Under the pieces are notes generated by a model. That model was given only the letters and a program-made list of their open reading frames with translations, did no database searches and was not told where the DNA came from. The position numbers and the translations under genes were made by a program. Below are positions 1 through 64,000 of a stretch of 64,000 nucleotides of DNA, in pieces. Numbering within the stretch: position 1 is the stretch's first letter; each line of letters starts with the position of its first letter. The stretch is from Cenococcum geophilum 1.58 (lineage: Eukaryota; Ascomycota; Dothideomycetes; Gloniales; Gloniaceae). The stretch spans positions 862,195-926,194 of the forward strand of contig KV748180.1 of the NCBI GenBank assembly GCA_001692895.1, given 5' to 3'.

Positions 1-3000
1 TTTCCTACCTTTAATACTAGGGGACTAGGCCAGCTATCCTAAGCCTTAACGGGCCAGAAGTGACGCTATGTAATATTATTAGACTATATAGGGACATAAA
101 GGTTATAGGGGACATAAGGGAGAGGACGCCCTATAGGAAGACCCTTATGGATAGCTATAGTAAGCTTAAGACCGGGATAATTAAGAATTAGACTTAACGC
201 GGTAAATATAATACTTATAGCCGACTCTTAAAGGGCATATAGCTAACTAGTAAGAATAGGGGAAGAACCGAAGATAATAATAAATTTAGATATAGAAGCG
301 CTAGTAAAAACACAAGATATAGGAATAGAAAGCTCTATATAAAATGAGTAGTAACTAGGGTATAGATATAAGAGATAGAAGTTTTAAATATCCTAGAGAA
401 AGTGGAAATAGAAAAAGTAAGGAATAATAGAAAGGCGAAGGACCCTTACTAGAGGTCCGCCACCTATCCATTATATAGTATAACTATAGTAATACAAACT
501 ACTGTCTTATAAGGCCCTTACTAGACAGTCTAGACCTAGAGAAATATTATATCCTTACTATATAAGAGCCGTACTTTAATACCTATATATAATTAATATA
601 CTACCCCTAAGAATTCTAGCTCCTATACGAACTAAAAGCAGCTATACGCGTATGCTTTATAATCAGTAAGACCATTAGCCTGTCCTTATGGTTATAGTAG
701 GCAGTTAATCTAAATATTATAGTTGTAATAATCTAGACATATAGAGGACCGGTATAAATTATTAATATATATAACCCTAGGGTTAAAGGGGTCTTATAAA
801 TAGAGAATATTATATTAGTAATAAGCTTACTTAAAACCGAAGGTACAGAGTTTATCCTATTAGGAGATATAAACCTCTACTACCCGTAGTGGGGGGGTAT
901 CTACGTCGCTGCTGAATAGTAGGTAAAGTGCCTACTAAAAGCTATAGACACCTAGGGCCTTAAGCTAGCCACCCCCCTAGAGCAATTATATGGCAATGAG
1001 GATCCGCTAGAAGTATAATTGACCTTATATTTATAGATAAAGGCCTATACTAGAGACTTAAAAGGTATAACCCCAAAAAAAATAGGCACTTACTTTAGAC
1101 TATATCCCTATCTAGATATAGCTAGATTTAGATATTAAGGCGTAACTAAATAGCAAAAGATACGCAATAAGGATGTTTAAGGTAGACAGTTTCCTTAATA
1201 TAGTTAAATAACAACTCTAAGACCTAGAAGAAATCCACCCAATACTAAATAAGCGAGGCTTATTAGCTACCCCTAAGGAAATTAACCGAAGACTAGAAAG
1301 AATCTAGGCAGCGATTAAAAATAGGCTAAAAGAGCACTACCCGGTCTTAAAACCGGGCCCCTATATATAATATATATGGTCCGCATAATGCGCGGTTCTT
1401 ATAGCTAGCCAATAATAAGCAAGAAGGAAATACTTAAGTAGCTATAACCCTAAAGATAAGAGACGATATAAAGATATAAGAAACCAGTTAAAGAATACCC
1501 TAAAAAAAGAAGTAAGGAATAACTGGAGACGATTTATAAACGAGTACACTTTTAACCTAAGCCTCCCCTATAATAAGGGCCTATAGGCTATAGCGAAATA
1601 GGTAAAGAAAAAGGTAGGGCAACTAGTAGAAGACCTACACCTACTACCCCTATAAAGATTAGGGGAATTATAGGCCACTAATAATAATAATAAGAAGGCA
1701 AAGATCCTTATAAAAAGGTTCTTCCCCTAACCGGCTTTAGTAGACCTTAGTAATATTACGGGTAAAGCACCAGTGACTTACCTATGGGTTGACAGCGATA
1801 TAATAATAGAGGAAATGGCCAGAACTATTAGCCGCCTTTTAAATAATATAGTACTAGGTTTAAATGGGATTCTAAATAAGGCCTTAAAGACTTATAGACC
1901 ACTTATAGCACCCTAGCTTATAGATATAGCTAGAGCATACTTTACTATAGGCTACTACTTATAACTCGGAAGATCTATAATGACGGTTATTTTATAAAAA
2001 GAAGGTAAACCAGATTACTTAATCCCAGGAAGCTACCGCCCTATTACCTTAGAAAACACCCTTAGTAAGATCTTAGAAAAGGTAATAGCGGACCGCATAG
2101 TAGATACGGCTAAGGAATACGCCCTACTACTATAGAGCTAAATAGGGGTAAGAAAGAACCGCTTAACACTATTAGCACTTACGCTACTCGCTACCACCAT
2201 TAAATCTACATAGGCGATGCGAAGGGACTTTATAGTATTAATGCTTAGCCTAGATATTAGTGGCGCCTATAATAACGTACCCTATAAGCGTCTTCTATAC
2301 ATCTTTAGGGCAAAAGGCTTCTTAAAATAGATTGTATAATTTATCTAAGGGTTTATAGGTTAGAAAGAAATATTACTAGTCTTTAGCGGATACTAGAGCC
2401 CCCCTATTATAGTTATAACAGGAATACCATAAAGAATACCCCTCTTGCCTATACTCTTCCTTTTCTTTATAAGTAATCTGCTTAACTTCTTTAAGAAAGG
2501 GGCAACCTAGGGGATAGGCTTTGTTAATAATACAAACCTAATTATATACGGGCTATTAGCCGTAGAGAATTATAGAATGCTAGAGAAAGCTTATAACACC
2601 TATATAGAATAGGTAAGACGATATAGAGTCCAATTCTTACTAGAGAAATACCAGCTAATCTATTTTATAAGAAAATGCAACTAATCTGTAGATCTTTAGC
2701 ATATAATCTATATCTAAGGCTTTAGGGGTTAACCAGTTTAGGGCCTAAGGGTATTAGGAGTATAGGTAAATAGTAAGCTCTAGTAGAGCGTATATGCAGT
2801 ATAAGCGGCCTATAAGGGCCAAGCACAGTACATCGCATTATTTAGGATCGTCAATTCTATATAGGGCCTGCTTTTAGAGGTCACGCCTACTATATATAGC
2901 AGTTGTCCAGCTAACTATAACGTATAGGTCTAGTATTTGGGCCATTAGAGAATCTAAGAAAGGCCCCCCTAAGTCGCTTCTTAAACTACTCTAAAAGGTC

Positions 3001-4195
3001 CAAACAGCCTACCTTTAGAGTATAATAGGCGGATATAAGCGAACGGCTACAGCACTGCTTAAGAAGGAAGCCAATATCCCCCCCCTATAACTATATATTA
3101 AAGCCGCTATAATATAAAGGGCCTAAAATAAACACAACTCTAATATTATAAAGTATATTAAGATACACCTAAATAAACTATAGAGGGACCCTAGGGCGCC
3201 CTATAGGAGAACAAACTAATAACCCTAAAGTAGGGGAAATATATTAGAGAAACAGGTAAAGAAAGTAGAAGAAAAATAGTACTGCTTTAGGGCCTAGGCC
3301 TATATAGAGGAGGAAGGGAAATGCGTAAGAGGCTAGTAAAGATAATAGTAAGAAAGAGAAAGGAGCTAAAGTAGAGTATAAAAGAACGCTGGGAAACTAT
3401 TTACTGTAATGCAATACTAGTTAGACTAACGCTGGAGAGATATATAGGAGTTAAAGGTATAGAGGCTAACTAAGGTAAGAGAAACCTAAGCCGTAGCATG
3501 GTTAACGCTATAGGGGGTAAATACTCTAGGGCTCTAAGAAGGCCTAACGAAGGCAGAAAATATAATAGCGATATTCTTAAGAATAGGAATAATAGGACTA
3601 AAAAACTGGCTCTACTGGGTGGGTGTCCTAGTAGGTAGCCTAAGATGTAAATATGGCTGGCTAAGACAGATACTAAAATATATAATACTATTATACCCCT
3701 TACGCACTAACTAAGAAGTAATACTTTTAGTAGCTAGCATAGAGAACTATAATACACTACTCTTAATATAAAAAGGCCTTAAGGCGGTTACCTAGTGGCT
3801 TATTAGCTAAAATATACTAAACTAGTTCTAGGTTATAAGGGAAATGGTAATAGAGGGTAGGGGGGCGAGTAACGGGCGCCCCCTAATGACTCTACAGTAG
3901 TAGAGTAAAGTTTGCAATACTAGTGCGTCCGTAGGCTTATTACGGCAGCAGTGGTTCCTAAGGAGGTTAAAAAGTAAGGTAGTAAGAGCACTACAGGTAA
4001 CTCATAGGCGCCTTATAGGCGCCTCATAGGCGCCTTATAGGCGCCTTATAGGCGAGTCCTAAAAGGCAGGGAGATAGATTACGGGGTTTTCTTAAATAGA
4101 GTTTTCTCCCCATATATACATAAGGAGTAATCCGCGTGGGCCTAATAGGGATCCAGATCGGACGTTAAGCAATAAATTATTATTATTATTATTAT
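1..4195 (+). mobile_element. RIP-mutated LINE (non-LTR retrotransposon), 5' end outside window
   Basis: Reading TAG/TAA as former Q/W codons gives an apurinic-type endonuclease at about 470-1030, with a GDFNLHHPxWGG-like motif near 860-900. A reverse transcriptase follows at about 1980-2720: the SYRPI..LxKxLEKVIADRI block near 2030-2100, LSLDISGAYxNV near 2245, GIPQGSPLSP near 2425 and FVDDTN near 2520. Near 3630-3700 is the Cys-rich CxxGxxRQTxKHxxLxCP tail usual in fungal LINEs. Eleven-bp tandem units lie near 4007-4054 and an (ATT)n tract at 4171-4197 looks like the 3' tail. Tad1/I-like clade is likely but not proven. CA and TG are nearly absent, so it is inactive. Confidence 0.85.
4007..4054 (+). 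repeat. 11-bp tandem repeat in LINE 3' region
   Basis: About four and a half copies of GGCGCCTYATA sit just upstream of the LINE tail. The Y positions are C/T and fit RIP of CA to TA. Confidence 0.8.
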
Positions 4196-4684
4196 TAATA
4201 TATAGATAGCAGATATAATAAAAGCGATTTAAATAGAAAAATAATAATATAAAGATATTATACTTGCTAAATACGAAATTTATAATAATTAATTATACTA
4301 TTAACAGAAGATAGTAGTTCCGAATTCCAAATCCTTATAATTCCAAATACTTAAATTTATATATAACTCTCCTATAGTAGGACATCCTAGCTATATAAAG
4401 ACGTATAAGATAGTCTAGTAAGTGTATTACTAGCCTATAATATATAACTATATATAAAAATATATCTAAGCATATAGATTATATATTTGTGGAAAGACTT
4501 CAAGTTCTTATATAAAAAAATAAGGAGTACTTTAATTATTATTAATTCTAATACAAAAATAGCGTAATATTTTAATTAACTTTATAGTAGACCTACCTAA
4601 CAGTAATAGATTTATAAACATTATAGTAGTAGTTAACCGTCTTATAAAAATGCGATATATAATTCCTATAGAATTAATTAATAC
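4196..4684 (+). mobile_element. Gypsy relic 0, integrase N-terminal half
   Basis: Translated with mutated stops ignored, this gives the zinc-binding part of a Ty3/Gypsy integrase (VGHP-like block near 4380). The start of the catalytic core follows (DFIVDLPxSNGF..VVVxRLxKMR near 4575-4660). The frame stops at 4684 and resumes at 25729, on the far side of the 21-kb nested insertion, with one target copy removed. Confidence 0.85.
4680..4684. repeat. Target site duplication of Copia-like element A (left)
   Basis: AATAC lies directly before the 5' LTR and is repeated exactly at 25724-25728 directly after the 3' LTR. Confidence 0.9.
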
Positions 4685-4884
4685 TATTAGGAATATAGGC
4701 AAGTTGCCGTCACGCGAGGCAAGTTGCCGTCACGTAAGGCAAGCTGCCGTCACGTGTCGCCGCGGCACTAGCGTAACGAGGAGCCTTAAGCTCCTTGCCC
4801 TTCCTTAAGCAAGGAAAGGTAGAATAATAATCATTATACTACCTATAACTTATAAATACATAATATTACCTTATATTACCAACA
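4685..4884 (+). repeat. 5' LTR of element A (200 bp)
   Basis: It runs from TATTAGGAAT (originally TGTTGGGAAT) to ACCAACA, so the ends are inverted (TGTTGG/CCAACA). It holds three tandem 21-bp units built on GGCAAGTTGCCGTCACG, and two hairpins near 4782-4815 (GGAGC..GCTCC and CCTTGC..GCAAGG). Differences from the 3' copy are C/T or G/A changes. Confidence 0.92.
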
Positions 4885-7800
4885 CTAATTAATAGTTAAC
4901 TTTACTATTATACTATAGAACAGCTAGGTATTTCACTAAAAGGAGATAAGCCACTATACTAGTGCTACTTGTGCTAGAGGAAGCTATCTTTTAAGGTTAG
5001 AACTAGTCCTAAACATTAAATAAAACTCTTTTACGAATCTAAGGATTTAAAAGGCTAGAACTAGTCCTAAGCCTCTTCTAGATTATAGATTCTTGCGTCT
5101 ATTATATAGAATAATACGCTTTATAAGTCTTTACGATTTAAGGCTAGAACTAGTCCTAAGCCTAATAATTACAGATTCTTATTATAAACGCGTACTAAAT
5201 AATAATCCCTATACTAATAATACTTCCCTTCCTTTAAAAACATGGCTACTCTAAATAACTAAAAAGACTCCTTACTACTAGGGGTAACTACGTACATAAA
5301 ACTTATTAATAAAAATTGGGACGAATTTACTATTAATATAATAACTTATACCGCAAAATAAATTAACGGCTTTCTTTTATACTATATTCTATTTTACTAA
5401 GATAGCTACTATACCGATTTACAGCTATAGGAATATTTTAAAAAGGATTTTATAGGATGGACCGCTAACACCTAGGCACTTAGAAATATTAATATTATTT
5501 AGGATTTTTAAGACTTCCTCTATAGGAATAGGGTATATATTACTAAAAACGGTAACCCAATTACTAGTAATATTTAGGCTGTTATTCTTAGTATAGAAGA
5601 ACTAGTATAGACGGAAGCTAAAATTATACATTAACTATAGAAACCTAAAACTAACCTATATTCTTTAAAAGGCAACTTTAATTTGGAATAAAACCTCTAG
5701 AACACTACTCTTCTACCTAAAGGTACTCTCCTACCTAAAGGTGCTCTTTCTCTACCTCCTCCGCTACCTTTAACTCCTCCATTCTAACTAACCGGTAAGC
5801 CTCTACTATAAGAAGTCACAAATCTAATAAAGGTATATTTAGATAAAGAGAAGAAGTTTAGAGGAGAATTATACGATATACTTAAAGCAAAACTATAGGT
5901 CTTTTATAACTGTTATAATAAGGTTAAAATTTAATGCCACTAGTACTATTATACTTTCTCTATTATGTTAAAGGGACAGGCGGTAATATTCTATTATAAC
6001 TATATTATAGGTAAAAACTATAGCTTTAATATAATGCTTTAGCTTACTAGAGCTTACTTTAAAACTAATAAAAATTACTAACTTTATATATCCGAATGGC
6101 GGGAAACTATATTCTAAAGAGCTATTGCTTCTAACCTAATAAAGACTTATTTAGAGTGCCTTTAACTACTCTTTAATAAACTCTAGAAAATCTAATATAG
6201 CCTTACTGAGACTTACTAAAATAAGAACAATCTAAGGGACTAGGTTATTTTAGCCTGCTATAGCATTCCTAAGTGTAATTTAGCGCTATATAAACCTATA
6301 GATATATTTAAAGAAGTATATACCAAGCTACGCTCCGCTATAGGTACTATAATATAAATATAAGAATCTTAACAGTTTTATACTAAAAACCCTACCTAAC
6401 TAAGTATTTCTAACTAATATAATTATAACTAGACTAACCAAATATATAGTAGCCGTAGTAGGGAATACGGTAAAGGGTATAATTAACGTTAACTATAAGG
6501 TAATCGTGGAGGTCCTTATAGAGGTTCATTTTAAAGTAATTGCTAGAAGAAGTGCTATATTTATAAGAAGCCAAATTATTAGTTAACTAGATACTCCCTT
6601 AATAAGCGAAAGAAGATATATAATAAGTTTCGTTAAAGTATAAGAAACGTTAAAAATTATAAGGTTACTATAGCCTACTTTTAAAGCTTCTTAGCTTAAT
6701 ATAAAGGCGTAAAAAATCTTAAGGGAGAGGTTAATGAGGTTAAACAGCTCCTTATAGATATAAAAATTAAGGACTATTCTCCTAACTAATACTTTACTAA
6801 ATATGGTAAGGTAAATAGTATATAAACCGTCGCTATTCTTAATAACTAATCTACGCTCCATTTTATCACGAAATTAGATATCTTTAATAAGCTAAAGGAG
6901 AGTTCCGCGTTTTTCTTTAACAATAGATACTTAACAAACGTTTTTTATAGTATTATACCGGATATAGGAGCCGTAGGAGTATCTATAGTAGGAGAACCTT
7001 AAGTTTAAGCTCTCTAGCAGCTTAATAGCTCTATTTAGATCGACTAATTAACGGTAGGCCAATATACGATTTGTTTTAGCAAAGGTACTATAATCTCTTT
7101 TGGCACAATTAGGGTCTAAACCCCCTTGGGATATATTACTTTCTACATTATTCCTATAAATACTCTATTTTTATTCTACATTAGGGATATAGATAAATTA
7201 GGCGTTAAGCTTAATAACCTTAAAAATATGCTTATATAGGGAGATAATCGGGTGCCTATTATACGCAAGTAGGGTTACCCTTAGTTACTCCTTTAATAAC
7301 TAGAAAAAAGCGTTACTTAAAGCTATTTAACTAAGTTAGAGTTACGCTAACTATACCATTATTTTAGTTACCTATTAGTTTACTAATTACTTAGGGTTCT
7401 CTAGCGAGTAGGCTATAAGGTTAAAATTAAGACAATTAAACATCTTCTAAAGTACTACTATTACTATTAAATAAACCAGAAGTTCTCTGGCTAATTTAAG
7501 TTTACCCTTAAAGATAACTATAACTTTAACTTCTATATTATTGTTAACGTTATATATCTTAGCGGCAAGCCAGTACTCTAAGTTATTAACTTCTTAACCT
7601 TTTTCTAAGCCGTACGTTTCTTAAAGAATATATTAGCTAGGAACGTATAGGATACCCTTTAATTATACTAAATTAATGTCTACCTAGAACCCCCTAATTA
7701 AATCGTCTATAATATAAAAAAGAACTTCTTATCTATAGAGTTTTAATAATAAATAAAGGCAATAGAAATTAAGGTTAAGGAAGTCCCTATTAAGGTATAT

Positions 7801-8401
7801 AATAGTATTAGAAAAGTAAAGCAATATTATACGCTATTACACCGCGTATATAAAATTATCTCTTTAGAACTAGAGGACGCTAGCAAAAAACTTACCTTAT
7901 AAATAGCTATTAAAGCTATTAACAATTCCACTGGCTTGGATGGACTTATACCTATACTACTAGTCTTTAACGCCTACCCTTAAATAACTAATAATTCTCT
8001 ATTATCTTCCTCCGTTATATAATAAGCTAAGGCTATCCGTAAGGTAATAAAGAAGGTATAATATCTCTACGCTATACGCTAGGTTAATAACGCACTAGGA
8101 ATAAGAAATAGCCTAAATACCTTAACTATACTTAATCTACCACTCTAGTCTAAGGTACGCGTATAGCGTAAAAAGGGAGAATAGTTAGGCCTACATTAAC
8201 TTATTATAATTAATAGTTAAACTTATACTATTTAGATGCCTTACGGACCCACTTAATTCCGTTTAACTGTTATTAAACCCTATTATAAAGATAATAGTTC
8301 TAAGCCTTTATAGGATACCCTAGAAGATACCCTAAAGGAGAACTACGATTAACGCGCTCTAGAAGGCGACTATAATTCTAATATAATTGTAGTAGATATC
8401 C

Positions 8402-8406
8402 TATAA
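8402..8406. repeat. Target site duplication of Gypsy B (left, mutated)
   Basis: TATAA here pairs with CACAA at 15609-15613. Both differences are CA to TA changes, as RIP would make. Confidence 0.7.
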
Positions 8407-8570
8407 TGTTACGGCACTGACCTATCTTATACTGTTTCCTACTGTTAGCTAGCCCACTACTAGCGCCTTGGCGGCTGGCCCTACTATAGATATATAATAC
8501 CCCTTTCGCCTCTTCTTCTCTTTATACTATAACGTAGTTATTTAGTCTACTTTACTACAGCACCGTGATA
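8407..8570 (+). repeat. 5' LTR of Gypsy B (164 bp)
   Basis: Starts TGTTACGGCACTG and ends CACCGTGATA (CA mutated to TA). It has the same length as the copy at 15445-15608 and differs from it mostly by transitions. Confidence 0.9.
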
Positions 8571-11500
8571 GTTTATGGTATCTTCTCTTGCGCCCTATCG
8601 CGATCTTTATCTTTCTAGTTTACCGCCTCCGTCTATAGTCTCTGTTTTTCCTAGTATAATCGCGACCTAGCGCAACTAACAATACTATACTACAGTCTTA
8701 GCATAGCCTTAGTATAGCCTCAGTATAGTCCTAAACAGTCTTAATAACCTTAGTATCACAGTTAGCCTTACAAGATTTTAATTGCCTTACCCAGATTCCT
8801 CGGAATGGGCGACTAAAATATAGATAATACCCCGTTGACGAATACACGCGAAGCACTCGCTTGCCTCTTTGATATTACCCATACTAATATTGCCTGAGCG
8901 ATTAGGAACGGTCCTAAGTACCTTAAGGACCTTAATGTGGTAAAAACCTTCCAGCACTTCTCTATATATATAACCTTTTTAACTAGCGTTAAGAGCGGTC
9001 TCTAAATAGTCTATAATAAAGGTTAAACTACAAAGTCCTAACTTAAAGAAGCTCAGCATAGAATTAACTCCCTTACGACGCCTAAACTACGTATACAACA
9101 ATATAAATAATAAGCTTTTATATATACTAAGACCATATAAAGTCTAAGCTCTTAGATTACTATACTTACTTAAGCTATTGCCGATAAGAACACAAACCCT
9201 ATAACTAGCTCCCCTTTTCTAACTAAGCCCTATAGAAAAAAGCGTAAAGTAAAAGATCCAACCCTATTTAACGGTAAGGGATCACCAATTAAAAAGTAAG
9301 AAAAATTTAAAATATAGGAAATAAAGATCTAAGGTATTTTCTAGAGGGATGTAAAGTGCTTTAAGACCCTAATGGACGAAGTCCTCTATATGTTAGATAT
9401 GCTGATAGATAAGGCCTACGACTATATTAAATATGGCCTTAATATGCTACGCATACACCTGAACGATTTAAGTAAATGGACCTTTTCTAACCGAGAATCC
9501 ATGTTTATATATATAAGAAGACACTATAAGACTATAGATATAACCTAAGCGGCTAAAAATAAGTTGGATACTTTATATTAAGGCGAGCGTAACTACTAGT
9601 CCTAGAAAGCAGAGCTTAATAAGTTAATAATTAAAATAAACAAGACTAAGGAATAAAAGGTAGATTTACTTAAAAAGAATGTTTCCCCTAAAATAAAGGA
9701 CCTAGCCTTTACCCTTAGCCGTAAAATTAATAATGCTAACTATAAGGGCTAGAGTAAGCAAATGGATGTGTTTGCTTATAATCTATAGAACTATGCCTAC
9801 TATACTAAGCTAAATGCCGCTAAGCTAAATACCGCTGGCGGATATCGACCTATATTACCTAATAATAATACCTTAGTACTAGTACTATAGAATAACCTAA
9901 TGGACCTTAACGCTGTTAAATTTGGTGGCGGTAGTAGTAGCCTCCTTAATAACGTCTAAAGATATTGTATAAATAATAAACTCTATATAGCATGTGGCTA
10001 ATCTAGCCACTAGAAAGATACTTACGACCCCTAGATAAACCTAAATCCCCTTTTAATACCACTACGCTAACCCCCTCCTAGCCGCGGCGGATTCTTTAAT
10101 AGAGGGGATAGTAATTAAGGCGGTAACTAGGGATAAGGACGTGGGTTCGGATATAGAGACCCGCCCCCGCGATTTCCCTCCCTACTATAGCCCTAGCTAA
10201 TAGTCCTATATATAAACTACGGATAAATGCTCTGTACTACTACCAATTATAAGACTGGCTATATTATTAGAGAAGTACCCCCTAGCATATATACACCGTT
10301 AGAGACCGATATATTAGGATATACTAGCTAAGACTATAGCTACTAGCTAAGCCCTATGATTTAGTTATTAAAAGGCTAACCCTTAGACTAAGTCGCCTTT
10401 AAGGGTTAGAACTATACGGGGAGGAGGATAAAAGAATTAGATCTATACTACTAGATTAGTTAAACCTTATTTTAAGCTAGCTAGTACTTAACCTTAGAAT
10501 AGTAAATAATAATAGAAATGCTATCCTTATTTAGACTTACCTCTCCTTACCGCATAACTTACTCCTAGAAGTCTTTATTAAAACATTAAGCCTTATTAAT
10601 AGTGGTAGTATAACACTAGTGTTTATAGATAAAGACTCGCTTATAAAAAAGCATAATATTATAATAAAAAGACTTCTAGTTTTAAAACCACTCCGCCTTG
10701 CCAACAGACTCCCATCTAGCTTTATTATCTATTACTTTATAGCAAAAATAATAATCGGCCACTATATAGAATCTATGCTTTTCTATGTTATAAAGTTATT
10801 ACCCTTAATACTAGTAATTCTTAGAATGCCCTAGCTTAAAAAGTATAACCTAAGAATAGACTTCCCCGTTTTAGAGCTTAAGTTTAACTTTAATTACTAT
10901 GCCTATAACTATCTCCTATAGCATATCCCTAACTGTAACTAAGTAGCACTATATGGACGTATCGCACGGCTAACGCTTAGATACCGTTAGCTAATAGTAA
11001 AAGAGGTACCTAATACTGGCGAGTTAATATATATAGTAAACGAAGCGGAGATTCTAGAAGATTGGACTACCGCCTTACCCCTAAGAATATAAACACCGCT
11101 AGAACTATAAGTCCCCTATATATACCTGCTTAACCTAGGCCAGCTAATAAGATACTTAACCCTAAGTTATTTACTATATGTATACGCGACCGCATATATA
11201 ATAGCTAAAGGTATTATATCTAAGACCGAAACCAGAGCAATTAAGACCTCCCCCTTATAACGCCTAACCTTATACCTATCTCCCGCGCGTACCGTATAGG
11301 GCTGCCGCCTTATTTCCGCCCTCTTGGGCCGACTAAGCCGCGCTAGCTTAGCCGTAGCACCGGAGAACTAGATACGCCCTAACCTAGATAATATTAGATA
11401 TACTTATGCCGTTAATTTTACCTAGTTCTGTAAATAAAAAGACGTAAAGGTAATAAGGATTTATATAGCGGAGCTAGTAGAACTAGTTAAATAAGAAGAG

Positions 11501-12628
11501 TATTAATAGCTACTTAAAGAGCTGCCTATAGGCCTAATAGAAGTACTGAACCTGTTAAAAAGGTCTTTTTGCTAGCTAGTGGAAGGTAACTATATAATGG
11601 AGGAAGCCTATAAAGTGCTACCCCCTTATTTCCATAACTTCCTTAAGATAAACCTAAAAACTAAGTCTAAGTTCCTACGCCAAAAGATAGTTGATACTAA
11701 TATTGAAAAATTTCTAAAAGGTAAACTAGGATTAACCTGTAAAGATATTTTATAACGCTTATTAAAAGAGTTCCGTAAATATATTAAACACTTCCTCCCT
11801 AAAAATATAGATAAGCTACCCCCTCACTAACTATAGGACCATAAAATTAAGATTATGCCCAAAAAGTAAGCCCCGTATTATAAAAACAGACTACTTTTAC
11901 CCGCTAAACTTAGTTATATAAAGAAGTAGATCAACAAGATACTAGATAAGGGTTTTATCCGCGAATTAACGTCACTAGCCGCCGTATTACTCCTCCTTAC
12001 TGCGAAACCTAGTAGCGGTATATAAATCTGCTATAACTACTAAGGCCTAAATATAGTTACTATTAAAAATCAGTACCTATTACCACTAATTTATAAAACA
12101 CTTAACGCACTTTATAGCGCTAAGTACTTTACTAAGCTTAATATAATTGCTACATTTAACTGGATCTGGATTACGGAAGGCTATAAGTGGCTTATAGCAT
12201 TTATTACCCGGTTTAGGCTCTATAAAACATTAGTTATACTATTTAGTTTTTATAACGCACCCGCTATATTTTAGAACTATATAAACTATGTTTTATATAA
12301 CGCCCTTAACGACTACTACACTGCGTATCTTAATAATGTCCTTATCTTCTTAAAAACACGCGCTAAGTATATAAAATATATAAATGAAATTATCTAGAGA
12401 CTTAGTAATGCTGGACTCTAAATTAATATTAATAAGTCTAAGTTTTATACCACTAAAATAAAATACCTTAGCTTAATTATCTTAACTAACGGCATAACTA
12501 TAGACCCTAAGAAGGTATAGGCCTTATAGGAATAGAAGGACCCAATATTAGTTAAGGAACTATAGTAATTCCTTAGCTTTGCAAACTTCTACTAATAATT
12601 TATCTAAGGCTTTTTTAAGGTAGTTAAG

Positions 12629-12873
12629 TGTAACCGACTACCGACACTGTGCTGAGACACAAGATCACCGCTTGGAAGGATCCAAGACAGCGTCAACGCC
12701 ACCCTATATATTGATTGCAGATCAATATTACTTGCAGATCACTGTTCCCATTTTAGTTGCCTATCACCTTTTCATGTCTTATTTCCTCCACCTTCTTCGT
12801 GTATATATAGAGGCTTTAGAGCTACATTTACAATCAAGTTGTTCATTCCATTCCACACACTGCAAAGCTTACA
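12629..12873 (+). mobile_element. Solo LTR without RIP, inserted in Gypsy B
   Basis: This 245-bp block has normal CA and TG content, unlike all DNA around it. It starts TGTAACCGAC and ends GCTTACA (inverted TGTAA/TTACA ends), and contains a TATATATAGAG box near 12801-12811. It is flanked by perfect TTAAG duplications at 12624-12628 and 12874-12878. Removing it plus one TTAAG restores the RT-to-RNase H linker frame of element B. An apparent 86-codon ORF across it is chance. Confidence 0.88.
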
Positions 12874-15197
12874 TTAAGCCTATAACTAGGCTACTAAAGA
12901 AAAGCACCGGCTGGTTATGGGGCCCTAATTAAGTATAGGCGTTCTAGACCCTAAAAATAGTATTTACTACAGCACCGGTTTTAGCATACTACAACTATAT
13001 AAAGAAGACTGTAGTAGAGACAGACGCCTTAAACTAGGCTTTAGAAGGAGTACTTTACTAAGCTAGCGAAGATAGCAAACTTAAGCTAGTCGCATTCTTC
13101 TCTACTAAATACTCCGCCCCTAAATATAACTATAAGATATATAATAAGGAGCTCCTAGTAATTATAAAAGCACTAAAAGAATGGCGCCCTAAACTATAAG
13201 GAACTAAGTAACCGTTTAAGATTATTACGGACTATAAGAACCTTTAGACCTTTATAATAATAAAACAACTAAACTAGCGCTAAGTCCGTTAGGCTAAGTT
13301 CCTCTCTTAGTTTAACTTTATTATTACTTATAGGCCTAGCACTAAAGCCACGATCCTAGACGCTCTTAGCCGCCTCCTAAGTGTAGTACCTACTAATACT
13401 GGTAATAAACGTCTACAACACTAAGACCGCGTTGTCTTACCACTAAAAAAAGTTAACCCTATTATCCTAGAAGAGCTGCTAAGCGAATCCTAAAACTAAA
13501 GCGTTAAAGACTTTATTGTAGTAATGGACCTAGAGCCTAAGAAAAAAACCCTTAAGGAGCTTATTAAGAATGCCTATAAGGAGAATAAACTTGCTAGGGA
13601 TATATTAGCTATATTACGCGAACAGGAAGGCCGTAAAGCACGCCGTTGGCCCAAGTAGATTAGGAAGTTACTCTGCTATAACAAATCCGAATATTTAATT
13701 ATTAACGGCCTAATCTACTATAGGAATTAAGTATTTGTCCCTAATTTACCTGAACTCTAACTAGAAGTTATATACTGTATATATAGTTTAGGTCCTGCGG
13801 GCCACCTAGGCCGCGTTAAGACACTAGACCTCCTTAATTAAACCTACTAGTGGCTAGGTATTTTATAGTTTATAGCTACCTTTATAAAAGACTGCGCTCT
13901 TTACTTCCGTATAAAAACCCTATGCTTAGCACCACCCGGTTTCCTAAAATTACTAGAACTACCAGTCCGCCCGTAAACTAATATCTCTATTAACCACGTC
14001 GTTGACCTACCTAAGTGCCTTCGCAATGGCAAAACATATAGATATATCTTTGTTATTGTTAACCGCCTAATAAAGATAAGATACTTTATTCCTGTCACCA
14101 GCCTAGATATAAAGGAGCTTGTTAAAGTATTTATTTATACTATCTATAAGTTATATAGCGCCCTAAGTACCATTATCTCTAATAAAGGCTCTTTATTTAT
14201 TTCCGACTTCTAGCGCCGCCTAAACTAGCGCCTAAAGATAACTTTAAGCCCTAGTTCTGTATAGTACCCTAAAATAAATAGCTAGACTAAAATCGTTAAC
14301 GCAGTAATAAATAAGTATCTACGCGCTTTTGTAAGCTTTACCTAAAATAACTAGGTAGATTGGCTCCCCCTTACTAAGTTTACTATAAATAACTAGGTTA
14401 ACGAAACCATAGAAATCTTACCGTTCTTTACTAACTATAGCTATAACCCACGTTTAGGCATTAAACTAGTAGGCCCCTAGCTATTAGCCCTGTCTATATA
14501 TATAAAGAAAGAGTACTTATAAGCTAACGCTATTATTAACCGCTTTAAGCGTATCCTAATTTAGCTTAAGGCCCTAGCTTATATCTCCTAGCAACGCTAT
14601 AAAGATAACGCTAATATAAAACGGGATAAAGGTATAATATTTAAAAAGGATAATATAGTTATAGTTAGCCTTAAAAATATAAAGACTAACCAGCCTAAGA
14701 GAAAATGGGATAATAACTAGGATAGACCCTGGCCCATCTTAGCCGCCTATAAAGGGGTAGTTATAGTAGACCTCCTAGACTATATTCGTGTTAATAAGTC
14801 TTTTTATACTTTAAAAGTCCGTCTTTAGTTCCCTAAAGAGATCCCCGGCCAAGTATATATTAATAAAGAGGAACGCCGTAATATTACAGGTAGGATAGCT
14901 AAAAGAGATAATAACGGCAATATTACGGATAAGTGGGAATTTAAAAAAATTCTTAATGTATATAATAAATAAAGAGACGAGCACGGCTTAACGTATTATA
15001 TTAAGTGGAAGTATTATAATAAGAAAACCTAGGAACTTAAGAAGTCTCTAAAAGGGTACAAGCGCGTACTACTAAAGTTTTATAAACAACACCCTAAGAA
15101 GCCTAGACCCCTAGACTGGGTATAAGATAAGAGAGACTCGCTACGCTAAGGCCGTAGATAACGACTACAATAATTTAGAGAAGTTAAAATCTTATAG

Positions 15198-15220
15198 AAC
15201 TTTAACCGGCGGTTAAAGTT
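15198..15220. other. Palindromic hairpin in 3' region of Gypsy B
   Basis: Eleven-bp arms (AACTTTAACCG / CGGTTAAAGTT) surround one base. The same hairpin and its flank occur in Gypsy F at 36596-36618 in matching orientation relative to the element. Confidence 0.75.
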
Positions 15221-15429
15221 GTCTAATTAGTTAGGTTCTTGCTAAGAACGCTACGCCTAACCAATTTGGGTAGTAGTGTAGAGTTCTGCCGACGCCATTT
15301 GTTAAACTAGCCATATAACCGCAGTTTACCATTATATGACGGCAATCTAACGGCAATATGATAATAATTTACTAGTACCGTAATATTCTGTTTTAAAGCT
15401 ACTTATTTAGTTTAGGGACTAAACCTTTT

Positions 15430-15444
15430 AGGGGAAGGGAGTAC
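15430..15444 (+). other. Polypurine tract of Gypsy B
   Basis: A purine-rich AGGGGAAGGGAG run ends three bases before the 3' LTR, the usual plus-strand primer site. Confidence 0.75.
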
Positions 15445-15608
15445 TGTTATAGCACTGACCTGTCTTATACTGTTTTCTACTATTAGCTAGCCTACTACTA
15501 GCGCCTTAGCGGCTGGCCCTACTATTTATATACGATACCCCTTTCGCCTCTTCTCCTCTTTATACCACAATGTAGTTATTTAGTCTACTTTATTGCAGCA
15601 CCGTGACA
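15445..15608 (+). repeat. 3' LTR of Gypsy B (164 bp)
   Basis: Starts TGTTATAGCACTG and ends CACCGTGACA, followed by the CACAA target copy at 15609-15613. Confidence 0.9.
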
Positions 15609-16078
15609 CACAACCACGACGCGGTAGAGGTCGCCCGAAGGGATTACAAAATCACTAATATCTTATTAATTTTAAAGAGTAATTTGTTACCACTATTAAG
15701 AATAGAGTTAAGTTATTAATAGCCTTTATAACAGCTAAGGAGAAGGCTAACTTTAAGCTTATAAAACAGCTCTAAAAAAAAGGTCGTATTATAACTCCTA
15801 GAGCTCCTTTCTAAGCATCTAATAAGTAGGAGATTAATAGTCTTATTATAAGAGGAGTCTTTAAATTTAAGAAGTATAACCTTACTAAGTTTAATAAAGT
15901 TCGCATCTTTAAGTTAAGGATAGTTAATAAGATTAAGGGTAAAGCTACTAACGCCCTATTTAAGAAATTAAGGCTTATTATCTAAGGTTATAACGACGAT
16001 AGTAAGGAGATAATTCTTATATAATCTCTTATAATTTAATAAGCTAGTTAGCGAGTTATTATTATATTAGCTCCCTCC

Positions 16079-16083
16079 TTAAT
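16079..16083. repeat. Target site duplication of Gypsy C (left)
   Basis: TTAAT precedes the LTR and is repeated exactly at 24029-24033. Confidence 0.88.
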
Positions 16084-16509
16084 TATTACAGACACTTTAA
16101 ATACAATGTTATAACTACTTGGAGAAGAGACAGAAGAAGCTAGTTAGTTAATATAGGTACGGTCCAGAATGGAGCCAATAGAACCATGTGATGAGGAATA
16201 GTAGCTAAGGTCACATGATATAATCTATATAATCTGTATAATCTACGTAATCCGTTATAGAGTAGATAGAGTATACGTATATTACGTATAAGAAGGATTT
16301 TATAGGAGTATGGTTGTGTATTTAAGGACCCTTAGTCCCTACCTAGATAGTTCCTTCCTTATAGTGATTCTTAGAATATAATTAGAGTTAATCTATTAGG
16401 CAACCACTCCACTAGTTATTATTACGTTGTTAACTCCTATACTTGCATTTTCTATACACCTAGCCTATTAATGAGCCTATTGTAGTTTCTGCTATAAGGT
16501 TCCGTTACA
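16084..16509 (+). repeat. 5' LTR of Gypsy C (426 bp)
   Basis: It begins TATTACAGAC (from TGTTACGGAC) and ends TTCCGTTACA, so the termini are inverted. It matches 23603-24028 in length and in sequence apart from transitions. Confidence 0.9.
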
Positions 16510-19500
16510 CAATCACTACCTAGTTACGGTATTAAATATAGAAAGTCAAACAATATACTACTAAAAGCAGCCACCACGACGCTATTGACGGTGGCAACTA
16601 CTTTAGGGTTAGGTAACGACACTAGTATAGTAAATACTGACTTACAGCAACCTGTAACGGTTGGATAGCTATAAGAAATAGTTAACTAGTTAATAACTAA
16701 CAATACAGCGCTAGAAAAAAGGGTTAATGGGATAGAAGTAGTAAAGATTAAGTTACTATCAATCAAAAGGTACTTAGGAGAAAGATTAAAGCTTAAAGGA
16801 TTCCTTATATAAATGTACTTTAAAGTTACGTAAGAAGGAGCTAAACTGCTAATACCTATGGATCGAATAGTATATGCGGGACTATTCCTATTAGAAAAGG
16901 CACTTAAGTAGTTTAAGCCTTACCTTACGGAAATATAGGTAAACGGAATAACAACCACTAATTAAGAGGTGCGATTTATATTCTTAAGCTAGAAAGGGTT
17001 CGCGGAGCGACTTATATAAATATTTAGAGACCTAAAGGTAGTAACCACGGCGGAAAAAAAACTCTAAGACATTACGCAACGGACCTTAGCAATTAAGTAT
17101 ATAATATAGTTCTAGACGTTAGCAACATAAGTAAAGTGGAATAATAGGGCGCTTATAGCATAGTATAAATANGGACTTAAGGCTAAANTCTANNANNTNA
17201 TTATCCTAATAGAAGATANNGACACCCTANNGGANNTAATAGATTAAGCGATTAAGATTAATAATTAAATCTACTAAAGGGAATAGGCTAAGAGAGGCTA
17301 GGATAGAGTTCTATAGTTATATAAGGCGTAAAGTACGTAACGACCAAAGCTAAGTTAAAAACTATAGTATAGCGCAGAGCTAATAGACCTAAGCGGTACT
17401 AAAGAATCTAGAAGATGGAATAAAAGATTATAGAAACCTAGAGGATAAGGATTAAGTAATTAAAGGTTTAAGGAGTAGAGGCTAAACCAGGGATCTTAGT
17501 AGTAGAAGACGTTTAGGCGGACTCTATAGTAAGAAAAATGGTTTAAAGAAGGAGCTTATATAAATTGCGGAAAATAAGGTTATTATATTAGAGACTGTAA
17601 AAGTAGGTAGAGTTATTATGTAGTAAAAGGGATAAGACTAGTAGACGATATATATATATAGAGGGACGACAATATGCTACAAGGAATAAAAGAATGTTCA
17701 ATTAAAAGTTTTACGTTTTGTTATAATAACGTATACCGAATTCATAAGGACGCTAAGTATGGCGTAAGCTATTAGCTATAAGAGCTAAGTTTATTAAAAT
17801 ATTAAGGAACTAACGAACCAGTTCGCAGATCGGACATTAAAGACGATGAATTTAACGAAGGCGAAATATTTAGTAATAATAAGGTAATAAGAGCGGTTTA
17901 CTAGGAACACGCAGCTATTAGAAATATTACACTAGAGGTAGAGGATAATTCCACTATAAAATAGGGAATATTAGTAGGGATTAAGACCCCACTAGATATA
18001 ATGTCTATCGCTTTATAAGACGCAAGAGAAGTAGGATAGTAAGCTACTTTAGCACTTGATAAAGGTAAAAGGCCACAAGCTTAAGACTCTTAAGACGAGA
18101 TGCGAGACGACTAAGATTCTTAAGACGAGATAAGGTAAGCTTAAGGACCTATAACAGACGATAACCGATAAAGCAGAGTAATAGCTTAGTTTAGTGATAT
18201 ATGAATAAGCTTAGGACGAAGTTTCCTAAAAGTATAAGACTCTTAAGACGAGATAAGAACACTAAGTAAGCCTAGTTAGACTAAGGCTAAAGCTAAGCTT
18301 AAACTAGAAGTAAGCTTAGGATTAAAGAATCTAAGGGACTAAGAATTCGGAGTATAAATAAGGACACCTATAAATAAGAGGTAAGAGGCTTCTTTATAGA
18401 TTAGAGAATCTGTAGTATAAATAGTAGTTAGGCTGGGAGACAGATATATAGACCCAGAAGACTTATTAGGGGAACGTAGTGTTTGGCCTAAAGATCAAAA
18501 AGTTAATACTAAGATTAAGAAGTAAGAGAACTTTAAGGATCTATCTACAAGACGCAAACTAAAAGAAACTATAGAAGAATTTAGGTAAAGAATTATTGCA
18601 TGGCAAGAATAGAAACTAGATAAGAGATCTAGTATATTAGGATATACTAGGGACAGAGCACTAGTACGAAGAATTACTAATAGGCCTAGGGCAGGCATAC
18701 TAAGAGCTAAATAGCTTACTAAACTGGAAGATAAAGAGGATCTAGGGATCCCTACTAGGTTTAAAGAACGACATATAAAAGGCTATTACGACGTAGTAAT
18801 AAAAAGATACTTCCTTATAAACAAGCCGTATACACTCCAACAGCTATACTAAAAGTGGTATAGGTAGCAACACAACGACGAGTAGGAAGATTTCTATATG
18901 TGGTTGGATAAGTAAGTTATCTAGGACTACCTAATTACAGAAAAGGCTATAACTTATATTAAAGGAGCCTTAATTATAATATTAAAGGATCTAGAGGAAT
19001 AATTAGAGGACTAGAGAAGTGAGAGGCGCATCTTAGTACCCGTAAATAAAGTCGTAACGTTCAGATCAGCATAATAAAGGTTTAAACTTAAAGATAAAGA
19101 CGAGTTAAGAGTTAACCTAAAGCACCTAGCACACTATATACTATTATAGATTGTATATATAGACGATATATACAAGATGTATAAGAATCCAAAGGAAAAG
19201 AATTGGAAATACCCTATAAGGATATACTAGATAATAAATAAGCGATAGTATAGAAATGCTAAATATATATATAAATAGCATCTAGCAGAAGTTTAAGAGA
19301 AAGGGAATTTAATACTTTAGCTAGAAAGATTCCTTATAGAAGAATGCTTAGATGGACAATAGTAGTAGGAATGCCTAAAAAATATATATCTATGGTATAT
19401 TAAAGACAAAAAGCGAACTAGGTATTGGCTAAAGAGTAAGCTAAGTATATAAGAATTAAGTAGCTAATAGTTAAGAAAAGTAAAGGCCCATAAGACTAGA

Positions 19501-22500
19501 GGGAGCCAGTAGTAGAGCCTTAGACCCTTAAAGGAATTTAAGGACAACACCTAAATTTATAAGTTAAATGGTAAGATTAGCAGTTTAAAGCGCTAATAGA
19601 TAGTGGAGCAACGCGGAACTATATCTTACTAGTAGTAGTTAAGAGAATAGGTTTACCTTATAGATAGAAGGAGCAACTTTACCTATTAGTTACAATTTTA
19701 GGAGATCTAATAGCCTATAGAGGAGGGATTATTAACCTTAAAATAGGACCTATTTAGATAACTATTAAAGGAAGATAAATTAAGATATCTTTTAATATCC
19801 TACTATTAGGACGGGATAAGGCAGTATTAGAAATGCCTTAGTTATAGAAATACAATCCAAAGATCGATTGGATTATAGGTTAGGTTAATATTAGGGATAT
19901 TTAACGCTATAAGATACAACAATAAACTAAATTAGTATAGTACTAAGTCGGAGTAATATATAAAGAAACTAAGCGAGGCTTAAGTTATATACTAAAGAGA
20001 TACTATAAGTATAGCAAAAAACTATAGTCACTAGAAAGTAAAAAGCTATTAAATTATATAGTATAGGATTATAAGATAGAGTTAGAACTAGAAATAAGTC
20101 TAAGGTTTTTTCTAACCTATAAGCTTACTAAAGAAGAAGGTAGAGCATTAAAAGAGTTTATTTAGGAGAACTTATAAAAGGAATATATTAGACTATCGCA
20201 GTTATTAGTAGGTTATCCAGTACTGTTTATACAAAAGAAGAATGGTAAACTAAGGCTGTATATTAACTATAGGCAGTTAAATAGCATTACTTGGAAGGAT
20301 AGTTATCCTTTACCCTTAATTAGCGAAATTTAAGATAGGATAAGCAACGCGTAAATCTTTACGAAGATAGATTTAAGATGGGCGTATTATTAAATTAGGA
20401 TTAAGGAAGGCGACGAATAGAAAGTAGCTTTTAGATTAAAGGAAGGACTATATAAACTATTAGTTATGTAATTCGGGCTTATAAACGCACTAGTAATGTT
20501 CTAGAAGCGTATTAACAATGTATTAGGAGAATACTTAGATGAATTTGTTATAGCATACCTTAACGATATTATTATTTATTTAATAAACGAAGAAGAATAT
20601 AGAGAATACGTTAAATGGGTCTTAAAGAGACTATAAGAAGAATAGATACTAGTAGTAATTAAGAAATGCGAGTTCTTTACAAGGAAGACCGATTTTGTTA
20701 GATTTATTATCGAACTAGGCTAACTTAGCATAGATCTAAAGAAGATTAAGGCTATAGTAAATTAGCAAGAACTAGAGAACGTTACGTAATTAAGATCGTT
20801 TTTAGGGTTTTATAATTACTATAGAAGGTTTATAGCGTAATAGTTAAAGGATATTAAACCATTTACGCGGTTAATAAAGAAAGAAGAACTATAGGTATGG
20901 GGAAAGGAACAGTAAGAGCTATTTAAGTAAGTTAAAGAATTATTTACCTAAGAGCTAGTTCTTAAGATCTATTAACTAGAATTAAAAACGGTTGTAGAAA
21001 CGGATGTATTAGACTTTATACTAGGGGCATACTTTATATAGAGATATTAAGATAGATAGCACCTAGTGGTATACTATAGTTGGAAGATAACACCACTAGA
21101 GTTAAACTATAATATCTACAATAAGGAGTTATTAGGTATAGTTATAGTACTAAAAAAATAGAGAGCATTCTTATAAGGTATAGAGAAACTATTTATAGTT
21201 AAGACGGATTATAAAAACCTAATGGGATTTTTAATAATAAAGGAACTCAACCAAAGATAGGTTAGATGGGTAGAGATGCTTATAGAATACCATTTTAAGA
21301 TTTAGTATACTAAGGGCACGGATAACATATAAGTAGACGCTCTAAGCCGAAAAGCTAAACTACAAAATAACGAAAAGCCATTAGGGGCTTTACTGCGAAA
21401 AGACACAGATGGATTAATTAGGTACAATTATCCAAAAATTATAGTAACTTAAGAAGATAACGAACTAGGAAAAGTCTATAGGACACTAGAGAGCTTTTAG
21501 GAATAAAGAATTCTAGAGGTATAGCTAGAAGATCTATAGACGGATATATACGAAAATTAAGAAGCTAAGTATATCCTAAGAAGTATAGTAGAGTATTTTA
21601 TAAAAGATTTCTATAAGGGAATAACTTAAGGATATAATAGAGCTACGGGCTTAGTGTTAAGACTCTAGGAAGAGTATATTATTAACAGAATCTAGAATAT
21701 CGTAAGAAAAGTTATAAAGGAGTGTTTAAATTGCTAAAGGAATAAATTAATAAGGTATAAGCTATACAGAGGGCTATAACCTATTAAAATACTAGAGAAA
21801 CTATAGGAGGTTATATTATAGGACTTTATCGTTAAGTTACTAAAGTTAAAAGATTCTATTACCGGATAAGATTATAATATAATCTTAGTAGTAGTAGACA
21901 AGCTTATAAAGTAGGGATACTTTATAGTATATATAGAAGAAATATTAGCGGAAGATGTTGCTAAAATCTATATTAAAGAAGTGTTTGTAAGATATAGGGT
22001 ACTAAGTAAAATTATATCGGATAGAGATCTAAGATTTATAGTAGTATTTTAGAAAGTATTTTTAGTAGAGTAAGGAGTTAGAGCAGTAACTTCTACCGTA
22101 TATTATCCGCAAATAGACGGTTAAATAGAAAGATTAAATTAGACGCTAGAGTAGTATCTAAGGTATTATATTAATTACGTATAGAACAATTAGGTATCGT
22201 TATTACTAGTTATATAGTTTATATATAATGCGACACCTTAAGAAGAAATAGGCATATTACTATTTAAGGCAAATTATAGATATAAGCCGAGAACATTGTT
22301 GTTACTACGGTAAGCGAAGAAAATAAGTAGTATAGCTAAAGAAAGAATAAAGATGTTAATAAATCTTTATATAGACCTTATAGAATTAATAAAGAGAGTA
22401 TAAGAGAGAATAAAAAAGTATTATAATGCTAAGAGATCTAAGGGACCAGATCTTAAGGAGGGAGATAAAGTATAGCTACTACACAAAAATTTTAAGAGTT

Positions 22501-23585
22501 AATAACTAAGTAAGAAGTTAGACTATGTTAGACTAAGACCTTTTAAAATTATATAGAGGATTTTACCAGTTACGTTTAAGTTAAACCTACTAGCTAAGAT
22601 AAAGATCTACCCTATATAGCACATCGCAATGCTAGAGCTAGTATACGGGAATGTTAAGCTACTAGTTTATAAAGTAGACACGTATAGAGGATAGAAGGAA
22701 GATAAATAGTAAGTTTTAAAGATTGTTAGTTATAAGGATATTAATAATAAAATATAGTATAAGGTTAAGTAAATAGGCTATAATAAGACTACCTAGGAGC
22801 CACTAGAAAATTTAAAAAATGCTATAAGAAAGGTATAGGAGTATTAGAAGAGATTAGGTTAGGCAGTATTAATAAAGAAGGATTACTAAAGAATAAGTTA
22901 CCTAAGGGGGACCTAAGAAGAGCAGTTGCCGAACTACTTAGATCTATTTCCTTCTCTATTAGAAGAGAANCCGTTCTTTTATTGCTAAGTTTCTATAAAC
23001 CTTATTCTATAAGCTTCTACTCCTTAAAACGGACCTTTTTATAAACCTTCTTAAGATAGATTAGCTAAGCGGACGCAGTAAGATAAGAATTAAGGGCCCT
23101 TTACTAAGCTTTAGTAGCCTCTTATTTAGCATTATAAGAATAATATAATTCCATTAGAGTAACAGACAGTTTATTATCTAGCCGCGTAGCAGTAAATTAA
23201 ATACAAGACCCTAAGACAAATTAATTAGGGAACTAGATAACTATTAAGAGTAATAGGTCGCGTATATTTAGTATTAGAGATAGAGCGAATGTTATAAGAC
23301 GAACGAATATTTACTTTAGTGCACTCTAAGTAAGAGGACGGTTATTACGAAGATAGATTCGCCAACGCAATATAAACTAACCCCTTTCTCAAATAGCAAG
23401 AACACGGAGATAGCATAATCTCACTAAGAGATAATATTATAGCAACGGTACGAGACCGACGGGCTGTAGAAGAAGAAGAAATTGCTTTAGGTATAATAAG
23501 TAACAATATTAACTAAATTAATTAGATGGATATTATACCTCTAGTAAACAACTTAGAGATGTTTTAAATCTTTAAGGACGAAGAT

Positions 23586-23602
23586 AAAGAGGAGGGAGAT
23601 AG
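23586..23602 (+). other. Polypurine tract of Gypsy C
   Basis: A run of AAGAGGAGGGAGATAG lies directly before the 3' LTR. Confidence 0.75.
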
Positions 23603-24028
23603 TGTTACGGACGCTTTAAGTATAATATTACGACTACTTAGAGAAGAGACGGAAGAAGCTAGTTAGTTAATATAGGCACGGTCTAAAATAGAGCTAATAG
23701 AACTATATAACGAGGAATAGTAGCTAAGGTTATATAATATAATCTATATAATCTATATAATCTGCGTAATCTATTATAGAGTAGATAGAGTATATATATA
23801 TTATATATAAGAAGGATTTTATAGGAGTACGGTTGTGTATTTAAGGACCCTTAATCCCTACCTAGATAGTTCCTTCCTTATAGTAATTCTTAGAATATAA
23901 TTAAAGTTAATCTATTAGGCAACCACTCCACCAGTTATTATTACGTTGTTAACTCCTATACTTGCATTTCCTACACACCTAGCCTATTAACGAGCCTATT
24001 GTAGTTCCTGCTATAAGGTTCTGTTACA
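23603..24028 (+). repeat. 3' LTR of Gypsy C (426 bp)
   Basis: Starts TGTTACGGACGC and ends TTCTGTTACA, followed by TTAAT. This copy keeps the TG start that RIP destroyed in the 5' copy. Confidence 0.9.
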
Positions 24029-25523
24029 TTAATAAAGAATAGAATAGCGGTCTATTTATAAGATATTACTTAGGCCTATACCTAATTAAAGACGCACCTT
24101 TAGCGCTTAATATTAGTACACCTTCTAGAGTAAATTCGCCACTAATATCCCAAAGATATAATTATAGTTATACTTAAGCCATTATACGAAATCGCAGAGG
24201 TAGAAACTTATTAGTGGGCTACCTATAGTAAGCACTATAAAGAGAAGCTTTTAATAACTATATCTATATTTAATCCCTACTTCCTTATTATAACTATAGA
24301 AACTCTATTTAGAATTATTAGCATACAAACTAATAATATAATTATCTTAAGAGATAACTCATTTTTAGCTCTTAAAGAAAATAAGCTAGTAAAGGTAAAT
24401 CTAATAGTAAAACTAAAAGGAAAGCTTAATTTAATAACATTATTACTTTTTAATAGATGTATCCTCTCCCTAAACAAGGATTCTATTGCTTTACGCTAGA
24501 AGGGTTAAGGTAAAAATATTAACGTTATTAACGTTAATTCTCTAAAGTAAGGATATATAGAGTAACGCGCTTATAAAGCTTATATTACTTCTATCTGTTA
24601 ACCTAAGGCTTTTTTTAATTTATCTATTGCCGCTTAATACCAAAAACCAATTAAAAATAACGTTCTTACCCTAAATAAGCGTCTTTCTTAGCAAATAAAC
24701 CATCTTAATTAGGGACTACTCTATGTGCCTATTAATTTTCCCACCGCTAAGCTCTTCGTATTTATTAATAGATTATTTATAAATAATAAAGATTTTAGCT
24801 TCCAGCTAGGATATAAGATTATTATTATAAATAAATCTACTAAAGAGAATAACTTTATAATCTACGGTAATCTTATTTATTAGAGCTTAACTAAGAGTAA
24901 GCGCGTTACTTAAAGCGTTCTAGCGTTAGAAATATATAGAATAGTTAGCGGAGTTAATATAGCAATTGCAATTGGAACTTCCTGCTATTCCTATAATTGT
25001 ATACACCAACTTATATTCCCTTTATAAGTATTTAATTAAACTTAGTACCACAAAGGAGAAGCGCCTAATAATTAATATTATAGCACTTTAGCAATTCTAT
25101 AAGCGTTAAAAACTCTTTAAGATTTAATAAATAAATAGCTAAAATAACCTAGTAGATGTAATAATAAAGGCGAACCCAAATAGGGCACTAGAGACGTTTA
25201 TTAATATAAATACTCTATATATATAAGTTAAAGGTTAGGTTAAAAGGGAGTAGGAGTATAACATTTTATAAACCCTAACTTAAACTAGCTAATTAGGATT
25301 TTCCATCCCCGGGATAGAAAATCGCTATTAGCTCACTTACTACTAGCGCCTTAGTAGCCCTCCTATAACTCCTAAATAAGAAAGCACTACGTACTAAAAG
25401 GCAAATTTTAGGATAGTAAGACTTATATTATAATAGTAATAGTAAGTAAAGAGGATTAATATTTATTACGCTAGTCGAGCGATATATATATATAGATGGC
25501 AACCGCAAAAGAAAAGTTACTAG

Positions 25524-25723
25524 TATTGGGAATATAGGCAAGTTGCCGTCACGCGAGGCAAGTTGCCGTCACGTAAGGCAAGCTGCCGTTACGTGTTGCC
25601 GCGGCACTAGCGTGGCGAGGAGCCTTAAGCTCCTTGCCCTTCCTTAAGCAAGGAAAAGTAGAATAATAATCATCATACTACCTACAACTTATAGATACGT
25701 GATATCACCTTATATTACCAACA
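25524..25723 (+). repeat. 3' LTR of element A (200 bp)
   Basis: Starts TATTGGGAATATAGG and ends TACCAACA, followed by the AATAC target copy at 25724-25728. It keeps more CA/TG than the 5' copy. Confidence 0.92.
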
Positions 25724-26480
25724 AATACTATCTTAGTAGCTAAATATTTTATTAAATACGTCTTTAAGCTATATAGACTTCCTAATTTAATAATATCTAA
25801 CCGCGGAAGATAGTTTGTTTTAAACTTCTAGCAAACTCTATATAAACAATTAAGTATATAAATACGACTCATAACTGCATTTTATCTAGAGATAGATAGT
25901 TAAACTAAAATTGTAAATATAATTATAGAACAATACCTATAAATATACTACTCCTACCTATAAAATAACTAGAAGAAGTAGCTGCTATTAGCTAAGTTTA
26001 CTATAAATAATACGATAAATAAATTAATAGGCGTAACGCTATTCTACGCAACTTACGGACAAGACCCTTATCTTAGATTTAAACTATAACCTAAAATCAA
26101 TATAATAGGACCCATGATTAAGCGGAGTTAGTTAATTAACGCGTATAGCTTTGCTAATTAAATAAAGTAGTTAACGGAACTACTATAAAGCAAATTAACA
26201 TACGTTTAAACGATATAGAAATAGCATATAAATAAAGAACAAGCTCCCACGTGGGACTTTAAAGAAGGTAATATGGTTTACCTAAATATATAAAATATAA
26301 AGACTTAACGGCCCTTAAAGAAACTTAATTAGAAGTTTGTGGGCCTATATTAAATTAAAAAGAAGCTAAGCCCGTATGCCTATAAGCTTAAACTACTAAC
26401 TAAGATAAAGATATACCTAACGTTTTACGTAAGCTTACTGTAACCTTTAAAAGGTAAACCTTTAACTTGTAAAGTGCCGC
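25724..26480 (+). mobile_element. Gypsy relic 0, integrase C-terminal half
   Basis: It continues the integrase frame that broke at 4684. The core has FKLxxLPxLIISDRGxQFV near 25760-25815 and the TAFxxExDxQTxxVNxxxEQYL block near 25880-25940. The C-terminal domain reaches about 26480. No LTR for this element was found in the window. Confidence 0.82.
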
Positions 26481-27635
26481 CGCTACCTCTTATAGTTATT
26501 AATAACGGTTATACTACCCAGACCTTAACCTTACTGCTTCCCTTTTTAGTTAGTTTAATTTTGTAATCTATTGCTGCTTTACTTACCTACTTCTTACCCC
26601 TAGCTTACCCGCGACCTACCCACCCACTTATTTTACTTACCCACTTAAACCCTAACTCTATGCTGGTTAAAACTTATAGCTTCTTAACTAGCAATAACTT
26701 TTAGCGAGGAATTGGGCCCCTTGTTTTAAGGTTAGTATACTAATAGCTAAAGACCGTACTAGAGAAGAAGAGTAGTAGGAAGTAGGCCCCTTAAGTAGAA
26801 ATAGGCCCCCCTTTACCATAGCTGCTCCAGCCTCCCTAGCGTCGCTTCTTATCCCCTTTTTATTTTCCTACCCTTTACTCCTACTCTATCTATTTCCACT
26901 ACATTTTAACCTCGAATTTTTAACGCTGCCCTTATACCCCCCTTGCCTATTATATCTTCTCGGGCCTCTGAGCCCCTTAGATTCTTCTTTATAGAGCATT
27001 ATATGTATCATTTCCACCAGCCTGCGCAGGGTCCGACATAAATTTTATAAACTCTCTATTTAAATAAAACAGTCGTCTTATAGCAAGCAGGTAAGCTATA
27101 TATCTTATTATACTTTTCTATTTAAATATTACACAGCAAACAGAGCAGACAAATAGAGTTCTCAGAGCTCTGGTGTCAAAATTTGCGATATGCAAGGCTC
27201 GAAGTAGGGCAACGGCCACGGCCGCGGGGAGGACCCTCTCGCTCCCCGAGCCGGCGGAACAAAGCCTATATCGTCGGAAGTACGATCGGAAGGCACGGTT
27301 AACCAAAACATATTCGGTGAATCTATAGAGGTAATACGCGTACTTCTAATTCTAGTGTTTTGGTGTTCCGCGCACGGTCCAACTCTCGTAGGACTTCACC
27401 AGGGGAAGGGATATAGCAATGTGACAGCGGTAATGGAGGCAATTAGGACGAATCTTGTGGAAAGTAGACTCTCTAAACCCAGGGTAAGCACAGCTTTAAA
27501 TCTCTATCTGGATAGGAAATATCTATTGGATATCCGGTCCAGTCCAATTACATCGCTGGGCCCTAAAACGTCCAATTTTGTCCCGAGCACTCACAAGTGG
27601 GTCGCATCAACGACACCCAAGCCCCCTTGCACGTC
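26481..27635. other. Retroelement 3' flank, then transition to gene island
   Basis: TE-like AT-rich DNA with pyrimidine runs continues to about 27080. CA and TG dinucleotides return after about 27120, marking the edge of the RIP-affected block. The open frames here (for example 27118-27306, minus) show no recognisable domain. Confidence 0.5.
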
Positions 27636-29351
27636 CTACGCAATCGCCAAGAAAGATAGCAGCACTCCATACGTCGCCTGTAGCAAGACCGTCTCCTCCG
27701 CCGTATAAGTCCCATTAAACACTGGATCAGGCGTCGTCGTATTGTCCGGGATCGACTTGTCAAACACCAACTGGCTAACATTATGCGCCGCTCCATCAGT
27801 CTGCGGCATCTCTCCGTCCACGAAATAAGCCTTCACGGCTTTCGCAATTCCCAGCGAGGCAATGCTGACAGTCGTGTGCCCCGGGCCCTCCCGAATCACC
27901 AGCCTCGACGAGTTGGGCAGCGCGGCGCGCAGCCGCCGTGCTGACGCAAGCGGCGTGTTCGTATCGTGCCTGTTGTTGATAATCAGCATGGGTGTCTTCT
28001 GCGCAGCTAGGATCAAATCCGCGTCCGAGAGGCTCGCGGCACCAATGTTGGGAATCTGAGCGCGAGTCGTTGGGCCGTGCCGGCAGAAGAGGATGGGCCC
28101 CAGATCGGCGTTCAACCAAGGCGTGTTCTGGTTCAGCGAGATATGCTCGAAGGCCGAGGTGATGTAAGACAGTGAAAGCTGCGTGGAGGGCGCGTTGTCC
28201 ATGCACTGCAGCGGGGGGGATGCGAGGATACGGGACCCCTGGGCAGCCGCACTGCGATCGCTTGGTTCCGAGGCGGCGCTGGCGGACATGATGGCGGCGA
28301 AGGTGCTGGGATCACGATCCTCCAAGCTTGCGATAGCGGAGGCGATGAGTGGCCAGGTCGTTGGAACGAGGAAGAAGGTCCAGAGCAGGGCGCTTAGAAT
28401 ACCGACTGTGATGGAGGAGCTCGAAGAGACCTTGACCGGGTTTTGGAAGACAGCTTCGTGCAGCTTGTATATCCGGTCGACGAGGTGACTGACAAATGTT
28501 GCGTTTGCGGCTAAAGCGCAGCCTTCAGAACCTGCAGCTATACAGAGTGCGGCGAAGTCGTGGATAGCATCGTTGATCGAGATCTGGTCGTTGGGAAGTT
28601 GCACGTCATACGTCTTCGCATTAGCCGCTGCATCGAAAACGCCATCCAGCACAATTCGTCCGACACGCTCGGGGAACGTCTGGATGAACTCGACGCCAAA
28701 AATGGTGCCGTACGAAAAGCCCCAGTAGTTCAGGGGCTTGTCAGTGCCGTCAAGTTCGTCCACGATAGCCGCCATGTCGCGCACTACATACGCTGCCGTC
28801 GATGTGAAAAGCGCCGACGGATTTTTAGCGATGCACGCATCCGCAAATATCCTATACGAGGCATCGAGATCTTTCAAGCTTGCGCTGACCACTGCGCTGG
28901 AGGACGCGTTGCGCAGCTCGCCCAGGGATGTATCAGCTGCTACCAGCAGCTCGGTCTCAAAGTCGTACTCCTCCCCAACGGTATCGAAACACACCAAGCG
29001 CGGCTCTGCTTCGCCAATGCCCCGTGGGTCCCAACCGATGATGTCGTAGAAGCCGCCCGTCAACGCGGAGATGGACTCTCCCGCACCATTCAGCACGAAA
29101 GATTTGCCAGACGCACCGGGTCCGCCGGGATTGACAAGGAGAGAGCCCTTGCGCTCTCCAGAGGAAACGGTGGCTTTGTAGCGCGCGAGTGGAATGATCG
29201 CAGTCCCACCTTGCCCGCTAGAGGCAGCATATTCAAGCGGGACTGAGAGGGTCGCACAGTCGAGTCCCGTGCCGCATGATATCCAGGTAAGTGTCGCTGA
29301 TGAAGTAATGCCAAAGAATGCGAGTAGTGCTATCGGAATTTTGGTAGGCAT
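27636..29351 (-). CDS. Secreted alpha/beta-hydrolase peptidase (S33 / TAP-like)
   Basis: A single-exon gene of 571 residues. Residues 1 to about 19 form a signal peptide (hydrophobic IALLAFFGIT core), so the product is probably secreted. The fold shows the oxyanion block NPGGPGASG (74-82), the WDPRG block (107-111), the nucleophile elbow GFSYGT with Ser213, the acid in NRHDTNTP with Asp463, and GPGHTT with His492. The C-terminal part around 450-515 is the TAP-like domain found in tripeptidyl aminopeptidases of this family. Such enzymes usually trim short peptides from the N-terminus or hydrolyse small esters; the substrate here is not visible. Base composition is normal, so the gene escaped RIP although mutated retroelement DNA lies within about 600 bp of its 3' end. 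It ends in a hydrophobic stretch (about 555-571) that could hint at a GPI or membrane tail. Confidence 0.85.
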   Translation of the reverse strand: MPTKIPIALLAFFGITSSATLTWISCGTGLDCATLSVPLEYAASSGQGGTAIIPLARYKATVSSGERKGSLLVNPGGPGASGKSFVLNGAGESISALTGGFYDIIGWDPRGIGEAEPRLVCFDTVGEEYDFETELLVAADTSLGELRNASSSAVVSASLKDLDASYRIFADACIAKNPSALFTSTAAYVVRDMAAIVDELDGTDKPLNYWGFSYGTIFGVEFIQTFPERVGRIVLDGVFDAAANAKTYDVQLPNDQISINDAIHDFAALCIAAGSEGCALAANATFVSHLVDRIYKLHEAVFQNPVKVSSSSSITVGILSALLWTFFLVPTTWPLIASAIASLEDRDPSTFAAIMSASAASEPSDRSAAAQGSRILASPPLQCMDNAPSTQLSLSYITSAFEHISLNQNTPWLNADLGPILFCRHGPTTRAQIPNIGAASLSDADLILAAQKTPMLIINNRHDTNTPLASARRLRAALPNSSRLVIREGPGHTTVSIASLGIAKAVKAYFVDGEMPQTDGAAHNVSQLVFDKSIPDNTTTPDPVFNGTYTAEETVLLQATYGVLLSFLAIA

Positions 29352-29977
29352 GTTGGAAGCCAGGAAGAATTAGAAATGAAGCAGATAGATAATCCGATGA
29401 TCGCACTCTCGAAATCCACTGGAGGAATGGCAGCCGAATAGGGACAGACAAATTAAACCGAAGCGCAAAGTAAGGACCGTAGAAGTGAAATAAGCTGCAA
29501 GACTTAAAAGAGCGAAAAGTCGACTGCCAACATGATAGTTTAACCAGAGCGCAACCAAACTTTCTCAAAGAAGAGCTCAAAGGCTAAGCAACGCAGGTTC
29601 ATTTCCTTTAATTATGCATCTGTAAAAACTGTCACAAATAAAATGTCGAACTCAGTTACGGGGCGGACCTTTTTCGGCGCTATCCAGCGGTGTGGAAATA
29701 AATCCTAGCGCGCATTTGTAATTTGGCATTATTCGCGACGCTAATCTCCACGCGACTAATTAACACCATTTTTAAAATAGAACGCTGCTAGAGAAGCGGC
29801 CCCCTAGGGGGGGTTTCTGTTTTTTTTATACACGCAGACGTAGACTACTGGCTGCTTAGCGAGCGGATGAGTGACCTTACCGCATAGGGTAAATACATGG
29901 GCGTATGGCTGGCCTAATGGGTCAATGGTACGCGCGCATCAGCGCCTCATTAGCGGGGGGGGTAAGATATTCGAATA
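29352..29977. other. Intergenic region upstream of the peptidase gene
   Basis: Unmutated, mostly unique-looking DNA. The first 250 bp upstream of the minus-strand start should hold its promoter. A C-run/G-run/T-run stretch at 29800-29830 and a G-run near 29955 stand out. No gene or RNA was recognised. Confidence 0.4.
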
Positions 29978-30557
29978 TATCCACGGCTCAGCGACTCAGC
30001 GGGCGCTCAGCCGAGCCGTGAACACCAATTTGCCAGCACGACCCTAACGATCGGCCAGATTGGAGAGTGCGTCTCTGAAATTCAATCCGGCGAAGTAGTG
30101 ACATACTATGAGTTAAAGACATACCTTGAACACCGCTGGTGGCGTTACTATAAACTCTTCGACCCTCACCACCGCAACCGCTGTCCTAGGCATTCCGATC
30201 CATGGGTACAACTTTGCGCCTATCACGTCAACGTCTTCATCATCCCCGCCCACCTCCACCTCGACGCCCACCTCAATCGCGTCCCCACAAAACCCATCAG
30301 CCCATACCGGACTCTCCACAGGCGCCAAAATTGGCCTGGGCCTTGGTATCCCTGCTGTAGCAATCCTCGCAGCACTTGCATCCTTCTACATATTCCACGT
30401 AAGGCGAAATACCCGTGCTTCTACTATCCCCTCTGAAATATCGGCCGGGAGCACTACACAAAAGCACAAGAATCATGAATTGCTTTCGACACAAGCACAT
30501 GAGATGTTCCAGGACCATAGAGCCGAGCCAGAGGCGAGACATCTGGGCGAGTTGTAG
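29978..30557 (+). pseudogene. 5'-truncated, frameshifted single-pass membrane glycoprotein
   Basis: Two open frames join into one protein-like sequence. The first (about 29978-30125) contains TLTIGQIGECVSEIQSGEVVTY. The second (30126-30557) begins INSSTLTTATA-like, then a Ser/Thr/Pro-rich stalk, then one membrane helix (about 30324-30400: GAKIGLGLGIP..ILAALASFYIF) and a short basic and polar cytosolic tail ending at a stop. A +1 shift near 30118-30126 separates them, with a stop at 30114 in the second frame. There is no ATG in the second frame and no splice signal that repairs it. The layout matches the C-terminal half of fungal cell-surface stalk proteins (Mid2-like or WSC-like), whose N-terminal domain is missing. 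A sequencing error or undetected intron is possible. Confidence 0.45.
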
Positions 30558-30909
30558 GGATAGTGGAGGATCGTTTCATTTCGTACTCTTTCTCGAGAAG
30601 GCTGTTTTTGCATATTCCTCGGCCTCATAAGCATGGTTTCATGATTAGGGCAGTAGAGTGTTGAAAGTCCTTTCCTTAATGACTAACAGTATAGCGGTCC
30701 AAATTTAAGTCTTCTATAGTGATTCTATGTTCTAGAGACGCTTGTATCTATTATTAGGCGATTTGCTCACTATTGGAAGCTAAGTGTTTAGGGTGAGGAT
30801 CTGATACTTCTCTCCTATTACACTCTCAATTATATGTTTTATAAGTTCCTAGCTGGAACCACCGCATCGACCTTCACCAACGGACGTTCTACCTACGGCT
30901 ACATCGATA
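30558..30909. other. Intergenic, no gene seen
   Basis: Partly AT-rich DNA between the broken membrane-protein gene and the Copia gag scrap. Nothing recognisable. Confidence 0.4.
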
Positions 30910-31200
30910 GCTTAACTGGACCAGATCGGGCTCACTGCCTACAACCAGCTCTACGCCGAATATAAAGACGATCTCCGCATACACGAGAAGCGAAAACAGG
31001 CTATAAACGATATCAGCAACTACATCGTTCGCACTACATCGGTAGCCTACCTTCCACTCATCGACGGCCTCAACACGGTACATGAACGGCTTTAAGCATT
31101 AAAGACTGCACTTGCCCCTACCACCTTAGGTAAAAAGCACGACGTCCTCAATCAATATACGGCTTTGAGAGCCTATAACAAAAAACAGAGCATTGATAAG
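30910..31200 (+). mobile_element. Copia-type gag fragment, lightly mutated
   Basis: The frame starting near 30921 reads QIGLTAYNQLYAEYKDDL and continues to AYNKKQSIDK, the layout of a UBN2/Copia gag (a heptad-like stretch, then LQALK..LAPT). One in-frame TAA at about 31093 looks like a RIP-changed CAA. CA and TG are frequent, so mutation is much lighter than in the DNA to its right. The frame ends abruptly at about 31200, where minus-strand Gypsy E begins. Confidence 0.65.
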
Positions 31201-31705
31201 AGGCGGGCTATATCCTTTATAGTTATAGTCTTAAAACAAGGGAGGGAGAAGGATTATTTACTTAGTCGGTCGATTGCTATAAAGGCCATATTATAGCTAT
31301 AGGCGTCCTTTAGGAATAACTTAAAGTCTATTATAATGTATTGCAAAGGACGTGCTAGGACTAGTAGTGGTTATAGCCACCTAAGAGTTTAATCCCTAGG
31401 GGTATCCGCGTGTCTGTAGGCGTAGCAGTTCCTAATAAATCGCTCTATATCAGATAGAAGTCCTTATTAGTAGTAATAGGGCGTTAGTAGTTAGTAGGTT
31501 TTATCTTAACTAGGGTATACCGTAGAGACTTAATAGTAGGCTTTATGGATTAGCTCAATTTATAGGTTATTAACGTCCGGAACTATAAGCCGTTTTTAGT
31601 ATAATAGCAGTCCTTCTTCTACTTCCAAATTAGGGTTACCTTTTATAGCTTAGTCGTAAAGGGCCTTTAGGGAGTTAGCTATATAGTTTATAGCAGTGGT
31701 CTTAG

Positions 31706-32115
31706 TAATAAATGCATGCATATTTTGGCCAAATATTTATTCAATTTATAAGCGCGCCAAAATATTTATGATTTGAATGCATATAATGAATATAGGTTAG
31801 GTATGCTTTATTACCAGTCTTAGTATAGTGCTATAATTAATCATCATCGTCGCTAACGCCTTCCTACACTCTACCCTAATTCTTAACTACATTTATACCT
31901 AATATAAGCTCCTTCTTCCATCCTACTATAAGCCCTATTCTTATCTACGACTTTAAGCACTCTATTTACTTAATATTTACTAGTCTAAGCCTTATTTGTT
32001 ACTATATGTATATTTAGAAGCTTATAAATAATTTAATTCATAAGGGAAAAAAAAATCAATGCATATTATTTGTTATAAATGAATATATTTATAAAAATAA
32101 ATAAATAAAAATATT
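31706..32115. mobile_element. 0.4-kb AT-rich insert in Gypsy E
   Basis: It interrupts E between RNase H and integrase. CTTAG (or TCTTAG) occurs at both edges (31701-31705 and 32116-32120), consistent with a target duplication. Its subterminal parts are roughly inverted (AAATATTTATTCAATTTATAA near 31730-31750 against TTATAAATGAATATATTTA near 32073-32092). Its class is unknown. Confidence 0.45.
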
Positions 32116-32593
32116 CTTAGGACCACTAGTTTATAGTTAGGATATAGTTAACTAGTCCTATTAGCTTATTTAGGAACTCTCCTTCTATAGGCGCTAGCTT
32201 ATTCCATTTAGAGTATAGCTCCTTAAAAATCCGTAAATTAAGCTATTTAGGACAGAGGAGTACCTATATTTAGTGCTAAGCCTTTAGCTCGTCCTAAGGA
32301 CCTATATCCTATTCCCTTTAAGTTAGAGTATTAGCCTAGAAGTTCTATCTACTAGAATAATATATAATTATAAAGAAGAATTAGGAGAGTATTTTAGCCC
32401 ACTAGGCCTATTAACTAGTAAGTTACTTTATTATTATAAAATACTCTAGGGCTTTATAATTTATATATATCCTAATCCGGGAGTTTATACATTTAAGCTC
32501 TACACACTATTAGGATAGTAATTAGATTATAGCTAGTATTTCCTTATTATATATTTTATAGTTATACTTAGCCAGGTTTATTATTTTTAAAAA

Positions 32594-32598
32594 GAAAG
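32594..32598. repeat. Target site duplication of element D (left)
   Basis: GAAAG here is repeated exactly at 35094-35098. Removing D and one copy restores the RNase H frame of Gypsy E. Confidence 0.9.
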
Positions 32599-32781
32599 TG
32601 TTGGTATCACCCAAGTGCACTTATATGGCCTATTAATCGATGGATTTGTTCGTTGTCTAATAGGTACAGAAAGTAGAGGATCGTAAGGATCGCGGTGCCT
32701 AAGTAGGGGGTTAATTAGTCACCATAAGGATAACTAATCAAAGACACGTAACCATATAACCTCTGTCCATATATTCCGACA
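32599..32781. repeat. Left LTR of element D (183 bp)
   Basis: Starts TGTTGGTATCACC and ends TATTCCGACA; the ends are inverted (TGTTGG/CCGACA). Confidence 0.9.
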
Positions 32782-32822
32782 CTAGCAGTTCTTTCTTTAT
32801 GCTTATAGTGCTGCAGGAAGGT

Positions 32823-32886
32823 AGCAAGGTAGCAAGGTAATAAGGCAGCAAGGTAGTAAGGCAGCAAGGCAGCAAGGTAGCAAGGT
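32823..32886. repeat. 8-bp tandem array in element D
   Basis: Eight consecutive units of AGCAAGGY, with a few C to T changes. Confidence 0.85.
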
Positions 32887-32987
32887 GTCGGTTTAGCTGG
32901 AGGTAGAAGCAGCAAAAGTCTGTTCGGGTAGTAGTACGGTACCAGCGGCGGTAGTAATAGTGGTCAAGCATAGAGCTTGTCTATCAG

Positions 32988-33207
32988 TCGGTCGGTTAAT
33001 CGTAGGCGTACAGGCACGATCATTTGGTCGGTAGATCGCAGGCGTACAGGCATGATTATTCGGTTGGTAAATCGCAGGCGTATCGGCGCGATCAGTATTG
33101 TAATAGCAGGCATAGCGGCGCTATCAGTTTATCCATGGTATATGGCAGTACGGTGCTAGCGTCAGATGGATTGCAGGCGTAACGGCACAATTGTTTAGTC
33201 GGTAGAA
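32988..33207. repeat. 36-bp tandem array in element D
   Basis: Units such as TCGGTAGATCGCAGGCGTAC start at 32988, 33024, 33060 and about 33096, then decay. The 36-bp period keeps a frame open (32977-33159) and gives a 12-residue repeat; this is probably a by-product of the repeat. Confidence 0.75.
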
Positions 33208-33211
33208 TGTG

Positions 33212-33263
33212 ACCATATAACCTCTGTCTATACATTCCAACACTAGCAGTTCTTTCTTTATGC
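33212..33263. repeat. Internal duplicate of the LTR end plus adjacent leader, element D
   Basis: This 52-bp block repeats 32751-32802, which spans the last 31 bp of the left LTR and the 21 bp after it. Confidence 0.85.
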
Positions 33264-34249
33264 GTAAAATAGCTATCCTAGCAAAGCTTAGTCTGTATCC
33301 AAATTCCCGTTTACATTTTTTAAACGATATCCCTAAACGTGCTTATAGAGAGTAGTATTTAAAGGGAATATAGATCTGCATTTAGTACATTAAAATAGTT
33401 AATAATCTGGCAGATGCTTAAAGAGCGCTTAACCCAAAGGGAATATAGTAAAGCACTTTTTGTAGGTTTAAGGTTGCGGGGGTTTATACGAGCTTAGCTG
33501 CCGTAGCTCTTTGGCTTTAGTTAATAAAGAGGGTAAAACTAGTAGAGCTTACGCGGACGGAGCTTGTGCGGACGGAGCTTATACAGATAAAGCTTATTAT
33601 TACTATAATTGCTTAACTACGCTTTATAACTCCTTAATCTCTTCCTTTTATTTTTAATATGCCTTCTAGACTCTTTTATACTGTCATTAACATAGGTCTA
33701 GAATATCTTACTACTGGCGTAATTTTACTTTAAAAGTCTGCTCTTATTGTTAAACTATATCTTATACATCCTAAATCTGTTTTTAGTAAGCGGTTATAGT
33801 TAGAAACTCCTATTAGGCTTTATTATTATAGATATTAATATAGTAAGGCCGTCTGGTGGTTAAACAGTTCCCGCTTTTCCATCCTTTAGGAAGTTGTTAT
33901 ACTATATTAAGAGTTCGTAGCTGCCGTAGACGCTAGCAGAGGGCAGAGGGCAGAGGGTAGAGGGTAGAGGAGGGGGAGCGCGCTAGCGTTGTAGGCGCGC
34001 TATTAATAGGTCTTAATTCCTCTGGCGGAGTTATAATTGTTATAGATACTAGTAGATTTAAGAGGGCAGAGGATAGGGAGCGCGCTAGCGTTATAGGCGC
34101 GCTATTGACGTAATTTCCAACGTGGCGGATCTGCGAGGAAGGTAGTAGACGGTGTCAGGGTTATTAGTAGGTAGGGGATGGTTTACGGATCTATAACTGC
34201 TCTGCTAAGAGTGGTTTAGGGGTCTACTAGGTTATTAGATATTAGGTAC

Positions 34250-34680
34250 TACGCAAGGCTATTAAGTTACTATAACGCTGGGGTGCTATATAAGCTGGTA
34301 TACTGCATATAGTGCTGCTAAGGTAGCTGCTAAAGTAGCTACTAATAGGGTACTGCCTAAAGGCGGTTAGGTATTGGGTGCTACTAACGCTACTAGGTTG
34401 CTATAACGCTAGAGTACTACATAAGGCTATTAGATATTGGTTTATATGCTAAGACGCGTACTAGATATTGGTTTGCTGCTAAGTTGTATTACTACACTGG
34501 GTTACTATATAAAGCTATTAGGTAATTAGATACTGCGCAAGGCTATTAGGTTACTGTAACGCTAGGTACTATATAAGCTGGTATGCTATATATAGTACTG
34601 CTAAGGTAGCTGCTAAGGTAGCTGCTGGGGTACTGCCTAAGGGCGGTTAGGTATTGGGTGCTATTAATAAGCTAGGGGTA
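34250..34680. repeat. Degenerate 288-bp tandem pair in element D
   Basis: The block near 34250-34390 recurs near 34538-34675 (GCAAGGCTATTARGTTACT, then GGTAGCTGCT and GGCGGTTAGGTATTGGG). Confidence 0.7.
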
Positions 34681-34910
34681 CTAGCACTTAGTAAAGAGGT
34701 CGTACTGGGTATTAATTTACGTGCTATAGAATGTCTTATACGTTGCGTATTTATATATATTCTAAGCTAGCTAGAATTAGGTGCTGCCGGAGCTGCTAAT
34801 GTGGTTTTGCTGCTAGGTACTGGGTTGCTGCTTTCAATTAAATAAAGCTACTAGGGCAGCAGTGAACCTTATTGCTCTATAGCCAACCGGTAAGGTTAAC
34901 CATTAATTAA

Positions 34911-35093
34911 TGTCGGTATCACCTAAGTGCACTTGTATGGCCTATTAATTAATGAATTTGTTTGTTGTCTAATAGGTATAGAAAGTAGAGGATTGTAAGG
35001 ATCGCGGTGCCTAAGTAGGGGGTTGATTAGTCACCATAAGGATAACTAATTAAAGACACGTAACCACATAACCTCTGTCTATATATTCCGACA
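34911..35093. repeat. Right LTR of element D (183 bp)
   Basis: Starts TGTCGGTATCACC and ends TATTCCGACA. It is the same length as the left LTR and is followed by GAAAG. Confidence 0.9.
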
Positions 35094-36283
35094 GAAAGTA
35101 ATAGGGTACTATTTACTATCCAGATATAGCTATAATAGAATTCTCGCTATAACCCCGTTAGAAGCGTCCGTTTTTAATATTAATTTAAGGTCAGGGTTAT
35201 AGTAATAGAGGATTAGAAAAGAGATAAGCCAACCTTTTAGCTCTTTAAAGGCTTTTATATAGTCGTTATTAAAGATAAAAGGCGTATTTTTCCAAGTAAG
35301 TCGTACCAGAGGCTTAGCTATAACTCTATAGTTATAAATAAACCAGTAGTAGGAGTTATAAAAGCCTAGGAAGAACTAGATCCCCTTTATAGTATAAGGG
35401 GGTTTCTAGTTATAGATTGCCTTAACCTTCTTAGAATTAACCTTAATTTCTTCTATAGTAATAATAAATCTAAGATACTTTATACGTTTTACCCTAAATT
35501 CGCATTTCTTAATATCTACTTATAGGCCTACGTTTTGTAGCGTCTCTAGGACCTTCTTAATATGCACTTTATACTTAAGTTTATTATCTAAGTATATAAG
35601 AATATTGTCTAGATAGGCCGTATAGAACTTATTAAGGTAGTTAAAGGGACGTTATTAATATATTTTTAGTATATAGCCGGCTTATTTATTGATTTAAAAG
35701 GGAGGTCTTTATATTTATAGGACCTATAGCGGGTACAGAATATTATTAAGTCTTTAGCTATAGTGTCTATATAAATTTAATAAAAAGCTTAATAAATATT
35801 AAGCTTTATAAAGACCTTTACCTAATTTAAGCGTATAAGGGTCTTATTAATTAACGGAATAGAGTACCGGTTCTTTTAAGTAATAGCGTTTAACTTTTAA
35901 TAGTTAATATAAAAATAAAGGCCGTTATTAGGTTTTTTTATAAATAGAATAGGGGAAGTAAAAAGGGCTTAGCTTAGCTTAATAAACCCTTTATTAAGGT
36001 TATTAATTAGGTACTACTTTATTACTTTAAGTTTATCTATAGTTTATTAATAAAGGGGGCTATAGCCTAGAGAGTTATTCGCCTTTAATTAGATCTTATA
36101 GTTATAGGTTTAGTAAGGGGGTAGCTAGTTAAAGGCCGCCTTTAAGTATACGTCCTTATATCCCAAGTAGATAGTAGGGAGAAGACGCTTAACTAGCTCC
36201 TTATTAGTTTCTTTAGATAGCCCTTTCTCCCTTTTACTAAAAATCTAGTTAATTTTATATAAGCTAGTTATAAAGACCTTATT

Positions 36284-36516
36284 GTTAGCGACTCAGTCAA
36301 TTAAGGCATAAGTACGGCAAAAGGGACGCGTAAGCCTATATAATTGGATTGTCTACAAACAAGAATATAAAGCTAAAGAAAGGAAAGAAGAAGAAGGGGA
36401 GCGCCGCTTAAAGCTATATACGATCCTCTAGTTACATAACTACAACTATATAAAACTATTTAAAACTATCTAAAATTGTCCACTATAATCTACCGTTTTC
36501 CACTAGTGCCGTAACA
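36284..36516 (-). repeat. 3' LTR of Gypsy F (233 bp)
   Basis: On the plus strand it starts TGTTAGCGACT and ends GTGCCGTAACA. Confidence 0.9.
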
Positions 36517-36532
36517 TTACCCCCCCCCCTCT
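36517..36532 (-). other. Polypurine tract of Gypsy F
   Basis: On the minus strand an AGAGGGGGGGGGG run ends a few bases before the LTR. Confidence 0.8.
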
Positions 36533-36595
36533 AAAAAAGCCTACCCTTAGGCTTTATCGCTAAAAGTCTTAGCAAGAGAATCTGACTAATTAGAT

Positions 36596-36618
36596 AACTT
36601 TAACCGGTGGTTAAAGTT
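36596..36618. other. Palindromic hairpin in 3' region of Gypsy F
   Basis: AACTTTAACCGGTGGTTAAAG plus TT. On the minus strand it and its flank GTTATCTAATTAGTCAG closely match the hairpin region at 15198 onward in Gypsy B. Confidence 0.75.
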
Positions 36619-39600
36619 CCTAAATATCTTAAGACCTTATATAACTAAGAAATTTCTAGGGCGTTTTTGTCCTTATATTCTTCTAGTAGCATATTATCTT
36701 TATTATACTAGCATTCTATCTACTTATCTAGGTACTTTAGCAGTCTGGGTTTATTAGGGTAACGGCTATAAAACTCCTAAATCTTATAGGGATTACCTAT
36801 AAAGTTCTATATAGGGTACTAAATAAGGTCCGGGTTATATCCTTTCTAACTAATATAATACTTTAACATTCCCTTTATAAGTTTATAGGCTAGTATTTCT
36901 TTAATTTCCTATTTATTATCGCTATTAACTTAAATTAGTAGGGGAGGTTCATTCTTTTATCTGGGTAGTAGGTTATTTATAGCTTTCCATAGCTTATCTG
37001 GTAAAAAGATAGGGTAAACTTTAATTAAGTCTAGGAGCTTAACCTTATACGAGTTGCCTACTTTATTAAAAATCTTATATAGTCCTACTATTTTATAGTC
37101 TAGCTTATAGCTAGGCCATTTTATCTTCTAGTTCTTTATTATAACCTAGACTATATTACCTATAGTAAAGTTAGGTTCGCGCCTATACTTATTCGCCTGC
37201 TATTCTATTAATTTTTAGGCCTTTTCTAGGTTTATATAGGCTACTTTCTAGGCTTCTTCTAAGCGCTTAGCGTACTACTAGGCTTCCTTATAAGATAGTT
37301 TTTCGCGTATAGTCTAGGGCCCTTTTAGTCTTTTCTAGTTAAAGCTTATATAGGGTATGTAACCTATTTCTAGTTAAATAGGGGTAAATCTGGTAGAGTT
37401 ATAGGGTAGAGTTGCTTAGGCGTAGTCTATTAAGGGCAATAGTTTAGCCTAGTTATCTTAGAAGTAGTTAATAAAAGGCCGGAGTCTCTAGTCTAAGTAT
37501 TAATTTATAATCTCTATTTAACTATCTATTTAGGGTAATATACTATAGAAAGCTTTAGCTTAATACCTAGGATCTAGATAAACTTATTTTAAAAGGCTAA
37601 TATAAACTACGGCCTATAGTCGGATATAATAGTATCTAGTAGTCTATAAATTTAGTAGACGTAGTAGATATACAGTTAGGCTGCCTCTTTAGCATTAATA
37701 TTTTTATAATAGGGAATTAAGAACGGGTGCTTACTAAAGCGGTTAACTAGGATTATAACTATATTATATCCGTTACGGTCTAGAGGTAGCTTATAAAAGT
37801 CTATAGAGATATATTACTAGGGGCGGTTAGGTATTAAAAGGGGGTTTAATAGTCCTAGGGTTTTATCTCGTAGAATTATAGACCTACGGCAGTTATTGCA
37901 GTTCCGTATATAGCGGTTAATATTTATAATTATTCTAGGCTAGTAGTAGCGGTCGCCAATAATCCTATAGGTCTTATTTTTTCTAGGGTAAGCTATAGAG
38001 ACCTAGGTATATACTTTGGCAATAAGCTAAGTCCGTAAGTTCTATTCCTCTACTACCACTAGCCATTTACAGTGCTTAAGCAGTCCACTTTTAAGGGACT
38101 ATAGGCTAGAAACATTCTCTACCTTTTTACGGTACTCTTATAGAGAAGGGGCCGTACGGTTTACCTATAGTAGTTTATTAATAAGGTCTAGTTCTATAGA
38201 GTTAATAGGGTATATCTTAGCATCTAAGGAGTTTGTATTTAGTTCTGCCCATATTTAGAAGTTAAGGTGCTCTAGTTATAGTAGCGCCTAGGTCTATAAT
38301 AAAATCTTTACAGCTATCTAGTTATTTATATCCTATTTACGCCTTATAAGAGCGTCCGTACGGTTAGTAGCGCCTAGCCTATATATAATTAGGAAGTTAA
38401 ACTAAGATAGGGTGTCCGCCTAGCGCGCCTATTAGGCCGTAAGGGCCTTTATTATTATAAAATATTCTAAGGCCTTATAATTGGAAACTACCTAAATAGA
38501 CTTAGGGGTGCCTTCTAGTTGGGCTCGCCAGTGCTAAAAGCTAGAGATAATAGCTAGCATTTCTTTATCGTGAATTGGGTAGTTTAGCTTAGCATCTACT
38601 ATAGTCTTTAAATAGTAAGCAATAGGGTGCTATTCTCCGTCTATTTACTTTTAGGAGTAAATACTAGCTATAATACCATTTAAGGCATTGGTTTCTAGCA
38701 TTAAGGGCCGTTTTAGGTTAAAGTAGGTAAGTAAGGGAGTAGAGACTAGTCGTTTCTTAAGCTTATTAAAGGCCTGCCTATATATAGTGTTAAAGTAAAA
38801 GGGCTAGTCCTTATAGATAAGTAGGCTTAGTAGCCGGGTAATTCTGCTATAGTTTTTAATAAAGCGTTAGTAGAAGTTACAGAACCTTAAAAATAACTAT
38901 ACTCCCTTTACGGTCCTTAGGGGTACCTATTAGTTAATTACAGCCGTCTTTTCTAGGTCTGCCTTAATCCCATTTATACTAATAATAAACCTTAAGTACT
39001 TTATACACTTAACACTAAATTCTAACTTCTTAATATTAGCTTAGAGGCTAGCTTTCTAAAGCCGTTATAGGACTTTATAGATATACTCTTTATATTTTAA
39101 TTTATTTTTAAAGTAGATTATAATATTATCTAGGTATACTGTATAGAAGTTATTAAGGTAGTTAAATAGTACATTATTTATATATCGTTAGTATATGGCC
39201 GGTCCGTTAATTAGTTTAAAAGGTAGTACTTTATATTTATATATTCTGTAATAGGTCTAAAATATAATAAGGTTTTCTAATTTAGGGGTTATCCTAATTC
39301 AGTAAAAAGCCTAGCGGATACCAAGCTTTATAAAGATCTTAGCTCTACTTACCCAGGTTAAAGTCTTATTAAGTAAAGGCAGTGGGTAGCGGTCTTTAAG
39401 GGTTAAATTATTAAGCTTATAGTAGTTAATACAGAAATAAAGTCCTCTATTTAGCTTTTTAGTAAAAAGAATAGGTTAGTTAAAAGGGGCTTAACTAGGC
39501 TTAATAAAGCCCTTATCTAGGTTATTAATAAGATACTACTTTATAGCCTATAATTTAGTAGTAGATTGCTATTAAAGGGGGCTATAGCTAAGGGTAACCA

Positions 39601-42269
39601 TCTTATCCGGCTTAATTTTAATCTTATAGTTATACGGTTAGTAAGGCGGAAGTATATTAGACGCTACTTTAGAGAAGGTATTTTTAAATTTCTAATATTA
39701 ACGGAGCAGTTTCTATTTTACTAGCTCCTTATCTATAAGCTTACCTTTCTTTTAGAATAGGGCTTTTTTCTCTTTAATTATTTAATTAATTTTATATAAG
39801 CTAGTTATAAAGGTAATAGTATTAAGCTAAACTAGGTTCTAGTAGAATCCTATAAAGCTAATACAGTAGATATTAACTAGTGGGAGGTTTATAGGTTTCT
39901 TTACAAATATTCATTAGGCCGTATTTTACGGTATAGGGTTTATAGTCTTCCTTAGCTTATATTCTATTTTCCGTAAGTTATCCTTCTAATTTATTAGTTT
40001 AGTATATTATCTAATATCCCTAGCCTTCCTTTATAGCTATATAGGGCCTAAGTTCTCTATTAGGGACTTTATAAGCTTTGCAGTGTATGGAGTTAAACAA
40101 GCGACTTTATTGTAAATCTATGGAAATCAAGTAGTATAAATACATGAAAAAGGTGCAGGTAATAAGATGAAGGGGGGTACTAATGCGTAGCTAAAACAGG
40201 GTGATACGCAGTCGAGACGGGGTGGTACGCTGGTGAGACAGCGTACTGTTTTGGCAGGGTACTAATACCGGTAGTCGGTTACAGACTTAGCTAGGCCACT
40301 ACCAACTTCCTAAGTCTTTAGTGCGGGTAGTATAATATAGGTAGTCTAGGGGCAGTGTAATATACGGATCTATTGCGGATTAAGCTATATATCCTTCTTA
40401 AAAGCCTAGTCCCTACGCGTCGCATCGGCCTAGTAAACGGTGTTTATCTACAGCCGTATAAGGTTTTCCATTATAATACTAATCTCTTTTATAAAGGAAG
40501 GCGTTAGGGGTATAGTTTTAGGCTAGATAAGCTGCCTATTCTATATATTAAGCTATAAGCCTAAATAGGCTAGCCATTTTCTCCCTAAGATTATATTATA
40601 GCTTCTAAGGTCCGTAATAAGGAAGGGGATATTATACTACCTTTATCCGTTAACGCGAAGGTAGATTTACAAGATAGTTATAATAGGTAGCCCTATTTAT
40701 TCGTTATACCTATAAATAGGAATTAGTTTAGGCAGTTCTTTAAGGGGTATATTTAAAAAGTTAGCTAGTTTTACGGCGCACTTTATGTTAATTAAGGTAA
40801 ATATATTTACTCTTAAGTTAGCTAAAATAGAGGTTAAAACTTAATATCTATTACGGAATAAAGTATAAGGGATAGTATAGCTTTTTTTATTAACTAGCTA
40901 ACCCGGATTAATATATAATATATTAATCCCTTTTAACCCTAAAGAGGAGTCTTCCTCTAAAGTTCCTCTTTTTCTAACTCTATACTATCCTTCTAAATTA
41001 ATAGGACCTTATTTATCTTTACCTTTATTAGGCAGTTCCTTATAGGGTAGCCTAGTTAACTATATAAGAAGTAAGCTCTTTAATTACTAAGGGCCTATAT
41101 ATAGGCCGGGTATATACTAGACCCGCAGTAGGGGTAGCTACACAGCTAGCTGCTAGGTTAACTATAGGAGTTACTAATTATACTAGGGCACTATAGGCCG
41201 TTCTTGTAGTACTTATAGCCTAGTTTATAAGGTTTCTAGTTTTTAGCCAATTAGCGCGTGCCTTAATTCAATAGAGGCCTTAGTTAATAGCTAGGCAATA
41301 GTCTATAAGTTTCTTTAACGTCTATACTATAGTATAAGCTAGTAATACGGCCCGCTATAGGTTTAAGGTAAGCTTATTAAAGAGGTCTAGTAGTAGGTCT
41401 TTCTAGGGGATTTAGGCCTACCTGGCTAGGTATAAAAAGCGGGTTTAAAAGGCCAAAAAGGTCTCTATTGTTTTTATATTTAGGCTTTTATAACTAAGGC
41501 GGGCGTTTTATACTTTAAAAGGGTCTTTATAAATAAAAGATAAGTATTTAATTATTTCTTCCTTAGAGATAAAGGGGTCTACTAAGTTTTTAGTATATCG
41601 CGAGCGTAAATACGTCTAGGCGTCTTTACTAGTACAGCTAAAGATATAGGCCATTCTGGCTCAGGCGTTAGGAAAGTAGTCTGCATTAACTTTAAGCTTA
41701 TCCCGTAATTAAAGCCTCTAATTATTAAATATAGGGTTAGTTCCGTCTATAAGTAGTAGGGGATCCGCAACCTTTACTAACCGCTTTAGTACTATATAGG
41801 CCTTAGTAGATCTACTAAGGCGCTAAAATAGGGCCTAAAGGACTATAGCAAGTCTTTAGTTATCTAATAATAACTTATTATTAGACATAGGGGTATCTCT
41901 AGCTTTAAGCAGCTCTTACAGTTATTTAATTTCGGTATTAGCTGCCGCAAGCTCCGCCTAGGGGGTTAAAACGTTAATTATTTCTTAGTCTAAAGTATTT
42001 AAGGGTCCTATAGCTGCTTTACCTACTGCTATATTTCATGGCATAGTAATAGGGGTGTTAGGTAATTCCGGGTAATTTCTTTAGGGGTTCTAGTCTGTGC
42101 GTATCTTGTAGGTCCTTTCCTTAGGGTTCTATTTTTTTCTTTTAGGTCCTATCCTTATAGTCCTAGTAATGTCCTTAGGGTCCTATTCTATATTCTTATC
42201 CTATTTATAGTCTTATAGATATATTTAAGTTCCTTTTTAGGAAGAAAGAGTAGAGTAAGCTTTAGATAA

Positions 42270-42503
42270 TGTTAGCGACTTAGTTAATCGAGGTATAAGC
42301 ACGGCAAAAGGGACGCGCAAGCCTATATAATTGGATTGTCTATAAACAAGAATCTAAAGCTAAAGAAAGGAAAGAAGAAGAAGGGGAGCGCCGCTTAAAG
42401 CTATATACGATCCTCTAGTCACATGACTGCAACTATATAAAACTGTCTAAAACTGTCTAAAATTGTCTACTACAATTTACCGTTTTCCACCAGTACCGTA
42501 ACA
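42270..42503 (-). repeat. 5' LTR of Gypsy F (234 bp)
   Basis: On the plus strand it starts TGTTAGCGACTTAG and ends GTACCGTAACA, followed by CTTAT. Confidence 0.9.
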
Positions 42504-44679
42504 CTTATTATCTTTTTGGTATATATTAAAATAGAACCCTATTATACTAATTGTAGTAATATCTACTATAGAGAGATTCTATAGTTTTAGGGGACTATAT
42601 AACTTTAGGGGTTTCTAGGGTATTAATTATATCGTCCCTTCTTTTAGCTCCTATTGTATCTTTCTAAGGCTATCTCTTATATCCTATTAGTAGGTTCTTT
42701 TCATATTAGTTAGATCTCCATAATTTAGAAGTCTTTTATATTACTATCTATCCTATTTCTATAGGTAGAGTTTTCTTTAACTATAGCGCTTTAAGAGAGT
42801 ATCCTTATTAGTATATAGAAGTTTCTTCTAGCCTTTTAATAGGCGTTTTCCTAGGTAAAGGCTATATTATAATCTCTAATATCCTACTAATAGGTAGGGT
42901 TGGCCTTTCCAGCTAGCGTTTAGCAGTTAGTTTAGATTTCTCTAGTAAAGGAGAGCAACTTTAGTCTATCCTCTAGCTAGATAAACCGTCTTTATTGCAT
43001 ATTTAACTAAATATTAAAATAGAATATCTACTTTTAGCTAAGGATTATATTATAGAAACCTAGGTCTAAAATATAAAAGGGGATACTATATTAGCGTCGT
43101 CTATTAAGAGAAATATATAACCTTAAGACGTAGGTAACCGGCTTACTAGCTTAGATACTATAGCCTTTTACTAGAATAGGTTTCTCTAGTTAGGTAGCTT
43201 TTATATTTAGGAACTTAGTAATATTAATTATATATATAGTATTTATAAAGGTAAAGCTATTCGCTCTAGTATTAATAAGGGTAGTAATATTAACTCTATA
43301 TCTATTCCGAGATACTATATATAGGATTATAAAGTATTTGCTACCTATTAACCAACTTAAATTAATCTTTTTAAGATTAATAGGGTATTCTAGGAGGAGT
43401 CTTCCCCTAAGATTCTTCTTTTCCTAACTTATTAGATACCTCTTCTTTCTTTATTTCCTTAATATTACCTATATCCTTTAGCTTTATACAAGATAAGGTA
43501 AAATAACTATTCTTTCCGCAGCTATAACACGTAACTGTAGTAGGGTCGATTAGAGTATTACGGCTCGTATTAGTTAAGGGCGTAGTACGCAGTAGGTTAG
43601 GCGAAGCTCGCAAGTTTATAGTTATAGCTACTTTTAGCATAAGAGCTATTATAATTTGTCTTCCTACTTCCGCTTCTATAGGCGTGGCTAGTAGGTTTTA
43701 GTTACTATAGGGTTACTTCTACTAATTGGGGCGGGCGTTGATTTGCTTTAGTTCTAAATCTAATAATAGGCAGTAAGTTATAAGTCTTTTATAAGTTAGT
43801 AAGTTATCTAAGGTTATAGTAATCTTCTCTTATAACCTAATTATTAGTTTATCGTATAGGTCTAATTAGTAGTTTTTAAAGGGGACCTAGCCTTCTCCTA
43901 TAAGATATAAGAATTACGTTTAAAATTTAGTAAAGGGTTAGTTTAGTTTTATTATTAAGCAATTATAGTTATACTAGGCATCCTATACTTTATTTAGGTT
44001 AACATAAATAGTAGCTAGATATTATAGTATTTCGTTAATAGATATAAACTAGATAGGGGTATTGTCCTTAAATTTAGCTTAAAGGTAGAGTCTATTCTGT
44101 TAAATAGTAGTTAGGGGTTAAATAGCTTAACAAACTTTAATTATTTTGCTATTATATCTATACTCCCTAGTTTATTATATTTAGTAGAGTAAATAGGTTA
44201 ACCAGGGCTTTAAAAAGGGAAAGCTAAACTATTATATAGAGCTATAAGGCTTCCCAAGATCTCTTCTAGGGTCTCTTAAGTGTTTTTTGCTTTAAAATAA
44301 TTGGCTTTTTAGCTAGCCGCAAGGGCGCAAATCTACTTACGTACATCTATAACGTTATTATTATCTTTAATTTCTAATCCTAACTAGATCTTGGGTTCCT
44401 CTTATATAAAAACAGTTCTTTTAAATAAGCTTACTTTAGGTACTATTATTAGCTTCCTAGGGTTCGTTAAAATTATATAATTCAGTTTTAAGTCCGGGAT
44501 TCTTTTAGGGGTATAGGTTAAGTACAGTCTAGTCTATAAAGTAGGATATTTAGAGGGCCTTCCCAGGCAGTATAGAGAGAGTAACTTTTAGTATCTAAGT
44601 ATAACGTATTAACGCGTTGTTGCAGATAAAGGTCTTCCTAGGGTAGGATTTTTTTAAGGCCTTCTTAGGCAGTGTAGGG

Positions 44680-44970
44680 AGAGCTTAGTATAATATAATA
44701 GGCTTATATAAATGCCTCTAAGACAAAGCTTATAGATTGCTACTATATAAAGATACTAAGCTAAAAAGAAGAAGAAGGCCCTTAGGGTTTAAGGTAAATA
44801 CAAATGGGTCGCTAAGGCGCTAGTAGTAAGCGGGCTAATAGCGATTTTCTATACCGGGTATAGGAAATCCTGGTTAGCTAGCAGAAGTCAGGGTTAGTAG
44901 AATATGGTAAAAGCATAGCAGAATTTGGCAGGTAACGCGCCCTAGCACCGTCGCAATCGCATAGTTAGGT
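44680..44970. repeat. LTR-like block, family shared with 47515-47700
   Basis: Shares AAAGATACTAAGCTAA, GGCGCTAGTAGTAAGCG, AATTTGGCAGGT and ACGCGCC.TAGC.CCGTC, in the same order, with 47515-47700. It could be the 5' LTR or leader of Gypsy E, but no partner was found. Part of the block also appears inverted near 25285-25345 inside element A. Confidence 0.5.
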
Positions 44971-45039
44971 CTTGGCAGCTCTTTAGCTAACAGCTAGATA
45001 ATCTCTACTTAGAGCTAGCTTAATTGCGTAGAATTAAGG

Positions 45040-45600
45040 TAAATTAAAGCTCTTAAAGTAAGCTAGAGCTCTTAAAGCAACTAAGGCTTTATAGAGAGAT
45101 AATTATATAGGATCTTTAAGCTGCTGCTATATCTTTTAGACAAGCTATAGCTCTTAAAGTAACTAAGTAGCCTTAATAAAAACCTTTACCTATAACTAAA
45201 CCCTAGTAGGGGAAAAAGTCTTTTAGGAAGGAAAAGAGTGTCCGCTAATAGGGTAAGACTTAATTGTATATAATTAATCTTAAAGCCGTAGCTTAAAAAT
45301 AAGCTATTACTATACTCTTAGGCGAACTATAGCTCTTAAAGTAAGTTATAGCTTAAGAAGGGACAACTACCTACAGTTAAGTCTTAGTAGCCCTTAGGCT
45401 AATAACCGGAGAGTCTCTGGATTGGGCCATAGCCCTTAGATAAGCTATAGCTCTAAAGTAGGCTATAGCTCTTAGGGTAAGCTATAGCTTATAAGATTAT
45501 ATAGGATCTTTAAGCTAAAGCTTAGAGTTGTATTTAATCTAGAAAAGTATAGTAGTAGTTATAGCTTCGGAAGCTAGCCGTTAGTTCTTTAGATAGCTAT
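45040..45600. repeat. Interspersed degenerate repeats of an AGCTATAGCTCTTAAAG motif
   Basis: At least eight variants of AGCTATAGCTCTTAAAGTAA are scattered at irregular spacing. No coding potential is seen, and the stretch between about 45600 and 46200 also lacks a gene. Confidence 0.6.
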
Positions 45601-45910
45601 ATCTCTTTAAAAACGTTTAACCTTCTAAGCTCTGTTAGTGGCACTGCCCTATATAGTAAACCGTAGTTGGCCTATAGAGTATTATAAGCTTAATCGCGTA
45701 TAATCCCCCTTAACTTCTGCTGGAAAGCTTTTAGATAGCAATTAAATTACCTTTAGGTCGCCGTTAGGGCAGAGCTGTACCGCTGCACTGCCAATTATAT
45801 ATAGGTATATTAATTACTAGGGGATAATTATATACAATCCAGATAGCACCTAACCCTTAACTAGGTAGCTACCGTCTCCTTTATCTTCTAATTTATATCT
45901 ACTAATTGTA

Positions 45911-46098
45911 ATATAGATGCGATCTACTAGACGTTTATTAGTATAGCTACTCTATAATATACACAATTATTTTAGGTAAAGGTAAAGGACCTAATTTATA
46001 TTCTAATACCGTTATACGGATATAATCTTCTAGGCGTCTGTTAGTATACCTACTCTATAGTATACGCGGTTATCTTAGGTAAAAATAGAGGATTATAA
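45911..46098. repeat. Degenerate tandem pair, about 103 bp
   Basis: CTAGACGTTTATTAGTATAG near 45927 and CTAGGCGTCTGTTAGTATAC near 46030 begin matching blocks that run through TATTTTAGGTAAA and TATCTTAGGTAAA. Confidence 0.6.
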
Positions 46099-46179
46099 AA
46101 TATAAAATTGCTAAAGGGCAAAGCCCTTAGCTTGCTGCCAGCTACTACCTATAAGGGTATAGAATCGACTTAAATATAA

Positions 46180-46400
46180 GGTATATTACCTAGGTATACA
46201 GTAGGGAGTAGATAAATTAAGTATAAGTTATATAAGAGTTAATAGAAGAGGATAACATAGTAAAGAGTAGGTATAGTAATACCCTAGTATAAAGACAAAC
46301 TGATAAGAAGGATAAGAGGGCTATAAGCCTGAGGAGCTTATAAGGAGGAGTTAAAGGCTAGCTAAAGGCTAGCCTTAGTAAGGGTTCAAATAACCCTTAT
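46180..46400. repeat. Inverted homologue of 53430-53640, strongly mutated copy
   Basis: The reverse complement aligns along its length with 53430-53640 (for example CTCCTTATAAGCTCC, GCTTATAGCCCTCTT). Most differences are C to T or G to A toward this copy. Family unknown. Confidence 0.65.
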
Positions 46401-46979
46401 AACTTTAGAGCCTTTTATAATAAAATAGAGTTCTTATTCTTAATTATCCTATTTAATAATTATAAGCCCGGACCATCCACTGTATTATCTTTAATTTAAA
46501 GTCTTAATATTTCTATTAATATCTTAATTTTAGACGTCTATAATATCCTTTTAATAAGAAATACTAATTACTTATACCGTAATTTTTACGAGCCTAAATA
46601 ACTAGAATAAATAAATTAAGGTTCTTAAGAGAAAAGCTAATATTAATTATATCTAAGATTATTAAATTTAAAGGAGGTAATAAGTATAAAGAGGGTATTA
46701 TAGAAGTATAAAAACGCTTAAAAGTACTTAAAGCGTAAGAGAATAAATAGAAAGATATCTAGATTTAGATGGTAATAAGCTAAGGTAGTTAGTTTTCTTA
46801 GCGGCAAAGACTTTTAAAACGCACTTCCGTAGAGTTATAAAAGATCAAAGTTAGTAGATATTAGTAGGTGGGTCGTTAAGGTAGCTATTATATTAAACTC
46901 TACTTAGTCCCCTCTACTAAAATTACGTCTAAGGCACTTTCGTAAGATTTATTATACCTCTAGTAATCTTTACTACTAT

Positions 46980-47230
46980 TTCTATTCCCTGCCGCTGCCT
47001 TAACCACCTCTTTAGCAATTATAACGTCGCCTTCTCTTTAATTAAGTAGAAGCGCTATTATTTCTTTACTACCTCTCCTATTTCTTACCACTACCTTAAC
47101 TACCCTATTAGTAATTAAGACGTTGCCCCCTCTTTAATTAAGTAAAAATACTATTATTTCTTTACTACTTTAATAATTCCCTACCGCTACCTTAACTACT
47201 TATTTAATAATTACGGCGTTATCTATAAAA
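46980..47230. repeat. Three degenerate units of about 97 bp
   Basis: CCCTGCCGCTGCCTTAACCACC near 46988 recurs near 47080 and 47176 with its CTCTTTAATTAAGTA follow-up. Confidence 0.65.
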
Positions 47231-47299
47231 TCGGCTTTTATATCTCTATACAGTAGAGTATAGGAACCCGGCTATAATATTAACGTTCTATTAGAATCG

Positions 47300-47763
47300 T
47301 GCTATTAGACTACTAGAGTAAATATAAAGACGTATATACAGCAGCTACGCGCGTTAGCGCTATAGTTATATATTTAAAGACCCTTAGTCCCTACTATAGA
47401 TAACCTCCCCCCCTTAGTAAATTTTAAAATATAACTAAAGTTAATCTATTACGCACTTACTCTATAGTTATATTTATTATCCTACTTTACTTATTACAAT
47501 TTAAATAAATACCTTTAAGGTAAGGCTTAAACAAATGCTATATTATAAAGATACTAAGCTAAGGAGAAGGAAAAGGGGTCGCTAGGGCCGATATAAACAA
47601 ATATATAGGCCAGGCGCCAAGGCGCTAGTAGTAAGCGAGCAAATCGTAGGGTTGGCAGTATTGCGGCAGAATTTGGCAGGTGACGCGCCTTAGCGCCGTC
47701 ACACTACCTATATACCTAGCTTATTAACAAGCCTACCGTAGTATCTACTACAGGCTTCGTTAT
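47300..47763 (+). mobile_element. Diverged LTR of the Gypsy C family, itself interrupted
   Basis: 47365-47470 matches the C LTR (TTTAAAGACCCTTAGTCCCTAC, AGTTAATCTATTA), and 47700-47763 matches its end (ACCTAGCTTATTAACAAGCC). Between them, 47515-47695 is the LTR-like family seen at 44680-44970, so one LTR sits inside another. Confidence 0.6.
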
Positions 47764-47815
47764 AAAAACCTTCTTAATATGAACCTCGCGCTTAAGTTCG
47801 TCGTCTAAGTATATA
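47764..47815 (-). mobile_element. Tiny Gypsy RT scrap next to MTG1
   Basis: ACCTTCTTAATATG..CTTAAGTT and GTCTAAGTATATA match the RT of Gypsy E at about 35548-35600 in the same orientation, but with fewer mutations. It lies 175 bp upstream of the MTG1 start codon. Confidence 0.6.
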
Positions 47816-47989
47816 CCGTTCTCTTAAGAACTTCGATGTCTCCTGACCGCCTTGGCAGAATATTCAATTCGGACAACAGTTCCACCTGCGTCAACCTTGG
47901 ACAAATACCAGCTCCATACTTGCGAGACTATGAGCACTCGACAGGAATACCGTCATCCTACAAGATGATACCGACCAGCCTATTCAATA

Positions 47990-49079
47990 ATGGTATCTCA
48001 ATTCATCCCCAGAGTTGTCTTCCCGACGTTAGACTCGCTCCCGCGGTCTTACTTTCTCGGACACCACAAATCAGGTCTCTCTAAGATGAAAACGTTGCTT
48101 TCCTCCATAGACCTGATTGTCGAATGCCGTGACTATCGAGTTCCGCTAACTTCAAGGAACCCACTCTTTGAAGCAAGTCTGGCGGGAAGGGAGCGGTTGA
48201 TTGTATATACGAAGAGAGATCTTGGGAGCAACCAGAAGAAGACGGATTTACAGGTACGAGCATCGCGAGGAGCTGGTCCTCTTGAGTCACGCTAATAAAT
48301 TATTGGAGCAGAGAGAGCAAATCATTAGACAATGGCATGCTCCTTCGCACGTGCTCTTCTCCGATCACAAAGACCGGCGCGATGTCCGTCGCGTGCTCCA
48401 ATATCCTCGTGAATATGCCGCAAACTCGATGTCTTTAATTGGACTGCGGATGATGGTTGTTGGGATGCCGAATGTTGGCAAGTCGTCTCTCCTCAATGCT
48501 CTCCGGAGCCAGGGCGTGGGGAAGGGCAAAGCCGCTTTCACAGGCGCACAGCCAGGGGTCACAAGGAAGATAGCGACAGGTGTCAAGATTATTGAAGGAA
48601 CTGATGAATCTGAAGGCGTATATCTAGTTGATACGCCTGGGGTGTTCATGCCGTATGTCCCGGATGCCGAAGCTATGTTGAAACTCGCACTCTGCGGTAG
48701 CGTCAAAGACACTATCATCTCACCTACTATGCTTGCGGACTACCTCCTCTACCGCATTAATCTCGTGTCTCCAGATCTATATGCCGAGTATCATATGCCT
48801 ACGAATGATATAATCCCATTGTTGGGTGCCGTAGCGGAGAAAACAGGAAGGTTGCAGAAAGGTGGCGTCCCGGATATAGATGCTTCAGCATTGTGGATCA
48901 TACAGCGCTGGAGGACCGGCCATTTTGGACGATTTGTGCTTGACGAAGTCACTGGGGGCGCGCTTGAACGGAAGAAGCATGAGGAAAGTACCATGGTGCC
49001 GAGTTTCCATCAAGCTAAAAAGGCCGACAAAGAGGCGAAGAGAGCGCGGTCAAAGCGACAGAATATGGCCTCTGGATGA
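47990..49079 (+). CDS. MTG1: Mitochondrial ribosome-associated GTPase 1 (MTG1/YlqF family)
   Basis: Two exons, 47990-48253 and 48312-49079, give 343 residues. The 58-bp intron has GTACGA at its start, a GCTAAT branch-like site and GAGCAG at its end, and joining restores an unbroken family-like sequence. The G motifs are in the circularly permuted order of the YlqF group: TKRD (G4, 74-77) comes first, then GMPNVGKSS (G1, 139-147) and DTPG (G3, 195-198). The start at 47990 gives the family's N-terminal FPTLDSLPRSYFLGH layout, and the length is normal, so the gene looks complete. The C-terminus is Lys/Arg rich. Family members bind the large mitochondrial ribosomal subunit at the inner membrane and act late in its assembly. 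The DNA is not RIP-mutated although repeat scraps reach to 175 bp from the start codon. Confidence 0.93.
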
Positions 49080-49490
49080 GACTCCAAATCTGCATATGGC
49101 GTACACCAAGCAATTTCGTAAGCTTTCGAGACAAATCTGACTTGGGTAAAGTCATTGAGGAACACCTGGTGGGTTCATGCATTTGCCGGGTCAAAATCCA
49201 GATAGGATCAGGTTCAAGTAGACATCCAAGAGGGTATATCAAGATCTAACTACTGGCGGGTAGGCCATTAACTTCGGCCTCAAAGGAGTATACCAAGACG
49301 CTCAAGCCCGCTATGAAGAGATAATCTCTTCATTGGTCTCTTTACGGCCCTGATAAGGCTCGCTGTAAATCACGAGGATATTGTATATAACCAACACCTT
49401 ACCTACCAAACTAAGGTCGTGATATCATCGCTCTTACTTTTACTCCCGCTGTAACCACTCCACTCATGACACCAAGACAACACCCAAGCC
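49080..49490. other. Intergenic between MTG1 and MED20 (tail to tail)
   Basis: Both genes end into this stretch, so it should contain both 3' UTRs and polyadenylation sites. No gene seen. Confidence 0.5.
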
Positions 49491-50405
49491 TCAAGCCCGC
49501 AGCCTTAAAACTTCACACCACATTCTCACCTCCGCCCACCTCGCCTGCTCTTCCTCAGCACCCGCATAATTACTCATAACCTCCTTCACGCCCTCCTTCC
49601 CCCCCTCAACCCCCAAATCCTTCCACAGTCCCCTAATCGTCTCCCGCGCCTCCCTCATCGCCTCCACACCCACCCCCTTCTCCCCTCCATCTCCATCTCC
49701 GTCCCCCTCACCCATAACAACGTCCCCCTCGACCGCCACCTCCGCATCCTCCTCCTCCCCCTCCTCACCCCCCAGCAGCTCCGTCTCAATACATACGACG
49801 ACGCCCTGCGCAACATGCTGCCCGCCGCTGCTGGGCCGCGGCATGCGCACCTCGCCAGCCCGCACGATGCACTCGCCGACCTGGAACGCCGCGCCGTCGC
49901 GCACGCTGTGCGTCTGGCGGTGCGTCCACAGCGCAGACTGCTTGCTCGTCAGCAGCGCCACGAAGGGCTCGGCCTGCGCGGCTGGGATGGCGACCACGGG
50001 GCCTGGGGTGGCGCCTCCACTAGCACCAGCGCCAGAAGCAGCACCAGAACCGGAACCAGTACCGGAACCAGCACTAGCACCGGAAGTGGCAGCGTCGGTA
50101 GTTGTGCTGGCCGGGATGTACAGGTATGTTTTGCCCGGGTGGTGTGACAAGCTGAGAATGTGTTGGTGGGGCAGCAGCTTGGGGTCTGTCGAGGCTGCGG
50201 CGACGGGTTGCGGCGGTGGCGGGGCGCGCAGGAGGCGGTGTTCGAGGGACCAGCGGGGGAGAGGGCTTGCGGAGGGCTTTTTGAGGAGGGAGGAAGTCAG
50301 GTTTGGGAGCGTGGCCGGCGTGTGGTCGGCCAGGAAGTAGAGGCTGGGGTGGGTTAGCCTTGCGGGCAGAGAGCGGAGGAAGAGGACTCACCCGGCGACT
50401 TTCAT
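49491..50405 (-). CDS. MED20: Mediator complex subunit 20 (MED20/Srb2)
   Basis: Two exons on the minus strand, 50405-50392 (14 nt) and 50343-49491, give 288 residues. The 48-bp intron starts GTGAGT, has GCTAAC near its end and finishes CCCCAG. Joining gives MKVAGLYFLADH, the usual fungal MED20 start. The next blocks are family-like: PRWSLEHRLLR, then ILSLSHHPGKTYLYI. A Gly/Ser/Ala low-complexity loop follows (about residues 103-120), then the core with QSALWTHRQTH and GGQHVAQGVVVCIE, an acidic Glu/Gly/Asp insert, and a helical end (REARETIRGLWKDLGV.., EEQARWAEVRMWCEVLR). MED20 is part of the Mediator head module that links activators to RNA polymerase II. The low-complexity loops are longer than in yeast but common in filamentous fungi. 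The open frame alone begins only at about codon 70, so the spliced start matters. Confidence 0.88.
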
Positions 50406-50460
50406 TGTGTGAGGTGGTGTGGTGGGTGGGATTGGAGGTGTGGTGGTCCGCTAGGCTTGG

Positions 50461-50736
50461 ATGACACGGTTTGGGGGGTCCGGTCAAGGGAGGAGCGGAG
50501 ATGAGTGTATTAAATTGAGGTGGAAAGAGTGGTATAACATCAATTCCGCAACTGAAAAGCAAGCGAATGCATTCATAGCTGACCTTTTCCCTCAAATCAG
50601 TCTCATGGCTAGAGAGGAATCTCTGCAGGAAACTTCACCGGATACTGGAGATGTTGATGGTGAAGGTCTTGATACAGTTGCTAGTGATATCGGCTTCTTC
50701 TCGCAGGGTCGGGGCGCCAAGCCTAAAACAGTCTAG
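50461..50736 (+). pseudogene. Possible truncated gene or chance ORF at a TE border
   Basis: A 91-codon ORF divergent from MED20 ends where RIP-mutated Gypsy DNA begins (about 50740). Its second half (about 50560-50736) has balanced codon use and an acidic, Ser/Thr-rich sequence ending QGRGAKPKTV, without a known domain. It might be a gene cut by the retroelement or a chance frame over the MED20 promoter. Confidence 0.25.
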
Positions 50737-50739
50737 TAT

Positions 50740-53160
50740 AGGCGAGGCCTCGGCGCCTTAGAATTAGGTAACTTCACTAATTATTTTATATATAATTAAT
50801 ATAATACCGTAAGTACTATTCTAACGTTTAGTTTAGTCTATTTAACTAGGCCGCCACTAATCATACACCCTCTAAATGATACACGTACACCCCCTACCTC
50901 ATATAGTTTGGATGCTTCCTTATTAAGTTAGAACATCACGTGCGTTTGACATGTTTGCGCCTGCATCGCGAAAATCAAAAGTGCGACCGCGATACCACGA
51001 TTAAGTCTTAATTTTAGTTATAGTACAAGTAGCAGAGTCTAAATTAGATTACGCAGTGCTATGTGAGGCGTTACGCGAATTAATTTAGGTGCTGCTACCT
51101 CTGTTTAATGTCTGTAAGCTGCCTCCGCGCCCACACCCGCGCCTCCACCCGCGCTCGCGCGTGCGCCCGGTAGGAGTCTAGCCAGTATTTCACTCAAATA
51201 CTAAGGGCTCTCTACGAGTAAATCCGTCGACACGATTAATAATTATAGAGCTAGTTATAGAGCCAATTGACCGACCGCGGCGACGCTCTATAATTGTAGG
51301 CTCTTAGGTGTGAAGTTAAGGTATTAATTTGGATGGGCGCGCACTTTGATTTTCGCGATACAGGCACGCACAAGTTAAACGCACGTGATATTCTAACTTA
51401 ATAAGGAAGCGTCCAAACCAAATGAGGTAGGGGGTGTATGCGTATCAATTGGGGGGTGTACGTATATCATTTAGGGGGTGTATGATTAGTGGCGGCCTTT
51501 AACTATCCATTTATAGATAATATATAGTGGAAGTTACTACCTAAACCCCTTATTCCGCTAAAAATACTTCCTAAAATACTACTATAAATCTTAAGTCTCT
51601 ATCCAATATAATCTTTATTAGTACTCTATATCTTATAAATACTTCTTTAATATAGATTCTAGCTATATCTTCTACTAAGATTTCTTCTATATATACTATA
51701 AAGTAGCCCTACTTAGTTAACTTATCTACTATTACTAGGATTACGTTATACTCCCATCCGGTAATAGAATCTTTTAACTTTAATAACTTTATAATAAAGT
51801 CTTATAATATTGTTTTCTATAGTCTCTTTAGTATTTTAATAGGTTATAGCCCTCTGTATAACTTATACCTTATTAGTTTATTCCTTTAATAATTTAGATA
51901 TTTCTTTATAACTTATCTTACTAGTCCTTAGATTTTTTAAATAATATACCCCTCTTAAAGACTTAATATTAAGCCTATAGCCCTATTATACCTTTATATT
52001 ATTCCTTTATGGAATTCTTTAACAAATTCTTTCGCTATACTTCTTAGGATATATGTAGCTTCTTAGTGCTTATATTATTCTATATTTAGATCTTTTAGCT
52101 ATGCCTCTAAAATCTATTATACCTAAAAGCTCTCTAGTGTCTTATAGACTCGTTCTAGTTCTTCTTCCTAAGTTACTATTAATTTAGGGTAATTATATCT
52201 AATTCTTCTATCTTTATCCTTTTGTAATATAGCTCTTAATAGCCTTTCTTTATTTTATAGTTCTGCCTTCCTACTAAGTATATCTACGCTTACGTTTTTA
52301 GTACCCTTAGTATACTAAATCTCGAAATAATATTCTATAAGTATTTCTACTTATTTAATTTATCTTTAGTTAAGTTCCTTTATTATTAGGAACCCTATTA
52401 GGTCTTATAATCTATTTTAACTATAAATAGTTTTCCTATACCTTATAAAAATGCCCTTTATTCCTTAAGTACTATAACTATACCTAGTAACTCTTTATTA
52501 TAGGATATTATAGTTCAGTTCCGGTAGTATTACCTTCTGGCTATAATATACTATTAGGTACTATATATCCTAATACTTCTATAATAGTATACTCCTAATA
52601 TAAAGTATAATACGTCCGTCTTAACCACTATCTCTAGTACTAGTTAGTAGATTTTAAGGATTAGATCTTAGGTAAATAACTCCTTAAGTTCCTAGAATAG
52701 GTTCTTCTTATTACTCTATACCTACAGTTACTCCTTTTTTATTAATTAAGTAAATAGCTTAATGTTTTTTTGGACTGCTATGTAGTAGACTTCCTATAGT
52801 AATTATAAAACCCTAGAAACAATCTTAACTATATAACATTCTCTAGTTTTTACTAACTTACTATAGCTTTAACATTATTTTAGGTCTATACTAATATGTC
52901 CTAGTTTAATAACAAATTTGATAAAATTAGTCTTCTTTATACTACTAGCATCTATTCCTCTTATAGTCTCTTTAAGACCTATTTAATATATTTTCTATAT
53001 TCTTCTTAACTTATAGAGTTGATAATAATAATATTAAGATATACGATAATAAATCTATCTAGGTGTTCTTCTAATATACTATTAATTTACTTTTAGAACG
53101 TTGCTAGTACGTTTATAAGCCCGAATTATATAACTAATAGTTTATATAGTATAAGGTAAG
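50740..53160 (-). mobile_element. Gypsy relic of the C family (minus strand)
   Basis: Read on the minus strand, it has RT (about 53160-52900), RNase H (about 52700-52300) and integrase (about 52150-50760). Its integrase matches element C closely (KLxRGLxPIKIL, DFIxKLLKLKDSITG, YFIVYIEEIL, DRDLRFIVVF). The integrase is interrupted by the inverted-repeat element 50849-51497. It is truncated at both ends and RIP-mutated. Confidence 0.8.
50849..51497. mobile_element. 649-bp non-autonomous TIR DNA transposon (MITE-like)
   Basis: The termini are perfect inverted repeats for the first 19 bp (GGCCGCCACTAATCATACA) and stay similar for about 140-160 bp. An exact 8-bp target duplication TTTAACTA flanks it (50841-50848, 51498-51505). 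Eight-bp duplications with long inverted repeats suggest MULE or hAT affinity. The right arm has three TGATAYRYRTACACCCCC-like subunits and the left arm two. CA and TG are common, so it escaped RIP. No transposase frame exists. Confidence 0.88.
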
Positions 53161-53370
53161 GATATAGATAGGGAGTCCAATTAATAGAACAATAGGGTAT
53201 ATTTTATAGATAGACAAATCTTTAAGGGAAAAGGAGGAGTCTATATGCGAGGTAAGGAAGGGCTTTCTCTAGGTATACATAGCGTACGTACCTTATAGGC
53301 AAGTCGCCTGCGGGTCGCCTATACCTTGCAGCTATATAGCTATCTACTTAGGTTTTATCTAATAATACCC
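53155..53370 (-). repeat. LTR-like block with polypurine tract (minus)
   Basis: On the minus strand, TTTAAAGGGGGGGG ends directly before TATTATTAGATAAAACC at about 53370, as at a 3' LTR start. The left end near 53155 is uncertain and no partner LTR was found. Confidence 0.45.
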
Positions 53371-53429
53371 CCCCCTTTAAAAAGGAATGTGTAAGGGATC
53401 TTTTGGCGGCTGCTAAGGCCAGCCCTCAG

Positions 53430-53640
53430 CTAGGCCTTAGCACCTCCTTATAAGCTCCCTTAAGCTTATAGCCCTCTTGCCCTCCTTATCGGTTCGTCTC
53501 TGTACTTAGGCTATTGCCTACCCTCATTACCATATCGGCCTTTTCTATTGACTCTCCTTATAACTTATGCTCGGCTTACCTACTTCCTACCGTATACCCT
53601 AGCAATGTGCCTTACAGAATATCCCCAATCCTTTCTATAC
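53430..53640. repeat. Inverted homologue of 46180-46400, less mutated copy
   Basis: It aligns with the reverse complement of 46180-46400 but keeps many CA and TG dinucleotides (TTGCC, CATTACCATAT). Confidence 0.65.
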
Positions 53641-53724
53641 TTGGGCCTTAATAAAACCCTATAAAACACCTTAATAAGGAAAAAATTAAAAGGGAAAGAT
53701 GGGTATATATATATACTCTGCCGG

Positions 53725-53973
53725 TAGGTTATAAGTTATTTATATATAGCTAGACGCATAGGCGGTAAGGCAGTATACCTATTAAATCTGCCGCTAACCC
53801 TATACTTTAGCCTTACAGCATACTGGCGTAGCGCGTATATACTTTATATATAGGTTATAGATTACTTATATATAGCTAGGCTTATAGACAGTAAGACAGT
53901 ATACCCTTGAAATTCGCCGCTAATCCTATACGTTAGCCTTATATTATCTACGTAGTATATATATAGAATAGTA
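53725..53973. repeat. 126-bp tandem pair
   Basis: TAGGTTATAAGTTATTTATA at 53725 and TAGGTTATAGATTACTTATA at 53851 begin two similar units that share CCGCTAA.CCTATAC.TTAGCC. Confidence 0.75.
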
Positions 53974-54139
53974 TATAAGTTGTCGATATAGGTTACTACT
54001 AGTAGGTTATTAGTAGGTTATAAACCTTAGTTAAAGGACACTAGTTATAAATGGACATATAATAATATATAAGTCGTTAGTATGGGTTATTACTAGTAAG
54101 TTACTAGTAGGTTATAGACCCTAGTTAAAGGACTCTAGT
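53974..54139. repeat. 94-bp tandem pair
   Basis: Units begin at 53974 and 54068 and share ACTAGTAGGTTAT and CTTAGTTAAAGGACACTAGTTA with small changes. Confidence 0.75.
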
Positions 54140-54364
54140 TATTAGCGACTTAGTTAATTAAGGCACTAGTACGGCAATATAACGCGCGCAAGCCTATATA
54201 ATTGGTTGTCTATAGATAAGGATCTAAAGCTAAGAAAGGGAAAGGAAAAGAAGAAGAGCAGCGCCGTTTAAAGTAGTGTTCTTTTATACGGTCCTTTAGT
54301 TACGTAACCGCATCTCTCTACTAAGTTTTGCCAAGTTTTACCAAATTCTACTAGTACTATAACA
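54140..54364 (-). repeat. LTR of the Gypsy F family (solo or truncated)
   Basis: It matches the F LTR from TATTAGCGACTTAG to ACTATAACA (225 bp). The flanking five bases differ (CTAGT versus CTTAA), so no target duplication supports a clean solo LTR. Orientation is inferred from F. Confidence 0.7.
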
Positions 54365-55120
54365 CTTAACATACTTATAATAATTCTCTTTACTATTTAA
54401 GTATATAATAATATTATCTAGGTAAGCTATAACGAACTTATTATAGTATTCTGCTAATATATTAATCCGCTTTTAAAACGTCGCTAGTATATTTATAAAT
54501 CGGAACTATATTACTAATGGTTTATATAGTCCTTCTTTAGTCCTAAATACCCCTTTTTATTTATTACTTTCCTTAATCCTAACCTAATAGCATCCCTATT
54601 TTAGATCTATCTCTATAAAGATTTATATGTTATCTATTTACCTTAGATCTTACTAATTAAGGGTAATGAATACTTATTCTTCTTCGTAATACTATTTAGC
54701 TACTAATAATTAATAATTAACTATTCTTATAGAGGATATAATAAACTTAGTTAAGCTTTATATTATAGGAGATAGTTAGTAAGATTATATCTAACCGTAG
54801 ATTTAGGTGCTCTATAGGCGCTAAAGGCCTTATAAATTAACGGCTTAATTGTGAGGTGATAAGCTCCGCACCACTCAGCCACACAAACCTACAAAAGGTA
54901 AGCAAGTGACTGGCTTGATGCCAGACACGGCTGTGCGGAACAATACATATAGGCGAGGTGACTTCGTCACCTGACATTAATGCTAGAAAAAAGATCTTAT
55001 ATAATATTTTATATAGTAGTCTCGGCTTTATAAGAGGGCAAAGATTAATTTATATAATATACTAAGGCCTTTTAATTTTAGTGTAATTTACTATAAAAAT
55101 TAAAATAGTAGGTATTTATA
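54365..55120 (-). mobile_element. Gypsy RT fragment (minus strand)
   Basis: Minus-strand reading gives the RT palm blocks (TKIDLKxxY..IRIKE, YKPLVI..xFxxxNxxATFxKxIN, YLDNIIIY) between about 54800 and 54380. A short stretch (54468-54532) parallels 53091-53151 of the other relic, so the two are separate copies. It is split by the 127-bp mini-LTR and ends before the gasdermin-like gene. Confidence 0.7.
54850..54976. mobile_element. 127-bp mini-LTR insertion without RIP
   Basis: TGTGAGGTGA at one end and TCACCTGACA at the other are inverted. A perfect TTAAT duplication flanks it (54845-54849, 54977-54981). CA and TG are common, unlike the DNA around it. AGGTGACTTCGTCACCT near its right end is a hairpin. 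The size and TG..CA ends with a 5-bp duplication fit a solo LTR of a very small (SMART-like) retrotransposon. Confidence 0.82.
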
Positions 55121-55368
55121 TAGCTTGCTTCGTGGGGTGGCTTGCTTCCTGCTACGTTATGCCCGCACGTGCGCGTAGTGCACGTACCAACGGTCCACTG
55201 GGGGTCTGATTTATGTGATAAGGTTTTTTGCGACTTGCTGACACATCGAATCTCAAATGTGGGTAATCTCTGGATGGAAATGCGGGCGAAACAGTGGAGC
55301 TCTTGGAGATATTTCTCTTTCTCCTACGTTCACTAAGACGATTTTCTCCGTAAAAGAAAGAGCCCGCG

Positions 55369-56220
55369 ATGCCACGAACCGAAAAGCCAACATGGTTTCT
55401 GCTCAAGAGCACTGACTACCAGCCTGGGGGTTATCTAACCTTGGGTCGCATCCTGAAGTCCTACGACCCAGGCGACATCCTCAATCCAGGCCTCCTCCCC
55501 AAAGTCGCATCGAAAATAGACTCTGTCCCAAAAAAAGTAGTTACTGAGGCATTCGTCTCTGGCCAGAGTGTCATGGTAGGACTATTCGTAAAATTCTTGG
55601 AAGTTACCGGACTCGGCGGCGAGGCAGGCTTCGGCTTCGGCAAGAGCGACGCCGTTAAATACAATATCGAGAAGCTCGAGACCCACCACTTTATTCCAGA
55701 GGCCGACTTTGTGAAGGAGTGCTTGAAATCTCCAGATGTGCAGGATTACATCACTGGTGGTTGGATCAAGAAAAACATCTACATGATATCAGGCGTCAAG
55801 ATCGCGATTGGAGCGCAGATGGAAAGAATTGACTCGAGTCAACAGGATGTACACCTTCGTGGAGGAGTTAATACAAGTGCGACTTGTGTACCAATTGATT
55901 TAGGGTTGGCCGGTACAGCCTCATCGTCGAGCCAGCAGATCAGGTCGTTCAGAGATTCGGCCGGCTTCGTATATGCGTTCCGCCTAAGACAGGTTTACTA
56001 TAGCAAGGACAAGGTCAGAACTGAGCCTGTTGCAGGACAATTCTACAATGTGCATGGTTCAGAACAGGACCTTGATGATGATGACGACGACGAGCCGGAA
56101 GAGGTGGCTGCATTTTGGGGGTTGGGGGAAGGAGATGTCAATATAGAGCTCGAGTTTGGTTTGCAACCTTCTGAAACAGTTAGAGATGGTAATGAGGAAT
56201 GTAATTACGTTATTGTATGA
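55369..56220 (+). CDS. Gasdermin-like cell-death protein (RCD-1 / HET-Q1-like)
   Basis: A single exon of 283 residues with no signal peptide and no clear transmembrane helix. Recognised features are an N-terminal WFLLKS..YQPGGYLTLGRIL (9-29), the middle FLEVTGLGGEAGFGFGKS with LETHHFIP (77-110), YMISGVKIAIGA (138-149) and GFVYAFRLRQVYY (199-211). This layout recalls the fungal gasdermin family, whose N-terminal part forms membrane pores and kills the cell once a short C-terminal part is cleaved off. Residues 231-283 form an acidic tail, with a D/E run at 234-245, that could be the inhibitory part. The neighbour, convergent and 146 bp away, is a subtilisin-like protease gene, the known genomic partner. 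The assignment rests on pattern recognition; the gene is intact and not RIP-mutated. It starts about 250 bp from retroelement DNA. Confidence 0.68.
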   Translation: MPRTEKPTWFLLKSTDYQPGGYLTLGRILKSYDPGDILNPGLLPKVASKIDSVPKKVVTEAFVSGQSVMVGLFVKFLEVTGLGGEAGFGFGKSDAVKYNIEKLETHHFIPEADFVKECLKSPDVQDYITGGWIKKNIYMISGVKIAIGAQMERIDSSQQDVHLRGGVNTSATCVPIDLGLAGTASSSSQQIRSFRDSAGFVYAFRLRQVYYSKDKVRTEPVAGQFYNVHGSEQDLDDDDDDEPEEVAAFWGLGEGDVNIELEFGLQPSETVRDGNEECNYVIV

Positions 56221-56366
56221 GGACTCGGACAAAGGATTGAGGCATTCTGGATATGCTAATAGAGAGCAATCTTCTGGGACATTTTCCCGAGAAAATTGGA
56301 TATACTAATTGAGATTTACCACGAATCCGCGCACATCACTCACAAGATTTAGAGACCGAACTTCAC
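56221..56366. other. 146-bp convergent spacer of the gasdermin/protease pair
   Basis: Both stop codons face this spacer. It contains two similar short blocks (GGATATGCTAAT near 56250 and GGATATACTAAT near 56299). Confidence 0.55.
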
Positions 56367-58656
56367 CTAGAATACCTTCTCGATTGCAGCCTTGATGAAA
56401 GACTTAACATCTTGATATTCCTTGCGTGTGCCTAAAAACTCCCAAGGTGTCAACACCTTGTCACCGTGCCCTTCGCCTCCCATATCCTTGAATACTTGCA
56501 CCATTACATCTCCTCGCTTCAACGACCTAATGTATTCTTCTGAGAGCGCTGGTATTCCAGGAGGTGGGCTTTGTCTTGCAAACTGAAGAATGAGTGCAGC
56601 AATAGCAGCTGCAATAGGGGTGGCAGTTGACGTCCCGTTTCTGCGTTGCGTAATTCCTTGACATAGGCTGGCCGGGACTGCTGATTCCACCCCTTCCCCC
56701 AACGTGGCAATGTATGTGTGGCCTGTAGCTTTATGGGGATTGAATTTTGACCAGGTCCCGCTTCCATCGGTCGAGAAGATTGAGATAACTTGACTCCAAA
56801 GTGCGGGCGCTGCTACGGAAGTTGTATTAGAACGGGCATCATTTGAAGCAGCCGCAAACATCAGGGTCTTCTCAATTGCTGCACGGTTGACAGCGTCGAA
56901 AACTTCCTCATGGCCAGGGACGCGCCCTTTCCAACCGAAGGACATAGTAATGATGTCTACATTCCATTGAGTAACGGCGTGATCGATAGCCTTTCCTTCT
57001 GTTATCATTATACCTCAGCAAGGGTCAAATAAAACATACCTTGGCCACGTGAGATGGAAAATTGGGACCAGGTCTATCACCGATACTTACCTTCTCCACG
57101 TAGATATCTGCGCTTGGAGCATATCGAAGCAGCAACCAGGTAGAATGGGTCCCATGGCCGGATCTATCTATCTTCGATCGTCCTTCTGCTCCCTCTCTTC
57201 CCTTAGTCCAATCAGCCCAGCCTTTGATCCGGTGTCTCTCTGTTTGGATTAGAGGATGCTCATAATCCACGCCCGTGTCGATAATCGCAATCTTAACAGG
57301 ATCACCGTTGTGTTTGGCAGGCGCACGTTGCAGCATGTAGTGAACATCAGTCAGTTTTTTGAACCATGCTTCAGCGCTTCGACGTCTGTTCTGCAAGTAA
57401 GTTTCGACATGGTACCGGAGGAGATGAGGGGTGGCATAGTCTTACAGGTCAGGGTGGTAAGCATTCGTATCATCCGAGTCATACAACTGAAAGCGCCCAT
57501 ATTTTATGTTCTCTCCATCAGATGAAGATTCCTCAAGGGGCTCTGAGTCTTTTGGTCTTGACGAAAGGTCTGAAACTAGAGAAACTGGTTGCGATGGATC
57601 GCCTTTGCTGACAGTTGAGAATGCTGCCACACTCTGGCCTTTTGGCGTCGCAGCAGGAGCATTCGTTATGGTCATTTGATCTTGAAGCTTTGAGTTGGCA
57701 ATATGCTCTAGTAATATATCTCGTACTTCTGTGCTCGGCTTTTCGGTTGCGTATGTTAGGGCTGTGTATCCATTTTTTGTCTTTGCCTGAATGTCAGCCC
57801 CCCGATCGAGCAGCATCTTGACCACCTCAACTCGCTCTTGGATCACTGCGCGGATTAGGGCTGTTGATCCACTGTTTATGGACTTTGCCTCAATATCAGC
57901 GCGATTATCAAGCAGCACTTCCATCGCGGCTTTCTGCCCCGCATCAGCTGCTACTATGAGGGCTATAGGCCCATTCTTAGCCTCAATAGCAGCTCCGTTG
58001 TTCAATAGGGCCTTTACTACCGCTATATGGCCTTCGGAAGCTGCCATTGAAAGAGCCGTGAATCCCCTGTTGGTCTTTGCCTCGATATCGGATCCATGTG
58101 CGAGGAGTAACTTCACCACAGCCTCCTGGCCCATCTGAGCAGCGAGCATTAGGGCCGTGGACCCATCAGTCCTCCTTGCCTTCACATCAGCATCCCACAG
58201 AAGTAGCAGCTTCACCACGGCCAACCTCCCGAGCTGGGATGCAAGTATGAGAGGCGTAGATTTGCTATTGTTAGTCTTTGCTTCGACGTCGGCATTTCGA
58301 TCAAGCAATAATTTCACTATCGCTCTGTGCCCATCGTTAGCTGCACGTAGCAAGGCAGTGAGTCCACTTCCCTTGAGATTCGCCTCAATATTGGCGCCTC
58401 GGTCGAGGAGTAGCCTCACGATCGTTTCGTAACCCCTAGCGGCCGCATGGTATAGCGCCGTCCCTTCGTTGCCGTCCTCTGCATTAACATGGACTCCCTT
58501 ATCTAGCAGCAGCCGTACTTTTATTTCGTCCCCATTTGTAGCCGCCCATATCAATTCTGCCTTGTCTTGATCGGTAGTGCACTGGCTTGAGGTCGCAGAT
58601 CTGGCACTGGATGGTTCGGGGCTAGCCGTGCTAGCGACTGTAGTTCTCGCGGACAT
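56367..58656 (-). CDS. Ankyrin-repeat subtilisin-like serine protease (S8), partner of the gasdermin-like gene
   Basis: Three exons on the minus strand, 58656-57446, 57385-57040 and 56990-56367, give 726 residues. The introns are 60 bp (GTAAGA..AACAG) and 49 bp (GTATGT..GAAAG); both phases fit and the domain reads without breaks. Residues 34-320 are about nine ankyrin repeats (TALxxAAxxGxxxVVKLLLxxGADIEAK). Residues 321-403 are a polar Ser/Pro/Glu linker. The peptidase S8 domain (about 430-660) has Asp440 in IAIIDTGVD, His481 in SGHGTH, the oxyanion Asn569 in AAASND and Ser640 in NGTSTATP, so all catalytic residues are present. There is no signal peptide, so it is likely cytosolic. Subtilisins of this type beside fungal gasdermins cleave and activate them; the ankyrin array could sense a trigger. 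It has no prodomain of the secreted type. Confidence 0.86.
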
Positions 58657-60597
58657 TTGTAAAGTTCCTATAACTGGAGATGTTGGTTCGTTGGGAACGG
58701 CGAGCGGTATTTAGTCCCTTGGCTAGTCGTGGATTGTCCTAGGGTTGTCTTAACTTGAATATTTACGGCAAAGAAGTTATTGATTAGATCGCAGCGGTCC
58801 GTGCGCTTATCCGAATCCGATAACTGAATCCAAAAACGCGCCATTTATAATGGAACTGTGATGGTCTAAGAGATTAGCGAAGTCCGTGAATCATAAGTAA
58901 GAACATGCTTTAGGCGCAGTAGCCTTATCTCCAAATAGTTTTTAATTGCATATATACATTTGGTTGGTAGTTTGCTAAGCATTATCTTGCTACTTAAGAA
59001 TGGTTTGCGGGAGAATGTTCTTTTTCGCGTGCAATTATTGTGACTGCACGTACAAATCGCACAGCTAAAAGGCTCTGTAGACAGCGCTTGGTTGGCTCGT
59101 ACAAAATGCTCAGAAAAAAGGCGTTATAGGCTGCTTAATTAAGGATACCAAGCTAGAGAGAAGAGAACAGAGGACAAGTGAGAGGTCTCTGGATTTAAGT
59201 ACAAAATCCCCTGGTCTAGCGCCGTACACTGAGACAGGAGTCATGTGAAGCATGTGACGGGTATACGTTTTCAGATAATATAATAGAAATTACACTTAAT
59301 GAAATTGTAAAAATTAAAGGTAACAATTTGAATAAAATATAGCCACACCACCCTGGCGCATCCGGTTGAAAGCACCTTTTTAGTGCTGCCGATCGTTCGG
59401 AGAACGCCGCCTGTTTTACTAGTTAGAATAGGGCTAAACCCCAAAAAATTAGCGTGCTTAGAAAAACGCCCATAACAAAATTAAATGAAGCTTTTCAAAC
59501 CAAACTATTGTAAGGGATTTGCCTATATACTAATTTCTATGGAGGAGCAATTAAGCAATCGTTAAATTGGCAAACGAGAGCCTAATTCCTTCCTTTAAGC
59601 TCTCTAAATCTACCACTTAGTTATAGCTCCCTCGGCTGTAATTATGTTGCATACACGCTGCGCCACAATCGTTACTATCTACTTTATGTATCAACACCTG
59701 TCATGGGACTCACCGGCGCACGTTCGTCAGGCACCTACGCACGTACCTTCGCTACCCCTATTCGTTTCCTTTTCTGTTTCTGCATTCGGACTTCTTGACC
59801 AATTACGCGGTTAATGCACGGTAGCATGAGAAAATAGCTAGCAATTAAGCTTATTTTAGATTGCGTCGTCGACCCCTGTGATAACACCTTTCTACTTTAC
59901 CTCTTTACCCTTATAGATAAAACCACTTAAAGAGGCGTATGAGTCTTTCTATGTAAAGGAACGCGCTGGGTGTCATGAATATTGCTCAGTAATATAAAAT
60001 TAAGAAGAGCCGTATCACCTTAAGAGCACCTGATGTGATTGCGACTCCTTTGACCTAGTTTTTTTCAGCTCTACGATCGCGAGTTGAGGTTGTTCGGATA
60101 TTTCCATTTGATATCGACGGTCGATCTACATACGGCTAATAGAAGGCTTGATCGACATGTGCTTTCAACTGGGTGTGCTAGGGTGGCTGAGAATCTTGGC
60201 AAGGGGCTGAGCGAAATTTTTAGAAGCTGATGCACAAACATGTTGACGTTATCGATAAAGCATGCCGGACGGGATAGCTGCACAAGCTGGAAACAGGGAA
60301 GCAGCTCTCCTACATCCGAATTCACTCCTCTTGTACGGTCTCTTCTTGGCTCTCCAAGATTCGCTCTTTGCTGTCTTTGCTTTTGCTTAGATGCTAGATC
60401 CTCTAGCCACTTCGTTCTTTGCTATTGCTCGAATCCTTCCGATTCGTCTCTAGACACTAGAATTCTACATTCTCCTTTTTCCGTTAAATTACGACTATAG
60501 CCTTATTATTTGCACTCCTTTGCATTTGACTCCTCAGTTCGATCAAGTCTTTCCCTTTCGATGTTAATCACCCGCTGAACTCGTTGCTGTAACCAGC
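58657..60597. other. Long intergenic region between protease and mannosidase genes
   Basis: Divergent promoters for both genes should lie at the two ends. A block near 59148-59180 (AAGGATACCAAGCTAGAGAG) resembles the LTR-like family at 44740 and 47545 but is not RIP-mutated. CT-rich stretches near 60340-60560 precede the mannosidase start. No gene, tRNA or other element was recognised. Confidence 0.45.
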
Positions 60598-62688
60598 ATG
60601 AAACCGCTCCTTCGCCGATGGACTCTCCTATGTGCCCTAGCATTTTTCCTAGTATTCGGTTTTTATCGGCTTGCAGGCTGGGGCCCCGCCCTACGCCCAG
60701 CTAGAAAGTCCTCCCCTCCATCTGGACGAATTACCCACCCTGTGAAATGGAAGAAAGTTCCATTACGGTACCCTGTCTCGTCTATGATACCATTACCTTC
60801 TGGGACACCTGCTGCAATCCCCAAAATCCAACACGACTTCGGTATTGAGACACAGGGAAATAAAGAAGAGAGAGAGAGGCGGCTCGCAGCTGTCAAGCGG
60901 ACATTCTTGCATTCCTGGGAAGGCTACAAGAAACATGCCTGGCTGCAGGATGAGGTGACGCCCGTGTCTGGTGGGTATAAGAATAGTTTTGGAGGACGAG
61001 CTGCGACATTGGTAGACACACTTGATACACTGTCGATAATGGGACTGGATAAGGAATTTGCATTGGCGCTTACGGCATTGAAAAGAATTGACTTCACTAC
61101 TACAGAAGTGCCTACACTTAATGTTTTCGAAACAACAATCCGCTACTTGGGAGGTTTGCTCAGCACCTACGATCTCAGCGAAGGCAAGTACTCCATCCTT
61201 CTCAAGAAAGCTACGGAGCTGGGTGATATGCTGTACACTGCATTTGACACACCGAACCGACTGCCAATCACTCGCTGGAACTGGGAGAAGTACATTTTCC
61301 CCCCAGTACCGACTTCCATCTGGCTGATCATCTTTCTAGTGGGGCACTCAGCGGAGAACAGGAAGCCCCATCGCAAGCCCTAAGTGCCGAGCTAGGTTCT
61401 TTAAGTCTTGAGTTCACCCGCCTCTCACAAATAACTGGCGATCCGAAATACTTCGATGCAGTCCAGCGAATATCCGACCAATTCGAAAAATATCAAAACG
61501 ATACCAGTATCCCAGGACTGTGGCCCGTCCGCATCAACCCGCAACGTGAGTCTTTCACAGTCGACCGCACTTTCACATTCGGTGGCATGTCCGACTCCCT
61601 ATACGAATACTTTCCCAAGCAACACATGCTGCTCGGCGGCCTGGTGTCACAATACCGCAAACTATACATCGGCGCTATCGAAGCCGCAAAAAAGTACCTC
61701 TTCTTCCGTCCCCTGAACCCCGAAAACCAGGACATTCTGCTTTCAGGCACAGTCAAGAAGGGCGTGGCCGACTTCCTGGACCTGCAACCAGAAGGCCAGC
61801 ACCTAGCCTGCTTCACTGGCGGTATGGTGGGGATCGCGGCCAAGATCTTCGAGCGGCCGGATGACCTCGCGATCGCGCGCAAGCTGGTCAACGGCTGCAT
61901 CTGGGCCTACGAGTCGATGCCGACGGGCATCATGCCGGAGAGTTTCAGTGTGGTGCCGTGCCCGGACCCGGACGACTGCGCGTGGAGCTACGAGCGGTGG
62001 TACGACGGCGTCATGCATGAGCAGCAGCGGCGGTGGGTCGAGACGGCGGACGAGAAGGTCGCGCACGCCAGGAGGATCATCGAGGAGGATAAGCTCGCGC
62101 CTGGGTTTACGGGGATCACGGATCGCAGGTTTTTGCTGCGGTATGCTGCAACCCCTTCCTACCTCCGCTCCCTCTTTACCCCTCCCTGAAACACCCTTAA
62201 CCCTACCCCATTCCGTCCCATCCTGCTCCTTCATATCCTGCTCCTTCATTCCGCGCAGTTTTTCCCCCTCATTTCTTAGCTAACATTGGGATCGTTTTTC
62301 TAGTCCCGAAGCCATCGAGTCTATCTTCATCCTGTACCGCATCACGGGCGATACGACGCTGCAGGACAAGGCGTGGCGCATGTTCCAAGCCGTGACGCGG
62401 CACACCAACACCAGCATCGCTAACAGCGCCATCGCGGACGTGACGACGCCGGACCCGGAGCGCATCGACGAGTGCGAGAGCTTCTGGATGGCCGAGACGC
62501 TCAAGTACTTCTATCTCGTCTTCAGTGAGCCGCAGGTTGTCAGTCTAGATAAGTTTGTCTTGTGAGTATTTCGTCTGTTTTCATTCTTGAGGGGAGGGGA
62601 GGTGGTTGTGGGATGGGGGTGACTAGTCGAGATGGCTGGGCTGACTCGATATAGTAATACTGAGGCGCACCCGCTGCGCCGGCCGTAA
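60598..62688 (+). CDS. GH47 class I alpha-1,2-mannosidase
   Basis: Four exons, 60598-61289, 61340-62140, 62304-62561 and 62655-62688, give 594 residues. The introns (50, 163 and 93 bp) have GT-AG ends, and GCTAAC lies before the second acceptor. Residues 9-27 are a signal anchor, making a type II membrane protein of the ER or Golgi. GH47 blocks appear in order: [19 protein letters not shown] (132-150), [13 protein letters not shown] (231-243), [14 protein letters not shown] (about 311-323), [34 protein letters not shown] across the second splice, [17 protein letters not shown], and the C-terminal [10 protein letters not shown], whose Thr binds the calcium ion. These enzymes trim alpha-1,2-linked mannose from N-glycans. 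The tiny last exon (34 nt) supplies the calcium-binding motif and is easy to miss. The gene appears intact. Confidence 0.92.
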
Positions 62689-62869
62689 AGGTGATGCCAA
62701 GGCATCTTGAGGGATGGGATTTAGACCTGGGACGCAAACATACATATACATAGAGGTATTTCTGGCGTGCGGAAAACGGCGACGGCGTAGGAGATATATA
62801 TATCTGTAATCCGATAGATAGGCATGATTGTCTCAGAGGGCGTTTAGATCTAGATGGAACTGTATTGTA

Positions 62870-63207
62870 CAGGCAAAACTCCTTAATACCATACCGGGTA
62901 TATAACAATGCATTTTATATTAGGATCTACACGCCCTGATCAAGCCTTTTTTGGTGTAACTAACCATAATCTGACTTTTGACGATATCGTTAAGCTCTAC
63001 GACCAATATCGGTATAGCTAGTTGTATGGGAAGGAGGTATACCTGGCCCATAAGGAGGGAAATCTATACCCTTTGGGCTTTGAGATCCACTTTTTATTGA
63101 AGCTTTGCTGATTATTCACCTTACATGTGACTCTTGATATAACAATACCATTGGTATTACTATACATTTGGCGTCAAAACCCATATCGTACTAAGGAGTT
63201 TTGCCTG
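62870..63207. mobile_element. 338-bp MITE with TA target duplication
   Basis: CAGGCAAAACTCCTTA and its inverted copy TAAGGAGTTTTGCCTG form the ends. Similarity extends to about 29 bp with a few mismatches. TA lies on both sides (62868-62869 and 63208-63209), as for Tc1/mariner (pogo/Fot1-type) elements. There is no RIP and no transposase. A short ORF from 62908 (about 38 codons) has no known domain. Confidence 0.85.
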
Positions 63208-63209
63208 TA

Positions 63210-64000
63210 GTCTGAGCTCTGGGTAGTAAAAAGCGTTATATTCCATGCTGCCATTGAGCCGCCCGCTTGATCAGTGTTTCCTGCTTCCACCTAGCGATCG
63301 CTGCAGCCGCTTCAGTCGAGCGGAGGGTCGATGCTTTTGGCCGGTAGAGAAACCCCTTCGGCAGAAAAAACCGGCCTGGACTCGATCAACCGCTCTGTCG
63401 AGCGTGCAAGTACTACACCCATAACCAACAGCGCAACCCGTCGTATCCCATCGTATCTCATCCCATCCCACCATCCCCACCAAAAGACAACCCTCCCCTA
63501 CCGCACCGAAGCAAGAAGCTGATAATTAAACCCCCGCCCGTGTCGCATCTTGCATGAAATAGCGCCTCGCCTAAATCTCGTATCGCACAATCCACCCCTG
63601 AGATCGGCGGCAGGGAAAACCTGCAGCTCGCGGCGCCGATCGGGTTCGGCAGCGCGCCATGAACCCGCGCCGCCGGGGCAAAGCTATGGCCGTTTCAACG
63701 CGGAGGGTAGCGTGGGTTGGGCCGGCTGTGAGAGTGAGGGTCAGATGTGGGTGGGTGCGGCGAGAAAGGATGACAACTGTTCGTGCCGCGCCGGGCCCAG
63801 GACAGAGCGAGACTACATTATGTTTCTTTCCTTATCCCTTCAGCTGGTGAAATTCGTCCTACGGTTATCGATAAGATCCAGCCGATAGAATAGGATCAAG
63901 GCTCCGTGATTCGAATCTACGTGGTTGTAGAAGCTGTCGATTTTAACATACAATTACTATATACACTCAATCTTTGGAGCTGAGTCGCTCAATATGAGGA
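63210..64000. other. Unassigned right end of window
   Basis: GC-normal DNA with overlapping short frames on both strands. None has a recognisable domain, start context or splice pattern. It may be an intergenic region or the edge of a gene outside the window. Confidence 0.4.

Follow-up and report, generated by a model that had tools for sequence, protein, structure and literature searches.

Does the gasdermin-like gene that faces an ankyrin-subtilase gene in Cenococcum geophilum 1.58 form a cell-death module with its neighbour, and how would such a module be set off? Both genes lie in a stretch of 64,000 nucleotides of contig KV748180.1, which we call the window and in which positions are counted from the first letter; an earlier note on this DNA had proposed, from the letters and their open reading frames, that the two genes work as a pair.

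The gasdermin gene occupies positions 55369 to 56220 of the forward strand, stop codon included, as a single exon; its open frame (55369-56217, with the stop at 56218-56220) is unbroken, makes an intron unnecessary and encodes 283 aa. A Pfam scan of the protein gave zero matches above cut-off, and the sole match, to ketoacyl-synt at E 0.045, fell under its cut-off and was taken as chance; its identity therefore rests on profile and fold matches. The family profile was taken from an eight-row alignment, A1, comprising the window's protein, P0002, two paralogs from C24 and one row each from C102, C1, C65 and C92. Compared with solved pores, this profile matched Neurospora crassa RCD-1-1 at 7e-19 and HET-Q1 (chain 9uv9_A) at 5.5e-16; the window's protein alone, searched without the profile, matched RCD-1-1 at only E 0.0035. 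The AlphaFold model of the 283-aa protein is middling (mean pLDDT 65, pTM 0.58, three of the five models at or below 51), and in a Foldseek search with it gasdermins made up all 13 top matches, with loose superpositions (the best row has a TM of 0.44 by query length and an rmsd of 8.1). HET-Q1 (9uv9) was absent among the Foldseek and VIA rows listed and was matched by the profile instead. Judged by profile and predicted structure, the product is a fungal gasdermin with the gasdermin N-terminal fold. The earlier note had described an intact gasdermin-like protein of this length and had suggested a profile search and a structure prediction for it; the frame is intact, and both approaches recovered the family and the fold.

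The neighbouring gene lies on the minus strand, from an ATG at 58656 to a stop ending at 56367, and with splice sites predicted from the sequence it has three exons and encodes 726 aa. Exon 1 (57446-58656) carries the N-terminus, ankyrin repeats (about nine by eye; Pfam E 2.6e-54) and a linker. The S8 domain starts in exon 2 (57040-57385; Peptidase_S8, 8.1e-6), which holds D440 (57277-57279) and H481 (57154-57156), and continues in exon 3 (56367-56990, stop included; 4.6e-17) with N569 of the oxyanion hole (56841-56843) and S640 (56628-56630), so that the catalytic set is complete. The two predicted introns, of 60 nt (57386-57445) and 49 nt (56991-57039), are both of the GT-AG type; for the second, two alternative combinations of sites were tried and both disrupt the frame. 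Pfam searches of pieces covering exons 1 to 3 gave no NACHT or NB-ARC domain at E<=1, and the protein is thus not of the NLR receptor type. Some fungal NLRs carry fast-evolving, near-identical repeats. The ankyrin repeats of the window protease are not of this kind: no tandem repeat was found in 56200-58800 at a score of 30, and the mean identity is 42% among the seven repeats that start with T[AP]L. Among the best 120 of 370 S8 relatives, precomputed annotations contained no ankyrin Pfam accession on reading, and none appeared in the 10 that were rescanned; the ankyrin form was thus not seen among the nearest relatives of the protease by S8 domain, within those best 120.

The two genes converge, and 146 bp (56221-56366) separate their stop codons. 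On this side too the earlier note read the DNA correctly, since it had given the same convergent spacing, a 726-residue ankyrin and S8 protein with a full triad including Ser640 (D440, H481 and S640 are in place), and no NACHT or NB-ARC domain. Next to the module, positions 51001-55000 are AT-rich (26-36% GC) and bear a strong RIP-like signature, with a composite index of 1.0-1.4 per kb, that ends just before the gasdermin gene; the dinucleotide pattern of this block is not found in the module itself. We considered whether both genes could be pseudogenes or damaged by RIP and rejected this, as the frames are open, the catalytic residues are kept and the RIP-like signature ends before the module. 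A glycosyl hydrolase family 47 gene adjoins the module at 60568-62565 (Pfam 9.6e-36 on 62284-62565, the sole piece scanned), and further away the minus strand has an open frame of 577 aa (27639-29369), which lies in a GC-rich stretch inside AT-rich sequence.

If the two genes belong together, the arrangement should not be confined to this locus. A search of the 177-Mb genome found seven gasdermins, six of which are adjoined by an S8 gene, and the S8 part of the window protease, used as a query, found eight places, six of them beside gasdermins. When another S8 query and the S8 model of Pfam are added, the number of S8 places rises to about 16 (15 counted from 17 rows, plus C35), a lower bound for large families, and the share paired with gasdermins is then 6 of about 16. 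In the six pairs the open frames are 58-532 bp apart, and the genes are convergent at C5 (the window pair), C24, C65 and C92 and divergent at C1 and C102. A binomial estimate for pairing at six of seven loci gives 1e-18 to 4e-18; the figure is too favourable, as it takes the pairs to be placed independently although those at C1 and C102 are duplicates. Chance adjacency of gasdermin and protease was rejected on the pairing at 6/7 loci, and the two-gene association proposed earlier is thereby seen to be non-random within the same genome. The identity matrices of gasdermins and S8 proteins are correlated across the six pairs (Mantel r 0.91, 4/720 permutations), a signal that rests largely on the duplicated C1/C102 pair, as r is 0.45 (8/120 permutations) when C102 is left out. 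The lists of relatives (the best 120 of 201, and the best 120 of 370 for S8) had no informative contig in common by eye, which says nothing either way on linkage in other species.

The seventh gasdermin, C24:1664589 (L004:1486-2373), has no S8 match nearby; a large neighbouring frame encodes a DUF3405 protein, and Pfam found no protease in the seven frames scanned of 17 others of at least 110 aa around it, so that a protease of a different type may yet lie there. Cleavage is therefore not universal, since this gasdermin lacks an S8 neighbour and RCD-1 works uncleaved. In one alternative the window gasdermin is activated without its neighbour, for instance when cells fuse and it encounters a gasdermin from a divergent allele, and the protease has another job. 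RCD-1 of N. crassa shares the gasdermin family and fold, is the best PDB match and top-scoring solved relative, and differs from a protease-activated gasdermin in being set off, uncleaved, by two antagonistic alleles, as described in the available excerpts of a review (PMC12881547; this and the other papers below are cited for such excerpts). Also in favour of this alternative, the window's protein (P0001) represents 7 member sequences on 29 contigs, so that several variants may exist. The S8 pairing at six of the seven loci argues against activation of this kind, as does a long acidic tail that extends past the end of the RCD-1 match, and we regard it as unlikely.

Three side observations were also made. 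At L017:2462-5038, some 1.6 kb away from the gasdermin of C65, a frame of 859 aa encodes a long array of TPR units (TPR_10, 1.8e-190) made of similar 126-bp repeats with matches of 79-91%. The C40 S8 gene (L029:1-2202) has an unnamed N-terminal frame of 331 aa, and no gasdermin was found beside it. Finally, two frames (L030:7973-8967 and L030:9023-9436) that contain the motifs YYGGH and DCCHAG, which we take to be caspase-like, lie just before an S8-like frame (L031:454-1068) whose catalytic D and S read G and A; the arrangement may represent an inactive subtilase linked to a caspase-like domain, to judge by the motifs, and the Pfam caspase model did not match the L030 frames, nor was a gasdermin found near them.

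The tail of the window gasdermin (residues 227-283; 56047-56217, plus strand) is presumed to be inhibitory. Its 57 residues contain 33% D/E and 2% K/R, against 10% and 12% in the preceding part, and are modelled with a pLDDT below 50; across a 94-row gasdermin alignment, A2, divided at the same column, mean D/E is 27% in the tail against 11%. Immediately before the acidic run stands GQFYNV (G223-V228; 56035-56052, plus strand), a candidate cleavage junction. HET-Q1 is reported to be cut at F238 and to lose 40 residues (PMC10989679), and by analogy P1 here would probably be F225 or Y226. The pattern G[AQ][FL][YF][GN] occurs at the junction in four of the eight A1 rows (window, P0002 and both C24 paralogs), and in five if A is permitted, which admits C102; the C1, C65 and C92 rows do not match. 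In A2 the window's junction motif occupies a different column, AA[YF]L is found in the tail region of 73/94 rows, and one of a set of loose motifs, followed by at least four D/E within 14 residues, is found in 85/94, a raw count without shuffled control, the set having been picked once the tails had been seen. The assignment of the cleavage residue is thus a weak one, because the motif is kept in only four or five of the eight A1 rows and shifts column in A2.

How does the pair compare with systems already described? Protease genes accompany about 80% of the gasdermin genes of fungi in clusters (PMC12881547, PMC10197012, PMC10989679 and PMC11138114); around 63% of fungal gasdermins cluster with S8 and another 19% lie near CHAT protease genes (PMC10197012), and the common forms include proteases that have ANK, TPR or WD40 repeats fused to them or next to them (PMC12881547, PMC10197012, PMC10989679). 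An ankyrin array fused directly to an S8 protease beside a fungal gasdermin is therefore an architecture already described and not new, and the window pair belongs to a known type of module, because ANK-, TPR- and WD40-S8 fusions beside gasdermins are listed in the excerpts of these reviews. The HET-Q2-like (Q2L) proteases are a close parallel: they too are S8 proteins whose genes lie beside a gasdermin gene and that have repeats fused directly, here with intact catalytic residues and a distance of 146 bp, and no difference from the window protease was found in the excerpts. Bacterial gasdermin systems with linked proteases resemble the pair in having a pore former next to a protease (PMC12881547), and there is a weak profile match (0.005) and a fold match to them; they differ in being distant in sequence from the window gasdermin.

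The analogy with Podospora anserina that had been drawn for this locus needs correction. HET-Q1 is a gasdermin of near length (278 aa, against 283 aa here) with a short C-terminal tail, and its partner HET-Q2 is an S8 subtilase, of 388 aa (PMC10989679), whereas the window protease has 726 aa and an ankyrin array. The earlier note presented het-Q1 and het-Q2 as linked genes; they are idiomorphs, that is, different genes at one locus (PMC12881547), whereas the window gasdermin and protease coexist side by side in one genome and are not an idiomorphic pair of this type. Since a single genome carries both genes, the default state of the protease must be a silent one, which is more in keeping with a sensor in signalling than with an allorecognition pair ready for use.

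Given that one product is a gasdermin by family and predicted fold, that the protease is intact and keeps its catalytic residues, and that the pairing recurs across the genome with proteases of varied N-terminal parts, we consider it probable that the two genes form a two-gene, protease-activated gasdermin cell-death module. In such a module the ankyrin-S8 protein would be a sensor protease, whose ankyrin array would hold the subtilase inactive, perhaps through a bound ligand or partner, until a signal freed it; the trigger of fungal sensor proteases is itself stated as an open question (PMC12881547). The active protease would then cut the neighbouring gasdermin near F225/Y226 and remove its acidic tail, roughly 57 residues long, and the freed N-terminal domain, by comparison with the solved pores of RCD-1 and HET-Q1, would insert into the plasma membrane, oligomerise and form pores, killing the cell. 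The module may serve in allorecognition or defence.

The same two proteins could in principle act in the opposite sense, the protease being an antidote that destroys the gasdermin; killing would then begin once the protease was lost or inhibited, on the principle of toxin-antitoxin and spore-killer pairs. A convergent, tightly linked two-gene unit bordering an AT-rich, RIP-like block would suit such an element. An antidote would have no need of sensor-like N-terminal parts, and fungal, animal and bacterial gasdermins are described as activated by proteolysis (PMC12881547, PMC10197012), so that we hold this to be very improbable. That the pores of the pair serve secretion or membrane repair and leave the cell alive has hardly any likelihood in our judgement: a review names secretion among the roles to be explored for such clusters, and the two fungal gasdermin systems that it treats, het-Q1/het-Q2 and rcd-1, both kill the cell (PMC12881547).

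Returning to protease-activated killing, the six proteases differ in their N-terminal parts, which are ankyrin in the window, DUF7580 at C24, C65 and C92, TPR at C1 and an unnamed 429-aa frame at C102. At C1 and C102 the gasdermin is flanked, opposite the protease, by a HET-domain gene, and the resulting cluster of HET, gasdermin and (TPR-like) S8 is duplicated, with a first copy at L010:6300-8651, L003:1303-2169 and L011:1090-3504 and a second at L014:6566-8902, L005:1399-2271 and L015:1341-3804. Between C1 and C102 the HET proteins are 51% identical, the gasdermins 51% and the S8 parts 54%; for the sensor part the alignment spans 256 residues with an identity of only 27%. Because the two clusters are duplicates, the HET adjacency counts as one event, and HET genes are common in this genome (439 candidates, 150 scored). 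In the openly licensed literature searched, of which excerpts were available, no description of a HET, gasdermin and S8 three-gene cluster was found; two- or three-gene clusters are mentioned in general terms in a review (PMC12881547).

These results may be of use beyond the locus itself. A compact pair of gasdermin and ankyrin protease, in which no ATPase domain was found, offers a simple system for the question of how a repeat array silences a protease, and with six paralogous pairs bearing varied sensors in one genome, swapping of partners can probe the specificity of the pairs. We tentatively suggest, as a possibility rather than the likelier case, that the genome holds a small interchangeable platform, in which a gasdermin executioner and an S8 activator are combined with varied sensors (ankyrin, DUF7580, TPR-like). 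If this were true, the sensor would be the fast-changing recognition part, the HET protein would be a third working component of the gasdermin pathway, and the ankyrin array of the window would be a direct, NTPase-free sensor.
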